Shown here: one piece after another, positions 1-64,000 of the stretch
Layout: each line of letters opens with the position of its first letter
Position numbering within the stretch: the stretch's first letter is position 1
Assembly (NCBI RefSeq): GCF_014695385.1
Contig: NZ_JACJOD010000006.1
Location: 434,001-498,000 of the forward strand
Reading direction: 5' to 3'
Length of the DNA stretch: 64,000 nt
Origin: Trichocoleus sp. FACHB-46
GTDB taxonomy: Bacteria > Cyanobacteriota > Cyanobacteriia > FACHB-46
The notes under the pieces: generated by a model
The model's database searches: none
Told to the model about the DNA's origin: nothing
The model's input: the letters and a program-made list of their open reading frames with translations, nothing else
Made by a program: the position numbers and the translations under genes

Positions 1-1
1 A

Positions 2-436
2 GAAGAAATTGATGCTCTGGCCGATCGCGTCGCCATTATCGATCGCGGTTTGGTGATTGCTACAGGTACTCCTTCTGCCTTGAAAGATCAAGTTGGTGGC
101 GATCGCATTACCCTGAGAATTCGAGAGTTTACACCTCTTGAGGAAGCAGAAGCAGCCAGAGCCATGTTGTCAGCTTTGCCAACTGTGCAAGAAGTGATTA
201 TCAACAGTGCTCAAGGTAACTCACTCAACTTAGTGGTCGCGTCCCAAACCGAGGCACTGGGCACTGTGCAGCAAGCCTTGAAAGAAGCTGGGCTACCTAC
301 GTTTGGCATTGCCCAAGCCCGCCCCAGTTTAGATGATGTTTACCTCGCTGCTACAGGTCGTACCCTGGTAGATGCAGAACTGGCAGCGGCAGAGAGTCGT
401 GATCCCAAAGCCGAACGTAAACAAAATATGCGCTAA
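2..436 (+). CDS. ABC transporter ATP-binding protein, C-terminal part (5' truncated by window)
   Basis: The open frame runs in from the left edge (EEIDALADRVAIIDRG...), so only the end of the protein is visible and the Walker A and signature motifs lie outside the window. The visible part matches the end of a nucleotide-binding domain followed by the roughly 90-residue C-terminal extension of DrrA/CcmA-type exporter ATPases, including the late 'LDDVYLAATGR' segment typical of that family. The permease follows 40 bp downstream, so the pair probably forms one multidrug, antibiotic or lipid exporter. Substrate cannot be told. Confidence 0.85.
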   Translation, partial: EEIDALADRVAIIDRGLVIATGTPSALKDQVGGDRITLRIREFTPLEEAEAARAMLSALPTVQEVIINSAQGNSLNLVVASQTEALGTVQQALKEAGLPTFGIAQARPSLDDVYLAATGRTLVDAELAAAESRDPKAERKQNMR

Positions 437-476
437 TCCCTGAGCCCTAATTCCTAAGCTAACTGAGGACAGTTGA

Positions 477-1394
477 ATGAGCCGTAGTGTAACTCCCCCA
501 AAACCCAGCTTGACTTCCGAGAATACAGCCTTACCTAGTCAGGCCGTTGGACTAGCTACAAAACCAGCCTTGCCTCAGACCAGCACTTTGAGCGACTTTA
601 TCCAAGAAACATTAGCGCTGACTCGTCGCCTGTTTATCCAGTTGCAGCGTCGTCCCTCCACACTGATTGCTGGCATCATTCAGCCGTTGATGTGGCTGGT
701 GCTATTTGGGGCATTGTTCCAAAACGTGCCGCAGGGCTTGTTTGGGGATAGCCAAAGTTACGGGCAGTTTTTGGGCGCAGGCATTATTGTCTTCACGGCC
801 TTTGGTGGAGCGTTGAATGCGGGCCTTCCGGTCATGTTCGATCGCGAGTTTGGCTTCTTAAATCGTCTGCTGGTAGCACCTCTCGCTTCTCGCTTCTCGA
901 TTGTGGTGGCCTCAGCGATTTTCATCACCACGCTCAGCCTGATTCAGACAGCAGTGATTGTCAGCGCGATCGCCTTCTTGGGTGCTGGCTTACCTAATCT
1001 TTTAGGCTTGGGTGTCGTGACTTTAATTGTGTTTGCCTTGGTTCTAGGTGTAACTGGTTTGAGCTTAGGGTTGGCCTTCGCCTTACCTGGGCACGTCGAA
1101 CTGATTGCCGTGATTTTTGTCACAAATTTGCCGCTGTTGTTTGCCAGTACAGCCCTCGCCCCTCTGTCGTTTATGCCCCACTGGTTGCAAGTGGTAGCGA
1201 CGCTCAATCCCCTGAGTTACGCGATCGAGCCGATTCGCTATCTCTATCTACACAATGACTGGGCTTTGAGCAGTATCGTGATGCAAGCACCTTGGGGATC
1301 AGTCAGCCTAGGTGGGGCCTTATTGGTGCTCTTTGCTTTTGACCTCGTCGCTTTGTTGAGTATTCAGCCTCTGCTCCGGCGCACCTTTGCTTAA
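477..1394 (+). CDS. ABC-2 type transporter permease (DrrB-like)
   Basis: A 305-residue inner-membrane permease. After about 60 polar residues, which include 'RRLFIQLQRRPSTL' just before the first membrane segment, come about six hydrophobic helices, as in the ABC2_membrane family. The sequence 'GFLNRLLVAPLASRFSI' is the family's conserved cytoplasmic loop. It sits directly behind the ATPase gene in the same direction and is expected to form the membrane part of the same exporter. The ATG start at 477 is preceded by 'tgaggaca', a plausible ribosome binding site. The substrate is unknown. Confidence 0.88.
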   Translation: MSRSVTPPKPSLTSENTALPSQAVGLATKPALPQTSTLSDFIQETLALTRRLFIQLQRRPSTLIAGIIQPLMWLVLFGALFQNVPQGLFGDSQSYGQFLGAGIIVFTAFGGALNAGLPVMFDREFGFLNRLLVAPLASRFSIVVASAIFITTLSLIQTAVIVSAIAFLGAGLPNLLGLGVVTLIVFALVLGVTGLSLGLAFALPGHVELIAVIFVTNLPLLFASTALAPLSFMPHWLQVVATLNPLSYAIEPIRYLYLHNDWALSSIVMQAPWGSVSLGGALLVLFAFDLVALLSIQPLLRRTFA

Positions 1395-1575
1395 CTGGTC
1401 TTGGGGCCGTTGCGAGGTCAGAGCGGCAGGGTTAGACTGTCCTTAGGTTAAGTGAACCTGTCAAACTAGAAAACAACGTAGCCTCATACTCAAGCATGGG
1501 AGCTTTTCTGGTTTCCTAGCGTCTTAAAATCTCAGTCAAAGTTTAGTAAATATTGGATTGGAGCCGAAAGGGCTT

Positions 1576-2001
1576 ATGAAGATGCAGCCTCAGACTAAAT
1601 TAGCTTTTCCTCGCTTCCAGGCTCGACTTGCCCTCGGTCTGCTGCTTGGTGTTGCGCTTGCTCCTTGTCTACTGCCTCAAGCTACCTCGGCTCAAACTGC
1701 TGGGGCTGTGCAGCCGCTAGAGGATTTTCAAAATAAGGATGGGGGCACTGATCTCTTTTCTGACCGTTCTGGCAATGGTGCCTCTAGTTTGTTTGACTTG
1801 ATGCATCGCGCTGCTTTTGGTGGTATGCGGAGCGCGGATGACTACGGGACTGAGCAGCAACAAAATTTAAATGATGCCGCAGCTCAATTTCGGGCAATCC
1901 AACTACAACGCCTGAAACAGCAAAAGGGCCCTGCTAGTCGGCCCTCGGCTCCTGCAACGACCCTAGAAATTGCTCCTGCTACTGGCACTTCAGTTAAATA
2001 G
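1576..2001 (+). CDS. small secreted protein of unknown function
   Basis: Not recognised. The frame is open from a TTG at 1558, but ATG at 1576 gives a good Sec signal: a basic start, a leucine/alanine-rich core, then 'ATSAQTAG' as a likely cleavage site. The mature part is only about 100 residues, polar and Gln/Ala-rich, with a short helical region ('LNDAAAQFRAIQLQRLKQQ') and a Pro/Ala-rich tail. It lies 180 bp after the ABC permease and converges with the kinase gene. It is probably periplasmic. The coding status rests on the signal peptide and codon pattern. Confidence 0.65.
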   Translation: MKMQPQTKLAFPRFQARLALGLLLGVALAPCLLPQATSAQTAGAVQPLEDFQNKDGGTDLFSDRSGNGASSLFDLMHRAAFGGMRSADDYGTEQQQNLNDAAAQFRAIQLQRLKQQKGPASRPSAPATTLEIAPATGTSVK

Positions 2002-2029
2002 AAGCTCAGACTAGCTTAAAGAAGTCGCC

Positions 2030-2061
2030 GTTCAAGCCAGCTTTAGTTGATTGGCTTGAAC
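2030..2061. terminator. inverted repeat between convergent genes, possible terminator
   Basis: A 10-bp perfect stem (2030-2039 with 2052-2061) encloses a 12-nt loop that contains the stop codon of the minus-strand kinase gene. It lies 29 bp after the stop of the secreted protein. There is no clear T-run on either side, so it may be a weak bidirectional terminator or an mRNA 3' end stabiliser. Confidence 0.4.
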
Positions 2062-4355
2062 TGGTAAGCTTGGGACTGCTTTTTAGCCACAGGTGTGACC
2101 TGAACTAACTGCACGACTCCTTCGCGATCGCCTGTTGAAGAAAAAGACACAGCCCCTAGAGCACCCGTCGCAGTGAAGTTGGGTGTTTCCAATGTCTGTC
2201 TGACTCCACGACGGGAAGGATCACGTCGGATTCCTGCGACTAAAGTCTGGGTTGAGTCATAGGCGAGAGCCGTGCGCCAGTCAATTTCATGCCCCCATAG
2301 CTTTTGGGCTTGCTGTTGAAAAGGTAGGCGAGTATTACCCAAAACGTTAGAAGGGACAGCCACGACCATGCCGACTGCTGCCTCCCCTCCCACTTGTAAA
2401 GTCTTCTTGGTATAGATGCTGTCTCCGGCGAGAACGGGAAGCCGTCTGCGGTTAATCTGTACAACTTGCAAAGCGCGATCGCTCACCTGACTGGGAGCGG
2501 CCAGCATAATAACTTCTGCTTTTTGCTGAATCGCTTTCTCTACACTTTCGTAGGCATTAAAGTCAGGGCCAGCTAGATCGAACTCAGCTACAACCTTGCC
2601 CGGAGCACCATAGAACAAAGCATTCTTAAACTCGCTGCTTAGAGATTCACTGTAACTACTATTGGAGCTGAAAAAAATAGCGACTCGTTTCTTTTGCAAT
2701 CGGGTCAGCATGTAGTTGCAAAGCGCACGGGCGGTGAAGCGATCGCTGGGCATGACCCGAAAAATGTAGCTGCCTAGCGTTGAAAGTTGCACGGCAGAAC
2801 TAATTGGAGCCACTATTGCCAATTGCCCTGTTTGATAAACCTTCCCAGCCGCTAAGGTAGTATCGCTCGTACCATGTCCTACTACGCCTAAGACATGAGG
2901 ATGATTAATTAGGTCTGTAGCAATGGCTTGAGCCGTTTCGATTCGGTTATTATCATTGGCGATCGCTACTTTCAGTGGTACTCCATTGATGCCGCCGCCT
3001 TGATTCACTTGGGTTTGAGCTTGTGCTACCCCTCGTAAAATTTCTAGGGAAGAATTCAGCGTGTCCCCCAGCGGAACGGCGACGGCGATCGCATGGGCAG
3101 GCATAGCTCCAATCCGGGCGTTGTTGAGGTAAATCAAAGTTTCTGGGTCACTGCGCTCCCCTTGGCGAGCTACTTCTAGGGCTGTTACTGCCTGGGAGTA
3201 AGCTTTAATTGCCAATGCATCTACCCCCTTTTGTTTGGCAGGTTGGCTGGTTCCTGGTGTCAGAATTTTCTCCCCCCAACTAATGTGATCAGTCGCGATC
3301 GCTGTAGCAGGGCTAGGGGTTGGAGTTGATGTTTCGACAGTTACATCGCTGAAAAGTTGAGGTAGGGGTTTTCTGAGCAAAACCGCCATCCCAAAGCTAG
3401 CAATTGTGGCAACACCCAGCCCTAATAGAACTGACCGCAGGTGACGAAGTCGGCGATCTGGGGGATTCTCAGGCGTTGCGATCGCAGGAATCATAGGCTC
3501 GACAGGATCAGCCCGAGGCAAATCAGTAATATGTTGCAGTGCTTGTAAAACTGCCGTTGCCGATTGGTAACGCTGATTGAAGTGATAGCGCACCATGTTG
3601 TCGATGATAGTCGCTAACTGGACACTGACCCGGGCTTGGTCGCGCCAAACTATCTCTCCGCTCTCTGGATCAACGGGAAATTGAGAAGGCCGCATTCCAG
3701 TTAAGGCTTGAACCGCGATGACCCCCAACGCATAAATGTCGCTGCTAAATTGAGGCTTGCCTAAACATTGCTCACTCGCTCCATAGCCTGAGGTGTAAAT
3801 GGGAACGCTTAATTGGGTTTGGCCTATGGTTTCGGCAACCTGGTTAGTAATGGTTTTGACTGCACCAAAATCAATTAAAACTAATTTGCCGTCATGCTGC
3901 CGCCGAATTAAATTGTCTGGTTTAATATCTCGATGAATAACTCCTTGGGAGTGAATGTAAGCTAAGACTCCCAAAACATCTTCTAAGATGCCAATGACTT
4001 GAGCTTCTGATAACTTAGTCCCCCAAGGCAATTCCACGCTTAAAGGATTACCAGGTATAAACTCTTGCACCAAATAAAACTCTTCTGCTTCCTCGAAATA
4101 AGCTAAAAGTTGAGGAATTTGGTCGTGATGTCTACCTAATTTTTCTAAAGTCTCTGCTTCTGCATAAAATAAGCGCCTCACCTGTTGCAATACGTGAGGA
4201 TGCTGCGTCGCAAAGTTCAGATGTTTGAGCACGCAGGGGGGATTGCCAGGTCGCTGCATGTCCTCTGCAATGAAAGTCTGACCAAACCCGCCTGAGCCTA
4301 GAGCTTGAATAACTTTGTAGCGCGCCCCTAACAGTCTTCCTAGCATTGCATTCAT
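2043..4355 (-). CDS. receptor-like Ser/Thr protein kinase fused to a periplasmic type-1 ligand-binding domain
   Basis: 770 residues in three parts. Residues 10-275 form a Hanks-type kinase: glycine loop GSGGFG (20-25), a lysine at K44, catalytic loop HRDIKPDN (141-148, D143) and DFG (162-164). A single membrane helix follows at about 307-328. Residues about 420-760 resemble the Leu/Ile/Val-binding (Peripla_BP_6) fold of ABC transporter binding proteins, with 'GHGTSDTTLAA' and 'YDSTQTLVAGI' in the expected places. The expected topology is a cytoplasmic kinase and a periplasmic sensor that may bind an amino acid or similar small molecule. An alternative start is the Met at residue 4. All catalytic residues are present, so it should be active. 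Ligand and targets are unknown. Confidence 0.9.
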   Translation of the reverse strand: MNAMLGRLLGARYKVIQALGSGGFGQTFIAEDMQRPGNPPCVLKHLNFATQHPHVLQQVRRLFYAEAETLEKLGRHHDQIPQLLAYFEEAEEFYLVQEFIPGNPLSVELPWGTKLSEAQVIGILEDVLGVLAYIHSQGVIHRDIKPDNLIRRQHDGKLVLIDFGAVKTITNQVAETIGQTQLSVPIYTSGYGASEQCLGKPQFSSDIYALGVIAVQALTGMRPSQFPVDPESGEIVWRDQARVSVQLATIIDNMVRYHFNQRYQSATAVLQALQHITDLPRADPVEPMIPAIATPENPPDRRLRHLRSVLLGLGVATIASFGMAVLLRKPLPQLFSDVTVETSTPTPSPATAIATDHISWGEKILTPGTSQPAKQKGVDALAIKAYSQAVTALEVARQGERSDPETLIYLNNARIGAMPAHAIAVAVPLGDTLNSSLEILRGVAQAQTQVNQGGGINGVPLKVAIANDNNRIETAQAIATDLINHPHVLGVVGHGTSDTTLAAGKVYQTGQLAIVAPISSAVQLSTLGSYIFRVMPSDRFTARALCNYMLTRLQKKRVAIFFSSNSSYSESLSSEFKNALFYGAPGKVVAEFDLAGPDFNAYESVEKAIQQKAEVIMLAAPSQVSDRALQVVQINRRRLPVLAGDSIYTKKTLQVGGEAAVGMVVAVPSNVLGNTRLPFQQQAQKLWGHEIDWRTALAYDSTQTLVAGIRRDPSRRGVRQTLETPNFTATGALGAVSFSSTGDREGVVQLVQVTPVAKKQSQAYQFKPIN

Positions 4356-4493
4356 AGAATACAGCAGAGTCTACTATCGCTAACCCCAAAATATGCGAGC
4401 TACGATATTGGCATTGTATTCGTTGTCAATCACTGCTGAGAAAGTTCAATTCAAGAAGCACTTTCCAGAGTTAGTAAGTTAACTTTGCTTTTT

Positions 4494-5810
4494 TTAGGAT
4501 TCCGAGTCTATCTGCTTGGGCTTAGTTCTTAGTCGCACGGAGTCCGCATGAGAACTGAGCCCTTCCGCTGTGGCTAAAACATCCACGGCTTCTGAGACTT
4601 TTTGTAGCGCTGTGGGACTGTATTGAATCAAGCTAGAGTGTTTCATAAAAGTTTCTACTCCTAGAGGCGAGGCATAGCGAGCCGAACCAGAAGTAGGCAA
4701 GGTGTGGTTGGGACCTGCTAAGTAGTCTCCTACAGCCTCTGGCGTCGAGGACCCCAGGAAGATAGCTCCAGCATGACGAATGTGGTCAATTAAGGCCCAC
4801 GGGTCTTCAACTTCTAGCTCTAAATGCTCTGGGGCAAATTCATTAGAAAGCTCAGCCGCAGTTTCGAGCGAATCCACAACAATGATTAGGCCGTAGTGAG
4901 CGATCGCCTTCTCAGTGAGCGTGCGTCTGGGATGGTCAATTAGTTGTTGCTCTACTTCCGCCACTACTTTGAGAGCCAGAGAAGAGTCTGTGGTAATTAA
5001 GATCGCTGCTGCCATTGGGTCATGCTCTGCCTGAGCTAGCAGATCAGCCGCGATAAACACTGGGTTGGCAGTTTCGTCGGCGATTACTAATACTTCTGAA
5101 GGGCCGGCTAAGGAGTCAATGCCAACGGTGCCGTAAACCAGTTTCTTGGCCAAAGTGACATAGATGTTTCCCGGTCCCGTAATCACATCTACTTTGGGAA
5201 TGGTTTCGGTGCCAAATGCCAAAGCTGCGATCGCTTGCGCCCCACCCACTCGATAAATCTCTTGAACGCCTGCTTCTTGCGCGGCCACTAGTACGGCTGG
5301 GTTTACAGTTTTTTCTGGTCCTGGTGGGGTCACGATCGCAATTCTGGGTACCTGAGCGACCATCGCTGGAACTGCGTTCATCAAAACCGTACTAGGATAA
5401 GCTCCTCGGCCCCCAGGTACATAGAGCCCTGCTCGATCAACGGGTGTATAGCGCTTCCCTAGAACTACATCATCTTCACCAAACTGCACCCAGCTTTTAG
5501 GGACTCGTTGCCGATGAAACGCTTCAATCTGTTTATGAGCCAAACGAATCGCATCTAGCAACTCCTTTGATACCTGCTGGTAGGCAGCATCCAACTCTGA
5601 GCCACTCACACGTAATTCTTCAGGTTTCAGTTCTTGTTGGTCAAATTCGGCTGTGTAGTGTAGCAGGGCTCGATCGCCTTGGCGCTTCACAGCTTGTAAC
5701 ACTTCCCGAACCGTGGCTTCTTTGTGAAACACTTGGTCGTCGTGAGTGCGATCGCAAATACGCCGTAGCTCGGTCCGTGCCTCAGTTCGCTGAGTAATAA
5801 TTCGCAGCAT
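4494..5810 (-). CDS. hisD: histidinol dehydrogenase
   Basis: 438 residues, the normal length. It catalyses the last two steps of histidine biosynthesis (L-histidinol to L-histidine, two NAD+ reductions, zinc-dependent, cytoplasmic). Family segments seen include 'VPGGRGAYPSTVLMN', 'ITGPGNIYVTLAKK', 'GPSEVLVIADE', 'AEHDP', 'EHLELEVEDP' and 'GPNHTLPTSGSARY', which contain the zinc and substrate ligands. The ATG at 5810 gives the usual N-terminus 'MLRIITQ'. It is a lone his gene, as is common in cyanobacteria, and lies 138 bp downstream of the kinase start on the same strand, divergent from rpsT. Confidence 0.96.
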   Translation of the reverse strand: MLRIITQRTEARTELRRICDRTHDDQVFHKEATVREVLQAVKRQGDRALLHYTAEFDQQELKPEELRVSGSELDAAYQQVSKELLDAIRLAHKQIEAFHRQRVPKSWVQFGEDDVVLGKRYTPVDRAGLYVPGGRGAYPSTVLMNAVPAMVAQVPRIAIVTPPGPEKTVNPAVLVAAQEAGVQEIYRVGGAQAIAALAFGTETIPKVDVITGPGNIYVTLAKKLVYGTVGIDSLAGPSEVLVIADETANPVFIAADLLAQAEHDPMAAAILITTDSSLALKVVAEVEQQLIDHPRRTLTEKAIAHYGLIIVVDSLETAAELSNEFAPEHLELEVEDPWALIDHIRHAGAIFLGSSTPEAVGDYLAGPNHTLPTSGSARYASPLGVETFMKHSSLIQYSPTALQKVSEAVDVLATAEGLSSHADSVRLRTKPKQIDSES

Positions 5811-5851
5811 GGAGTCAGAATGCAGTCTCTTAGGAATTACCCGTCGGAGAG

Positions 5852-5868
5852 CGGGTTTGACAAACCCG
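5852..5868. repeat. small palindromic hairpin, interspersed-repeat type
   Basis: CGGGTTTG (5852-5859) and CAAACCCG (5861-5868) form a perfect 8-bp inverted repeat. It resembles the GGGTTT/AAACCC palindromes widely dispersed between genes in filamentous cyanobacterial genomes. It lies between divergent hisD and rpsT. Its function is unknown. Confidence 0.5.
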
Positions 5869-5924
5869 TACTCGCCTCTCTAGCTTAACCTGGATTTTTG
5901 AAGGATCGGAATAGGGTGAGGAGA

Positions 5925-5933
5925 TGCTATATT
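5925..5933 (+). promoter_or_regulatory. extended -10 element, candidate rpsT promoter
   Basis: TGCTATATT carries the TGn extension and a good TATATT hexamer about 60 bp upstream of the rpsT start. No well-spaced -35 was found (TTGAAG at 5898 is 24 bp away), so this would be an extended -10 promoter. Confidence 0.4.
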
Positions 5934-5993
5934 GGTTTTTCTGGTATTTTATTTCATTGAAAGTAGTTGTAGAGAGTTTCCTTAGGACTGGCT

Positions 5994-6299
5994 GTGGCGA
6001 ATATTAAGTCTGCTATTAAACGCGTCAAGATCGCAGAACGCAACCGTTTGCGCAACAAAACCTACAAGTCAGCGGTGAAAACCCTGATGAAGAAGTACTT
6101 AGCAGCTGTAGACACCTATACAGCCAATCCTAGCCCTGAGCTAGAGCAAGAAGTACAGCAGCACATGGCCAATGCCTACAGCAAAATTGATAAAGCTGTG
6201 AAGCGAGGTGTATTGCACCCTAACACTGGGGCTCGCAAGAAATCGAACCTTGCTAAAGCTCTAAAGCGGCAAGATGCTTCTGTTTCTGCTGCTTCCTAG
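5994..6299 (+). CDS. rpsT: 30S ribosomal protein S20
   Basis: 101 residues, very basic, with the standard S20 start '[21 protein letters not shown]' region and '[19 protein letters not shown]' near the end. It binds 16S rRNA in the small subunit body. It starts with GTG. It lies upstream of tatD and the rpoBC operon, an arrangement often found in cyanobacteria, but a terminator-like hairpin follows, so it is probably transcribed largely on its own. Confidence 0.97.
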
Positions 6300-6368
6300 G
6301 CAGTCTGTAAATAGATTGTCAGCAAAAGTAGAGCTAGCTGCGAATAATTCAACTCTGGCATTGTTATA

Positions 6369-6391
6369 GTCTGGTGTTTAAAACGCCAGGC
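6369..6391 (+). terminator. rho-independent-type terminator after rpsT
   Basis: A 10-bp stem with two G-U pairs (6369-6378 with 6382-6391) and a 3-nt loop is followed by TGTTTT. It lies 70 bp after the rpsT stop and before tatD. Confidence 0.6.
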
Positions 6392-6493
6392 TGTTTTGCT
6401 GAGAAGGCGCTGGCGAAAGTTTAGTGACTGGATTAAGCCAGTCTGCTGGCAGTAAACAGCTTGTTCATCTTAGAAGCCGCAAGCAACTCGCTT

Positions 6494-7312
6494 ATGCAGT
6501 TGATTGATACGCACGTCCATATCAACTTTGATACTTTTCAGCCTGACTTAGAGGCTATATCTCAGCGCTGGCGAGAAGCAGGTTTGGTTCATCTGATCCA
6601 TTCTTGTGTAGAGCCAGCGGAGTTTAGCAGTATGCAAGCGCTGGCTGATCGGTTTCCAGAGCTGTCTTTTGCCGTAGGTCTGCACCCCCTGGATGTGGAC
6701 AAATGGACCCCTGATTCTCATTGCCAGATCTTGGAGTTGGCTACCTCTGACCCTCGAGTCGTGGCGATTGGGGAAACGGGTTTGGACTTTTACAAGGCGG
6801 AGAATCGGCAGCAGCAAACAGCTGTGTTTCAAGCTCAACTTGCGATCGCTCAAGCGTTGAATTTGCCAGTGATCATTCATTGCCGAGATGCTGCACCCGA
6901 AATGGCGCAGCTACTCAAGGATTTTTGGCAAAGCCAAGGTCCGGTTCGCGGCGTAATGCATTGCTGGGGAGGGACACCAACCGAAACTGAGTGGTTCCTA
7001 GAACTAGGTTTCTACATCAGTTTTAGCGGTACGGTGACTTTCAAAAATGCGGCTCAAATTCAAGCTTCCGCCCGTATGGTGCCTAGCGATCGCCTTTTAG
7101 TAGAAACAGACTGCCCCTTCTTAGCTCCTGTCCCCAAGCGGGGTGAGCGCCGGAACGAACCTGCCTATGTACGTTATGTAGCCGAGCAAGTCGCTCATTT
7201 GCGATCGGTTTCTCTAGAAGTGCTGGCAGCGCAGACTACACAGAATGCCTGTAAACTTTTTGGTTTGTCTCAGCTACAACTAGAAGCAACTGAAGGACTC
7301 GCCATCTCCTGA
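6494..7312 (+). CDS. tatD: TatD family metal-dependent hydrolase (DNase)
   Basis: 272 residues from the ATG at 6494. The frame is open from a TTG at 6461, but TatD proteins begin just before the metal ligands and '[12 protein letters not shown]' fits that start. Visible motifs are HxH (THVH), 'GETGLDFY' and 'IHCRDA', then 'ETDCPFLAP', giving a TIM-barrel binuclear metal site. Members are Mg-dependent 3'-5' exonucleases acting on single-stranded or damaged DNA; the in vivo role here is inferred. It lies between rpsT and rpoB. Confidence 0.93.
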
Positions 7313-7711
7313 TCAAGCAAAAATCTCAACTGGGTTTGGAAAACTACAGACCACAGTTAGGCTTTGCTTGCGCCATAATGGTAGAAGTGTGAATTACTTA
7401 GGTCGCTTCGTAGCTTTAGCCAATCCAATTAGACGGCTGCTGTTTGCAAACTACCTCTGCTGCCCCTGAAGTTTCAGTTCCCTGAAATCTCAGCAAGTCC
7501 ATACAATTCCCCACTCTTAGTTTAAAAAGTCAAGCTTGCTAGCTAAACAAGCCCCTTGGAGACTACCTTAAATCTCTCAACTGCCCACTTAATTCGCTAG
7601 ACTACACTTTTGGGTCCTTCTCGTCAGGGTCCAAAATTTTCTATTGACATTTTTGTGCAGATCGCATAACATCTGGGACTCGCGCTGGGCGTGACCCTCC
7701 TGAGGAGACGC
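7313..7711 (+). other. 399-bp intergenic leader before rpoB
   Basis: No credible coding frame. It holds the rpoB promoter candidate at 7644-7672 and an A/T-rich stretch. rplJ/rplL do not precede rpoB here, unlike in many other bacteria. Confidence 0.6.
7644..7672 (+). promoter_or_regulatory. candidate sigma-70 promoter of rpoB operon
   Basis: A consensus -35 TTGACA (7644-7649), a 17-bp spacer and a -10-like TAACAT (7667-7672) place a transcription start near 7679, about 33 nt ahead of the rpoB ATG. Confidence 0.6.
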
Positions 7712-10700
7712 ATGACTAATCAGACTCAAACTGCACTGGCCTTCACCCTTCCAGATTTAGTTGAGATTCAGCGATCCAGTTTTCGCTGGTTCTTAGAAGA
7801 GGGACTCATTGAGGAGCTAGAGAGCTTCTCGCCTATTACCGATTACACGGGCAAACTGGAGTTACATTTCCTAGGTAAGAATTACAAACTGAAGCGACCC
7901 AAATACGACGTTGATGAAGCGAAGCGACGGGATGGCACTTATGCTGTCCAGATGTACGTTCCTACCCGCTTGATCAATAAAGAGACAGGTGAGATTAAAG
8001 AGCAGGAAGTTTTCATCGGTGACCTGCCTTTAATGACCGATCGCGGTACCTTCATTATTAACGGTGCTGAGCGGGTTATCGTCAATCAGATTGTTCGCAG
8101 CCCTGGCGTCTACTATAAGTCTGAAACTGACAAAAATGGTCGTCGTACCTATAATGCCAGCTTGATTCCCAACCGAGGCGCTTGGCTCAAGTTTGAGACT
8201 GACAAAAACGACTTGGTGTGGGTGCGGATTGACAAAACCCGCAAGCTATCTGCTCAGGTGTTGTTGAAGGCATTAGGTCTCACCGACAACGAAATTTTTG
8301 ATGCCTTGCGTCACCCAGAGTACTTCCAGAAAACGATTGAGAAGGAAGGCCAGTTTAGCGAAGAAGAAGCTTTGATGGAGCTTTACCGCAAACTGCGTCC
8401 TGGTGAACCTCCAACCGTTTCCGGGGGACAACAACTGCTAGATTCCCGCTTCTTTGATCCTAAGCGTTACGACTTGGGTCGGGTGGGTCGCTATAAGCTC
8501 AACAAGAAACTCAGACTCAATGTGGCGGATACCGTTCGAGTCTTGACTGCTCAGGATATCTTGGCTGCCATTGATTACCTGATTAACTTGGAATTTGATA
8601 TTGGCAACATTGATGACATCGATCACCTGGGCAACCGTCGGGTGCGCTCCGTGGGTGAGTTGTTGCAAAACCAAGTTAGAGTCGGCCTCAACCGTTTAGA
8701 GCGGATTATTCGAGAAAGGATGACCGTCTCGGATGCAGATTCTCTAACGCCTGCCTCTTTGGTGAACCCTAAGCCTCTCGTGGCTGCGATTAAAGAGTTC
8801 TTTGGTTCCAGCCAACTGTCTCAGTTCATGGACCAAACCAATCCTTTAGCCGAGTTGACCCACAAGCGTCGCCTCAGTGCCTTAGGCCCTGGTGGTTTGA
8901 CGAGAGAGAGAGCAGGCTTTGCGGTACGGGATATTCACCCTAGTCACTACGGGCGGATTTGTCCGATTGAGACTCCAGAAGGTCCGAACGCTGGTTTGAT
9001 CGGTTCTTTGGCAACTCATGCTCGCGTCAACGCCTACGGGTTCATTGAGACACCGTTTTATCCTGTGGAGACGGGATGCGTTCTGAAGGACCAACCCCCT
9101 ATCTACATGACCGCAGATGAGGAAGATGATCTGCGGGTTGCTCCGGGTGATATTCCGATGGATGAGGCAGGTTACATTCAAGGTGTGACTGTTCCAGTGC
9201 GTTACCGCCAAGACTTCACGACCACTACGCCAGATCAGGTGGACTACGTGGCTGTCTCGCCCGTGCAAATCATTTCGGTGGCAGCTTCGTTGATTCCTTT
9301 CCTAGAGCATGATGACGCGAACCGCGCTCTGATGGGTTCTAACATGCAACGGCAAGCAGTTCCTCTGTTGCGGCCAGAGCGGCCTTTGGTGGGGACAGGT
9401 TTGGAAGCTCAGGCAGCGCGTGACTCCGGGATGGTTGTGGTCAGCCGAACCGACGGTGAAGTCACTTATGTAGCGGCTGATAAGCTACGAGTGAGAGATC
9501 CTCAAGGTCGCGAAATTGAGTATCCCATGCAGAAGTATCAGCGGTCTAACCAAGATACCTGCTTGAATCAACGCCCCATCGTGTTTGTGGGCGATCGCGT
9601 CGTGGCAGGTCAAGTCCTAGCTGATGGTTCAGCGACCGAAGGTGGAGAATTGGCTCTAGGACAAAACGTTCTAGTGGCTTACATGCCTTGGGAAGGCTAC
9701 AACTACGAGGACGCGATCCTGATCAGCGAGCGCCTGGTTTCTGATGACGTCTACACTTCAATTCACGTTGAGAAATACGAGATTGAAGCGCGTCAAACCA
9801 AGCTTGGCCCCGAAGAAATCACCCGTGAAATTCCCAACGTCGGTGAAGACTCCCTCCGACAACTCGACGAAAGCGGCATCATTCGGATTGGCGCTTGGGT
9901 AGAAGCAGGCGACATTCTGGTTGGTAAAGTGACTCCCAAAGGAGAATCAGATCAGCCACCCGAAGAAAAGCTACTACGAGCGATCTTTGGTGAAAAAGCT
10001 AGAGATGTGCGTGATAACTCCCTGCGCGTCCCTAATGGCGAGAAAGGCCGAGTCGTGGATGTGCGAGTCTTTACCCGTGAGCAAGGAGATGAATTGCCGC
10101 CGGGTGCCAACATGGTCGTGCGGGTTTATGTAGCCCAGAAGCGCAAGATCCAAGTTGGGGATAAAATGGCAGGTCGTCACGGCAACAAGGGAATTATTTC
10201 CCGGATTTTGCCGCTCGAAGACATGCCTTACTTACCGGATGGTCGTCCTGTCGATATCGTGCTCAATCCTTTGGGCGTACCTTCTCGGATGAACGTGGGC
10301 CAAGTCTTTGAATGCCTCTTGGCTTGGGCGGGAGAGAACTTGGATGCCCGCTTCAAGGTCGTGCCTTTTGACGAAATGCACGGGGCAGAGAAGTCTCGTG
10401 AAACCGTGCACGGCAAGCTTCAGGAAGCGAGCAAGCGGAAGGGCCAACCTTGGTTGTTTGACCCTGACAATGCTGGCAAGACTCAAGTTTTTGACGGTCG
10501 GACTGGCGAACCTTTCGATCAACCTGTGACCATCGGTAAAGCTTACATGCTGAAGCTGGTGCACTTGGTGGATGACAAGATTCACGCTCGTTCTACTGGA
10601 CCTTACTCGCTCGTCACGCAGCAGCCGTTGGGTGGTAAAGCTCAACAAGGCGGTCAGCGCTTTGGGGAAATGGAAGTGTGGGCACTGGAGGCATTTGGTG

Positions 10701-11011
10701 CCGCCTACACCTTGCAAGAGTTGTTGACTGTGAAGTCGGATGACATGCAGGGTCGGAATGAAGCCCTCAATGCGATCGTCAAAGGGAAAGCCATTCCTCG
10801 TCCGGGAACCCCAGAATCATTCAAGGTGTTGATGCGAGAACTCCAGTCTCTCTGTTTGGATATTGCAGTCCACAAGGTAGAGACGAAGGAGGACGGCACC
10901 AGCCGAGATGTAGAGGTAGACCTAATGGCGGACGTCAATAGCCGTCGAGCTCCCTCTCGCCCCACCTACGAATCCATTTCCAGAGAAGAACTGGAAGAAG
11001 AAGACGCTTAA
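7712..11011 (+). CDS. rpoB: DNA-directed RNA polymerase beta subunit
   Basis: 1099 residues from the ATG at 7712, close to other cyanobacterial beta subunits and shorter than enterobacterial RpoB. A GTG at 7691 is in frame, but the AGGAG at about 7702 favours ATG 7712. It forms one half of the polymerase cleft. Landmark segments are '[18 protein letters not shown]', the rifampicin-pocket region '[29 protein letters not shown]' (read in parts), '[13 protein letters not shown]', and the C-terminal clamp '[13 protein letters not shown]'. First gene of rpoB-rpoC1-rpoC2. Confidence 0.99.
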
Positions 11012-11136
11012 GTCAATACGAGATGGGTTGCTAGAGCTAATAGTCAGTTCATAGAGCTGGCAGCTAGCAACCTGTCACCCAGAAACTAAGCGCAACATAC
11101 AGATCTCAACAATAGATACTAAGGAAGCTGCAAGCG

Positions 11137-13011
11137 ATGCCAAAGCTAGAACAGCGATTTGACTACGTCAAAATTGGTCTGGCATCTCCGGATCGAATTC
11201 GCCAATGGGGGGAGCGGACTCTACCTAATGGGCAGGTGGTTGGTGAAGTCACAAAACCGGAAACCATCAACTACCGAACCTTGAAGCCAGAGATGGATGG
11301 TTTATTCTGTGAGCGGATCTTCGGCCCAGCTAAAGATTGGGAATGCCATTGTGGTAAGTACAAGCGAGTTCGGCATCGTGGGATCGTCTGTGAGCGTTGT
11401 GGCGTCGAAGTCACAGAATCTCGGGTGCGACGGCATCGCATGGGCTATATCAAGCTGGCTGCTCCTGTAGCTCACGTTTGGTACCTCAAGGGGATTCCGA
11501 GCTACATGGCGATTCTACTCGATATGCCTTTACGGGATGTGGAGCAGATTGTTTACTTTAACGCCTATGTGGTGCTCAATCCAGGTAATGCAGAAAATCT
11601 AACTTATAAGCAGCTGCTGACAGAAGACCAGTGGATTGAGATTGAAGACCAAATCTACAGCGAAGACTCCCCCCTAGAAGGGGTTGAAGTTGGCATTGGA
11701 GCCGAAGCACTGCAACGGTTGCTGCAAGACATCAACTTAGAAACAGAAGCCGAGCAGCTGCGTGAGGAAATTGCGACCTCCAAGGGTCAGAAGCGAGCCA
11801 AGTTGATTAAGCGACTGCGTGTGATTGACAACTTCATTGCAACCGGCGCTCAAGCTGAATGGATGGTGTTGTCGGTAATTCCGGTGATTCCGCCGGATTT
11901 GCGGCCAATGGTGCAGTTGGATGGAGGCCGTTTTGCGACCTCTGACTTGAATGACTTATATCGGCGAGTGATCAACCGCAACAACCGTCTAGCCCGTCTA
12001 CAAGAAATTCTGGCTCCTGAAATTATTGTCCGTAACGAGAAACGGATGCTTCAGGAAGCAGTGGATGCCTTGATCGACAATGGTCGTCGCGGACGAACCG
12101 TAGTAGGTGCCAACAACCGTCCTTTGAAGTCGCTGTCAGACATTATTGAAGGTAAGCAAGGTCGCTTCCGCCAGAACCTATTGGGTAAGCGGGTAGATTA
12201 CTCTGGCCGTTCTGTGATTGTGGTAGGTCCGAAACTCAAGATCCACCAATGCGGACTGCCACGGGAAATGGCGATCGAGCTATTCCAACCTTTCGTGATT
12301 CATCGGCTGATTCGCCAAGGCTTAGTCAACAACATCAAGGCTGCGAAGAAGCTAATCCAGCGGGGCGATCCGAGTGTTTGGGATGTGCTGCAAGAAGTGA
12401 TTGATGGTCACCCAGTGCTGCTAAACCGAGCGCCAACCCTGCACCGCTTAGGGATTCAGGCGTTTGAGCCGATTTTGGTAGAAGGCCGCGCGATTCAATT
12501 GCACCCATTGGTTTGTCCCGCGTTTAACGCTGACTTTGATGGTGACCAAATGGCCGTTCACGTGCCACTCTCGCTAGAATCGCAAGCAGAGGCTCGGCTG
12601 CTGATGCTGGCTTCTAATAATATCTTGTCGCCAGCGACAGGTCGCCCAATTGTCACTCCGAGTCAAGACATGGTGTTGGGTTGCTATTACTTGACTGCGG
12701 AGAATCCTACTCATCAGAAGGGTTCAGGCCGTTATTTTTCTGGCTTAGATGACGCGATCACGGCCTATGAGCAGCAACAGGTTGACCTTCATGCTTACGT
12801 TTGGGTGCGCTTTGATGGTGCTATGGAATCCAATGAACCGGATACAGACCCATTAGAAGTCCAAGAGTCTACGGATGGTACGGTCACCAAGGTTTATAAG
12901 TTCCGCAGAACCCGTGAAGACGGGGAGGGGAATTTGATCTCGCAGTATATTCGGACGACTCCAGGACGAATTATTTACAACAAGACGATTCAAGACGCCT
13001 TGACTGACTAA
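11137..13011 (+). CDS. rpoC1: DNA-directed RNA polymerase gamma subunit (N-terminal part of beta')
   Basis: 624 residues. Cyanobacteria and plastids split beta' in two; this is the N-terminal piece. A zinc-ribbon is seen as 'ECHCGKYK' with 'CERCGVEVT' near residues 70-90, and the catalytic magnesium loop NADFDGDQM has aspartates at 466, 468 and 470. It lies 125 bp after rpoB and is followed by a strong hairpin before rpoC2. Confidence 0.99.
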
Positions 13012-13067
13012 GCTTCATGAAAGTAGAAGCTTCAATTTCGTGGCGTGAGCCTTTACAGACGTGATGA

Positions 13068-13095
13068 ATAGACGCGACTGGGAAGTCGCGTCTAT
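13068..13095. repeat. perfect 12-bp hairpin with GGGA tetraloop between rpoC1 and rpoC2
   Basis: Bases 13068-13079 pair perfectly with 13084-13095 around the loop GGGA, a GNRA-class tetraloop. The stem core AGACGCGACT resembles the GACGCG/CGCGTC palindromes that are dispersed in many cyanobacterial genomes. There is no T-run after it, so it is unlikely to be an ordinary terminator; it may be an interspersed repeat, an RNA processing site or a stability element. Confidence 0.7.
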
Positions 13096-13136
13096 ACGCG
13101 TCTCTTCCTGCATCAAAAGAGGGACAGAGAGCAACA

Positions 13137-16100
13137 ATGGCAGAGCAAAATTCAAATCAAAAGCCTGAAGCACCAGTGATTTTTCGGAATCGAGTGGTTG
13201 ATAAAGGACAGCTTAAGAAACTAATTTCTTGGTCTTTTACCAACTACGGTACGGCTCGGACCGCCCAGGTGGCTGACTTATTGAAGGATCTGGGCTTTCG
13301 CTACGCTACGAAGGCAGGGGTTTCAATTAGTGTAGATGACCTACAAATACCTCCAACCAAGCGAGCGCTATTGGACGCAGCGGAAGAAGAAATTCGAGAA
13401 ACGGAAACCCGTTATACCCGTGGCGAGATTACCGAAGTAGAGCGCTTTCAAAAGGTGATCGATACTTGGAACGGGACGAGCGAAGAACTCAAGGATGAGG
13501 TGGTACGCCACTTCAAAACCACCAATCCGTTGAACTCGGTTTACATGATGGCCTTCTCTGGGGCTAGAGGAAATATCTCCCAGGTGCGCCAACTAGTTGG
13601 TATGCGCGGACTGATGGCTGATCCGCAAGGTGAAATCATTGACTTGCCGATTAAGACCAATTTCCGAGAAGGTTTGACCGTTACTGAATACATCATTTCC
13701 TCCTACGGAGCGCGGAAGGGACTAGTAGACACTGCGCTCAGAACCGCAGACTCTGGATACCTCACCCGTCGTCTGGTGGACGTGGCCCAGGATGTGATTA
13801 TTCGCGAACTCGACTGTGGCACTCAACGGGGTATCCCAGTGCGTAGCATGACCGACGGCGATCGCGTCTTGATTCCCCTGAAAGACCGCTTGTTTGGTCG
13901 AGTGATCGCAGAGGATGTGGTGCATCCGCAAACTGGAGAAGTGGTTGCTGCTCGGAACCAAGACCTCTCGGATGACCTCTGCCACATCATTGGTCAATCA
14001 GGCGTAGAAACAGTGATGGTGCGATCGCCTCTAACTTGTGAAGCGACTCGTTCTGTCTGTCAGCATTGCTACGGGTGGAGCTTGGCGCACGCTCACATGG
14101 TGGATTTGGGTGAAGCGGTTGGAATTATTGCTGCCCAATCTATTGGTGAGCCTGGAACGCAGCTAACCATGCGGACTTTCCACACTGGAGGGGTATTCAC
14201 TGGAGAAATGGCGCGTCAGGTGCGGGCTACCTTTGAAGGCACCATCCGCTACGCTAAGCGTTTCCGGACTCGTCCCTACCGGACCCGTCACGGAGATGAA
14301 GCTTTAATTGCGGAAAGCAATACTGATCTGATGCTGGAGTCGGGTTCCAAGAAAGAATCCTTTGCGATTCCTCAAGGTTCAACTTTGCTCGTTAAAGATG
14401 GTGAGCATGTTAAGAAGGATCAATTCTTGGCAGAAGTCCCGCTGGCGGGCCGAACTCAGCGCACCACTGAAAAGGCTAGTAAAGACGTAGCTTCTGACTT
14501 GGCTGGAGAAGTCAAGTTTGCCGACATCGTTCCCGAAGAAAAGAAAGACCGTCAAGGCAACACCACCCGAATTGCTCAAAGAGGTGGCTTGATCTGGATT
14601 CTATCGGGTGAAGTTTACAACTTGCCCCCTGGTGCCGAACCGACCGTGAAGAACGGCGATCGCGTGGATTCTAGTAGCGTCCTCGCTGAAACCAAGCTGA
14701 TCACGGAGCATGGTGGAACCGTGCGCCTACCTCAGCAGGAAGCGGAAGGTAAGGGCGGTCGTGAAGTTGAAATTATTACAGCTTCCGTATTGCTGGATGA
14801 AGCGCGAGTGCGGGTTGAGAGCTATCAAGGCCGCGACCACTACTTGGTCGAAACCAACCACAACCAGTCGTTCTCTCTCAAAGCAACGCCTGGAACGAAG
14901 GTGACAAACAACCAAGTCGTCGCAGAACTGATCGACGATCGCTACCGGACTCAAACCGGCGGGATAATTCGCTACTCTGGCGTTGAAGTGGCGAAGCGAG
15001 GTAAGGCTAAGCAAGGCTACGAAGTGGTTCAAGGCGGAACGCTGCTTTGGATTCCGGAAGAAGCGCACGAAGTGAATAAAGATATTTCTTTGCTCCTCGT
15101 TGAGGACGGCCAGTACGTCGAAGCAGGAACAGAAGTCGTTAAAGACATCTTCTGTCAAAGCAATGGTGTGGTCGAAGTCATTCAGAAGAATGACATTCTG
15201 CGGGAAATCGTGGTCAAGCCAGGGGACTTGCACATGATTGACAATCCCGAAGAATTTATGGGCAAAGAACCCACTTTGGCTAATCCTGGGCAAGAAGTGC
15301 TACCTGGTCTAACCCTTAGCGAACTCCGCTTCCTAGAGTATGTAGAAACACCCGAAGGTCCAGCCGTGCTCCTGCGTCCGGTTACCGAATTTGTGGTGCC
15401 AAACGAACCTTCTGTGCCGAGTCAAGCCTCAACTAGTGAAGAGTCTGGCCGTACCATTCAGCTACGTGCGGTACAACGCTTGCCTTACAAGGATGGAGAG
15501 CGGGTTAAGTCCGTAGAAGGTCTAGAATTACTTCGCACTCAGCTCGTGTTGGAGATTGATCAAGACGCACCTCAATTAGCTGCTGACATTGAGCTAATTC
15601 CGGACGAGACTGATCCAGAGATTATGCGGCTCCAACTCGTGATTCTGGAATCTTTAGTGATTCGTCGCGACATTGCCGCAGACACCACTCAAGGTAGTAC
15701 TCACACTCGTCTCTTGGTCAAAGATGGCGAGCAGATTGCTCCTGGTGCTGTCGTAGCACGGACGGAAATTCAGTGTAAAGAGTCTGGTGAAGTACGAGGT
15801 ATTCGCGAAGGAGCCGAAGCGATTCGCCGAATCCTCGTGGTGAGGGATGCTGACCGAGTGGTCATTAGCACTCAAGGCAAGGCTCCCAAAGTGAAAGAAG
15901 GTGACTTACTAGTAGCTGGCACAGAAATCGCCTCTGGTACCAAGCTAGAGGAATCTGGCCAAGTCGTTGGGATAGGCGAGGGTGAAGTTACCTTACGCAT
16001 TGCTCGTCCTTATCGGGTGTCTCCTGGGGCCGTACTCCACATTGATGATGGGGATCTAGTCCAGCGAGGTGACAACTTGGTGCTGCTGGTGTTTGAGCGG

Positions 16101-17129
16101 ACGAAAACTGGAGACATCATCCAAGGTTTGCCCAGAATTGAAGAATTATTGGAAGCTCGCAAACCTAAGGAAGCTTGTGTCCTGTCAGAACGTCCTGGTA
16201 CCGCGCAAGTCGTCTACAGCGATGATGATGTGGCAGAAGTCAAAGTCATCGAAGCTGATGGCGTGATGACAGATTATCCCCTCGGTCCTGGTCAGAACGT
16301 GATTGTGTCAGATGGGCAGGAAGTTGGTGCATCAGAACCTCTCACGGATGGTCCTTCTAACCCCCACGAGATTTTGGAGATCGTCTTCAAGGTCAACCGC
16401 GAAACGTTGGGAGTTCATGACGCATCCCTGATTAGTTTGCAGAAGGTACAAACCTTCTTAGTGAACGAAGTGCAGTCTGTATATCAATCCCAAGGGATTG
16501 ATATTTCCGACAAGCACATTGAAGTGATTGTGCGTCAGATGACTTCCAAGGCTCGCGTCGATGATGGTGGAGACACCACCATGTTGCCGGGTGAATTAGT
16601 GGAACTCTACCAAGTTCAGCAAGTAAACGAGGCAATGGCCATTACCGGGGGGGCACCTGCTGAGTACACTCCTGTGTTGTTGGGTATCACCAAGGCATCG
16701 CTCAACACGGACAGCTTTATTTCGGCGGCTAGTTTCCAGGAAACCACACGGGTGCTCACAGAAGCGGCGATTGAAGGGAAGTCCGACTGGTTGAGAGGTC
16801 TGAAGGAGAACGTGATCATTGGCCGCTTGATTCCAGCGGGTACTGGTTTCAATGCCTATGAAGAAGTGGGCAGTCCCGATATTGACCTTACCTTCGATGG
16901 CACCAGTGTCTTTGATGAAGATGCGGACCTCCGAGATGTGGTCTTAGACGATCGCACTGCTCGTAGCTACGGCTTGGATGGTGCATTCGACGATCGCCCC
17001 AACTTCAGCTTCGAAAGTTTCACGGCTCCTGTTCCCGGGGATGAAAAACCAACATCCGCCATCTTGGACGATGATGAACTGATTGATGATGAGTTTACCG
17101 ATGTAGTAGATGATGACGATGAAGAGTAA
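13137..17129 (+). CDS. rpoC2: DNA-directed RNA polymerase beta' subunit (C-terminal part)
   Basis: 1330 residues, the C-terminal piece of beta'. Seen: '[17 protein letters not shown]' in the bridge-helix/trigger region, '[21 protein letters not shown]' (quoted only as the trigger-loop landmark, residues about 330-350), a zinc-binding '[14 protein letters not shown]', then a long cyanobacterium-type insertion (about residues 350-960) of repeated beta-rich sandwich-barrel hybrid motifs, and a conserved C-terminus. The tail is very acidic (Asp/Glu-rich, last 25 residues). ATG at 13137 follows 'agagggacagagag', a plausible ribosome binding site. Last gene of the operon; a strong terminator follows. 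Confidence 0.99.
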
Positions 17130-17171
17130 TCTTCTTTAATCGCGCTATCTAACACCGTTAAGGCTTAAGTG

Positions 17172-17207
17172 AAACCGGAGGCTCAGATATTCCTGAGCCT
17201 CCGGTTT
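17172..17207. terminator. strong rho-independent terminator after rpoC2
   Basis: A 15-bp perfect stem (17172-17186 with 17193-17207), 6-nt loop, then TTTTTC on the plus strand. It closes the rpo operon and lies between rpoC2 and the convergent cellulase gene; on the minus strand only a short T-run follows. Confidence 0.92.
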
Positions 17208-17232
17208 TTCTTTGCCACGGTAAATCTAACGA

Positions 17233-18987
17233 CTAGAACACAGACACTTGCTGTGGTCGGTAGTCGGAGCCTGACTTGTTGGCACAAAAACCTAGGTCAA
17301 CGGTTTGATTGGGTTGTAGGACTCTTGCCCAACTCGGCGGTGTGACTTGGTATTGCGAACCTTGGCGGTTGAAATTTCCGTTCCAGCTATTGTTAATGTT
17401 GGCTTGATTCATCCGAAAAGCTAACTGCCAATTCTGCACAGCTTTCTGAGTTGGATTCTGGACTAGGAACCTGACGCAAAAACCACTCGCCCAATCCGAC
17501 TCGATTGTCATCTTAGTTGTGAGTTGATTTTTGGTCGTTTGAGTTTTGTTAGGTGATAAGGACGTAGGTGAGGTGGCAGGCGATCGCAGAGTTGGCCGTG
17601 GAATTGACCCCTGGCTTGCCCCCGCTCGTTGCTGCTTTGCTGGGACAGCCGCACCCGTTGGCCGGAAAGTTGTGAGTGGAGAACGCGCTGTAGGTAAGAG
17701 TTGGCTCAAGAGTTTTTGCTTAGCGTCCTCGATGCTGCGCCAATCATCTTGTAAAACGCCTCCGGTATCCTTGCTATTAGGATTCCAGCTCCAGTAAGTA
17801 AAACTCAGTTGTTTCTGTTTAATAAACTCAACCAACTGTTGTTGCCAAATGCCTTCTTTGGAATTGCTGTCTACCTGCCGTCCCCCAAATTCTCCAATTA
17901 AAACTGGAGCTAGCTTCTGAGTCGCAATGTAGTGAAATCCAGTTTCCCAACGGTTGTAAAGGTTTTTAGGGAAAGTTTTTTCTGAAAACCAGGGTTGGTC
18001 GTAAACTCCAGGGCCATACTCATGAGGGGAGTAAACGAGTTGATCCTTAACTGCTAAGCGAACTGGATAACGTTTCACGCCTTCTAAGTTGCCGCCTTGC
18101 CAGTGCCTGGATAATTTTTGTCCAGGAACATTATTCTCTACTCCCTCAACGACAATCAGCCAATGAGGATTCGTCTTCAAAATGGCATTACCCGCTCGCT
18201 CAGCTGCTAGTCGCCAGTCTGTTGCTGAGTCATTGGTGCCCCAACTCGCTCGACCATGTGGCTCATTTTTTAGGTCAGCTCCAATGACATGAGGCTGATT
18301 CTTGTAACGATTTGCTAACATTTTCCAGGTGTCAATCCAATCAGCTTCGGTAAAGCCATCGCCATACCAAAGTTCTGGAATGCGTTGATCATTCAGTTGA
18401 TGACAGTCCAGTAAAATCAGTAGCCCTTGCTGTCCTGCCTCTTGAATCACGGCGTCCATAATTTCTAGAGGCGATTTACCTTGCAAGGTTTGATTGGCAC
18501 CAATATTGAAGTCAATGCCACTTGCTGCGGCAGAGCGCAAAGCTTCTAGGGAGAAGGGCAGCCGAATGATGTTGTATCCTAATCCTTTGATTTGTGCCAG
18601 CATCTCACGGTAGTCCCGCGTCCAAAGACCGTGAGGGGCATGCAATTCAGTTTCGATGCCAAACCAGTTCACTCCCCGCAATAAAACTGGACGACCGACC
18701 CCATCGACAATTTGGGCTCCTCTGGTGGAGAGAGGGAGCGCGATCGCGGCACTCGCGGCTTCTAAACCTGGGTTGAACTGTAATCCCAAACTGAGACATA
18801 AACCCGCTAAAGCTAAGGACAACCACTGGAGTAAAGACCGCGATCGCCAAATTGGGGTTTGAGCGCCTAAATGAGGACGATTGGGGTTGAGTGATCGTGC
18901 CTGTTTCCAAGCAGGAATTGCTCTTGGGCAATAGCGTCCAAAAGATTTCAAAGCTAGCTGGAACAATTTGCTCATATGTTTAGTCAA
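17233..18987 (-). CDS. secreted endoglucanase: GH5 catalytic domain plus C-terminal CBM2 cellulose-binding module
   Basis: 584 residues. A long basic N-terminus (about 50 residues) precedes a hydrophobic segment ('LLQWLSLALAGLCLSLGLQF'), so it is exported or membrane-anchored. Residues about 90-420 are a GH5 barrel: acid/base Glu in 'KNEPHG' (E242) and nucleophile Glu in 'IGEFGG' (E366). A Pro/Ser/Thr linker follows (about 430-490). The last 95 residues look like a CBM2: paired cysteines near both ends ('GFCVRF', 'GFCANK') and exposed tryptophans ('NNSWNGNF', 'PPSWARV'). It probably cuts beta-1,4-glucan, perhaps the cell's own cellulose given the bcs operon 3 kb away. Start at ATG 18987; ATG at residue 5 is an alternative. 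Confidence 0.88.
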   Translation of the reverse strand: MTKHMSKLFQLALKSFGRYCPRAIPAWKQARSLNPNRPHLGAQTPIWRSRSLLQWLSLALAGLCLSLGLQFNPGLEAASAAIALPLSTRGAQIVDGVGRPVLLRGVNWFGIETELHAPHGLWTRDYREMLAQIKGLGYNIIRLPFSLEALRSAAASGIDFNIGANQTLQGKSPLEIMDAVIQEAGQQGLLILLDCHQLNDQRIPELWYGDGFTEADWIDTWKMLANRYKNQPHVIGADLKNEPHGRASWGTNDSATDWRLAAERAGNAILKTNPHWLIVVEGVENNVPGQKLSRHWQGGNLEGVKRYPVRLAVKDQLVYSPHEYGPGVYDQPWFSEKTFPKNLYNRWETGFHYIATQKLAPVLIGEFGGRQVDSNSKEGIWQQQLVEFIKQKQLSFTYWSWNPNSKDTGGVLQDDWRSIEDAKQKLLSQLLPTARSPLTTFRPTGAAVPAKQQRAGASQGSIPRPTLRSPATSPTSLSPNKTQTTKNQLTTKMTIESDWASGFCVRFLVQNPTQKAVQNWQLAFRMNQANINNSWNGNFNRQGSQYQVTPPSWARVLQPNQTVDLGFCANKSGSDYRPQQVSVF

Positions 18988-19607
18988 TAAATGGTTTAGC
19001 TATGAGCACTCAATGAGATACCCGAAATAACCTCTTAATCGCTTCTTAACTTCTGTTGAGTTAACTAATAGGTTTCATTGGTTTAACTCGATTGACTCCG
19101 CAATAACATGCAACTCGGAAGATTACAGATTTCGACGTTAATTCAAGTCAAAGGTGTCTATTTATTGAAAGATTTACCATTCAACAATCCAGCTTCATCT
19201 AAGCTTCTTGTAGTCCTCAGCCCTTGATAAATATAGCTCTATCCTAAGAGGTACTTACCTTTTAGGGATTATTTGTATGGGCAAAATTAAGAATCTAAGC
19301 TAAGGGATATAACTTACGCAACTTCTATCAACCAAAGCGCTTAAGTAAAAAGTTCACATCTTCTTCATCACCTTCTCTGGGTGTCTTTATCAGCTCTATA
19401 CGAAAGATTACCTAGATACCTATTAGTGTTTATAGAGAAGAGAAATTACTCTATGTGCTGCCTTCTAGAGTGAATTTCCTAGTTACCCACTCAGTCGCTG
19501 TTTTCGATCCTGCCTGACCTAAGAACTAGGGATATTGAAACAGTAGATATACTTTCCGCTACAAAACCAACGACTTTTGAAACCCATATTTGCTTGGAGT
19601 CCCCAAA
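18988..19607. other. 620-bp divergent intergenic region
   Basis: A/T-rich, no convincing ORF and no RNA gene recognised. It must hold the promoters of the minus-strand GH5 gene and the plus-strand gene at 19608. TATACT at about 19547 is a possible -10 for the latter, without a clear -35. Confidence 0.5.
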
Positions 19608-20435
19608 ATGCCTGTATCGTCGCTTAAAAGCTTTTTATTGCCTGCTGTCCTTCTGTCTAGCACGGTGTTTTCCAGCTTGACGTTACCATTAGTTATGTTG
19701 GGTTCACAGCCAATTGATATTCGGGTTCAGCAAGAACCTGTTTTCAGTGGCCAATTGAAAGATGTAGCAGCTCCTTACCTTGGTTTTGCAACGGCGCTGA
19801 GTTTGGGCGCGGGCATCGCTAGCGTAGCTGTAACTGGATGGCGGCGGTCTTCGCGCAAATCGGCTCAAGTTGAAGAACAGCTATCCAGCCTCCAAGAGAA
19901 TTTGCAAGTTAAAGAGAGCCAGTTAGAAGAACTAAAGTTATCCGAAGTTCGCCTAGCTGCTACAGGCCTCTCTGAATTTCTGCATGACAAGCCAGTCCAA
20001 GTGGTCACGGGAACTACGGTAGATTTAGCTCAGCCTGTCGTGATTGCTCCATCAGCTATCCCCACTGCAACTGCTGAAACAGTTACGACCTCGCAGGCTG
20101 CTGTCAAAACTGATCTGTCCCGTCCTGTCTCGGTGCAAGCCGCGGTTTCAGCTCTGCATCCAGCTCAAGCTTTCCTTAGTTTTGCTCAAGCTGGGGCAAC
20201 TACCGAGGAAACAGAGGTACAAGCACCCGTTGCCCATGCCCAAGTTGATGAGTTGCAAACTCAACTCAAGCAAATCATGGCTCAACTGGAAGTGTTGCAA
20301 GGAGCTTTGCACGATGTGCCTCAACTGGATGCTGCTCGTGCTAGCAGCTTCACCAGATTCCATCCCACTATGAGCTATGCTCAGCGCTCCCAAAAGGTAG
20401 AGCCAATCCGTGTTCAACAGAAAGTGGCTTCCTGA
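19608..20435 (+). CDS. membrane-anchored coiled-coil protein of unknown function
   Basis: Not recognised. 275 residues from the ATG at 19608 (an in-frame TTG at 19590 is less likely). The N-terminal 'MPVSSLKSFLLPAVLLSS' region is a signal or membrane anchor, and a second hydrophobic stretch ('YLGFATALSLGAGIASVAV') precedes a basic 'RRSSRK' stop-transfer. A coiled coil follows (about 85-115, 'VEEQLSSLQENLQVKESQLEEL' region), then an Ala/Thr-rich linker, and another short coiled coil ('DELQTQLKQIMAQLEVLQ') near the end. The layout suggests a cell-envelope spacer or scaffold. Proximity to the cellulose operon hints at, but does not prove, a shared role. Confidence 0.75.
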   Translation: MPVSSLKSFLLPAVLLSSTVFSSLTLPLVMLGSQPIDIRVQQEPVFSGQLKDVAAPYLGFATALSLGAGIASVAVTGWRRSSRKSAQVEEQLSSLQENLQVKESQLEELKLSEVRLAATGLSEFLHDKPVQVVTGTTVDLAQPVVIAPSAIPTATAETVTTSQAAVKTDLSRPVSVQAAVSALHPAQAFLSFAQAGATTEETEVQAPVAHAQVDELQTQLKQIMAQLEVLQGALHDVPQLDAARASSFTRFHPTMSYAQRSQKVEPIRVQQKVAS

Positions 20436-20530
20436 CTCACTCAGTTAGCTCAAGGCTACTTGATTGCCAAATCCAAACTACTGTTTCCTCAACCCTTGAT
20501 GCCGCTAGATATAACTTGAAGCAAGCGTCG

Positions 20531-21319
20531 TTAGCGGAGTAACTGATCAGGTGAGAGAGGAGCAGTAGTTTGGCTTGTATTGGCACTAGCGGTTGGCTTG
20601 GAGTTCGCTGGGGCTGATTTTTCAGGGGTAGCAATCTGCGAGCGATCGCCCCACCCTCCGTTGATGTCTGCTGTCGTCAGGGTGGGAGGAGTGGTTTTCC
20701 CGGTCGGTAAGGGGACGGGTAAAGCTTGACTAATCTGTAGATAACGCTGACCATCAGTAGTGAATCGCGCTAAATTACCTTCTAGTTGAATTCCTTGCTC
20801 TTGTACCTTCTGCTGAATCGTAGGCGGTTGTCCCTCTGGCTCAAACGTTGCTAGAAAGACAACATCAGGGGCGGGAGTCGTTGGAATTTTGAGTTCGGAC
20901 TGGTTAATCTGCCATCCCTCGCGAAATTGGCCATTGGGTGCAACTTGCCAAAGATTGAGGGAGGTCTGCCACTTGCCTTGATTAACCACTACATCTTGCC
21001 GACTTAAGACGGTGTAAGTCAACTGAGATTGAAGTTGTGGTGATAAACCCCCAGTTGCTAAGGGTGCTGTTTGACTGGGAGAGAGGTAGCGGATAGCAGA
21101 GACAGTGATGCGGCTCTGGTCTGGTAAGTTTGTGTTGCCTGAGACGGAATAAACTCCCGATCGCCCAGCAGGTTCTACTTGGAGGTTCAAATTAACCTCA
21201 GGGGGTTTAGCTTGCGAGCAACCAGTGCTAACCAGAAGTAAGCCGCTTAAACAATAGGGTGCCGCTCCATGCCAAATTTGTTTGGCGGGCAAGATGAAAT
21301 GTAGGAATTGACGTTGCAT
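20531..21319 (-). CDS. putative lipoprotein of unknown function
   Basis: 262 residues. A basic start, then hydrophobic 'YCLSGLLLVSTGCSQ' with a lipobox (VSTG-C), so the protein is probably lipid-anchored in the periplasm. The mature part is beta-rich with 'SVSGNTNLPDQSRITVSAIRYL', reminiscent of immunoglobulin-like carbohydrate or surface proteins; the end is Pro/Ser/Thr-rich. No family recognised with confidence. It converges with the coiled-coil gene and is divergent from the bcs operon, with a 440-bp shared upstream region. Confidence 0.78.
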   Translation of the reverse strand: MQRQFLHFILPAKQIWHGAAPYCLSGLLLVSTGCSQAKPPEVNLNLQVEPAGRSGVYSVSGNTNLPDQSRITVSAIRYLSPSQTAPLATGGLSPQLQSQLTYTVLSRQDVVVNQGKWQTSLNLWQVAPNGQFREGWQINQSELKIPTTPAPDVVFLATFEPEGQPPTIQQKVQEQGIQLEGNLARFTTDGQRYLQISQALPVPLPTGKTTPPTLTTADINGGWGDRSQIATPEKSAPANSKPTASANTSQTTAPLSPDQLLR

Positions 21320-21758
21320 GGCGATCGCGAGTAAAAATGGGGCTGTAAACGGAATAACAAATCCTATTAGTTAGTGTGAACTGAATTAGAACAGAATCAA
21401 ATAGTGATTCATGAAGATTTTCTTGATCAGGACAATATTTTAATCTTCTAGTTCTTGTGTAAAAACTTAGTGAATTCACTGGCTTTTTTGACACAATAAC
21501 TTGGAGATATTGTATTTCCTTAAGTTAGATTGCCTGACGCTAATTCAAGTTAGGGTGCTTAGTAAAGAGTTCGATTCTAATAATATTTAGATTGAACGCA
21601 TTCAAACACTAGCGATGTATTTGCATACAAGTAAAACTTTATTGTTCCAATGACCGCCGCTTCTGCTAAAGTTTTCAGCAGTCTAAATGTTTTTCGGTAG
21701 TCTTAGCTTCCATATTCACTAGACCGCATCAGACAGCACAATAGGTGTGAGCCATATC
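21320..21758. other. divergent upstream region of the cellulose operon
   Basis: About 440 bp, A/T-rich, without a supported ORF. It contains the candidate promoter at 21488 and a long leader to the first bcs-cluster gene. No riboswitch could be recognised by eye. Confidence 0.5.
21488..21516 (+). promoter_or_regulatory. candidate promoter of the cellulose operon
   Basis: A consensus -35 TTGACA (21488-21493), 17-bp spacer and TGTATT (21511-21516). It would give a leader of about 235 nt before the barrel gene. Confidence 0.4.
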
Positions 21759-24572
21759 ATGCTTGATTCTCGTTGGTCTATCTTCCGTAGCTATTTACTC
21801 TCGCTTAGAGTCCTAGCATCTGGCTCAATCTCATTGCTTCTTTTCATCGGGCTAACTCAGGTAAAGCCTAGCTGGGCAAACTCTCCCCGTCTGTCGGAAT
21901 CAACGCCTCAACCCAGTTCTCAGAGTCAGGCCCCAGCCACTCAGAGTCCAAGTTCCGAAGCAAAGCTCAGAAATAAAAAGGCCACACCTCAGGCTCGCTC
22001 TACGTTGGCTGCGGCAGCGCTCGCCCCTCTTAAGGCTCCCCAAAACCTGTCTAATACTGAAGCGGATCTAGTCCATCAAATCGCTGGTTCTAGGCCAGAA
22101 GTGCTGGCTAAGCAGGTGGAAACGGCAATGCCCAGCTTCATCGCTCCGCAGCGATCGCCGTCTTTAGGATCTGACGCTACGACTCCATCTAAGTCGGTTA
22201 ACCCGCAGCGATCGCGATCGGTTCAATCTTCATCTGTTACGACTAAAAGCACGACCAAAACCTCTGGGGTTAAACCGTCCCAGACAGCCCCCATCAAGAC
22301 GGCTGACAATTACTGGCAGATGAATGGTGCAGGCTTGGGTGTCCCTGGACAATATAGTCCTGGAATCTGCGCGGGGAACTGTAATGGTTGGCCGCAGCCT
22401 GTAGGGCAGCGTAGCGATCCCAACGGACAACCCCTGCTAGTACCAACCCCCTTGCCTACGGTTCGCCCCGAGACGCCAAGTGCTAGTTTTTCGCCTCAGC
22501 AGCTACCTTGGATGTCTGGAGGGCCTGTAGCGGCTCCCGGTTGGGGAGGCATCAATGGTAATGCTTACCCTTATCCCTATCCGGTCGGGCAACTACCTCC
22601 GGCTCAGCTAGCCCCAATGCCGCCTCCTGGGTGGCATCCTTATGGTTGGAATCCCAATGGTGGTTTCTACCCGATGGGTCAGCCCATGCCTGCTCCCATG
22701 CCAACCTTGATGGTTCCAGGGGCGGGTGGTCCTACTGGACCCGATAGCTCCAATAATATTTATTTCTACAATCGGTACGCTCCTTCGCCACAGCCTACTG
22801 CCGCACCTGTAGCGCCTGTCTCCGTTCCTAATTTAACTGCGCCATTAACGTATCCAAATTTCTATAATGGTGCACCCAATTCCCCAAACAATTTCTATAA
22901 TGGTGCGCCGAATTATCCCGGTAATTTCTATAGTCCAAACCCGGTTTACCCCACTAACACTTATAGCTCTCAAGCTCCTAGTTATCCCAACAATTATCCC
23001 GGTAATATTTACAACAATGTTCCTGGTTATCCCAGTAATTATTCCAACCCTGCTTTAGGGTATCCCGGTAATTCTTATCCGCCTAATTCTTATCCAACTG
23101 CACCTGGGTATCCCAGTAATTCTTATAGTCCTGTACCGAACTATCCCAGTAATTATCCCAACCCTGCTTTAGGGTATCCCGGTAATTCTTATCCGCCTAA
23201 TTCTTACCCACCTAATTCTTATCCAACTGCATTTCCAACTGCCCCGAATTATCCGAGCAATCCATCTAGTCCTGCGCCGAATTATCCCGGCTATGGTGCT
23301 AATCCTACGCCCATGTATCCCGGTAGCGTTTATAACGCTGCACCCAACTACCCTGGAAGTCCATACCCCGGTGCCCCTGCTGCGTCCTACGGTGCTCCTA
23401 GCCCTTATGGTGCTGGGTATCCGACGGGGCAGCCGACCGCTTTTCCGCAGTTCCAAAATACGCCCACACCAACAGCTCCTCAAAGCACAACAGCCCCCCC
23501 AAGCAATTCACCAGGTAATGTAGCCCCTGCTGCTGCTTTAGAAACTCGACCAGAAACTTCCTCTAAGCCACTTTTGCGGAGTACGGCTTTGAGCGAACCT
23601 TCTGTGCAGCTGCAAGGTGTATATCTCTATCAGGCGGATGAATCATCCGCTAGAGCTCGCTTGTCAGCGGCTTATCCTTTAACGCCCAATATTCTGTTTG
23701 GTGGGGCGCTGGATTTGACGACAGGGCAGGGGTTGGTCGATTCGCAGCAAGAGGGGCTGAGTTTGAATGAGTTGTTTGTCGCTACTTCTCCGCGAGATTT
23801 GCCCAACTTGCGGTTTGTTGTAGGGCAATTAGACCTAACCTCTTATTTCGATCGCAACAGTTTTGCCAAGGATGGCGCGAGCCACTTCTTTAACCCAGTG
23901 TTTCAGACTAACTCCGCGCTGACCGCAACTGGGATTGGTTCTCGGCCTGGTGCTTTAGTGAACTGGGCTTTAACTGACAACATCGAAGCTAGATTTGCGG
24001 CGTTTTCCTCGGCGCGGAGCATTGGGGATTTCAGCTTAGATGGCTTTGCAGGCGAACTGGGACTCCGTTACGGCAACGCCATCATTCGCGGTACTTACAG
24101 CACAGGGCGAGAAACTGGAGCAGGCGATGGCTTCCGAGAAATCTTTCAAGTGAATCGAGGGGATGGGTTGAGTGGACCCCAGCGAGGCGATCGCGAGGAA
24201 GGCTTTGGCATCAACGCAGAGGTCTTTATTCCCAGCCTCAACATGGGTTTGTTTGGTCGCTACGGCCAGTACAACAACCGGGGTCTTGACGAACAAGGCA
24301 ACACCTACAACGTCGGACTTACCGTTTTAGATGTATTTGCCCCTGACGATCGCTTGGGCCTAGCCTATGGTCGCCAACTGTCTAATGCGGCTTTACGAAG
24401 ACAGCTGGGCGATCGCAACCCAGATGTTCTGGAACTCTATTACGATTTTCGCTTTTTGCCTAACTTGCGGCTAGGCTTTACCTTACAGGAACTAAATGGT
24501 TTCTCGGAGACGATCGCAGGATTCCGGCTCAAGACCGAATTTGATGTCACACCGAAGGGCAGGCTGCAATGA
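21759..24572 (+). CDS. outer-membrane beta-barrel (OprB-like) with long Pro/Tyr/Asn-rich region; probable cellulose exit channel
   Basis: 937 residues from ATG 21759 (GTG at 21747 also possible). A Sec signal ends near 'VKPSWANS'. Then a Ser/Pro-rich stretch, a Gly/Pro/Trp-rich stretch, and about 190 residues (about 360-547) of imperfect YPxNxYP repeats. Residues about 615-937 form a beta-barrel: alternating strands, with 'VGQLDLTSYFDRNSFAKD' and 'FFNPVF' as in carbohydrate porins of the OprB type. It overlaps the next gene by 4 bp (ATGA), so the two are translationally linked. In place it corresponds to the barrel of BcsC, here a separate protein preceding the TPR protein. Barrel assignment is good; the cellulose role is inferred from the operon. 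Confidence 0.85.
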   Translation: MLDSRWSIFRSYLLSLRVLASGSISLLLFIGLTQVKPSWANSPRLSESTPQPSSQSQAPATQSPSSEAKLRNKKATPQARSTLAAAALAPLKAPQNLSNTEADLVHQIAGSRPEVLAKQVETAMPSFIAPQRSPSLGSDATTPSKSVNPQRSRSVQSSSVTTKSTTKTSGVKPSQTAPIKTADNYWQMNGAGLGVPGQYSPGICAGNCNGWPQPVGQRSDPNGQPLLVPTPLPTVRPETPSASFSPQQLPWMSGGPVAAPGWGGINGNAYPYPYPVGQLPPAQLAPMPPPGWHPYGWNPNGGFYPMGQPMPAPMPTLMVPGAGGPTGPDSSNNIYFYNRYAPSPQPTAAPVAPVSVPNLTAPLTYPNFYNGAPNSPNNFYNGAPNYPGNFYSPNPVYPTNTYSSQAPSYPNNYPGNIYNNVPGYPSNYSNPALGYPGNSYPPNSYPTAPGYPSNSYSPVPNYPSNYPNPALGYPGNSYPPNSYPPNSYPTAFPTAPNYPSNPSSPAPNYPGYGANPTPMYPGSVYNAAPNYPGSPYPGAPAASYGAPSPYGAGYPTGQPTAFPQFQNTPTPTAPQSTTAPPSNSPGNVAPAAALETRPETSSKPLLRSTALSEPSVQLQGVYLYQADESSARARLSAAYPLTPNILFGGALDLTTGQGLVDSQQEGLSLNELFVATSPRDLPNLRFVVGQLDLTSYFDRNSFAKDGASHFFNPVFQTNSALTATGIGSRPGALVNWALTDNIEARFAAFSSARSIGDFSLDGFAGELGLRYGNAIIRGTYSTGRETGAGDGFREIFQVNRGDGLSGPQRGDREEGFGINAEVFIPSLNMGLFGRYGQYNNRGLDEQGNTYNVGLTVLDVFAPDDRLGLAYGRQLSNAALRRQLGDRNPDVLELYYDFRFLPNLRLGFTLQELNGFSETIAGFRLKTEFDVTPKGRLQ
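23028..23206 (+). repeat. recent 114-bp duplication inside the barrel gene's repeat region
   Basis: About 65 bp at 23028-23092 recur at 23142-23206 with one or two mismatches, offset 114 bp (38 codons), so the frame is kept. It sits in a larger stretch (about 22840-23350) of degenerate repeats encoding YPGN/YPSN/YPPN units. Confidence 0.8.
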
Positions 24573-26908
24573 ACCAACGGCATGACACCTGGAAAAACAC
24601 CCGCAAAACAGTGAAGTTTAGGCGATTGGGCTGGTCTTGCTTGCTCGCCGTAGGGTTGAGCGGTGGTTTGATGGTAGACCTGTGGCCCTGGGAAATTCCG
24701 GCGGTGCAAGCGCAGACGGTGCCTGCTTCGGTTCGACAAGCTTATACCCTGCTAAATCGCGGCTTGGTCAATGATGCGATCGCGGCTTTTCAGCGAGCTA
24801 TTCGCAGTTACCCACAATCGATAGAAGCCAAGTTGGGATTGGCGATCGCCTATCGGCGGGCAGGACAAGACGCCAATGCCTTCCAGGCTTATGGGCGCGT
24901 GTTGGAACAAGACCCAAACAACCGTTTGGCGCTCAAAACGTTGGGGTTTCTAGGAGGCTACCGAGCGGAATGGCAAGACCAAGGCATTATTGCTTTAACC
25001 ACCTTGCTGAACTTAGAACCCAACGACCTAGAAGCGCGGGGACAGCGGGCGCTCTTACTGGGCTATCGGGGTCGCTTTGCAGAGTCTTTGGCTGACTACC
25101 AGATTGTTTTACAAAACAATCCCACCCCTGATGTGATTCTAGGGGCGGCGCAAATTTATACTTACACGGGAAATGCTCAGCAAGGGTTAGAGCTGTTCAA
25201 CCGCTACCGAGCTTCCGGCAAAACGATCACCGGGAATGCCGCAGTGGCCTATGCTCGGGCCTTGAGGGAAACGGGCAATCCTGCTCAAGCGATCGCCATT
25301 TTGCAAGCGCAACTACAATCATCCCGCGAGTTAGACGACACGGCGATTCAAGCTCGCTCGGAACTATCTCAAGCTTATTTGGCTAACCAGCAACCTGCTG
25401 AAGCGCTAGCAGTTTTAGATCCACTCCGTGGTCGTCCTGAAGCAGCCTTGCCTTTGGCGAGGGCACTCAATGAGTTAGGGAGCAAAGCCAATGCTCCGAC
25501 CCTGACCCAAGAGGCAGCAGCCCTCTACCGTCAGGAACTCCAGCGCCAAACCAATCCTACGCCGACGTTGGTGCAAGAAGTGGCCGATGTGCTCAGCGGT
25601 ATTCCTGCCGAGCAACCTTATGCGCTGCAACTGTATCGCCAACTGACGCAGCAGCAGCCCAACAATCAAATTTTGGCGCTGAAGCAATTGGCCTTGGAGA
25701 GCCAGTTGGGCGTGATTTCTAGAGCTGAGCTACGGCAACGACTACAAACGGTTTTGCAGCCTTTACCGAGCAATCCAGTAGAGCTACAACAGTTAGCTCA
25801 AGCGCTCTCAGCAGTGGAACCAGAACCAGAACTGTTCCCGGTGTACCAAACGTTGCTGCAAGCGGGCGTCAACGCGCCTTTTCTCAACTTCCGCATCGCC
25901 CAACTCTTGATTCAGCAGAACAATCTGCCAGCGGCGAGAAGTGCCTTGGCTGCCTATGCTAATACATCGGCAGGAGCACAGGACCGAGCTTCGGAACTAC
26001 TTTTGGCTGAGATCGAGCGGCGGGAAGGCAACTTGGAAGCCAGCGCTCAGCGTTATCAAGCAATTCTGGCTAGTAACCCCAGCGATCGCGACATCATCAA
26101 CAATGCCTTGCAAGGCTTGGCAAGTGTGCGTCAAACGCAGGGACGCACCGATGAATCGTTAGCGATTTATAACCAATTAGTTGCCCTGAATCCGCAAAAT
26201 TTGGAAATTCAACTGGGTCGAGCAGCTTTAGCTTATCAGGCTCAACGGATTTCTTTAGCTGAGGCGGAAGCGGTGTTGAATACTTGGCTGCAAACCCGCC
26301 CCCCCACCGACACGCCGCCGGAATTGGTGACTTTGGTGGGAGTGCTACCCCCGGACCCTCGCCGCGAACCGCTTTACAATGCGCTGCTGCAACTGGACCC
26401 GAATAATTCTGCTTTGCAGTTACGCTCGATTCAGGTGATTGCCGCTCGGAGTCCTGCCCAAGCCAGAGCGATCGCCGCCCAATTGGTAGCCCGCAATCCC
26501 AATAATCCGAGTGCGTACCAACTGCAAGGGCAGGTAGCCCAGGCATTAGGAGATTTGGACCAAGCCAGTGATGCCTACCAGCGGCTTTTGCAAATCCAAC
26601 CAAACAATGTTGAAGCACTATCTGCCTTAGGCGGGGTGCGATTCCAGCAACGTCGGTTTGGGGCGGCAGAGCAGTTGTATTCGCAAGTGCTAGCGTTCAA
26701 TCCGACAGATGTGGGGGCACAGCGATCGCTGGCTGAACTGATGGCGGCTCAAGGCATGCCCCTCACCGCTTTGCAGCAACTGGAACAACTTCAGGTACAG
26801 CAAGCGACGACTGGAACCCCGGATAGTAGCTTGTCTCGGAGGGTGCAGCAGATCAAAGAAGACTTGTTGAGACAGCGAGGGTTTCAACCACCGTGGGAGC
26901 GTTACTAA
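24569..26908 (+). CDS. TPR-repeat periplasmic protein, BcsC-like scaffold
   Basis: 779 residues. It has its own Sec signal (basic start, hydrophobic core, 'AVQAQTV' cleavage region near residue 49), so it is not just a frameshifted piece of the barrel gene. The rest is almost all tetratricopeptide repeats, with typical 'ALxxxxxALxxxPxNxxA' spacing, for example 'YGRVLEQDPNNRLALKTLG' and 'YQRLLQIQPNNVEALSALG'. This matches the N-terminal TPR part of BcsC, which bridges BcsB and the outer membrane. No barrel follows. It starts inside the stop of the barrel gene and is followed 7 bp later by the GH8 gene. The product is expected to be periplasmic. Confidence 0.88.
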   Translation: MNQRHDTWKNTRKTVKFRRLGWSCLLAVGLSGGLMVDLWPWEIPAVQAQTVPASVRQAYTLLNRGLVNDAIAAFQRAIRSYPQSIEAKLGLAIAYRRAGQDANAFQAYGRVLEQDPNNRLALKTLGFLGGYRAEWQDQGIIALTTLLNLEPNDLEARGQRALLLGYRGRFAESLADYQIVLQNNPTPDVILGAAQIYTYTGNAQQGLELFNRYRASGKTITGNAAVAYARALRETGNPAQAIAILQAQLQSSRELDDTAIQARSELSQAYLANQQPAEALAVLDPLRGRPEAALPLARALNELGSKANAPTLTQEAAALYRQELQRQTNPTPTLVQEVADVLSGIPAEQPYALQLYRQLTQQQPNNQILALKQLALESQLGVISRAELRQRLQTVLQPLPSNPVELQQLAQALSAVEPEPELFPVYQTLLQAGVNAPFLNFRIAQLLIQQNNLPAARSALAAYANTSAGAQDRASELLLAEIERREGNLEASAQRYQAILASNPSDRDIINNALQGLASVRQTQGRTDESLAIYNQLVALNPQNLEIQLGRAALAYQAQRISLAEAEAVLNTWLQTRPPTDTPPELVTLVGVLPPDPRREPLYNALLQLDPNNSALQLRSIQVIAARSPAQARAIAAQLVARNPNNPSAYQLQGQVAQALGDLDQASDAYQRLLQIQPNNVEALSALGGVRFQQRRFGAAEQLYSQVLAFNPTDVGAQRSLAELMAAQGMPLTALQQLEQLQVQQATTGTPDSSLSRRVQQIKEDLLRQRGFQPPWERY

Positions 26909-26915
26909 CTGCTAA

Positions 26916-28295
26916 ATGGATGGTGTTGTCACCATGCGGTTCAATTTTGTGCGTTTAGCTTTACTACCTTGTGCAGGGCCAGTTGAGATGTTACGGTACC
27001 CCAAAACTAAGCGACAAACAGGCTCGTGGTCATGGTGGCGTAGGGCAGCAGTGGCAGTTAGTCTGAGTGGCATGATGGGACTACTCGGATGTTCTAAATT
27101 TTCTAGCGACGTCAGACAATCTCCACCCGCTACCCCGCCAGCCACTACAGCGCCAACTCCCAGTCCAGACCCGACTGTAATCAGCTCAGCAACAGCAGCG
27201 CCAACTCAACAACTGTTGCAGCAAAGTTGGACCGCCTATCGGCAACGTTTTATTCAAGCGGATGGGCGGGTGATTGACCGGGAAGCAGGCGATCGCTCTA
27301 CGTCCGAAGGGCAAGCCTATGCCATGCTGCGAGCGGTGTTGAGTGATGACCCCAGCACCTTTGCCAAAACCTTGCAGTGGTCAGAAAACAATTTGCAACG
27401 CCAAGCTAATGGCAAACGTACCGACCAGCTCTGGGTTTGGAAGTGGGGCCGTAATGAACAAGGCCCAAATGAACCCGCAAGATGGGGAGCGATCGACCCG
27501 AATTTTGCCAGTGATGCCGATGTCGATGCCATTACCGCTCTGATTTTGGCATCCCGGCGTTGGCAGAAACCAGAGTATTTGAAGTTGGCCCAAGCCAAAT
27601 TGCAAGACTTGTGGCGATTCTCTACCGTGGTCGCTGGTGGGCAGCGCTATTTGCTGCCAGGGCCAGCCGCAGCTTTTCAGCAGCAGACCGTGATTCAACT
27701 GAATCCGTCCTACTTTGCGCCTTATGCGTTTCGGCTCTTTGCTCAAGTCGATCCCAAGCACGATTGGTTGAGCTTGGTGGACAGTAGTTATCAAGCTCTG
27801 GAAAACTCAGCCACGCTATCAGCTGTTGGTTTGCCGAGCGATTGGGTAGCGGTGGACACAACCACAGGAGAATTTCAACCGTTACCGCTCTCTGGGCCGC
27901 TGAAAAGCCAATACAGTTTTGACGCTTACCGCGTCTGGTGGCGGGTCGCTTGGGACGCGGAGTTATTCGACTCCGCACCTGCCAAAGCGTATCTGCAAAA
28001 GCATTTAGGATTTCTGCAAAAACAATGGCGATCGCAACAAAAAATCCCCGCCACTTTTGATCTTTCAGGTGCACCGACCGTGAGTTACGAAGCCACTGCT
28101 CAATATGCCATGTTGTATCCTGCTTGGCGACTGCTCGACCCGGCGATCGCCACCGAGCTTTGGCAGCGAAAGTTGCAGCCCCAGTACCGTAATGGTTTTT
28201 GGGATAACAACTCCGCTTATTATGTGCAAAACCTCGCTTGGTTAGGCTTGCTACCGCCCGACACCATTTCTCCCCAACTGTTGCAACCTCGTTAA
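26916..28295 (+). CDS. bcsZ: GH8 endoglucanase lipoprotein (BcsZ-type)
   Basis: 459 residues from ATG 26916. In-frame ATGs at 26934 and 26988 exist; the last gives the most normal lipoprotein signal, ending in 'GLLGC' (Cys59 in the long form, Cys35 in the short). GH8 signature residues are present: catalytic acid in 'STSEGQAYAM' (E131) and acidic 'SDADVDAI' (D200, D202). BcsZ-type enzymes hydrolyse beta-1,4-glucan and are needed for, or tune, cellulose output. The lipid anchor is unusual, because most BcsZ are soluble periplasmic proteins. It lies between the TPR protein and BcsB (27-bp gap). Confidence 0.9.
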   Translation: MDGVVTMRFNFVRLALLPCAGPVEMLRYPKTKRQTGSWSWWRRAAVAVSLSGMMGLLGCSKFSSDVRQSPPATPPATTAPTPSPDPTVISSATAAPTQQLLQQSWTAYRQRFIQADGRVIDREAGDRSTSEGQAYAMLRAVLSDDPSTFAKTLQWSENNLQRQANGKRTDQLWVWKWGRNEQGPNEPARWGAIDPNFASDADVDAITALILASRRWQKPEYLKLAQAKLQDLWRFSTVVAGGQRYLLPGPAAAFQQQTVIQLNPSYFAPYAFRLFAQVDPKHDWLSLVDSSYQALENSATLSAVGLPSDWVAVDTTTGEFQPLPLSGPLKSQYSFDAYRVWWRVAWDAELFDSAPAKAYLQKHLGFLQKQWRSQQKIPATFDLSGAPTVSYEATAQYAMLYPAWRLLDPAIATELWQRKLQPQYRNGFWDNNSAYYVQNLAWLGLLPPDTISPQLLQPR

Positions 28296-28322
28296 AGCCC
28301 CACCCGCTAAACTTACCCATCC

Positions 28323-30896
28323 ATGCAACGCATCTTCCGGCACTTACTTTCATCTTCCCGCCGCCAGTCTTGCCCAGGGAGCCGCCAACAGCGCCCCGTG
28401 ATCTGGCTTCTGTTACTCACCTTTGCGGGCACAGCGATTGGGGTGACGGCAAGCTTAGCCGTAGCCCAACAGAACGATCGCGATATTACCCAAGACGAAA
28501 ACCAGGTGATCGAGGAGCTGACGCTGCCAGAACCGCCGCCGCAAGCTCCGGTGTACCAGCCTGCACCGGAGCCTGCACCTTACGAACCTGCGCCGGAACC
28601 TGCACCAGAACCCGCACCTGCGGAAGCTCCAGCTCCCAGAGAACCAGCGGCGATTGAACCTGACCCTGAGCCTGCTGCTCCCCCAGCCGCCACTGCACCA
28701 GAACCTGCCAGCTCTCCTACCTCACCAGGAGCCAATCCAAATCCTAGCTCTACCCCCGATGCTGTCGCTGCCCGAGGCCCAACCGTTCCTTACGTCCTAG
28801 AATTCAACCGCAGCCCAGTCGTAGGTAATCGCTTGCGGTTACAAGGGGTGTTTGCCGATGCTCGATTAGGATTTACCCGCCCCCGCACTTGGAATTTGCG
28901 TTCTGCCAAGGTACTGGTGCGGTTCCAACACTCGCCCGCCCTTTTAGCCAACCGTTCTAACTTAACCGTTCGAGTAAATGGAACGAGCGTTGGCAGTGTA
29001 CCGCTGAACCGGAAGCAGTCCGAAATCGGTCAGGTTTTGCTGAATGTGCCGCCCAACTTAATTCAAGACTTTAATGAAGTGACGCTGGTGGCACAGCAGA
29101 ACAACTCAGCGACCTGTACTGATCCTGCCGACCCCACCTTATGGACGGAAGTCTTACCTGATTCCAAGCTGATCTTTAACTATCAGCCCAAACCCGTCAA
29201 ACTCGACTTTACCCGATACCCCTATCCTTTCTTCGACGACCTCAGCCTGGACCCGAATCGAGTCACTTATCTGTTACCCAACCAAGTCAATAGTGCTTGG
29301 TTGACCTCGGCGGCTCGCTTCCAGGCCGCGCTAGGACGCTTGGCAGAGTTTCGACCGCTAGAAACTCGGTTGGTGAAAAACCTCAATCAGGCAAAAGCAG
29401 ACGAGCGCTTGGTGGTGATTGGTACCCCTGAGGAGCAACCGGCGCTGAAGTCGCTCAAGTTGCCCCTGGCGATCGCTGACAACCAAGTGCTAGACGCTAG
29501 CCGCAACCCATTGCCAGCGGAGTCAGGCATTTTGATGCTGGCCACCACCCGCAACAATGGCATTCCGGTTTTGATTGCCACAGGGAATGGTCCAGAAGGC
29601 GTTAACAAAGCGGTGCAGTTTTTGGTGCAGTCGAAGGACCGCCAGATTGGTACAGGTTATTACCTAGTTGTGAATAGCGTTACCCCAGTGCCCACACCGC
29701 CTCTGAGGCAATGGCCCGGTTATTTGCCCGAGAAAAACTCCTTCAAACTGCGTGAGCTCAATAACGCTGAGAACGAACCTTTTGAAGATGTTACGGTGCG
29801 GGGTGCTTATGCGCCGCCTGTAGAAGTAAATTTCCGAGCCTTGCCAGATGACCAGTTCACTCGTGGCAGCTCGATGAACTTGGTGTATAGCTACGGCCCG
29901 CAGGTGAACCCTCGACTCTCGACGGTGGAAGTACGACTCGATGGTGCCCCAATTGGCGGTAAGCGCCTGACCTCCGAGCAGGGAGCAGCTAGGGATACGT
30001 TAAATGTCAATCTCCCAGCTGAGTTAGTCAAACCGGATTCCAAAATTCAGGTGGCCTTCAACCTCAGCCCGCGTGAACCTGCTAACTGTGGCCGAATCAA
30101 TGACCAGCAACTCTGGGGGAAAGTCCATGCTGACACCAACTTCAAACTCAAGCGCCAAAATGTCGTCCAAATTCCTGACCTGAAGTTGCTGGCTACGGGG
30201 TATCCCTTTGCTGCGCCTCAAGACCTCTCCACGACAGCAATCGTGGTTCCAGAAACACCATCCGTCACCGACTTGAGCACATTGTTAGAGTTTAGTGAGC
30301 GCTTAGGTCGCCTCAGCCAAGCCGACACGGTGAAAATAGAGGCTTACACCCAAGACGCTCTCACGACAGAAGTGAAGCAACGACAAAACTTAGTCGGAAT
30401 TGGTGTGCGATCGCAGTTCCCCTTCCCCGAAGCATTCCAAGAAAATGGCTTTGCTCTAAAAAATGTGTTTTCTCGCAAATGGAATCAAAGCCAGATTCAA
30501 GCCTTGCCAGATTCGGAAGGGGTGATCAAAGAAGTGATTTCTCCTTGGAACGACGATCGCGTCCTGCTGGCTTTGAGCGCACAAACAGAGACAGGCTTAC
30601 AGCAAGTGCAAAATTTGCTGAACCAAGACCCATTGTTCTTCCAGCTCAATGGCGATACGGTGCTGATTAGTGCCAATCAAGCAAGTGCTTCGGGCTACGA
30701 TCCAGATGCTTACAATTTGGAGTTTCTCCAGCAAAGTTCTCAGCGACGGCTGGACAACAGCAATCCTTTCAGTAAAGTTTCGCGCTTCTTGCAAGACCAT
30801 TGGTTCGTGCTGCCGACGGGGATCGTTGTATTTGCTTTGGGTCTCTACGGTATCACTCAGCTCTATCTCAAGCGTGTAGAAAAGCAGGATAAATAA
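28323..30896 (+). CDS. bcsB: cellulose synthase periplasmic subunit BcsB
   Basis: 857 residues. An N-terminal membrane signal ('VIWLLLLTFAGTAIGVTASLA') is followed by a Pro/Glu/Ala-rich stretch (about 60-140) not found in typical BcsB and possibly a spacer through the periplasm. The body has the two repeated jelly-roll plus flavodoxin-like units of the BcsB family, with family-like 'VRVNGTSVGSVPLNR' and 'EVRLDGAPIGGKRL'. A C-terminal membrane helix ('FVLPTGIVVFALGLYGITQLYL') anchors it beside BcsA, as in the known BcsA-BcsB complex. It abuts bcsA with no gap (TAA-ATG), which indicates coupled expression. Confidence 0.94.
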   Translation: MQRIFRHLLSSSRRQSCPGSRQQRPVIWLLLLTFAGTAIGVTASLAVAQQNDRDITQDENQVIEELTLPEPPPQAPVYQPAPEPAPYEPAPEPAPEPAPAEAPAPREPAAIEPDPEPAAPPAATAPEPASSPTSPGANPNPSSTPDAVAARGPTVPYVLEFNRSPVVGNRLRLQGVFADARLGFTRPRTWNLRSAKVLVRFQHSPALLANRSNLTVRVNGTSVGSVPLNRKQSEIGQVLLNVPPNLIQDFNEVTLVAQQNNSATCTDPADPTLWTEVLPDSKLIFNYQPKPVKLDFTRYPYPFFDDLSLDPNRVTYLLPNQVNSAWLTSAARFQAALGRLAEFRPLETRLVKNLNQAKADERLVVIGTPEEQPALKSLKLPLAIADNQVLDASRNPLPAESGILMLATTRNNGIPVLIATGNGPEGVNKAVQFLVQSKDRQIGTGYYLVVNSVTPVPTPPLRQWPGYLPEKNSFKLRELNNAENEPFEDVTVRGAYAPPVEVNFRALPDDQFTRGSSMNLVYSYGPQVNPRLSTVEVRLDGAPIGGKRLTSEQGAARDTLNVNLPAELVKPDSKIQVAFNLSPREPANCGRINDQQLWGKVHADTNFKLKRQNVVQIPDLKLLATGYPFAAPQDLSTTAIVVPETPSVTDLSTLLEFSERLGRLSQADTVKIEAYTQDALTTEVKQRQNLVGIGVRSQFPFPEAFQENGFALKNVFSRKWNQSQIQALPDSEGVIKEVISPWNDDRVLLALSAQTETGLQQVQNLLNQDPLFFQLNGDTVLISANQASASGYDPDAYNLEFLQQSSQRRLDNSNPFSKVSRFLQDHWFVLPTGIVVFALGLYGITQLYLKRVEKQDK

Positions 30897-33488
30897 ATGG
30901 CCAATCCCTCTCCCCCGTTACGGCCAGATCCACCGCCCCTAGCGACTGGAGCGACAAGGCGATCGCCTCTAGACACATTAACCGATTGGTTAGTGAACCT
31001 AGTTCCCAGTTGGTTCGATCGCGCCTTGCAATCGCTTAACCGCCGCCAACTTTGGTTGTTAGCTTTACTCGTGCTCGTGCTCTCCTTGCCCTTGGTGACT
31101 ACACCGCTGAAAGTTTGGCAGCAAGGCGTGATTGCAGGGCTACTGGTTCTGATGGGTTGGTTGATTGTACGCATTGAGCAGCAACGCAACAACCCGCAAA
31201 CTAGCGAATATCTGCATTTGTTCTTGGTGTGGCTCAGTACAGTGACGACGGCTCGCTACCTGTACTATCGCACCGCTTACACTTTCAATTTTGACGGTTG
31301 GCTCAACGGCTTTTTTTGCATCCTCCTGTACGGGGCAGAGCTATACGCGATCATCACCCTGTTTTTGGCTTACTTCCAAACTCTGAAAATCAGAGAACGC
31401 CAACCCATTGACCTCTCTACTATTCCTAGCGATCGCTTGTTTAAGGTGGATGTTTATATTCCCACCTACAACGAAGATGTAGAGATTGTCCGCAAAACGG
31501 TTTTGGGAGCTTTAGCGATCGATTATCCTGCTGACAAAAAGCGGGTCTATATCTTAGATGATGGTCGAGCTGAGAAATATAAGGATAGACGAGAGTCTCT
31601 CCGCCAGATGTGTGAGGAACTTGGCTGCACCTTGCTGACTCGTGACAACAACGACCATGCCAAGGCAGGCAACATTAACACGGCCTTTAAGCGTACTGAT
31701 GGCGACTTGGTCTTGATTTTGGACTGTGACCACATTCCTGCTCGACCTATTCTCCAAACAACGGTGGGCTTCTTTTATGATTCCAAGGTGGCATTTGTCC
31801 AGACGCCGCACTGGTTCTATAACCCAGACCCGTTTGAGCGCAACTTGCTGACTCGCGGCAAAGTGCCCGTAGGCAACGAACTCTTTTATAAAGTGCTGCA
31901 AAAAGGGAATGACTTTTGGAATGCAGCCTTTTTCTGCGGTTCGGCGGCGGTGATTCGCAAAGACTATGCCCTGCAAATTGGCGGAATTGCCACAGAAACA
32001 GTCACGGAAGACTGCCACACCGCTTTCCGGCTCCACTCCTTGGGCTATAAGTCGGTGTACTACGACCAAATCATGGTGGCAGGTTTAGCCCCAGAGAAGT
32101 TCTCTTCTTACATTGGTCAGCAAGTGCGCTGGGCTAGAGGCATGGCCCAGATTTTGCGCCTAGAAAATCCTCTGCTCAACCGCAAGCTCAACCTGACTAT
32201 TCCGCAGCGGATTTGCTATTTTTCGGCGACTTCGCACTTCTTCTTTGGCTTTCCGCGTTTGATGTACGCGATCGCTCCCACCCTTTTCCTGCTATTTGGC
32301 ATCAATCCGATCCGGGGTTTAGGGCTTGAGACCTTAGCCTACGCCCTGCCACATATTCTCTTGTCGATGTACGCCAACTTCATCACCTACAAGAATGTGC
32401 GGTTCTCGTTCTGGAATGAGATTTACGAATTCGCCATGTCGTTCTACGCCGGAGCCGTGACTCTGATGGCGTTGATCAATCCTAGAATGGGGTCTTTCAA
32501 CGTTACCGACAAAGGGTTATCCGTCACCAAACGAGACTTTGATTGGGAATCCGCCCGTCCCTTGGTAGTAGTGGCGGTTCTGGTTGCTCTGTCGGTGCTA
32601 TCCGTGCCCTTCTGGTTGATTCTGCGGCCAGAAGATAGCGAAGCTGTGTTGGTGAACATGCTGTGGGGCATCTTCAACCTAGTGTTGATTGTGGCGGCAA
32701 TCCTGGTTTCATTTGAACAGCCGCAATTACGACGAACCCACCGCCTCAACCGCAAACTAACCGCAGTCATTTATGGCCCCGACCAAACCTGGAGAGGCAA
32801 AACTGAAGATGTCAGTGAGTCCGGGGCTAGAATTGTGCTCGATTCTTGGCCAAACTTACCAGACGAGATCGAGTTAGAACTCGTGGGTGACTATGGAGCC
32901 CGAGCGTTTCTCAAGGCGCGGATTGTGCGAGGAGTGCCGCTGAATGATGCCCAAACCATTTTAGTCGCTGACTTTATTAACCCTACCCAGTCAGAACTGG
33001 ATGCCTTAGCGATCGTGCTCTACTCGGATGTGCGCGAGTGGTATTCCCAAAATCGTACCGAAGTAGATGACCCCCTGGATTCTCTCCGCTTTATTGCGAC
33101 CAGCTTGACTCGCTCTTTCCAAGAAGCCAAGCCCATTCAGGGGCAAAAGGTGCGCAAGCGCATTCAAACTCCCGCCCAGTTATATTGGGAAGGCCATTTT
33201 TATACGGCTATGGCGACTGAGATGGGAGTTCGCAGCCTGCGGCTAGAATTTCACGAACCAATTGATGCTTTAGAGCAACTTCGGCAAAGCCAGCCCGTCG
33301 TCGGCGTGTTGCTAGAGGATGGTCATCCTTTACCCAAGCGTTTGTTGGCAGTAGTGCAAACAATAGAGCCATTAGCCAATTCTGGTAATGGAGATGCAGC
33401 ATCAAGTACCGCGATCGAATTGCGCTTCCCAGAGCAATTGCAAGAACGCCAGGAAGGTCGAATCAAGCAACTTTTGGCAACGCTCTAG
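30897..33488 (+). CDS. bcsA: cellulose synthase catalytic subunit with PilZ domain, BcsA
   Basis: 863 residues. N-terminal membrane helices, then a GT2 domain: 'DVYIPTYNED', 'ILDDGRA', DCD (D276, D278), TED (T370-D372) and QQVRW (408-412), all needed for processive beta-1,4-glucan synthesis from UDP-glucose. More membrane helices follow, forming the translocation channel. The PilZ domain has RRTHR (612-616) and DVSESG (638-643), the c-di-GMP binding motif, so activation by c-di-GMP is expected. After it, residues 753-863 form an extra domain not found in the classical proteins (see findings). Last gene of the operon; a hairpin follows. The complete motif set makes it a real cellulose synthase rather than a generic GT2. 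Confidence 0.96.
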   Translation: MANPSPPLRPDPPPLATGATRRSPLDTLTDWLVNLVPSWFDRALQSLNRRQLWLLALLVLVLSLPLVTTPLKVWQQGVIAGLLVLMGWLIVRIEQQRNNPQTSEYLHLFLVWLSTVTTARYLYYRTAYTFNFDGWLNGFFCILLYGAELYAIITLFLAYFQTLKIRERQPIDLSTIPSDRLFKVDVYIPTYNEDVEIVRKTVLGALAIDYPADKKRVYILDDGRAEKYKDRRESLRQMCEELGCTLLTRDNNDHAKAGNINTAFKRTDGDLVLILDCDHIPARPILQTTVGFFYDSKVAFVQTPHWFYNPDPFERNLLTRGKVPVGNELFYKVLQKGNDFWNAAFFCGSAAVIRKDYALQIGGIATETVTEDCHTAFRLHSLGYKSVYYDQIMVAGLAPEKFSSYIGQQVRWARGMAQILRLENPLLNRKLNLTIPQRICYFSATSHFFFGFPRLMYAIAPTLFLLFGINPIRGLGLETLAYALPHILLSMYANFITYKNVRFSFWNEIYEFAMSFYAGAVTLMALINPRMGSFNVTDKGLSVTKRDFDWESARPLVVVAVLVALSVLSVPFWLILRPEDSEAVLVNMLWGIFNLVLIVAAILVSFEQPQLRRTHRLNRKLTAVIYGPDQTWRGKTEDVSESGARIVLDSWPNLPDEIELELVGDYGARAFLKARIVRGVPLNDAQTILVADFINPTQSELDALAIVLYSDVREWYSQNRTEVDDPLDSLRFIATSLTRSFQEAKPIQGQKVRKRIQTPAQLYWEGHFYTAMATEMGVRSLRLEFHEPIDALEQLRQSQPVVGVLLEDGHPLPKRLLAVVQTIEPLANSGNGDAASSTAIELRFPEQLQERQEGRIKQLLATL

Positions 33489-33509
33489 CCAAGAACCCCT
33501 AAAAGGTTT

Positions 33510-33544
33510 GGGAAAGGCACACCTCCGGAGGGTGTGCCTTTCCC
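33510..33544. terminator. hairpin terminator after bcsA
   Basis: A 14-bp perfect stem (33510-33523 with 33531-33544) and a 7-nt loop, 21 bp after the bcsA stop. Only a short, weak T-tract follows, but the position and stability fit operon termination. Confidence 0.7.
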
Positions 33545-33658
33545 TAAGCTAACTGATCTTTCGTTTCTTTCGTTCTTACGAGAGTCGTACAGGTGAGCGA
33601 TCGCAAATAGTAAGATGCTTCCGCGTTGGGCTTTACTTCGGGCTTTATCCTGTGAGAT

Positions 33659-34171
33659 ATGACGGGGAGAATTAAGGTGATTTTGTCTAGTCAGCAAAAC
33701 GAGCAGAGCAGCCGGAATCCACTGGCCGCATTACTCAGACAAGCAAAATTTTTAAGTGTGGCGATCGCGCTGAGCTTGGCCGTTTTCCTCTGGGGGTGCG
33801 ACGACCTGACTGCCGCCAATCTTCCAACACCACCGGAAACGGTTGCCTTTGAGCAAAGCTTAGCTCAGCACCTCCAGCAGACAGGAGCCAAAATGTATGG
33901 CGCTTACTGGTGCCCTCATTGTGCTGATCAAAAAGCTTTGTTTGGGCCTGCCGTGGCTACAGTGCCTTATGTAGAATGTGACCCAAAAGGCGAAAAACCC
34001 CAGCCAGACTTGTGTCAAGCCAAACAGATTGAAGGTTATCCTACCTGGGAGATTGGCGATCGTCTTTATTCGGGTACGCGATCGCTCTTAGAACTCGCTG
34101 CCTTATCAGGTTACAAAGCCCCATCTGTCAATAACCCAAGTGCAGAAGTCAGTTCTCAAACTTCCCCTTGA
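33659..34171 (+). CDS. thioredoxin-like lipoprotein, related to the Trx domain of VKOR fusions
   Basis: 170 residues. 'AVFLWGC' (Cys47) is a lipobox after a basic N-terminus, so the protein should be anchored on the periplasmic or lumenal side. The redox motif YWCPHC (Cys85, Cys88) is followed by 'ALFGPAV', 'YVEC' (Cys107), Cys119 and 'IEGYPTWEI', the layout of the thioredoxin domain that cyanobacterial vitamin K epoxide reductase (VKOR) proteins carry at the C-terminus. It is therefore likely to be a thiol-disulfide oxidoreductase, working alone or with a separate VKOR. No VKOR membrane part is present nearby. It is followed by a CsoR-type regulator 54 bp downstream. Confidence 0.85.
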   Translation: MTGRIKVILSSQQNEQSSRNPLAALLRQAKFLSVAIALSLAVFLWGCDDLTAANLPTPPETVAFEQSLAQHLQQTGAKMYGAYWCPHCADQKALFGPAVATVPYVECDPKGEKPQPDLCQAKQIEGYPTWEIGDRLYSGTRSLLELAALSGYKAPSVNNPSAEVSSQTSP

Positions 34172-34225
34172 GATGAGCACCCTAAGTTAGAATGAAGCAT
34201 ACCTCTGCTGTCCTGGTTGAGCGCA

Positions 34226-34621
34226 ATGACTAAATCTGAGCCACATCCAAATGAAATGTTGTCCTCACCAAGGACAAACCATCTAACCTTCGAGGATGTA
34301 GCTCATGGCGATCATTCCCACGCTGTGGATGGCGTAGCTGATCATCCTCATGTTCACAGTGAAGAATCACTACGGCGCATTGTCAACCGCCTTTCTCGCA
34401 TTGAAGGTCATGTTCGTGGCATCAAAGTCATGGTGCAAGAGAGTCGTCCCTGCCCAGATGTATTGGTACAACTGGCCGCAGTTCGGGGAGCAGTAGACCG
34501 AGTGGCGCGGATGATTTTAGATGAGCATTTAACTCAGTGTGTTGCCCGTGCTGCTTTAGAAGGCAATATCGAAGTCGAAATTGAAGAGCTAAAAGCTGCC
34601 TTGGATCGCTTCTTGCCCTAG
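34226..34621 (+). CDS. CsoR/RcnR-family metal-sensing repressor with His-rich N-terminus (InrS-like)
   Basis: 131 residues from ATG 34226 (TTG at 34217 also in frame). The DUF156 all-helical core starts near residue 46. Metal-ligand positions C76, H101 and C105 match the C-H-C pattern of CsoR/InrS, and R50-R51 with 'RLSRIEGHVRGI' form the DNA-contact helix. An extra N-terminal stretch has seven His between 27 and 44, like the N-terminal His that completes the nickel site in cyanobacterial InrS. Nickel or copper sensing is inferred. No exporter gene lies alongside. Its 3' end overlaps the convergent muramidase gene by 33 bp. Confidence 0.88.
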   Translation: MTKSEPHPNEMLSSPRTNHLTFEDVAHGDHSHAVDGVADHPHVHSEESLRRIVNRLSRIEGHVRGIKVMVQESRPCPDVLVQLAAVRGAVDRVARMILDEHLTQCVARAALEGNIEVEIEELKAALDRFLP

Positions 34622-35416
34622 CTGTTGGCTTAATAGGTTCCAATCAGACCAATGCATAATCGGTCGGGCTTCCGTATGGCGGGAAGCTCTCTCGGCTTCA
34701 AGTTCTTCTTGAAGTACCTTTTGGTAGATCTCTGGGAGCGCCCCTGTCATTTGATTATCCTCGATGCCATAGCCCAAGCTCGTCCAAGTACCTGATAACA
34801 ATTCTAAAACTGGGTTGATCTCACCCGCCCTTAATAAGGTTGGAATATCGACGCCCCAAGCTTGGGGATCTCGGAGCCAAGCATAAACTACCTCGTCTTG
34901 ATACTGAGGCTCAAAGCTATAGGTTTCCCAAAACAGGAAGCGCGTGGAATTGGGGTGATATAAACGCGCTTTTTCTGCCCAGGTGGTCGTAAGAAATTGA
35001 TAGCGACCTGCTGCCGTTGTGCAGTTGCCTTTGTTCGGTCCGTTGACGATCTTAATACAGAGATCGGGATGCCCTGTGAAGTCGGAAATGTGTTGCCCGC
35101 CATAGAGCACCGTATAAGGAGAGGCATCGTTCGACTCGCTGGCCGAAATAGTTCGCATCAAGGCCCGAACGTAGGGATCGCCTCCTGGCATGACTAAAGG
35201 TGGTAGCTCGCTAGTAATTTGAGACTGCTCTGGCAAAGGCGATCGCGTGGGCCAATGCGAGAGAGCTAGTAAGAGACCCACCAGCGCAAGGCAGCTACCA
35301 ATAAACCTTTGTAAGGCTTTAGTTCTACGGTTTTGGCGTCTGCTTTGCCGAGTAGAGGCTAGAGCGGGACGACGAGTACGACGTGGCGATCGCCGAATAG
35401 TATTACTTTCGTTCAA
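34589..35416 (-). CDS. membrane-anchored lysozyme-like muramidase, lambda-endolysin (GH104) type
   Basis: 275 residues, starting with TTG at 35416 exactly after the stop of the SDR gene. The first ~40 residues are very basic, with one membrane helix ('FIGSCLALVGLLLALSHW') next. The domain beyond residue 80 resembles the phage lambda endolysin: 'ISASESNDASPYTVLYGG' (the catalytic Glu is expected in 'SESN'), 'ISDFTGHPD' and 'AAGRYQFLTTTWAE', then 'WTSLGYGIEDN'. Such enzymes cut the glycan strand of peptidoglycan without hydrolysis. A membrane-anchored, periplasmic role in wall remodelling is inferred. No phage genes are near. It overlaps the convergent regulator gene by 33 bp. Confidence 0.8.
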   Translation of the reverse strand: MNESNTIRRSPRRTRRPALASTRQSRRQNRRTKALQRFIGSCLALVGLLLALSHWPTRSPLPEQSQITSELPPLVMPGGDPYVRALMRTISASESNDASPYTVLYGGQHISDFTGHPDLCIKIVNGPNKGNCTTAAGRYQFLTTTWAEKARLYHPNSTRFLFWETYSFEPQYQDEVVYAWLRDPQAWGVDIPTLLRAGEINPVLELLSGTWTSLGYGIEDNQMTGALPEIYQKVLQEELEAERASRHTEARPIMHWSDWNLLSQQLGQEAIQGSF

Positions 35417-36076
35417 TTAAGCCACACTGGTAAACAGTTCCTCGACGGGTCTGGCTGGAGCCTTTGCCTCAGCAATCACTTCCACAATCTGGTTGTGGGC
35501 TGTCGGTTGAAATAGCGCTTCAACACAAACCTGAGCAACTTGAGCCCGGGGAATACTGCCGTCAAACAAAGTATCAGCCTGGCTCAGCATCACTGCATTA
35601 GTACCTTCTGCCTCGGTCAAACCGCCGGGTCGCACAATCGTATAAGTGAGACCGCTTTGTTGCAGATACTGCTCTGCCTGCTTTTTCCAAACTAAAATCA
35701 GGCCGAACAAGTTCAAGAAGTGGAAGAGCCGTGACACACAGAGGGAAGAAACAAAAACAAAATGCTCAATTCCGTGAGCTTTGGCTGCATTCACCAAATT
35801 TCGAGTGCCCTCGTAGTCCACTTTATAAGGACCTGTGACATCAAAACTGGGTCTGGCACCAGTAGCACAGAGCAAGACCGTGCTGTCTCCTAAAGCGGTG
35901 GTTAAGGTATCAGGTTTTAAGACATCTCCGACCACTAATTCCACTTCAGGCGGGAAGCTGTCCCGAACGGTTGCAAGATCGCGCACCAATGCCCGGACGG
36001 GAATGTTGCGCTTGAGTAGTTCTTCTACAATCCTGCGACCTGTTTTGCCTGTGGCTCCAGCTACAAACGCTTTCAT
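35417..36076 (-). CDS. atypical SDR-family NAD(P)-binding protein
   Basis: 219 residues with an N-terminal Rossmann motif 'GATGKTGRRIVEELL' (residues about 7-21), 'ALVRDLATV', and 'FVFVSSLCVS'. No YxxxK catalytic pair is clear, so it is an 'atypical' SDR, related to a family found in cyanobacteria and plastids (for example the Arabidopsis At5g02240 type) that binds NADP and may act as a reductase or a scaffolding or photosynthesis assembly factor. Function is not established. Its stop codon abuts the TTG start of the muramidase gene, so the two are probably co-transcribed. Confidence 0.87.
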   Translation of the reverse strand: MKAFVAGATGKTGRRIVEELLKRNIPVRALVRDLATVRDSFPPEVELVVGDVLKPDTLTTALGDSTVLLCATGARPSFDVTGPYKVDYEGTRNLVNAAKAHGIEHFVFVSSLCVSRLFHFLNLFGLILVWKKQAEQYLQQSGLTYTIVRPGGLTEAEGTNAVMLSQADTLFDGSIPRAQVAQVCVEALFQPTAHNQIVEVIAEAKAPARPVEELFTSVA

Positions 36077-36667
36077 TGCTGTTTCTACTTTCCTGTTAGT
36101 ACGTAGATTTTCCAGCGACAGACTACCTCCATAGCGCGATCGCTTGAGGCAGACTGCTCAACGAACCTAGACGATTATAGTGGAACTTCTGCAGTCGCTT
36201 ACCTTTCTATAGAATGAATTGATCCCCACGGTAAAATTGAACTTTTGGTTAGTAATTTGTGAGTAGTTTGTTTGGTAAAAGAGTCAGTTTGTTTTAGGTT
36301 GACTAGTCTGGAGTAGCGGTTGCTGGCTGATTGATCGAGATCTCACCCTAGCTGTGATGTCCTGCTTCATTAACTCAGCGTAAAGCTACTAGACTGAAAA
36401 AATACTTAATTTCACCCTAATCTGGCGCACAAATCCCGATTTCAATCCGTAACATTAAGCATGTTGAGCCGGAATAGCAGGAGCTATGCTGAGGAAACAA
36501 TCATTCCGAGATTCACTCATCGCTTCCTCCGTCGAGATTGAGCCTGGAACAAAGTAGGGTTGGTTTTCCATCACTCTAAATTAAGTTCTATATAGAATGT
36601 GGGAAATCAATAGCCTGTTGAGAGTCCTAGAGTTGAGCGATGAGCAACTAGTGCAGGAACGTTTGCT
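36077..36667. other. 591-bp divergent intergenic region with two related palindromes
   Basis: No credible ORF. TTCTATAGAA (36205-36214) lies 130 bp upstream of the SDR gene and TTCTATATAGAA (36586-36597) lies 70 bp upstream of the DUF1997 gene. Both are perfect palindromes and both are followed by TG. They may be operators. Confidence 0.4.
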
Positions 36668-37396
36668 ATGCAGTCAAATTTCATTGAACATCAACCTGCT
36701 GATTCCGCTGAGGCAATTTTGCATCCAATGACAGGGTTTATCGAGCCGACTTATTTGAATTCAGAAGAAACCACTCAGGGCCAGACAGAGACAACTCAAT
36801 TTCAGAGCCAGTTCATTGACTGCATGGAAATGTTTGCTGAGCGTGCCACCGTTGCCGAGTACATGGATTCTCATCACGGTTGGTTTCGTCGCTGTGCTCA
36901 TCCTCTAAAAGTTGAAACGTTGGGTCAGAATGGTTACGCGCTCATTCTCGGTCCCTACGGTTCCTTCGGTTATCAGGTAGAGCCGAGAGTCGGCTTAGAT
37001 TTGCTTCCTCAAGATCAAGGGGTTTACCGAATCAGAACGATCCCGGTGCCCGACTATGTTCCTCAAGGCTATGAAGTAGATTTTCAAGCTGCGTTGCAAT
37101 TGATAGAAGTGCCAACAGAGCAAGTCGCTGAAATGGCGAAAATCAAGCGCTCAGCGATCGCCAATCTACCCCCAGTAATGACGCAAGTGGAGTGGCAGTT
37201 GGATTTGGTGGTGTCGCTACAATTTCCCAAATTTATCCACACCCTACCAAAAAACATGATTCAAAATACGGGCGATCGCTTGCTTTACCAAGTGGTCAAG
37301 CAGATCTCTCGTCGCCTCACTTATAAGGTGCAAGAAGATTTTCATAACGAGATTGGGGTTCCGTTTCCAAAACACTTCAAACGGAAATCGGCTTAA
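36668..37396 (+). CDS. DUF1997 family protein
   Basis: 242 residues, no signal peptide, no membrane segment. Recognised as DUF1997, a cyanobacterial and plastid family, from 'QFIDCMEMFA' and 'VEYMDSHHGWF'-like segments, 'LILGPYGSFGYQVEP' and 'KFIHTLPKNMIQNTGDRLLYQVVKQISRRL' (read in parts). The fold resembles START/polyketide cyclase-like proteins. Function unknown. Followed by a strong terminator. Confidence 0.85.
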   Translation: MQSNFIEHQPADSAEAILHPMTGFIEPTYLNSEETTQGQTETTQFQSQFIDCMEMFAERATVAEYMDSHHGWFRRCAHPLKVETLGQNGYALILGPYGSFGYQVEPRVGLDLLPQDQGVYRIRTIPVPDYVPQGYEVDFQAALQLIEVPTEQVAEMAKIKRSAIANLPPVMTQVEWQLDLVVSLQFPKFIHTLPKNMIQNTGDRLLYQVVKQISRRLTYKVQEDFHNEIGVPFPKHFKRKSA

Positions 37397-37421
37397 TCCA
37401 AGACCTAATTCAAGCATGCAA

Positions 37422-37444
37422 AAGGGGCGCAAGTTGCGCCCCTT
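37422..37444. terminator. bidirectional rho-independent terminator
   Basis: A stem of GGGGCGC with GCGCCCC (37424-37430, 37436-37442), flanked by AA and TT pairs, is followed by TCTTTTT on the plus strand. It also lies downstream of the convergent DUF4079 gene. Confidence 0.9.
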
Positions 37445-37499
37445 CTTTTTGGTTTAATGAGCCAAAATTCTGGCTAAGTTCCCAACTAAGTTGCCAAGT

Positions 37500-37970
37500 C
37501 TAGGTAGGATTTAAGATGCGCTGAACAATTTGCATTCCCGTAACGGCTTGCCAGCTAAAAAGTCCTAAGAGTACGAAGTTGATGGCAATGTGGGTGTAGC
37601 GAGCCCAGTCCTTGCCCTTCTGCATAAAAGGGGTGAGCGCCGCAGAAACTGCAATCATTCCAGTCATACCTAGCCCTGCTAAAAGGTGAGGTCCGACGAA
37701 TAGTTTGCCGTTATTAATGTAGGTGACAGCCATACCACTTAGCGTTCCGATTACCATGACAGCCAACAACAGCGAACCAAATTGATGGTGGCGAATGTTG
37801 AACCGACCTTTGAGTAGTTCTTTTTTCTCGTCCCCTTCGGCTGTACGAGTCCGTTGCCATTGGAAGCCTAGATAGGTTGCGTAAAAGGCGATCGCTAACA
37901 AAACCCACATCATTACAGGATGTAGAAAGTTGAGCCAGAATTTTGTCGATTCGGGGATCTCGAAGCTCAT
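37500..37970 (-). CDS. DUF4079 membrane protein
   Basis: 156 residues with four predicted membrane helices, for example 'FWLNFLHPVMMWVLLAIAF', 'FGSLLLAVMVIGTLSGMAV' and 'HIAINFVLLGLFSWQAVTG'. Conserved histidines (about H17, H60, H95 and H127) lie in or beside the helices, so a cytochrome b561-like haem-binding role is possible. The family is common in cyanobacteria. Unknown function. Transcribed towards the shared terminator. Confidence 0.85.
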   Translation of the reverse strand: MSFEIPESTKFWLNFLHPVMMWVLLAIAFYATYLGFQWQRTRTAEGDEKKELLKGRFNIRHHQFGSLLLAVMVIGTLSGMAVTYINNGKLFVGPHLLAGLGMTGMIAVSAALTPFMQKGKDWARYTHIAINFVLLGLFSWQAVTGMQIVQRILNPT

Positions 37971-38158
37971 AAGGTGCTCAGGGGGATCAATGATTGGCTA
38001 AGGAACTTCATAAAAGTTAGCATAATAGTCAACTCTCTATTGATAGAAAATCCACTACTTCACCAAATTAGATTTACGGGATAGTGTGGGCGGGCGAGCC
38101 CCAACCAGCAAAATTAAATGGGTGAACTATTACATTTCGCACGGGGTGATGTCAAAAA

Positions 38159-39634
38159 ATGACCGCTGCTAACAATCTTGCATTTCTTCAGGCGGTTAGA
38201 CGGGGTGATGTGGGTCAAGTACAGGCTTTACTGGCATCTGGTGCGAGTCCTGATGCTGAAGATAAAGATGGCACCACGGCTTTAATGTTTGCAGCTCAGA
38301 GCGGCTACACCGAAATTGTGCGGTTGCTCTTGGAGGCGGGAGCCGAGGTTGATGCTGTCAGAGTGACGTTTGGCATCACGGCCCTCATGCTAGCAGCAGC
38401 CAATAACCGAGTTGATAGCGTGCAAATTTTGTTGGCCCACGGGGCAGCGGTGAATGCTCGCAATGATGACGGTAGTACAGCGCTAATGGCAGCAGCGCTG
38501 AAAGGCCATATCCATACGGTGCAACTTTTGCTACAAGCGGGTGCAAAGCCAGATGTGCAGGACAAAGATGAGGACACGGCGCTTAATTTAGCTGTGGCTC
38601 AAGGGCATACAGCAGTTGTCCGCGCTTTGCTAGAAGTGGGGGCCAATCCCAACCAAACCAGTTATGGTGAAACTGCCCTGACTTTAGCGGCCAGCGAGAA
38701 TCGGGTAGAAGTTGTCAGAGTGTTGGTTGAGCACGGAGCAGCGATAGACGGTCAAACCCCAGACGGTAGAACTGCTTTGATGCAAGCGGCAGAGCTAGGC
38801 TTTGGGGGTGCGGTGCAAGCGCTGTTAGCCAAAGGTGCTAATGTCAATGTTCCAGATGGGGAGGGAGAAACAGCCCTAACTTTGGCAGCGGACCAAGGGC
38901 ATTTGCCAGTAGTGCAAACTTTGCTGGCGCAAGGTGCAGATGCGAATGCCAAGAACCGAGAAGGTGCTACCGCTTTAATGGCTGTGGCTGCTAGTGGAGA
39001 AATAGCGATCGCCACTGCTTTACTCAACGCAGACGCAGATATTAATGCCAAAGATCAAGAGTCCGAAACGGCATTGAATTTAGCCGTGGTTGAGGGTCAC
39101 ACCGCAATGGTGGAGTTGCTGCTGAGTCGCGGCGCAGATTGTCAAACCCGCAACCGTTTAGGCGATACACCCCTAATGGTGGCAGCGATTCACGGCTACT
39201 GTGAGATTGCGATCGCGCTGCTGCGTCATGGCGCAGATGCAGCGACGAGAAACTTTGGTGAGACTGCTCTTAGTATTGCCACGATGCGAGGTCGTACGCC
39301 AGTGGTACAAGCCTTGCTAGCTTACGGGGCCGATGCTAATACCCAAGGCGATGACGGCAAAACGCCTTTAATGAAAGCTTGCGATCGCGATTACATCGAT
39401 ATTATGCAGGAGTTGCTGCAACAGAGAGCGGATGTCAATCTGCAAGACCAGGCGGGAGCTACAGCGCTAATGTGGGCAGCGCACCGAGGGCGAGTTGAGG
39501 CAGTTCAGATGCTACTTAAGGCGGGAGCTGATGTCAACTTGAAGAATCGAGGTGGCTATACGGCGTTAATGCTGGCTGAATTTAATGGGTTTGATCAGGT
39601 AGCGCGATTGCTGAAACAAGCGGGAGCAGAGTGA
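38159..39634 (+). CDS. ankyrin-repeat protein
   Basis: 491 residues made almost entirely of about 14 ankyrin repeats of 33 residues with 'GxTALxxAAxxGH' and 'VxxLLxxGAdvn' units. No signal peptide, membrane helix or enzymatic domain is seen, so it is a cytoplasmic protein-interaction scaffold. The start at ATG 38159 gives 'MTAANNLAFLQAVRRGD', a normal N-terminal cap. Partners unknown. Confidence 0.93.
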   Translation: MTAANNLAFLQAVRRGDVGQVQALLASGASPDAEDKDGTTALMFAAQSGYTEIVRLLLEAGAEVDAVRVTFGITALMLAAANNRVDSVQILLAHGAAVNARNDDGSTALMAAALKGHIHTVQLLLQAGAKPDVQDKDEDTALNLAVAQGHTAVVRALLEVGANPNQTSYGETALTLAASENRVEVVRVLVEHGAAIDGQTPDGRTALMQAAELGFGGAVQALLAKGANVNVPDGEGETALTLAADQGHLPVVQTLLAQGADANAKNREGATALMAVAASGEIAIATALLNADADINAKDQESETALNLAVVEGHTAMVELLLSRGADCQTRNRLGDTPLMVAAIHGYCEIAIALLRHGADAATRNFGETALSIATMRGRTPVVQALLAYGADANTQGDDGKTPLMKACDRDYIDIMQELLQQRADVNLQDQAGATALMWAAHRGRVEAVQMLLKAGADVNLKNRGGYTALMLAEFNGFDQVARLLKQAGAE

Positions 39635-39652
39635 AGAACCTAACCCCTAACT

Positions 39653-39671
39653 CCTTCCCTGACAGGGAAGG
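39653..39671. repeat. CCTTCCCTG palindrome, interspersed-repeat type
   Basis: A 9-bp perfect inverted repeat (39653-39661 with 39663-39671) within 'cctaacccctaactccttccc', the common cyanobacterial intergenic C-rich/G-rich hairpin repeat. It lies between convergent ankyrin and purH genes and may act as a terminator. Confidence 0.6.
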
Positions 39672-39701
39672 GGAAATAGAGGCAGCCTTAGAGGTGGGTG
39701 C

Positions 39702-41264
39702 TTAATGGAGGAAGTGGCGCACGCCTGTCAGTACCATGATGAGACCTAGCTCGTTGGCTGCTTGAATTGAGTCTTGGTCGCGCATGCTGCCACCCGGTTG
39801 AGCGATCGCCACAATGCCAGCCGCCGCAGCGGTTCGCACCGAGTCATCGAAGGGGAAGAAACCGTCACTGGCTAGGGTAGCTCCTTGCACTTTTTCGCCT
39901 GCTTGCTCTAAGGCGATTTTGACGGAACCAACGCGGTTCATTTGGCCTGCCCCCACTCCTAATGTGGTGCGATCGCGTGTCACCACAATTGCATTGGACT
40001 TGACATGCTTACAGACCTTCCAGGCAAACAGCAATTCTTCTAGCTGCTCATCGGTGGGTTTGCGTTCTGTCACCACTTGCCATTGGGCAGGATCTTCAAC
40101 CGCATCATCGGATGCTTGCACCAGGAAGCCTCCGGCGATCGCTTTGACATTATCTTTGGCACCGCTCCGCAGGTCAGGCAAGGTCAAAACCCGAACTTTC
40201 GATTTAGCTCCCAGAATTTCTTGAGCTTCAGCATCGCAACCTGGAGCAACCACACATTCCAAGAAGGTTTTGGTGAGTTCAGTCGCCGTTGCCGCATCAA
40301 TTAGGCGGTTGAGAGCCACGATGCCACCAAACGCCGAAGTGGAATCGGCATTGAAGGCTTTCTGGTACGCTTCCACTAGGCTATTGCCTAAGGCAGTACC
40401 ACAAGGATTGTTGTGTTTAATGATGGTGGCGGCAGCAGGACTTTGGGGATCACTAAATTCAGCAATAATCCGCCGTGCCGCTTCGAGGTCCACCAAGTTG
40501 TTGTAGCTCAGCTCTTTGCCTTGGAGCTTAGTCGCTGCGGCCCATCCAGTTGCTGTGGCTCCACTTTGGTACCAAGCCGCAGGTTGGTGCGGGTTCTCGC
40601 CATAACGTAGCGGTTGCAATTGCTGACCAGAGAGAGAGAATTGCTTGGGCAACTCGGTTGACTCACCTTGAACGGAACTGACTTGACCTAGATAAGTGGC
40701 GATCGCTTGGTCATAGGCAGCCGTATGTTGGAAAGTCTGTAAGGCGCAAGCCCGACGGAATTCTAGAGACGCTGCGCCGTTGTTTTGCCGTAACTCTTGC
40801 AAATAAGTATTGTATTGAGTGGGATCGCACAGTACGGTCAGGTGAGCGTGGTTTTTTGCCGAGGCTCGCAACATCGCTGGCCCACCAATATCGATCTGCT
40901 CAATCGCTTCGGCTAAAGTTACGCCTGGTTTAACAATCGTTTGCTCGAAGGGGTAGAGATTCACCACAACTAGATCGATGGGGCGAATCTGGTGCGCTTC
41001 CAAATCCGCTAAATCTTGGGGCACATCTCGCCGGGCCAAAATGCCGCCATGAATCCGAGGCTGCAAGGTCTTGACGCGACCTCCCAAAATTTCGGGAAAC
41101 CCCGTATAATCAGACACTTTAGTTACAGGTAGCCCAGCGTCTTTTAGTGCTTGGGCGGTGCCACCACTGCTGATCAGGTCAAACTCAAATTCTTCGACTA
41201 AGCTGCGAGCGAGGTCAATGAGACCTGTTTTATCCGATGTACTCAGCAGTGCTAGACGCGCCAT
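39702..41264 (-). CDS. purH: bifunctional AICAR transformylase / IMP cyclohydrolase
   Basis: 520 residues from ATG 41264. The frame extends to 41291, but 'MARLALLSTSDKTGL' is the normal N-terminus and a GGGAG lies about 10 nt upstream. It catalyses the last two steps of de novo IMP synthesis. Residues 1-200 form the MGS-like cyclohydrolase domain ('LISSGGTAQALKDAG', 'EILGGRVKTLQPRIHGGIL'); the rest is the transformylase ('KHNNPCGTA', 'KPTDEQLEELLFAWKVCKHVKSNAI' in parts). Complete. Confidence 0.98.
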   Translation of the reverse strand: MARLALLSTSDKTGLIDLARSLVEEFEFDLISSGGTAQALKDAGLPVTKVSDYTGFPEILGGRVKTLQPRIHGGILARRDVPQDLADLEAHQIRPIDLVVVNLYPFEQTIVKPGVTLAEAIEQIDIGGPAMLRASAKNHAHLTVLCDPTQYNTYLQELRQNNGAASLEFRRACALQTFQHTAAYDQAIATYLGQVSSVQGESTELPKQFSLSGQQLQPLRYGENPHQPAAWYQSGATATGWAAATKLQGKELSYNNLVDLEAARRIIAEFSDPQSPAAATIIKHNNPCGTALGNSLVEAYQKAFNADSTSAFGGIVALNRLIDAATATELTKTFLECVVAPGCDAEAQEILGAKSKVRVLTLPDLRSGAKDNVKAIAGGFLVQASDDAVEDPAQWQVVTERKPTDEQLEELLFAWKVCKHVKSNAIVVTRDRTTLGVGAGQMNRVGSVKIALEQAGEKVQGATLASDGFFPFDDSVRTAAAAGIVAIAQPGGSMRDQDSIQAANELGLIMVLTGVRHFLH

Positions 41265-41399
41265 GACGCCGAAATCTCCCCTAGTGCACAAACAGTCAGA
41301 AAACTTGCCTTACTCAGGATAAATGGAATTTGCACCGATGCGAAATTATGATTATCCAGGCAGCGATCGCTATTTGTCGCAATTCTGAAAGGAGTCACT

Positions 41400-42065
41400 T
41401 TGAGTCTACAGGCTATCTCAATTCCACCCGCAACAGGTCAAGCTCCCGAAGGACTAATCGTGGTCTTACATGGTTGGGGTGCAAATGCTCAAGATGTAGC
41501 ATCGTTACTGCCCCTGCTGAGTTTGTCGAATTGTCAATTTCTCTGCCCAGACGGGCCGTTGCCTCATCCTTACAACCCACCTTCTGGGCGCATGTGGTAC
41601 AGCTTTGGTCAGACGCCAACCTTCCCCGTTGCCGACGGAACAGGTCTAGAAGAAAGCCGCCAACTGCTCACCGATTGGCTCCAATCTCTAGAAGGGCAGA
41701 CAGGAGTGCCACTATCGAGAACGGTTCTGGCTGGTTTCTCCCAAGGCGGCGCGATGACGTTGGATGTGGGTCTCAACTTATCGTTGGCAGGTTTGGTTTC
41801 TTTGAGCGGTTACTGGCATCAATCATCCCAACCCAAAAGCGACGCCTTTCCACCTGTGTTTATGGCGCATGGTCTGCAAGATAACGTTGTGCCTCTCAGT
41901 GCAGCGCGAGATGCGAGGGATCGACTGTTGGCGTTAGGGGTGTCAGTGCAGTATCAAGAATTTCAGATGGGGCACGATGTTCGGCCAGAAGTGTTGCAGC
42001 TCATGCGGACGTTTGTGCTTCAAGTACTGTCACAGAATCGTGCAAAAACTTCTTATAAAGTTTGA
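41400..42065 (+). CDS. carboxylesterase/phospholipase-type alpha/beta hydrolase
   Basis: 221 residues. TTG start at 41400, supported by GAAAGGAG at 41387-41394. It belongs to the Abhydrolase_2 family: 'VVLHGWGANAQD' near the N-terminus (oxyanion region), nucleophile in 'GFSQGGAM', 'LQDNVVPL' with the catalytic Asp and 'MGHDVRPE' with the His. Members hydrolyse short-chain or lyso-lipid esters. It is cytoplasmic. Exact substrate unknown. Upstream it is divergent from purH. Confidence 0.9.
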   Translation: MSLQAISIPPATGQAPEGLIVVLHGWGANAQDVASLLPLLSLSNCQFLCPDGPLPHPYNPPSGRMWYSFGQTPTFPVADGTGLEESRQLLTDWLQSLEGQTGVPLSRTVLAGFSQGGAMTLDVGLNLSLAGLVSLSGYWHQSSQPKSDAFPPVFMAHGLQDNVVPLSAARDARDRLLALGVSVQYQEFQMGHDVRPEVLQLMRTFVLQVLSQNRAKTSYKV

Positions 42066-42155
42066 CGGGTATACTGACTGAACTCAGTAGTATAGAGGGG
42101 TACTTGGATCAAGCTATCCACTACATGCTGGTGCTGCTGACGGGAGGTGCGGGCG

Positions 42156-42368
42156 ATGACTACGTTGAGTATTTCGAGCCGACAGATTGAAGCGTTGACT
42201 GAGTCTGATGTTGCGGATTTAGCCACACGTCTAGAGCAGGATAGCTATACCAATCCGTTTGATGGATTGAATGATTGGCATCTCCTCCGGGCGATCGCCT
42301 TTCAACGTCCTGAACTGATTGAGCCTTATATGCACCTACTAGACTTAGAAGCCTACGACGAAGCCTAG
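42156..42368 (+). CDS. DUF2555 family small protein
   Basis: 70 residues from ATG 42156, preceded by GGGAGG at 42142-42147, which supports it over the in-frame GTG at 42147. 'SYTNPFDGLNDWHLLRAIAF' and 'LIEPYMHLLDLEAYDEA' place it in DUF2555, a cyanobacterium-specific family of unknown function. Soluble, helical and acidic. Confidence 0.85.
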   Translation: MTTLSISSRQIEALTESDVADLATRLEQDSYTNPFDGLNDWHLLRAIAFQRPELIEPYMHLLDLEAYDEA

Positions 42369-42411
42369 AGTTGTGATTTAGCTAAAATCAAACCTCACCC
42401 CGCCTCCGGCA

Positions 42412-42434
42412 CCCCTCTCCTGCTAGGGGAGGGG
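42412..42434. repeat. C-rich/G-rich hairpin repeat between DUF2555 and coaBC
   Basis: CCCCTCTCC (42412-42420) pairs with GGGGAGGGG (42426-42434) with one G-T pair around TGCTA; a further 'gggggagggg' follows. This is the common interspersed repeat of filamentous cyanobacteria, similar to that at 39653. It makes an in-frame ATG at 42435 spurious as a coaBC start. Confidence 0.6.
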
Positions 42435-42467
42435 ATGGGGGAGGGGTCAATTCCAGTCAATCAATTC

Positions 42468-43697
42468 ATGCTTCAAGGTAAACGAGTTTTAATCGGCATC
42501 AGTGGGGGCATTGCTGCCTACAAAATTTGTGAGGTAGTTTCCAACCTCGCCAAAGCAGGTGCCGAAGTCAGAGTGATTCTGACGCAGTCGGCGCAGGCAT
42601 TTGTTACTCCCCTGACTTTTGCTACGCTGTCTCGTCATCCTGCTTATACCGATCAAGATTTTTGGCAGTCAGTCCACGGTCGTCCCCTCCATATAGAGTT
42701 AGGGGAATGGGCTGAAGTATTGTTGTTGGCTCCCCTCACCGCCAACACTCTAGCCAAGTTGGTCTACGGTTTAGCAGACAACTTAATGACGAGCACGGTT
42801 CTGGCTTCTACCTGCCCCGTCCTACTAGCTCCAGCGATGAACACAGATATGTGGGAGCAGCAGGCAGTACAACGAAACTGGCAGCAACTTCAAGCTGACT
42901 CGCGCTATCACACCGTTGGGCCAGGGGCAGGCATCTTAGCTTGCGATCGCGTTGGGGCAGGTCGGATGGCAGAACCAGAAGAAATCTTGCCGCACTTGCT
43001 TTCCTTGTTGCACACGCGAGGCCAACGAGATTTAGCTGGCAGGCAAATTTTAATTAGTGCCGGGGGGACTCGTGAGCATCTCGACCCGGTGCGCTTTATT
43101 GGCAATCCTTCTACAGGCAAGATGGGCTTAGCTCTGGCGCAAGCAGCTTTGCATCGAGGTGCTGCTGTGACGCTTGTACATGCTCCTCTAATTGGCGTAG
43201 GGGCGAATGGCTGTTCGCTCTTAAAAGGAGTGCGATCGCTGCCTGTAATCAGTGCCGAAGAAATGCGCCAAGCGTTGTTAGAGTGCTTACCCAATGCTGA
43301 TTGGATTGTCATGTCAGCAGCGGTAGCCGATGTTAAACCTGCTGAATACCACGCCGAAAAACTGCCAAAGCGATCGCTTCCTACTACCCTACCGTTGGCT
43401 TCGGTGCCTGATATTGCTGCCGAAATTGGTACGCTCAAGCAACCCCACCAGCGTTTGATCGGTTTTGCAGCCCAGACAGGGGATATTGTCACCCCTGCCT
43501 TAGATAAACTGCGGCGAAAGAAACTAGATGCGATCGCAGCCAATCCAGTCGATCAACCCGATAGCGGCTTTGGCACGGATACCAATCAAGCAGTTCTGCT
43601 TGATGCTCACGGTCGTCAAGTTCCTGTGCCTCAGTGCAGCAAGCTGGAAATGGCTCACCGTTTGTTTGACTTTGTGCAAACCCTACCGTCTGGTTAA
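42468..43697 (+). CDS. coaBC: bifunctional phosphopantothenoylcysteine decarboxylase / phosphopantothenate-cysteine ligase
   Basis: 409 residues from ATG 42468. It converts 4'-phosphopantothenate to 4'-phosphopantetheine in coenzyme A synthesis. Residues 1-180 are the FMN flavoprotein CoaC: 'ISGGIAAYK', '[19 protein letters not shown]' and 'PAMNTDMW'. The rest is CoaB: '[20 protein letters not shown]', '[10 protein letters not shown]' and 'GFAAQTGD'. An extra 11 residues upstream from ATG 42435 are encoded by the repeat and are unlikely to be used. Confidence 0.96.
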
Positions 43698-43805
43698 TAG
43701 GACTCTAGGTAACGATCAACACTTTGGCTTGAGTACTAGGTTGTTCTCAAATTTGGATTATCATCTCTTCTGGTTTAGTGATATCTGGCAGAGATACAAG
43801 CCCGT

Positions 43806-44726
43806 ATGAAAAAAACTAGTTTGGTCGGTTTATTGCTGTTGTTACTTCCCCTTGCCGCTTGCTCACCACGACCTAACTCAACGACATCAGCACCAAATGC
43901 GAGTGGTCAGGTGCAACCATTGGTAGCGGGAGCCATTCCAGACCAAGATCCAGAGAAGTTGCAGCGCTTATATGGCAAGTTGGCAGACTACTTAACCAGA
44001 GAGTTAGGGGTGCCAGTCCAGTACAAACCTGTGACCGACTACACCGCTGCTGTGACTGCTTTTAAGGTTGGCGATTTAGACTTGGTTTGGTTTGGTGGCT
44101 TGACAGGGGTACAAGCTCGTTTGCAAGTACCAGGTGCAGAAGCGATCGCCCAACGGGATATTGATGAGAAGTTTCACAGCGTCTTTATTGCTAACAAGTC
44201 TAGCGGTCTCACTCCCATTCAAGACCTGAAGAGCTTGACAGCCTTGAAGGGGCGCACATTTACCTTTGGTAGCGAGTCTTCAACTTCGGGCCGTCTCATG
44301 CCGCAGTATTTTCTCCAACAAGCAGGCATGAGTCTGAACGACTTCAAGGGCCAACCTGGGTTTTCTAGTTCTCACGATGCCACGATCAAGTTAGTAGAAG
44401 CGGGAACTTACGACGCTGGCGTGCTGAATCAGCAAGTTTGGCGCGATCGCGTCAAGGCTGGGGAAGTCAATCTAGACAAGGTTGTGGTGTTGTGGCAAAC
44501 GCCTGCTTATTATGACTATCACTGGGTAGTCAATCCCCAAGTCAAGCAGCGCTACAGTGAGGACTTTCCGCAGAAGTTACAAGCAGCTTTACTAAAGCTA
44601 GACCCCAAGGTGCCAGAGCAAAAGGAAATTCTAGATTTGTTCGGGGCGCAGAAGTTTATCCCCACTCAGAATGGTAACTACGCCAAAATTGAAGCCGTAG
44701 GTCGCGAGATTGGCAAGATTAAATGA
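43806..44726 (+). CDS. phnD: PhnD-type ABC transporter substrate-binding lipoprotein (phosphonate, phosphite or selenate-like oxyanion)
   Basis: 306 residues. A lipoprotein signal with 'LLPLAAC' (Cys19). The mature domain is a PBP type 2 fold of the PhnD family: 'GAIPDQDPEKLQRLYGKLADYL', 'VGDLDLVWFGGLTGVQARLQ' (ligand region) and 'FTFGSESSTSGRLMPQYFL'. Very similar cyanobacterial proteins are annotated as putative selenate-binding proteins; the ligand is not proven. The ATGA overlap with the next gene means it is the first gene of a three-gene importer operon. Confidence 0.9.
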   Translation: MKKTSLVGLLLLLLPLAACSPRPNSTTSAPNASGQVQPLVAGAIPDQDPEKLQRLYGKLADYLTRELGVPVQYKPVTDYTAAVTAFKVGDLDLVWFGGLTGVQARLQVPGAEAIAQRDIDEKFHSVFIANKSSGLTPIQDLKSLTALKGRTFTFGSESSTSGRLMPQYFLQQAGMSLNDFKGQPGFSSSHDATIKLVEAGTYDAGVLNQQVWRDRVKAGEVNLDKVVVLWQTPAYYDYHWVVNPQVKQRYSEDFPQKLQAALLKLDPKVPEQKEILDLFGAQKFIPTQNGNYAKIEAVGREIGKIK

Positions 44727-45484
44727 GTGCGGCTGGCCCGATTTTGGAGTTGAAACAGGTTGGTCAATGGTTTGGCTCGTTCCCCGCCTTGGCCGAGATT
44801 AACTTGCAAATTCAAGCGGGAGAACGGGTAGCTTTGGTTGGCCCTAGTGGGGCGGGAAAAAGTACATTAATCAGCTTGCTCAATGGCACCTTGTTTCCTA
44901 CCCAAGGAGAGGTTTGGGCCATTGGTCGCAATTTGTCGATGCTTTCCCCTCGGACGTTGCGACGAGTACAGCAACAGATTGGTACTATCTACCAGCGGTT
45001 CCACCTGGTCGATAATCTACGAGTGGTGCATAACGTCAACGCGGGGCACTTGGGGCGCTGGTCTTGGTTCAAGTCAGCCCTTTCCCTCCTTTGGCCTCTG
45101 GAAGTGGAAGTTGCAGCCAAAGCCCTAACTCAAGTGGGCATCCCCGAAAAGCTTTACGATCGCACCGATCAACTTTCGGGCGGGCAACAACAACGGGTCG
45201 CTTTAGCGCGAGTATTGGTGCAAAATCCGACGGTGATTTTGGCAGATGAACCGATTGCTAGCCTCGACCCAGAGCGCAGTCGAGAAATCATGGATCTGTT
45301 GCGTAACCTAAGTCAAAGCACAGGCAAGACCTTAGTGATGAGCTTGCACTCCATTGAACTGGCACAAAGCCACTGCGATCGCATCATTGGCTTAAGGCAA
45401 GGACAAATCCTCTTTGATGTGCCTTCGACTGCGATCTCACCTGAAATGATTGCAGCGCTCTACCGAATTGATCACGAATATTAG
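44723..45484 (+). CDS. phnC: PhnC-type ABC transporter ATP-binding protein
   Basis: 253 residues. Walker [10 protein letters not shown] (40-48), Q-loop region '[17 protein letters not shown]', signature '[15 protein letters not shown]', Walker B '[12 protein letters not shown]' and a switch His ('SLHSIEL') are all intact. It supplies energy to the PhnE-type permease. It overlaps the binding-protein gene by 4 bp and the permease gene by about 35 bp. Confidence 0.93.
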
Positions 45485-47276
45485 ATTTGCTGTGTGGCCG
45501 ACTCGCGATCGCTCCTCTTCTAAAATCTCTACCAACCTACCTCCTCGCCCTTCACTGCTGAATCAACGAACCCTGTGGGGTGTTGTTTGTTTAGTCGCGA
45601 TCGCTTGGTCTGTACAACAAACTGGCATTTTTAGCCGTAGCCTCTTCAATCCAGGGGGTTGGAGCTTAGTCGGGCGCTTTCTCGAAGCTAGTCTGCACCC
45701 CGATTTCAGCCCGGATTTTCTTTGGCTCACTTCGCACTCCACGCTCACAACGTTCGCCTACGCTGTATGCGGAACTAGTCTTAGTGTTTCAATCGGTGTA
45801 ATTGGCAGTGTCCTAGCCTCGGAAGTTTGGTGGCAATCCGTTTTCCCAAGCAAACGTCAGACGGCTAGGTTCTATTTCTGGCGCAAAAAGTTCCAACGCT
45901 GGTCATTTCCCAATCGCGATCGTTGGCCTTGGCTCAGTATTAGAGCGGTGTTGTCGGTGCCACGTGCGATTCATGAAATTATCTGGGGATTGTTTTTCGT
46001 CAACATTTTCGGGTTAGACCCACTCACAGCCGTATTGGCGATCGCCCTTCCCTTCGGCGCAATTACAGCCAAAGTCTTCTCCGAAATTCTGGATGAAACT
46101 CCTCGCCAGCCTTTGCTAGCACTGCTAAATAGCGGCGTGTCACCACTGCAAGCATTGACTTATGGCTTAATTCCTCAAGCTTTTCCCAATCTACTCTCTT
46201 ACACGTTCTACCGATTTGAATGCTCAATTCGTTCGGCGGCTGTCCTAGGAATCATTGGAGCTGGTGGCTTAGGCTATCAAATCTTACTGAGTCTGCAATC
46301 TCTACGCTACGAGCAGATGTGGACGCTGTTCTTGGCGCTATTTCTTCTCAACGGCTCCGTTGACTTTTGGAGCGCTCTCTTGCGTCATCGCCTGGGTTTA
46401 CCGAATCGGCTGGATCTCAATACTCTCAATTTGACTCAGTGCCCCTCTCTGTTTTATCAGCGCGATCCGGTGGTGATTGGTTCTTGGCTGGGGGTGGTGC
46501 TATTGCTCCCGTTTTCGTTCTGGTATGTCCAAGCAGATGTCAGCAAGCTTTGGCAACCTCGGACTCTACAGCTCTTGAGCGAAGTATTTCAAACTGCTTG
46601 GTCGCCTCATTTAACTGGCATTTCCAGCAGTCAACTTTGGGAATTAGCGACGCAAACCCTGGCGATGTCAATCTTGGCAATGGCGATCGCTGGAGTCGGT
46701 GGTGTCCTACTTTCCTTTCCTGCCGCCCACAACTTTTTTTTGCCAGGTGGCCTACTGAACCCAACGAAAACTAATCAAGCTGCCAAATTCTGGAGTACAG
46801 CGGGTTTATTACTCACTCGCTTCTGGTTGCTTGTCAGTCGAGCCATTCCAGCCCCCATTTGGGCTTTGATGTGGCTATTCATCTTGTTTCCTGGCATTCT
46901 TCCAGGTGCGATCGCTCTTGGCTTGCATAACTTAGGTATCTTAGGTCGCTTGATGGCTGAAGTGAACGAAAATTTAGATGAGCGGCCCTTAAAAGCCCTC
47001 AAAGCTCAAGGTGCACCAGGAGCCCAAGTCTTTCTATATGGCGTCTTGCCTCCCACATTTCCCCGCTTCATCGCTTACATCCTTTACCGTTGGGAAGTGT
47101 GTATTCGAGAAACCGTGATTGTGGGGTTAGTCGGTGCGGGCGGCCTCGGTCGATTACTGACAGAACAACTCAGCAGCTTTGACTATCCAGGATTACTAGT
47201 CACGTTGAGTTGCTTTATTGGTTTAACATTCGTAGTGGATCTCATTAGCACGACTCTTCGCAAAGCCCTGCGATAG
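45450..47276 (+). CDS. phnE: fused two-domain PhnE-type ABC permease
   Basis: 608 residues, about twice the length of a normal PhnE, made of two permease halves. The first covers about residues 85-300, the second 340-605. Each carries its own EAA-type loop: the first in 'EILDETPRQPLLALLNSGVSP', the second in 'VNENLDERPLKALKAQGAPG', each followed by 'LGYQILLSLQ' or 'LGRLLTEQLS'-like turns. One chain would therefore form the membrane channel instead of a dimer. The start at 45450 is inside phnC; later in-frame starts are possible, since the first ~60 residues are less conserved. Confidence 0.9.
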   Translation: MQRSTELITNIRFAVWPTRDRSSSKISTNLPPRPSLLNQRTLWGVVCLVAIAWSVQQTGIFSRSLFNPGGWSLVGRFLEASLHPDFSPDFLWLTSHSTLTTFAYAVCGTSLSVSIGVIGSVLASEVWWQSVFPSKRQTARFYFWRKKFQRWSFPNRDRWPWLSIRAVLSVPRAIHEIIWGLFFVNIFGLDPLTAVLAIALPFGAITAKVFSEILDETPRQPLLALLNSGVSPLQALTYGLIPQAFPNLLSYTFYRFECSIRSAAVLGIIGAGGLGYQILLSLQSLRYEQMWTLFLALFLLNGSVDFWSALLRHRLGLPNRLDLNTLNLTQCPSLFYQRDPVVIGSWLGVVLLLPFSFWYVQADVSKLWQPRTLQLLSEVFQTAWSPHLTGISSSQLWELATQTLAMSILAMAIAGVGGVLLSFPAAHNFFLPGGLLNPTKTNQAAKFWSTAGLLLTRFWLLVSRAIPAPIWALMWLFILFPGILPGAIALGLHNLGILGRLMAEVNENLDERPLKALKAQGAPGAQVFLYGVLPPTFPRFIAYILYRWEVCIRETVIVGLVGAGGLGRLLTEQLSSFDYPGLLVTLSCFIGLTFVVDLISTTLRKALR

Positions 47277-47839
47277 CTTGATTTTGACTATTAAAGAGTC
47301 TTCGTCCTGATGCGGCTTTGCAGGCCAAGCTTAATAAACTGAATCGTTAGATGAACTAATTTTGCAAATTGACTAGACAAGTTCAAACAAATTGTCTAAG
47401 ATGTTTTACTGTCGCCAAAAAACCGGGCTAACAAATTCTCCCCAGAATTTCAGCAAAGTAAAAGCTTTGTTGCCTTTGTCCCAGAGTTGATAACTCAGGC
47501 AAAGAGAAATGCTTCTGGGTCCGTTAATTGAGAGTTAAGGTCAGGCTGAGATTGAGTGAACCAAAGCGTGTTAGCATTGGCTTCCGATCAATAGCTTGGC
47601 TTGTGCCCTAAGGATACTGAGCGGTTTTGCTTAAGTCCCGGCGAAAGTAGGCAGCGTCAAACCATATTGGTTTGGCATTCATCGAAAAAGCTAGCCTCAA
47701 GTATTGCAGGACTTCCAAGAGAAAGATTCTGGTGATTCAGGTCTTACTCTTGGCTGGTCTCTGACAAGGTTCATCGGAGTTATGAATCATTTTTTGGTTC
47801 AGCTCCTTTGTAGTGTGTACAAAAGGGAGACCAGTTGCT
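47277..47839 (+). other. 563-bp leader region before the ribosomal protein cluster
   Basis: No convincing ORF. An inverted repeat TAGACAA (47374-47380) / TTGTCTA (47392-47398) and a bulged pairing (CTTTGTTGCC with GGCAAAG, about 47464-47507) are visible. It probably holds the promoter of the rplC operon and a long mRNA leader. Functions of these structures are unproven. Confidence 0.45.
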
Positions 47840-48481
47840 GTGTCTGTGGGTATTCTCGGCACCAAACTTGGCATGACTCAGATCTTCGACGAAACAGGGA
47901 AAGCAATTCCTGTGACTGTCGTTCAAGCGGGTCCATGCGCTATTACGCAGATTAAAACAGCATCAACCGATGGCTACTCTGCCATTCAGGTTGGCTTTGG
48001 CGAAACAAGCCAAAAGGCGCTGAATAAACCTGAACTAGGCCACCTGGCCAAATCAAATGCTACGCCGCTACGCCATCTACAGGAATATCGGCTAGATAAT
48101 ACCAGCGAGTTTGAGCTAGGTCAGCAAATCAAAGCAGACATCTTTTCTGCTGGTCAAATCATCGATGTCATCGGTACTAGTATCGGTCGCGGCTTCGCTG
48201 GTTATCAAAAACGTCATAATTTCGCTCGTGGTCCTATGGCCCACGGTTCTAAAAACCACCGTGCCCCGGGTTCGACGGGAGCTGGTACTACGCCAGGACG
48301 CGTTTATCCAGGAAAGCGGATGGCTGGTCGTTTGGGTGGCTCGCAAGTCACGATTCGTAAATTGACAGTGGTTCGCGTAGATGCTGAGCGCAATCTATTG
48401 CTGATCAAAGGGGCGGTTCCTGGTAAGCCGGGTGCGTTGCTGAGCATCGTTCCTGCTAAACAAGTAGGTCGTTCAAAGTAA
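47840..48481 (+). CDS. rplC: 50S ribosomal protein L3
   Basis: 213 residues from GTG 47840, preceded by AAAGGGAG at 47822-47829. The frame is open from GTG 47813, but '[18 protein letters not shown]' is the standard cyanobacterial N-terminus. It binds 23S rRNA near the peptidyl transferase centre. '[22 protein letters not shown]' spans the conserved long loop. First gene of the cluster; rpsJ is absent here, as usual in cyanobacteria. Confidence 0.97.
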
Positions 48482-48565
48482 AAGCTCTGTAGGCGTTATG
48501 CTGGCTGATCTTGGCTCGCAGGCCATCGCAGACAAGAGGCTACAGGACAGGGATTAAAGAGAGAT

Positions 48566-49198
48566 ATGGTTAACTGTGTAGTTCGAGACTGGGAAGGAAA
48601 GGAAGTCGGAGAGGCTCCCCTAGACCTCCGCGTTGCAAAAGAAGGGACGGCTTCTCACGTTGTTCACCGAGCATTGGTTCGTCAATTGGCGAATGCTCGT
48701 CAAGGAACTGCGAGTACCAAGACCCGTGCAGAAGTGAGTGGAGGGGGTCGTAAGCCCTGGCGGCAGAAGGGTACAGGACGTGCCCGTGCTGGTTCCAATC
48801 GTTCTCCCCTGTGGCGGGGTGGTGGTGTCATCTTTGGCCCGAAGCCAAGAGATTACACGATCAAGATGAACCGGAAAGAGCGTCGTTTAGCTTTGAGAAC
48901 TGCTCTGCAAAGTCGGTTCGAAGATTTGGTGGTTGTGCAGGATTTTGCTGATCAACTGCCTCGGCCGAAAACCAAAGAATTGGTATCCGCGATCGCTCGT
49001 TGGGGAATTGAGCCAACAGCTAAAATCCTGTTGATCATGCCTGAGCGTGCCGAAACTGTTTACCTCTCAGCTCGCAACATCCCTAACCTGAGACTCATCT
49101 CTGCGTCCAATTTGAATGTCTTCGACATCCTTGCTGCGGATCAGATTTTGACCACAGCATCTGCTCTTACGAAAATCCAGGAGGTCTACGGTGACTAA
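48566..49198 (+). CDS. rplD: 50S ribosomal protein L4
   Basis: 210 residues. The conserved loop '[20 protein letters not shown]' that reaches the exit tunnel is present. It binds 23S rRNA; in other bacteria L4 represses its own operon, not shown here. It overlaps rplW by 8 bp. Confidence 0.98.
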
Positions 49199-49493
49199 GG
49201 CTAATCCTCGCTCTTTAGCAGATTTGATTCGCCGCCCTCTGGTGACTGAGAAAGCAACTCGATTGCTAGAAGACAACAAATACACCTTTGAAGTTGCTCC
49301 TCAAGCAACTAAGCCACAAATCAAGGCGGCGATCGAGGAACTATTTGAAGTTAAAGTCGTGGGTGTCAACACTCAAAGACCTCCCCTCAAGCAGCGTCGA
49401 GTTGGTAAGTTTATGGGTCATCGCCCCCAGTACAAGCGGGCGGTCGTAACTTTGGCAGCAGGAGATTCTATTACTCTGTTCCCTGAAGTTTAG
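49191..49493 (+). CDS. rplW: 50S ribosomal protein L23
   Basis: 100 residues, GTG start inside the end of rplD. '[22 protein letters not shown]' is the typical N-terminal signature. It lies at the peptide exit and docks trigger factor and SRP. Confidence 0.97.
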
Positions 49494-49588
49494 GGTTTTC
49501 CCTTGTACTGTCGGTAGGGGCGTATTTTGATATGCCCGTACTAGCAACATTGTTGAATGGTCTACTAGTGCAACCAAGAGTTTGAGTT

Positions 49589-50452
49589 ATGGGCATCCGT
49601 TCTTATCGGCCATATACCCCTGGAACTCGTCAGCGTACCGTCTCAGACTTCGATGAGATTACACGTAGCGAGCCAGAAAAGTCTTTAACAATTTCAGTTC
49701 ACCGCGCCAAAGGTCGGAATAACCGGGGTGTAATTACCACTCGCCATCGGGGTGGTGGTCACAAACGCCTCTACCGTATCATCGACTTTCGTCGTGACAA
49801 GCGCAGCATTCCAGCGCGGGTTGTATCGATTGAGTACGATCCCAACCGTAATGCTCGCATCACCCTGTTGCATTACCGTGATGGTGAGAAGCGTTATATT
49901 CTCCATCCTTTAGGTCTTAAGGTCGGCACCCTAGTGGTCGCTGGTCCTGACTCACCCATTGAGATTGGTAATGCTCTACCCCTGAGCAATATTCCTCTAG
50001 GTACCGGCGTACATAACGTTGAATTGGTGCCAGGAAAAGGTGGGCAAATTGTCCGGGCTGCTGGAGCTATCGCTCAGGTGGTTGCTAAAGAAGGAGCTTA
50101 TGTCACGCTGAAGCTGCCCTCTGGTGAAGTTCGCCTGATTCGCCGCGAGTGCTATGCCACGATTGGTCAGGTCGGTAATACCGAAGCTAGAAATATCAGC
50201 TTGGGTAAAGCAGGCCGCAAGCGCCACTTGGGCCGTAGACCCGAGGTTCGGGGCAGCGTTATGAACCCAGTGGACCACCCCCACGGTGGTGGTGAGGGCC
50301 GCGCTCCTATCGGTAGAAGCGGGCCTGTCACTCCTTGGGGTAAGCCAGCTCTAGGCTACAAGACTCGTAAGAAGCGGAAACTGAGCGATGCCTTGATCGT
50401 CCGTCGCCGTCGTAAGTCTTCCAAGCGGGGTCGTGGCGGTCGGGAGTCCTAA
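49589..50452 (+). CDS. rplB: 50S ribosomal protein L2
   Basis: 287 residues. It is essential for subunit joining and the peptidyl transferase centre. '[18 protein letters not shown]' and '[19 protein letters not shown]', including the conserved His of the latter, are present, and the C-terminus is very basic. 95 bp after rplW. Confidence 0.99.
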
Positions 50453-50542
50453 ATCTCTTGGCTTCTGATGTAGGCCCTTAAATAGGGTCTGCATTGACTC
50501 TTGATTAGAACGATTTGTAATCACCGATAGGTTGACTGAGCT

Positions 50543-50821
50543 ATGTCTCGTTCCTTAAAAAAAGGCCCTTTTGTCGCTGACCACTTAATGAGCAAGATTG
50601 AAGCGTTGAATGCTAGAGGCGAAAAGCAAGTCATTAAGACTTGGTCTAGAGCTTCCACCATTCTGCCGCAGATGATTGGTCATACGGTGGCGGTTCATAA
50701 TGGTCGTCAACATGTTCCTGTATATTTGACCGAGCAAATGGTGGGTCACAAACTAGGAGAATTTGCTCCGACTCGCACATTTCGTGGTCACTCTAAGAGT
50801 GACAAGAAGGCTCGTCGGTAA
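50543..50821 (+). CDS. rpsS: 30S ribosomal protein S19
   Basis: 92 residues. '[19 protein letters not shown]' and '[18 protein letters not shown]' are the family signature. It binds 16S rRNA in the head with S13. Confidence 0.98.
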
Positions 50822-50919
50822 TAAAGATGTGAGGGTTTAGCCGTTTGCTTCAGCCTGTGAGTTGGAGATTGTAAACCCATTTTGCAGGCTGCTAGCCAGA
50901 GGGATAGAAGGGTAAATTT

Positions 50920-51276
50920 ATGGCTGTTGATACTACTGAAGTAAAAGCGATCGCACGCTACATCCGCATGTCCCCCCACAAGGTTCGGCGGGTTCTAGAC
51001 CAAATCCGGGGTCGGTCTTATCGAGAAGCGCTGATTATTCTGGAATTTATGCCCTATCGGGCTTGTGAGCCTGTACTTAAAGTTTTACGCTCTGCTGTGG
51101 CCAATGCTGAGCATAACGCTGGACTTGATCCAGCCACCTTGGTGGTTAGCCAAGCCTTTGCTGACCAAGGTGCTACCTTAAAGCGCTTTAGACCTCGGGC
51201 TCAAGGTCGCGCCTATCAAATTCGTAAACCTACCTGCCACATTACTGTAGCGGTTGCGCCTCAAGGGGATGCATAG
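50920..51276 (+). CDS. rplV: 50S ribosomal protein L22
   Basis: 118 residues. '[21 protein letters not shown]' is the N-terminal signature, and the end loop '[21 protein letters not shown]' region lines the exit tunnel. It ends with '[11 protein letters not shown]'. Confidence 0.98.
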
Positions 51277-51348
51277 ATAGGACGCTTCTTGGTATCTCTA
51301 TCCCCTTAACTTAGCTAGCCCTTTACTGCTTTTATCGAGGACGTATTC

Positions 51349-52080
51349 GTGGGACAGAAAATTCATCCAGTTGGTTTTCGTTTGGGTACAACCCAAGAAC
51401 ACCGCTCCCGCTGGTTCGCTGAACCTAGTCGCTATCCAGAGCTTTTGCAGGAAGACTACAAAATCCGTCAGTTTGTTCAGAAAAACCTGAGCAATGCTGG
51501 TATCTCTGAAATTAGAGTTGAACGCAAAGCTGATCAAATCGATCTAGAAATTCGTACCGCTCGCCCTGGCGTAGTCGTGGGACGCGGTGGTACAGGAATC
51601 GAATCTCTACGCGCTGGACTGCAAGCTGAATTGGGCAGCAGCGATCGCCAAATCCGCATTAACGTCGTAGAAGTTGCTCGGGTGGATGCAGACGCAGCCT
51701 TGATTGCTGAATACATTGGTCAGCAACTAGAGCGCCGAGTTTCCTTCCGTCGAGTGGTACGTCAAGCGATTCAAAGAGCCCAACGAGCCGGGATCGAGGG
51801 CATCAGAATCCAAGTGAGTGGTCGCTTGAACGGAGCAGAAATCGCTCGACCAGAATGGACTCGTGAAGGTAGAGTCCCCCTTCATACTTTGCGTGCTGAT
51901 ATTGATTACTCCTATCGCACTGCTCAGACCATTTATGGTGTTTTAGGAATCAAAGTTTGGGTGTTCAAGGGTGAGATTATTCCTGGTCAGGAAGAACCAG
52001 CACCCGCAGGCAATACTCAGCCTCGTCGTCGCCAGCAACGCCGCCGTCAGCAATTTGAAGACCGCTCTAACGAAGGTTGA
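51349..52080 (+). CDS. rpsC: 30S ribosomal protein S3
   Basis: 243 residues, GTG start. The KH domain contains '[18 protein letters not shown]', and the C-terminal domain has '[18 protein letters not shown]'. The tail (last 25) is rich in Arg and Gln. It sits at the mRNA entry tunnel. 72 bp after rplV. Confidence 0.98.
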
Positions 52081-52156
52081 TTTGCGAAGTCTGAGTATAG
52101 ACACAGGATTGCTAAACATCAGCTTTGAGTGATCGCCTACAGATTGGAATCGAACT

Positions 52157-52606
52157 ATGTTAAGTCCAAGAAGAACTAAGTTTAGAAAGCAACAGCGCGG
52201 TCGGATGCGCGGTTTGGCGACTAAAGGGAGTGCGCTGAATTTCGGTGATTTTGGGTTGCAGGCACTAGAGCCAGCCTGGATTACTTCCCGCCAAATTGAG
52301 GCTAGCCGTCGAGCTATGACTCGCTACATTCGTCGGGGCGGCAAAATCTGGATTCGAATTTTCCCAGACAAGCCTGTAACGATGCGTCCTGCTGAAACCC
52401 GGATGGGTTCTGGTAAAGGAAATCCTGAGTTTTGGGTGGCAGTCGTCAAACCCGGTCGCATCATGTTTGAAATTGGTGGGGTAACTGAAGAGACCGCTCG
52501 TGAGGCAATGCGTTTAGCTGCCTTCAAACTACCCATCAAAACTAAAGTAGTTGTCCGTCAAGTAGAAGCGGCAGTAGAAGCAGAAGCGCCTGCTGAGGAG
52601 TCGTAG
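52157..52606 (+). CDS. rplP: 50S ribosomal protein L16
   Basis: 149 residues, with about 10 extra acidic/Ala-rich residues at the end compared with the usual 138-140. '[19 protein letters not shown]' and '[20 protein letters not shown]' are diagnostic. It organises the A-site tRNA region. 3 bp before rpmC. Confidence 0.98.
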
Positions 52607-52609
52607 AAC

Positions 52610-52846
52610 ATGTCTCTTCCCAAGATTGATGAGGTGAAAAACCTCAGTGATGAAGAACTTAACGAAAGAATTTTGGCTGTAAAGCGTCAGTTGTTTGAAT
52701 TGCGAATGCAGAAAGCAACTCGACAGTTAGAAAAGTCACATCAGTTTAAGCATGCTCGGCACCAGCTGGCTCAACTCATGACAGTGGAAAGAGCGCGCCA
52801 GATAGCTGCATCCTCAACCACGCAGTCAGCTACAGAACAGGAGTAG
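52610..52846 (+). CDS. rpmC: 50S ribosomal protein L29
   Basis: 78 residues, two long helices with 'LSDEELNERILAVKRQLFELR'-type signature at the start. Near the exit tunnel beside L23. 3 bp after rplP and 6 bp before rpsQ. Confidence 0.97.
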   Translation: MSLPKIDEVKNLSDEELNERILAVKRQLFELRMQKATRQLEKSHQFKHARHQLAQLMTVERARQIAASSTTQSATEQE

Positions 52847-52852
52847 GCGATC

Positions 52853-53104
52853 ATGGCAGTTAAAGAAAGAGTTGGCTTGGTTGTCAGCGACAAAATGGAC
52901 AAGACAGTAGTTGTGGCGGTAGAGAACAGAGCGCCTCACCCCAAGTACGGCAAAATCATGGTACGCACCAAGCGTTACAAAGCCCATGATGAAGAAAATA
53001 AGTGTCATGTGGGCGATCGCGTCCGCATTCGTGAAACTCGACCTCTCAGCCGCACCAAGCGCTGGATTGTCAGTGACATCCTTAACAGTGCTTCACAAGT
53101 CTAG
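52853..53104 (+). CDS. rpsQ: 30S ribosomal protein S17
   Basis: 83 residues, OB-fold, with '[17 protein letters not shown]' and '[19 protein letters not shown]'. Binds 16S rRNA early in assembly. Confidence 0.98.
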
Positions 53105-53121
53105 AACCAGGGAGACCAGAC

Positions 53122-53487
53122 GTGATTCAACAAGAGTCTTACCTCAATGTGGCTGACAATAGCGGTGCGCGCAAACTGATGTGTATCCGCGTTTTAGGGG
53201 GAAACCGCCGTTACGGTGGTGTTGGCGATGTCATTATTGCTGTCGTTAAGGATGCAATTCCTAACATGGCAGTCAAAAAGTCTGATGTGGTCCGCGCTGT
53301 GATCGTTCGTACTAAGAAAGGCTTGAGACGTGATAGCGGCATGAGCATTCGCTTTGATGATAATGCTGCTGTCATCATCAACGCCGATGGCAACCCCAGG
53401 GGAACTCGCGTATTTGGCCCTGTAGCCCGTGAATTACGCGACAAAAACTTCACCAAAATTGTTTCTCTGGCTCCGGAGGTGCTGTAA
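53122..53487 (+). CDS. rplN: 50S ribosomal protein L14
   Basis: 121 residues, GTG start. '[21 protein letters not shown]' region and '[20 protein letters not shown]' are diagnostic. Binding site for silencing factor RsfS and part of the intersubunit bridge. Its stop overlaps the rplX start by one base. Confidence 0.98.
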
Positions 53488-53840
53488 TGGCAGGCAAAAA
53501 TCAAGCAACGACGCCAGTTCGTCACAGAATGCATGTGAAGAAAGGCGACACAGTTCAAATCATTGCTGGCAAAGACAAAGGGACGATCGGTGAGGTCTTG
53601 AAGACCTATCCTAAGCTCAGCAAAGTAGTGGTTCAAGGGGTTAACGTTAAGACCAAACACGTTAAACCTCAGCAAGAAGGCGAATCAGGCCGCATTGTGA
53701 CGACTGAAGCGCCAGTTCACAGCTCCAACGTCATGCTGTATTCGACCAAGCAAAAAGTGGCTAGCCGCATTTGCTACACCTTTGACGACAGTGGTCGCAA
53801 GGTGCGGATGCTCAAGAAAACTGGCGAGATTATTGACTAG
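53487..53840 (+). CDS. rplX: 50S ribosomal protein L24
   Basis: 117 residues. A KOW motif is seen: '[21 protein letters not shown]'. It initiates large-subunit assembly. One-base overlap with rplN. Confidence 0.97.
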
Positions 53841-53917
53841 ACAAAGTCAAATCTTAATTCCAGGTAAATCACTAGGCTTCATTTCCCTGACAAAGCCCAG
53901 GGTAAAAGGACGAAATT

Positions 53918-54460
53918 ATGGCGGGAAAGCTAAAAACAACTTATCAAGAACAAATCGTACCGAAGCTGATGGATCAGTTTGGCTACACCAACATCCATCA
54001 AGTGCCAAAACTGGTCAAAGTGACCATCAACCGTGGTCTGGGAGAAGCTTCTCAGAACGCAAAAGCTCTTGAGGCTTCTGTGAATGAAGTCGCAGTCATC
54101 ACAGGTCAAAAGCCCGTTGTGACTAGAGCTAAGAAGGCGATCGCTGGCTTCAAGATCCGTCAAGGAATGCCTGTCGGTGTCATGGTCACCCTGCGGGGCG
54201 ATCGCATGTATTCCTTCCTAGAGCGACTAATCAACTTGTCGCTGCCCCGAATTCGTGACTTTCGTGGTATCAGTCCCAAAAGCTTTGATGGCCGTGGTAA
54301 CTACACTTTGGGTGTGCGAGAGCAACTCATTTTTCCAGAAATTAGTTACGACAGCATCGACCAAATCCGTGGGATGGACATCTCAATCATTACAACTGCA
54401 AACAATGACGAGGAGGGCCGCGCCTTACTGAAAGAGATGGGTATGCCCTTTCGGGAGTAA
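53918..54460 (+). CDS. rplE: 50S ribosomal protein L5
   Basis: 180 residues. '[19 protein letters not shown]' and '[10 protein letters not shown]' identify it. It binds 5S rRNA and contacts P-site tRNA. No rpsN follows; S14 must be elsewhere, as in other cyanobacteria. Confidence 0.98.
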
Positions 54461-54491
54461 TTAAGGCAGACGGTTTCATAAAGAGGGAACT

Positions 54492-54893
54492 ATGGCGGCT
54501 AACGACACAATTGCAGACATGCTGACGCGTATTCGTAATGCAAATCTAGCGCGGCATCAGACTACAGAAGTACCAGCAACTAGAATGACTCAAAGTATTG
54601 CCAGAGTCCTCAAAGACGAAGGTTTTATCTCTGACTTTGAGGAAGTTGGTGACGGGGTGAAGCGACATTTAGTCATTGCCCTGAAATATAAAGGAAAAAA
54701 TCGTCGACCTATTATTACAAACTTAAGACGGGTTAGTAAGCCAGGTTTACGTGTTTACTCCAATCGCAGAGAACTACCGCGTGTATTAGGCGGCATTGGC
54801 ATTGCGATCATTTCTACTTCAAGCGGCATTATGACGGATCGTGAGGCACGTCGTAGTGGTGTTGGCGGTGAAGTGCTTTGCTATGTTTGGTAA
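54492..54893 (+). CDS. rpsH: 30S ribosomal protein S8
   Basis: 133 residues. '[13 protein letters not shown]' and the C-terminal '[25 protein letters not shown]' in parts are diagnostic. In other bacteria it also binds its own mRNA; not shown here. Confidence 0.98.
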
Positions 54894-54976
54894 GCCAATT
54901 TACCAAGCAGAATCTTGTCGAGATGCACAGGAAATCCTAGGTCCTGTTCATCTACATCAACCAGGAGTATTCAGTC

Positions 54977-55516
54977 ATGTCTCGCATTGGTAAGCGTCCC
55001 ATTAGTATTCCTCAGAAAGTGACTGTCACAATTGAGGGGCAGCAGGTTGCGGTTAAAGGACCTAAAGGTGAACTTTCTAGGATTCTACCGAATGAAGTAA
55101 TTGTAGAGCAGGAAGGTGAAACCCTGCTGGTGAAGCGCCGGGATGAATCTCGTGCCGCTCGCCAACGGCATGGTTTGTGCCGCACCTTAGTTTCCAACAT
55201 GGTAGAAGGTGTTTCTCAAGGATTCCAGCGTCGCCTAGAAATCCAAGGAGTTGGTTACCGAGCCCAAGTTCAAGGGCGTAATTTAGTACTGAGTGTCGGT
55301 TATAGTCACCCAGTACAAATTGAACCCCCTGAAGGTGTGCAGATGGCCGTCGAAAATAACACCAACGTCCTTGTTAGTGGCATCGACAAAGAAATCGTTG
55401 GCAACATCGCAGCACGCATTCGAGCTGTTCGTCCACCAGAACCCTACAAGGGCAAAGGTATTCGCTACGCAGGTGAGTTCGTCAGACGCAAGGCTGGCAA
55501 AGCAGGGAAGAAGTAG
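54977..55516 (+). CDS. rplF: 50S ribosomal protein L6
   Basis: 179 residues. '[18 protein letters not shown]' and '[22 protein letters not shown]' (the 'YKGKGI' signature) are present. Near the factor-binding centre. 2 bp before rplR. Confidence 0.98.
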
Positions 55517-55518
55517 AT

Positions 55519-55881
55519 ATGAAACTTAGTCGTAAAGAATCAACCCGTCGTCGGCATCGTCGGATTCGGCGGGATGTAGTGGGTACAGCAGAACGTCCTC
55601 GGCTATCCGTTTTTCGCTCACATCAACATATCTATGCTCAGGTTATTGATGATACTAAGCAACGTACCTTAGCATCTGCTTCAACCTTGGAATCAGACTT
55701 AAAGTCAAAGTCAGCGTCTGGCTCTACCTGTGATGCCTCGGTTGAAGTCGGTAGGTTAATTGCTCAGCGATCGCTGGAGCAAGGTATTAAGCAGGTTGTC
55801 TTTGATCGAGGTGGCAATCTCTACCACGGTCGGGTTAAAGCTCTGGCAGATGCAGCTCGTGAAGGTGGGCTAGATTTCTAG
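55519..55881 (+). CDS. rplR: 50S ribosomal protein L18
   Basis: 120 residues. Basic N-terminus, '[19 protein letters not shown]' and C-terminal '[28 protein letters not shown]' (in parts). 5S rRNA-binding. Confidence 0.98.
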
Positions 55882-55992
55882 GCATCCTGTCATTGTCACT
55901 GCTCTTTAGAGTTCAGCAAGAGTTTGCTGAGTTACGAGCAAAAAGCTCAGAATTAGATATCGCTTCAGGTTATCAAAACTCAGGACAGAAAC

Positions 55993-56514
55993 ATGGCGAA
56001 TCGTCGTAAAAGCAACCGCACTCGTGAAAAAGAGGCCGACTGGCAAGAGCGAGTTGTGCAAATTCGCCGCGTGACCAAGGTGGTCAAAGGCGGTAAAAAG
56101 CTCAGTTTTCGTGCGATCGTTGTTGTTGGTAACGAACGAGGCCAAGTTGGTGTTGGTGTCGGTAAAGCCAGTGACGTGATCGGTGCAGTAAAGAAGGGTG
56201 TCGCTGATGGTAAGAAGCATATTGTTGATGTGCCTCTAACTAAAGCCAATTCTATCCCTCACCCTGCAACGGGTGGTGGTGGTGGAGCTAAAGTGATGAT
56301 GCGCCCTGCTGCACCTGGTACAGGGGTAATTGCCGGGGGTGCTGTCCGTACAGTTCTAGAGTTGGCAGGCGTTCGTAACATCTTAGCCAAACAACTCGGC
56401 TCCGGTAATCCGCTAAGCAATGCTAGAGCTGCGGTTGAAGCCTTGGGGACTTTACGAACATTCTCAGAAGTAGCTGAAGAACGCGGCATTCCTATCGAAA
56501 ATCTCTACGCTTAA
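55993..56514 (+). CDS. rpsE: 30S ribosomal protein S5
   Basis: 173 residues with the S5 double-stranded RNA-binding part '[19 protein letters not shown]' and the '[18 protein letters not shown]' segment. Accuracy-related; lies at mRNA entry. rpmD (L30), often next, is absent, as in other cyanobacteria. Confidence 0.98.
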
Positions 56515-56595
56515 ACCGTTTTCAACTGACGGTTTGGCTGCTGTAAAGCACACGGCGCGATCGCGTTTGTACAAGTTGTTAACGGACTTAGAATC

Positions 56596-57048
56596 ATGAG
56601 ACTAGAAGATGCTCATCCCCAACCGGGCTCTAAGAAGCGCGGTCGTCGCGTTGGGAGAGGAATTGCTGCTGGACAAGGCGCTAGCTGTGGCTTTGGTATG
56701 CGTGGTCAAAAATCAAGATCAGGAAGTGGCACACGTCCTGGCTTTGAAGGGGGACAAATTCCTCTCTATCGCCGCTTGCCCAAGTTAAAGCACTTTACTG
56801 TAATCAATCGTGAGCAATACACCACGATTAATGTCAGTAAACTAGCCTCTTTACCAGCAAATACGGAAGTTACTTTAACCTCCTTATTAGAACTAGGTTT
56901 ACTGACGTCTGATGATGGTCCCCTAAAAGTACTAGGGGATGGTGAACTGAATGTTTCTCTGAAAGTTCAGGCAGCAGCCTTTACTAAATCTGCTAGAGCA
57001 AAGATTGAAGCTGCAGGCGGTAGCTGCGAAGCAGCAGAGGCTGAATAA
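56596..57048 (+). CDS. rplO: 50S ribosomal protein L15
   Basis: 150 residues. Glycine/arginine-rich N-terminus '[21 protein letters not shown]' region and '[16 protein letters not shown]' are diagnostic. Assembly protein of the large subunit. 80 bp before secY. Confidence 0.97.
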
Positions 57049-57128
57049 GGTTTAGCATGAGTGCAGGAGTGATCTTGATTAGGATTGCTTCTGCAACACT
57101 GCATTTAGCTTTGTAGAGGGAGCCCTTC

Positions 57129-58433
57129 ATGGTTGTTAGCCGGGACAAAACTCCAAGCGCCCAAGAAACTTTCGCCCAAATGGCTCAAGCTGCTGGTCTA
57201 AGAAGCCGGCTGCTTTTAACTATTGGCTTGTTAATCTTAGTTCGCTTGGGCATTTTTATTCCTGTACCAGGAATTGACCGAGTCGCATTTGCTCAAAATA
57301 TTCAGAATAACCAAGCGTTAGGCTTCCTGGATTTATTTGCCGGAGGCGGACTAATGGCGCTTGGTATCTTTGCGTTAGGTATTCTACCTTTCATTAATGC
57401 TTCTATTATTCTGCAATTGCTGACCGCAGCAATTCCTGCGCTAGAAGATTTACAAAAAAATGAAGGAGAGGCTGGGCGACGCAAAATCTCCCAGGTTACC
57501 CGTTACGTTGCTTTGGGTTGGGCCATTATTCAAAGTGTTGGGATTACAGTCGGTCTGATTAAACCGTTTGCCGAAAACTGGGGTCCCTTCTTTGTGGTTC
57601 AGACAGTTCTGGCTTTGACCGCAGGCTCAATGTTTGTCATGTGGGCGGGCGAAGTGATCACCGAACGGGGCATTGGTAATGGTGCTTCTCTCCTGATTTT
57701 TCTAAACATTGTTTCTGGCTTGCCTAGATCTCTAGGGCAGACGATCGAGCTGGCTCAAGGTGGCGATCGCAACATTGTGGGCGGTGTCATTATTCTGCTC
57801 TTAGTCTTCCTGGCAATGATTGTGGGAATTGTGTTTGTCCAAGAAGGCACACGCCGCATTCCCATCATTTCAGCTCGTCGTCAAGTGGGACGACGCATGT
57901 ACTTAGAGAAGAGCAGCTACTTGCCTTTGCGGCTCAATCAAGGCGGCGTTATGCCGATCATTTTTGCGTCTGCTGTGCTAACTTTGCCAGCTTTCTTGAC
58001 ACAGGTTATTAAGAATCAAGCGTTTAGTCAGTTTATCAGCACCTATCTCAGTCCTACTTCTTGGCTGCATGTGGTGTTGTATCTCGTACTCATCGTATTC
58101 TTCAGCTATTTCTACTCTTCCTTAATTGTGAATCCTGTAGACATGGCTCAAAACCTGAAGAAGATGGGAGCTAGCATTCCCGGTATTCGTCCTGGTAGAG
58201 CTACTAGCGAATATGTGGAGCGAGTCATCAATAGATTGACTTTTCTGGGCGCTATTTTCTTGGGTTTAGTAGCCACGATTCCAACTGCTGTCGAAAGTGC
58301 GACTCGAGTGCCTACATTCCGTGGCTTAGGAGCAACTTCTCTGCTGATCCTAGTAGGCGTAGCGATTGACACAGCGAAACAGATTCAAACTTATGTGATA
58401 TCTCAGCGATACGAAGGAATGGTGAAGCAATAG
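57129..58433 (+). CDS. secY: preprotein translocase subunit SecY
   Basis: 434 residues, ten membrane helices. 'LGIFIPVPGID' plug-region, 'ALGILPFINASIILQLL' and 'PGRATSEYVERVINRLTFLG' (cytoplasmic loop) identify it. In cyanobacteria the same SecY serves both plasma and thylakoid membranes. Its stop overlaps the adk start by one base (TAGTG). Confidence 0.98.
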   Translation: MVVSRDKTPSAQETFAQMAQAAGLRSRLLLTIGLLILVRLGIFIPVPGIDRVAFAQNIQNNQALGFLDLFAGGGLMALGIFALGILPFINASIILQLLTAAIPALEDLQKNEGEAGRRKISQVTRYVALGWAIIQSVGITVGLIKPFAENWGPFFVVQTVLALTAGSMFVMWAGEVITERGIGNGASLLIFLNIVSGLPRSLGQTIELAQGGDRNIVGGVIILLLVFLAMIVGIVFVQEGTRRIPIISARRQVGRRMYLEKSSYLPLRLNQGGVMPIIFASAVLTLPAFLTQVIKNQAFSQFISTYLSPTSWLHVVLYLVLIVFFSYFYSSLIVNPVDMAQNLKKMGASIPGIRPGRATSEYVERVINRLTFLGAIFLGLVATIPTAVESATRVPTFRGLGATSLLILVGVAIDTAKQIQTYVISQRYEGMVKQ

Positions 58434-58987
58434 TGACGCGATTGATCTTCCTGGGACCACCGGGAGCGGGTAAGGGAACTCAAGCACAGGTCTTGGCAAA
58501 TCTCTTGAATATTCCCCATATTTCTACGGGTGATATCCTGCGAGATAATGTCGTTCGCCAGAGCGATTTAGGGCTTAAAGCCCAGTCTTATATGGACCAA
58601 GGGGAGCTGGTTCCCGACCAGTTAATTCTGGATATGATCCAGGCAAGATTGAGCCAAGGGGATACAGCGACTGGCTGGATTCTTGATGGCTTTCCTCGTA
58701 ATGTTGCACAGGCTGGATTTCTAGATGAGCTGCTTACGAAGATTAATTCTTCCTACGATCACGTAATTAGCCTAGAAGTTCCAGATGAGGTTTTAGTAGA
58801 GCGCTTGCTGAAGCGGTTACGCAAAGATGATACGGAAGAGGTGATTCGGCATCGCTTAGCCGTTTACCACGCGCAAACAGCTCCACTAATTAGCTTCTAC
58901 CGCGATCGCCAGCAACTCGTGTCCGTCAACGGTAATCAACCTATGGAAGCAGTTACTAATGCCTTGCAAGCAGCCGTAAAAGTGTGA
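58433..58987 (+). CDS. adk: adenylate kinase
   Basis: 184 residues, GTG start. 'GPPGAGKGTQA' P-loop (near residues 7-17), 'HISTGDILR', 'DGFPRN' and a short LID without zinc cysteines ('LLKRLRKDDTEEVIRHR'). It interconverts ATP+AMP and 2 ADP. Translation is coupled to secY. Confidence 0.98.
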   Translation: MTRLIFLGPPGAGKGTQAQVLANLLNIPHISTGDILRDNVVRQSDLGLKAQSYMDQGELVPDQLILDMIQARLSQGDTATGWILDGFPRNVAQAGFLDELLTKINSSYDHVISLEVPDEVLVERLLKRLRKDDTEEVIRHRLAVYHAQTAPLISFYRDRQQLVSVNGNQPMEAVTNALQAAVKV

Positions 58988-59123
58988 TTTTTACGTTTTC
59001 GGTTCACTCAATAACTGCCGAATAACTATAGTGATTGCAACAGATATCAATCGCTGTGATCAGAATGAGTGGGCTTTTTAATTACCGACAGCCGCGTTCT
59101 AGATTTGATAGCCTGTTAATGAA

Positions 59124-59176
59124 GGGTTAATTATCTATACTCAGAATGTCTTGATTCTGAGATAGACAATTAACCT
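59124..59176. promoter_or_regulatory. long imperfect stem-loop upstream of infA
   Basis: Nested inverted repeats: GTTAATT with AATTAAC (59126-59132, 59168-59174), then CTAT with ATAG and the perfect CTCAGAAT with ATTCTGAG (59140-59147, 59154-59161) around a 6-nt loop. It lies 50 bp ahead of the infA start. It may be an attenuator, a leader structure or a palindromic operator overlapping a promoter; TATACT lies within it. Confidence 0.6.
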
Positions 59177-59224
59177 GTCTTTGTGTCTTTGAACCTAAAC
59201 AACCCAATTTTGAGGAGAAGTGAA

Positions 59225-59452
59225 TTGTCTAAACAAGATCTGATCGAAATGGAAGGGACCGTTACAGAGTCTTTGCCTAATGCTATGTTTCGCGTTGACT
59301 TAGACAACGGATTTAACGTTCTCGCCCATATCTCTGGGAAGATTCGTCGCAATTACATCAAGATTTTGCCTGGCGATCGCGTCAAAGTAGAATTGACTCC
59401 CTACGACCTCACCAAAGGTCGCATCACCTACCGTTTGCGCAATAAAAAATAA
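59225..59452 (+). CDS. infA: translation initiation factor IF-1
   Basis: 75 residues from TTG 59225, preceded by GAGGAG at 59211-59216. The longer frame (from 59183) is not supported. '[21 protein letters not shown]' region and '[19 protein letters not shown]' define the S1-like OB fold. It blocks the A site during initiation. Confidence 0.96.
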
Positions 59453-59457
59453 GGGGC

Positions 59458-59477
59458 ATAACTTTAGCAAAAGTTAT
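59458..59477. terminator. A/T-rich hairpin after infA
   Basis: ATAACTTT (59458-59465) and AAAGTTAT (59470-59477) pair perfectly around a 4-nt loop (agca), 5 bp after the infA stop. There is no T-run, so a weak terminator or attenuator, just before the next promoter. Confidence 0.45.
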
Positions 59478-59492
59478 TGTCAAGAAAATTGT

Positions 59493-59522
59493 TTGACGCA
59501 AATTATAAGAATTTGATATAAT
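59493..59522 (+). promoter_or_regulatory. near-consensus promoter upstream of rpmJ
   Basis: TTGACG (59493-59498), 18-bp spacer, perfect TATAAT (59517-59522). Predicted start near 59530, with the rpmJ ATG at 59553. It is the best sigma-70-type promoter seen in the window and should drive rpmJ-rpsM-rpsK-rpoA-rplQ and onward. Confidence 0.75.
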
Positions 59523-59552
59523 ATCACTTTTGTAGTGCTGCCGAGACAAGGC

Positions 59553-59666
59553 ATGAAAGTTCGAGCATCTGTCCGGAAAATTTGTGAGAAGTGCCGCGTG
59601 ATTCGCCGTCGCGGTCGGGTGATGGTGATCTGCTCCAATCCAAAACACAAGCAGCGCCAAGGTTAA
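59553..59666 (+). CDS. rpmJ: 50S ribosomal protein L36
   Basis: 37 residues, reading [16 protein letters not shown]... The zinc ligands Cys11, Cys14, Cys27 and His32 are all present, so it is the zinc form. Small and basic. 100 bp after infA and 79 bp before rpsM. Confidence 0.97.
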
Positions 59667-59745
59667 CTCACCCATCTTATGTAGATGCTAACCAGCATCG
59701 TTGTTGAAGACCACAGCAGGAAAGCAAAACTAGGGAGTAGAAGAC

Positions 59746-60129
59746 GTGGCACGGATTGCCGGGGTAGACCTTCCTCGCGACAAACGCGTTGAGATTGGTC
59801 TGACTTACATTTATGGGATTGGACTAACGCGATCCAAGGAAGTCTTGGCTGCAACAGGTGTGAACCCTGACACGCGAGTCAAGGATTTAAGCGACGCTGA
59901 TGTTGCTGCCCTCAGAGAGACCGTAGAAACCAACTACGAGATTGAGGGTGACCTAAGACGCCTGGAGGCGATGAACATCAAGCGGTTGATGGACATTGGT
60001 ACTTACAGAGGGCGTCGCCACCGCATGGGCTTACCAGTGCGTGGCCAAAGAACTCGTACGAATGCTCGTACTCGTCGTGGTGGTCGTCGCACCGTTGCCG
60101 GTAAAAAGAAGGCTCCTAGCAAGAAATAA
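59746..60129 (+). CDS. rpsM: 30S ribosomal protein S13
   Basis: 127 residues, GTG start. '[21 protein letters not shown]' region and '[21 protein letters not shown]' in parts are diagnostic. It contacts the P-site tRNA and L5. The basic C-terminal tail is normal. Confidence 0.98.
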
Positions 60130-60213
60130 TTACCCCATGAAGTGCGTAGCTACGCACTTCTGGCATTGTCGTAATTCATTAAGCAAGTCAACACTTCAAT
60201 CTAAGAAACTCAT

Positions 60214-60609
60214 ATGGCGCGACAACCGACCAAAAAATCTGGACCCCGTAAACAAAAGCGGAATGTACCCAGTGGTGTGGCTCATATCCAATCAACGTTC
60301 AACAACACCATTGTTACCATCACTGACACAATCGGTGAGGTAATTTCTTGGGCATCTTCAGGCTCAAGTGGCTTCAAAGGAGCTAAGAAAGGAACACCCT
60401 TCGCAGCCCAGACTGCGGCAGAAAGTGCAGCTCGACGAGCTACTGATCAAGGCATGCGCCAAATTGAGGTCATGGTTAGTGGTCCTGGAGCTGGCCGCGA
60501 AACCGCCATCCGAGCCCTTCAAGCTGTTGGATTGGAAATTACTCTAATTCGAGATGTAACTCCAATTCCTCATAACGGTTGCCGTCCGCCTAAGCGTCGC
60601 CGTGTTTAA
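60214..60609 (+). CDS. rpsK: 30S ribosomal protein S11
   Basis: 131 residues. '[17 protein letters not shown]' and C-terminal '[18 protein letters not shown]' are diagnostic. Platform of the small subunit. rpsD is not next to it. Confidence 0.98.
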
Positions 60610-60750
60610 CTTTGATTTGAGTCGCTAAGGAACTTCAGCTCTCAGTTAAGCTGAAACGTTTTGGCTCCGTACTGATGACTGAGCATTTGTGCAGGGTTTT
60701 GGATTAGGAAGGCTATGCCTTCCGGGGATATGGAGAAGGGAGGTCGCTCC

Positions 60751-61698
60751 GTGGCGCAGTTTCAGGTTGAGTGTGTAGAGTCTAATACTGAAAACGATCA
60801 GAGTCAGTACAGTAGGTTCGTTTTGGAACCCCTTGAGCGTGGTCAAGGAACTACGGTTGGGAATGCTCTTAGACGAGTTTTGCTATCTAACTTAGAAGGA
60901 TCGGCAGTTACATCTGTTCGGATTGCAGGCGTAAATCACGAATTCGCAACTATTCCAGGTGTTCGGGAAGATGTGTTGGATATTCTGCTCAACATGAAGC
61001 AGATTGTTCTTAAGAGCTATTCTTCTCAGCCTCAATTGGGTAGATTGTTGGTGCATGGTCCTGCAACCGTTACAGCTGCTCAGTTTGATCTACCGTCTGA
61101 AGTAGAGTTGGTAAACCCCGATCAGTATGTTGCTACGCTTTCTACAGGGGCAACCCTGGAAATGGAGTTTAGAGCTGAGCGTGGCAAAGGGTACCGAGCT
61201 GTTGATCGTGGACGTGATGAGGCGGCTGCGCTAGATTTCCTCCACATTGATGCAGTTTTCATGCCTGTTCGGAAGGTGAACTATAGCGTTGAAGACGCTC
61301 GCGTAGGTGGTTCACTCGAAAAAGACCGACTGATTATGGAGGTCTGGACAGATGGAAGCTTAACGCCGCAGGAAGCGCTGAGCCAAGCTGCAAATATTTT
61401 GGTCGACCTGTTCAATCCTCTTAAGGACATCACCTTTGAGCCAATGGACAAAGATGAGTTCCCGGATGAGGATCCGATTGGTCAGGTCGCTATTGAAGAA
61501 TTGCAGCTTTCAGTACGAGCTTATAACTGTCTGAAGCGGGCTCAGATTAACACTGTTGCAGACCTGCTGGATTACAGCCAGGAAGATTTGCTAGAAATCA
61601 AGAACTTTGGCCAAAAATCTGCCGAAGAAGTGATTGAAGCGCTGCAACAACGGATGGGTATTACCCTGCCGCAAGAAAAGTCTGCAAAGACTAGTTAA
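60751..61698 (+). CDS. rpoA: DNA-directed RNA polymerase alpha subunit
   Basis: 315 residues from GTG 60751, preceded by AGGGAGG. An ATG at 60715 would add 12 residues not found in relatives. The N-terminal domain ('LEPLERGQGTTVGNALRRVLL', dimerisation) and the C-terminal domain ('LSVRAYNCLKRAQINTV', 'EIKNFGQKSAEEV', for promoter and activator contacts) are both complete. Confidence 0.98.
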   Translation: MAQFQVECVESNTENDQSQYSRFVLEPLERGQGTTVGNALRRVLLSNLEGSAVTSVRIAGVNHEFATIPGVREDVLDILLNMKQIVLKSYSSQPQLGRLLVHGPATVTAAQFDLPSEVELVNPDQYVATLSTGATLEMEFRAERGKGYRAVDRGRDEAAALDFLHIDAVFMPVRKVNYSVEDARVGGSLEKDRLIMEVWTDGSLTPQEALSQAANILVDLFNPLKDITFEPMDKDEFPDEDPIGQVAIEELQLSVRAYNCLKRAQINTVADLLDYSQEDLLEIKNFGQKSAEEVIEALQQRMGITLPQEKSAKTS

Positions 61699-61811
61699 GA
61701 GGCCAGTCTGGTCTTTCGCGGTCAATTTGACCTATCCTTGCAATTCAGACTTTGGTATTCACAAAACTGAAGTCTGAAATTAATTAGGCTGTTTACTTCC
61801 TACAGAATGTC

Positions 61812-62162
61812 ATGCGTCACCGTTGTCGTGTTCATCAACTTGGCAAGCCTGCCGATCAACGTCGAGCGCTATTAAGAGCGCTTGCAACTGAAGTTATCCG
61901 TAATGGTCGGATTACAACCACTAAAACTCGAGCTAAAGCAGTTCGGTCTGAAGTGGAGCATATGATTACTTTAGCTAAAGATGGTTCCCTAGCAGCTCGT
62001 CGCCGAGCTCTAGGTTATCTCTATGACAAGCAGTTGGTTCATGCCCTGTTTGAGCAAGCGAGTACTCGGTATGGCAATCGCCAGGGTGGCTATACCCGGA
62101 TTTTGCGTACCGTTTCGCGCCGAGGAGATAATGCTGATATGGCGATTATCGAGCTGACTTGA
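61812..62162 (+). CDS. rplQ: 50S ribosomal protein L17
   Basis: 116 residues. '[21 protein letters not shown]' region and '[21 protein letters not shown]' identify it. 20 bp before truA. Confidence 0.98.
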
Positions 62163-62182
62163 TCAAGCCACTTTGAGATCTC

Positions 62183-63079
62183 ATGTCCTCTGCACTGCCT
62201 CTGTCACCCGATACTTTGGATTCGGTCGCTGGGCTAAAGCCAAAAACATTCCAGCGAGTTGCCTTGGTAATTCAATACCTGGGCACTCATTTTCATGGTT
62301 GGCAGCGTCAAGCTCGACATCGGACAGTGCAAGAAGAGATTGAAAAGGCTCTGGAGTCGGTGCTAGAGCGTCCAGTTGCCCTCTTTGGAGCAGGTAGGAC
62401 TGATTCTGGAGTTCATGCTGCTGCTCAAGTGGCTCATTTCGATGTCCATGATTCAGCGATCCCAGCCTGCCGTTGGGCTTCTATTCTCAACTCGCGTCTG
62501 CCAAAAGACATCTTGATTCGGGCCTCGGTGGCAGTGGATGCAGACTGGCACGCTCGATTTTCAGCTTCCTGGCGACGCTATCGTTACACCCTGTATACCG
62601 ATTCGGTGCCTAACCTGTTTGTGCAGTCATTTGCCTGGCATTATTACTATGCGCCCCTGGATGACTTGCTGATGCAGGAAGCCCTCAATCCTCTGCTAGG
62701 CCGACATCACTTAGCTGCTTTTCACCGCGCTGGATCTAAGCGGGCTCACTCTTGGGTTGAAGTTCAAGATGTGACTTGTCAGCGCCAAGGACCGATGGTT
62801 CATATGGAGATTCAAGCAAGTGGTTTCTTATATGGCATGGTGCGTTTACTGATGGGCTTATTGGTAGAAGTTGGTAGGGGAACGCGATCGCCAGAGGAAT
62901 TTACAGAGCTTTGGCAGGCTGAGCGTCGAGACCAGGTCAAGTATGCTGCACCTCCTCAAGGGCTTTGCCTCCTGAGAGTGGGATATCCTCAATCTCCTTT
63001 TTCACCCGATATTTGGTTTGATACTCAACCAAAATTGGTTTTGCCAACAACGGCTGTTTCAAAACACTGCTTAATTTGA
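62183..63079 (+). CDS. truA: tRNA pseudouridine(38-40) synthase TruA
   Basis: 298 residues, slightly longer than usual because of extra residues at both ends. It makes pseudouridine in the anticodon arm (positions 38-40). Catalytic Asp in 'GRTDSGVHA'; 'YLGTHFHGWQRQ', 'RARRFSASWRRYRYTL'-like (here 'HARFSASWRRYRYTLY') and 'FLYGMVRLLMG' complete the family pattern. Between rplQ and rplM, as in many Gram-negative and cyanobacterial genomes. Confidence 0.97.
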   Translation: MSSALPLSPDTLDSVAGLKPKTFQRVALVIQYLGTHFHGWQRQARHRTVQEEIEKALESVLERPVALFGAGRTDSGVHAAAQVAHFDVHDSAIPACRWASILNSRLPKDILIRASVAVDADWHARFSASWRRYRYTLYTDSVPNLFVQSFAWHYYYAPLDDLLMQEALNPLLGRHHLAAFHRAGSKRAHSWVEVQDVTCQRQGPMVHMEIQASGFLYGMVRLLMGLLVEVGRGTRSPEEFTELWQAERRDQVKYAAPPQGLCLLRVGYPQSPFSPDIWFDTQPKLVLPTTAVSKHCLI

Positions 63080-63135
63080 GCGCCGCTGAAGGCTTTCTGT
63101 AGACTCATCCCTTTGTCAAGGATACAAAGACCTCT

Positions 63136-63591
63136 ATGAACAAAACCTATCTTCCTCCTCAGGATACTTTAGACCGCAAATGGTACGTTGTAGATGCTGC
63201 TGATAAGCGTCTAGGCCGCCTTGCTAGCGAAATTGCGATGGTGTTACGGGGTAAGAACAAACCAACCTACACCCCATCCATGGACACAGGCGACTTTGTG
63301 ATTGTGGTGAATGCAGACAAAGTTGCTGTGACTGGTAAAAAGCGGAGCCAGAAGCTATATCGCCGCCATTCTGGCCGTCCGGGGGGCATGAAGACCGAAA
63401 CTTTTGCTAAGTTGCAAGCTCGCGTACCAGAGAGAATTGTTGAGCAGGCTGTGCGGGGCATGTTGCCAAAGAATACTTTGGGTCGTCAGCTATTTACAAA
63501 GCTCAAAGTCTATGCAGGACCGGAGCACCCCCATGCGGCTCAGCAGCCTGAAGTATTAAATATTCAAACCATTCCTGGAGGAGAGAAGTAA
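63136..63591 (+). CDS. rplM: 50S ribosomal protein L13
   Basis: 151 residues. '[21 protein letters not shown]' region and '[21 protein letters not shown]' identify it. It is an early assembly protein. Its stop overlaps the rpsI start by one base. Confidence 0.98.
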
Positions 63592-64000
63592 TGCAAGCAA
63601 TTGAACAGAGCGATCGCGTTGTTTACTGGGGCACAGGCCGTCGTAAATCTGCTGTGGCGCGAGTCCGTTTGGTTCCAGGTAATGGCCAGCTAGTGATTAA
63701 TGGTAAGCCTGGAGACTTGTACCTGCAATTCAATCCAGCCTACTTGTCTGTTGCCAAGGCTCCCTTGGAGACATTGGGTTTGGAAAATGAATATGACATT
63801 CTTGTCAACGCTGAAGGTGGTGGTTTGACAGGTCAAGCCGACTCTATTCGCTTAGGCGTAGCGCGTGCTTTGTGCCAGCTCGATCCAGAGAATCGGAAGC
63901 CTCTGAAGATTGAAGGGTATCTCACCCGTGATCCCCGGGCTAAAGAGCGGAAGAAATACGGTCTGCGCAAAGCTCGGAAAGCACCTCAGTTCTCCAAGCG
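63591..64000 (+). CDS. rpsI: 30S ribosomal protein S9 (3' end cut by window edge)
   Basis: 136 of about 137 residues are present; only the last codon or two and the stop lie outside. GGAGGAG just upstream is the ribosome binding site. '[19 protein letters not shown]' and the basic tail '[18 protein letters not shown]' are diagnostic. The tail touches the P-site tRNA. Confidence 0.98.

Follow-up and report, generated by a model that had tools for sequence, protein, structure and literature searches.

How a cyanobacterium could release cellulose through its outer membrane is the question raised by a gene cluster of Trichocoleus sp. FACHB-46. A 2025 review describes cyanobacterial cellulose operons without bcsB and a secretion mechanism that is poorly defined (PMC12430437), and a 2015 survey of the phylum recorded BcsB in few strains and the BcsC barrel in none (PMC4594306). 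The cluster lies in a stretch of 64,000 nucleotides (contig NZ_JACJOD010000006.1, positions 434,001 to 498,000 of the forward strand; hereafter the window), to which coordinates refer unless another locus is named. An earlier note on this DNA read the cluster as a five-gene cellulose synthase operon in which BcsC is split into two exported proteins in reversed order.

The operon encodes a Bcs-type synthase core and two further exported proteins

Reading of the open reading frames places five co-directional, open genes at 21747-33488, in the order barrel, TPR, GH8 (BcsZ), BcsB and BcsA; the successive junctions measure -4, +7, +27 and 0 bp. This bears out the five-gene operon of the earlier note. 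The first gene (21747..24572, + strand) encodes an outer-membrane barrel protein of 941 aa, composed of a signal peptide, an extension and a C-terminal OprB-type barrel; it starts with GTG at 21747, the ATG at 21759 being the start chosen in the earlier note. A 4-bp ATGA overlap joins it to the gene for a 779-aa periplasmic TPR scaffold (24569..26908, +). The BcsZ-type GH8 endoglucanase (26916..28295, +), whose N terminus shows a lipobox-like LLGC, follows after 7 bp, BcsB with its C-terminal membrane anchor (28323..30896, +) after a further 27 bp, and the cellulose synthase BcsA with its PilZ domain (30897..33488, +) without any gap. Inspection of the sequence reveals one signal-peptide-like segment at the N terminus of the barrel protein and another on the TPR protein, as the earlier note had claimed.

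Pfam and NCBIfam identify the four proteins after the barrel protein unambiguously. BcsA scores 717 bits against the NCBIfam model CelA (TIGR03030), above the curated cut-off of 699.1, and its PilZ domain scores 43 bits in the Pfam search. In the same database, BcsB matches PF03170 at 347 bits and the GH8 protein matches Glyco_hydro_8 (PF01270) at 140 bits; the best NCBIfam match of the latter is BcsZ, at a score under the BcsZ equivalog cut-off. Identity to the E. coli K-12 proteins is 38% for BcsA and 23% for BcsB over the aligned parts, and 32% over 259 aligned residues between the GH8 protein and BcsZ. Judged by the family membership of BcsA, BcsB and the GH8 protein, the core is a Bcs-type cellulose synthase, and its product would be cellulose.

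Two genes upstream of the operon also recur. A divergent gene (20531..21319, -) encodes a predicted lipoprotein and is found upstream in 27/43 and 54/66 loci, and a second (19590..20435, +) encodes a protein that combines a hydrophobic segment with a coiled-coil-like stretch and is found in 22/43 and 42/66 loci, where both counts (n=43 and n=66) refer to loci with enough upstream sequence; neither protein has a convincing Pfam match. A secreted GH5 cellulase with a CBM2 module, assigned by Pfam, lies further upstream (17233..18987, -) and is matched in 11 of the 80 loci compared, whose length is limited. Just downstream of bcsA, window 33659-34171 encodes a small thioredoxin-like protein, which adjoins the operon only in two same-genus genomes.

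The barrel is an OprB-family porin

The full-length 941-aa barrel protein gives no Pfam match at E 0.1, because about 600 of its residues form a Pro/Ser/Ala-rich low-complexity extension, which in the window is also rich in Tyr and Asn. Searched alone, the barrel domain (aa 591-941; 23517..24569, +) matches OprB (PF04966) at 33.3 bits, over a cut-off of 22.9; in a genome-wide profile search, the protein scores 27.7 bits against OprB. At E up to 1, Pfam OprB is matched by 33 of 63 members of the barrel family and BCSC_C (PF05420) by none of them (0/63), and Alginate_exp (PF13372) is absent among the Pfam matches of all 63.

The structural model of the barrel domain, built from an alignment of 51 cyanobacterial rows, has 16 long strands (pLDDT 87, pTM 0.82). 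The barrel itself occupies the last ~325 residues of the protein, and the first ~25 residues of aa 591-941 are disordered. The top solved fold is Pseudomonas putida OprB (4GEY), ranked first by two aligners, with a Foldseek E value of 5e-13 and a Z score of 27.2 over 297 residues, compared with 23.1 for the runner-up. The BcsC barrel is not among the 50 fold matches listed, which does not exclude a similarity to it, and a search of PDB sequences with the barrel profile returned no match. The barrel is an OprB-family porin and not a detectable piece of BcsC, and the part of the earlier note that made it one half of BcsC is not supported by the Pfam matches and the best solved fold.

The most conserved stretch of the family is the strand 5-6 segment, LTSYFDRNSFAKDG..FFNPVFQTN.AL (23835..23939, +), in which 23 of 35 positions are kept in at least 90% of members, compared with 73 of 283 elsewhere. 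Its position would make it the third extracellular loop. In porins, this loop usually folds into the pore, and the segment may likewise constrict the pore of the Trichocoleus barrel.

Sugar uptake is the known role of OprB porins. The barrel shares its Pfam family with P. putida OprB, its closest solved fold, but the latter serves sugar uptake and has no tie to a synthase or TPR gene, and the Trichocoleus protein adds the Pro-rich extension. The Trichocoleus genome holds six further OprB matches, two of which were inspected; both have the SLH-like N-terminal region of the cyanobacterial SLH-OprB porins, which belong to the same Pfam family, whereas the barrel protein of the operon has its low-complexity extension instead. 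Pro/Ala/Ser richness of the extension is general among barrel relatives. Within the extension, window 22995-23225 contains lineage-specific Tyr/Asn/Pro-rich tandem repeats with 114-bp and 15-bp units. A role of the Tyr-rich repeats as a conserved glucan guide was considered and rejected, as many relatives have few or no Tyr residues.

The TPR protein is a predicted solenoid with a conserved C-terminal tail

The second protein carries TPR repeats by Pfam search, and its model is all-helical, a solenoid that spans residue 53 to about residue 748. E. coli BcsC has 19 TPR repeats (PMC11379886), and the modeled solenoid would be about as long as that of BcsC. A fold search with the model returned generic TPR solenoids only, with no specific relative, and comparison with the BcsC TPR region gave only a local generic match. 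No lipobox was seen in the protein.

Conservation in the TPR protein is highest in the N-terminal repeats; in E. coli, BcsC TPR#1 binds BcsB (PMC11379886). The C-terminal tail, RGFQPxWERY (26876..26905, +), is conserved as well, with the variant RG[FY]QPxWE[RK] present in 59 of 73 TPR homologues and QPxW in 69 of 73. In BcsC, the glucan-stacking residue Trp766 sits at the start of the linker leading to the barrel (PMC11379886). By analogy, the tail Trp may act in a role like that of Trp766, and we propose that the tail contacts the barrel or the glucan.

Barrel, TPR and BcsB genes recur together across cyanobacteria

Of 390 cyanobacterial genomes, 126 have BcsB; by genus, the count is 57 of 160 sampled. 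Strong BcsB matches occur in 107 of the genomes and strong barrel matches in 111: 105 genomes have both, 2 BcsB only, 6 the barrel only and 277 neither, and several of the 8 genomes with one strong match alone are incomplete assemblies. The order barrel-TPR-(GH8)-BcsB is found in 67 of 80 BcsB-centred loci, the 13 others being mostly cut by contig ends or second copies, and the barrel/TPR overlap is exactly 4 bp in 27 of the 67 ordered loci. With the order recurring in this many loci, as the earlier note had suggested checking, the operon observation is far beyond chance. GH8 is absent from 20 of the 80 BcsB loci, where the barrel is retained.

The earlier note had named loss of barrel-TPR adjacency in related genomes as grounds for giving up its reading. 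Among 90 loci with a barrel gene, almost all retrieved by barrel sequence, 86 have the TPR gene directly after it, so this check does not refute that reading; the four exceptions comprise three contig ends and one MAG (L166). In that MAG, of Nostoc indistinguendum, BcsB forms an in-frame fusion with a TPR remnant (L166:10993-13632), reflecting either a real deletion or an assembly error. No fused barrel-TPR form occurs among the BcsB and barrel loci examined.

All 80 named loci returned are cyanobacterial, and in a phylum-wide sample matches occur solely in the same class. Against the BcsC barrel model, the Trichocoleus genome gives no match, and among 291 cyanobacteria only 5 give matches, all of them marginal and partial. 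At least four second-copy bcs operons depart from the pattern, with the barrel missing in L059, L064 and L075 and the whole exit pair missing in L039; the genomes concerned retain one barrel elsewhere. The barrel-TPR arrangement is widespread and standard in BcsB-bearing cyanobacteria rather than a local oddity.

A pair of another kind was seen at L231:9013-13291, where the next gene after that for a divergent BcsB-like protein encodes a GT2 glycosyltransferase that has MshEN in place of PilZ. BcsB-like matches of this kind also occur in other cyanobacteria (L232, L233 and L234), and the pair may form a separate synthase system linked to c-di-GMP.

The barrel and TPR genes move and diverge together

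In one genus, a second system consists of bcsB-bcsA alone (L053, L062). In three genomes of this genus, barrel-TPR-GH8 (L191, L193, L194) lies about 28 kb from bcsB-bcsA; a fourth genome (L192) has barrel-TPR on a different contig. The exit genes thus move together.

Consistent with a chain barrel-TPR-BcsB-BcsA, the partial correlation of divergence across 61 loci is 0.55 for barrel-TPR given BcsA/BcsB (bootstrap 0.44-0.64) and 0.49 for BcsB-BcsA, and it is 0.13 for barrel-BcsB (-0.06-0.33) and -0.02 for barrel-BcsA; gene adjacency rather than contact may contribute to this pattern. For barrel-GH8, the partial correlation is about zero.

Relation to known export systems

The homologous BcsA, BcsB and BcsZ, the PilZ control, the combination of a TPR solenoid with a 16-strand pore and the exact mirror order are shared with the Bcs system of E. 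coli. The Trichocoleus system differs in that its exit is two proteins, with an OprB-family barrel rather than BCSC_C, in the long disordered N-terminal extension of the barrel protein and in the absence of bcsEFGQR. Of the split BcsC in the earlier note, the two separately exported proteins stand, but the view of the barrel as a part of BcsC is not supported (BCSC_C 0/63). Likewise, the barrel does precede the TPR gene, but this reversal is not special to BcsC: the barrel comes before the TPR gene because the whole operon is a mirror image of E. coli bcsA-bcsB-bcsZ-bcsC.

In alginate export, TPR scaffold and barrel are separate proteins too, AlgK and AlgE (PMC9734138), but the synthase is Alg8/Alg44, the barrel is of another family, and AlgK is an outer-membrane lipoprotein, whereas the Trichocoleus TPR protein lacks a lipobox. 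By the tests made, the exit is a member of neither system; it would function like BcsC and is organised like AlgK/AlgE. The XcsAB-TolC model for Thermosynechococcus cellulose (PMC12430437) also concerns cyanobacterial cellulose export. Unlike that system, the Trichocoleus operon has a true BcsB and no HlyD adaptor or TolC: Pfam finds no HlyD domain in the nine proteins of the region, and a TolC gene is likewise absent from the operon. The distinctness from both one-piece BcsC and HlyD/TolC export that the earlier note had proposed thus holds, the exit being encoded by two genes.

A proposed exit route and its alternatives

From the observed gene content, families, fold, conservation, co-occurrence and relocation of the exit genes, we infer that the operon quite likely encodes a Bcs-type cellulose synthase with an OprB-type porin as its outer-membrane exit and a separate TPR solenoid on which that porin is docked. 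In the proposed mechanism, BcsA-BcsB would make the glucan under c-di-GMP control, BcsB would pass on the chain, and BcsZ would trim it. As for contacts, the N-terminal repeats of the TPR protein would most likely dock on BcsB, by analogy with BcsC TPR#1 of E. coli; the C-terminal end, which carries the RGFQPxWERY tail, would meet the periplasmic face of the OprB-family 16-strand porin. The chain would then follow the TPR solenoid and pass the conserved third loop as it exits the porin, so that cellulose, the presumed product, would be secreted. The exit pore is probably a recruit from the OprB family of sugar-uptake porins, paired with a separate TPR scaffold, an arrangement that would be standard in BcsB-bearing cyanobacteria. 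Several points weigh against this route: OprB porins otherwise serve sugar uptake, constriction by the loop might leave the pore too small for a glucan chain to pass, the divergence correlations may stem from gene adjacency, and the barrel or the whole exit pair is missing from at least four second-copy operons.

The main rival to the exit reading is that the barrel imports cello-oligosaccharides released by the GH8/GH5 cellulases, cellulose leaving elsewhere, for example through TolC. In its favour, the solved OprB is a porin for sugars, cellulases are encoded nearby, and XcsAB-TolC is the published cyanobacterial model (PMC12430437). However, the barrel goes with the TPR gene rather than with GH8, staying in the 20/80 loci without GH8 and having a partial correlation of about zero with it, and the operon contains no HlyD, TolC or other outer-membrane exit candidate; we therefore regard uptake as quite unlikely. 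It is very improbable that the TPR and barrel genes arose from a broken ancestral bcsC, with a diverged BcsC barrel. Such an origin would account for the same functional slots, the 16 strands, the similar solenoid length and the mirror-image order, but it is at odds with the Pfam matches to OprB in 33 of the 63 family members and to BCSC_C in none, with the lead of 4GEY over all other folds and with the lack of any barrel-TPR fusion among the loci examined. The barrel profile was also negative against E. coli BcsC, but an ordinary OprB porin from cyanobacteria, used as the control, gave no match either, so this result carries little weight.

A further alternative concerns the polymer, which might be another beta-glucan or a modified cellulose instead of plain cellulose. 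The product assignment rests on sequence, and the recurrent lipoprotein and the second conserved neighbour could act on the polymer. We consider this unlikely, since BcsA scores higher than the curated CelA cut-off and shares 38% identity with its E. coli counterpart, and since a BcsZ-type GH8 protein and BcsB accompany it.

Our search, which covered open-access literature, turned up no description of a two-protein OprB-type cellulose exit. In contrast to the review and the survey cited above, BcsB is present in more than a third of the sampled genera (57/160), and the missing outer-membrane part gains a concrete candidate. If the proposed OprB-TPR exit is correct, polysaccharide exit pores would be swappable between barrel families with the TPR link retained, and the exit module would be an engineering target for cellulose secretion in phototrophs. 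The two-protein exit thus offers a testable answer to how cyanobacteria could release cellulose.
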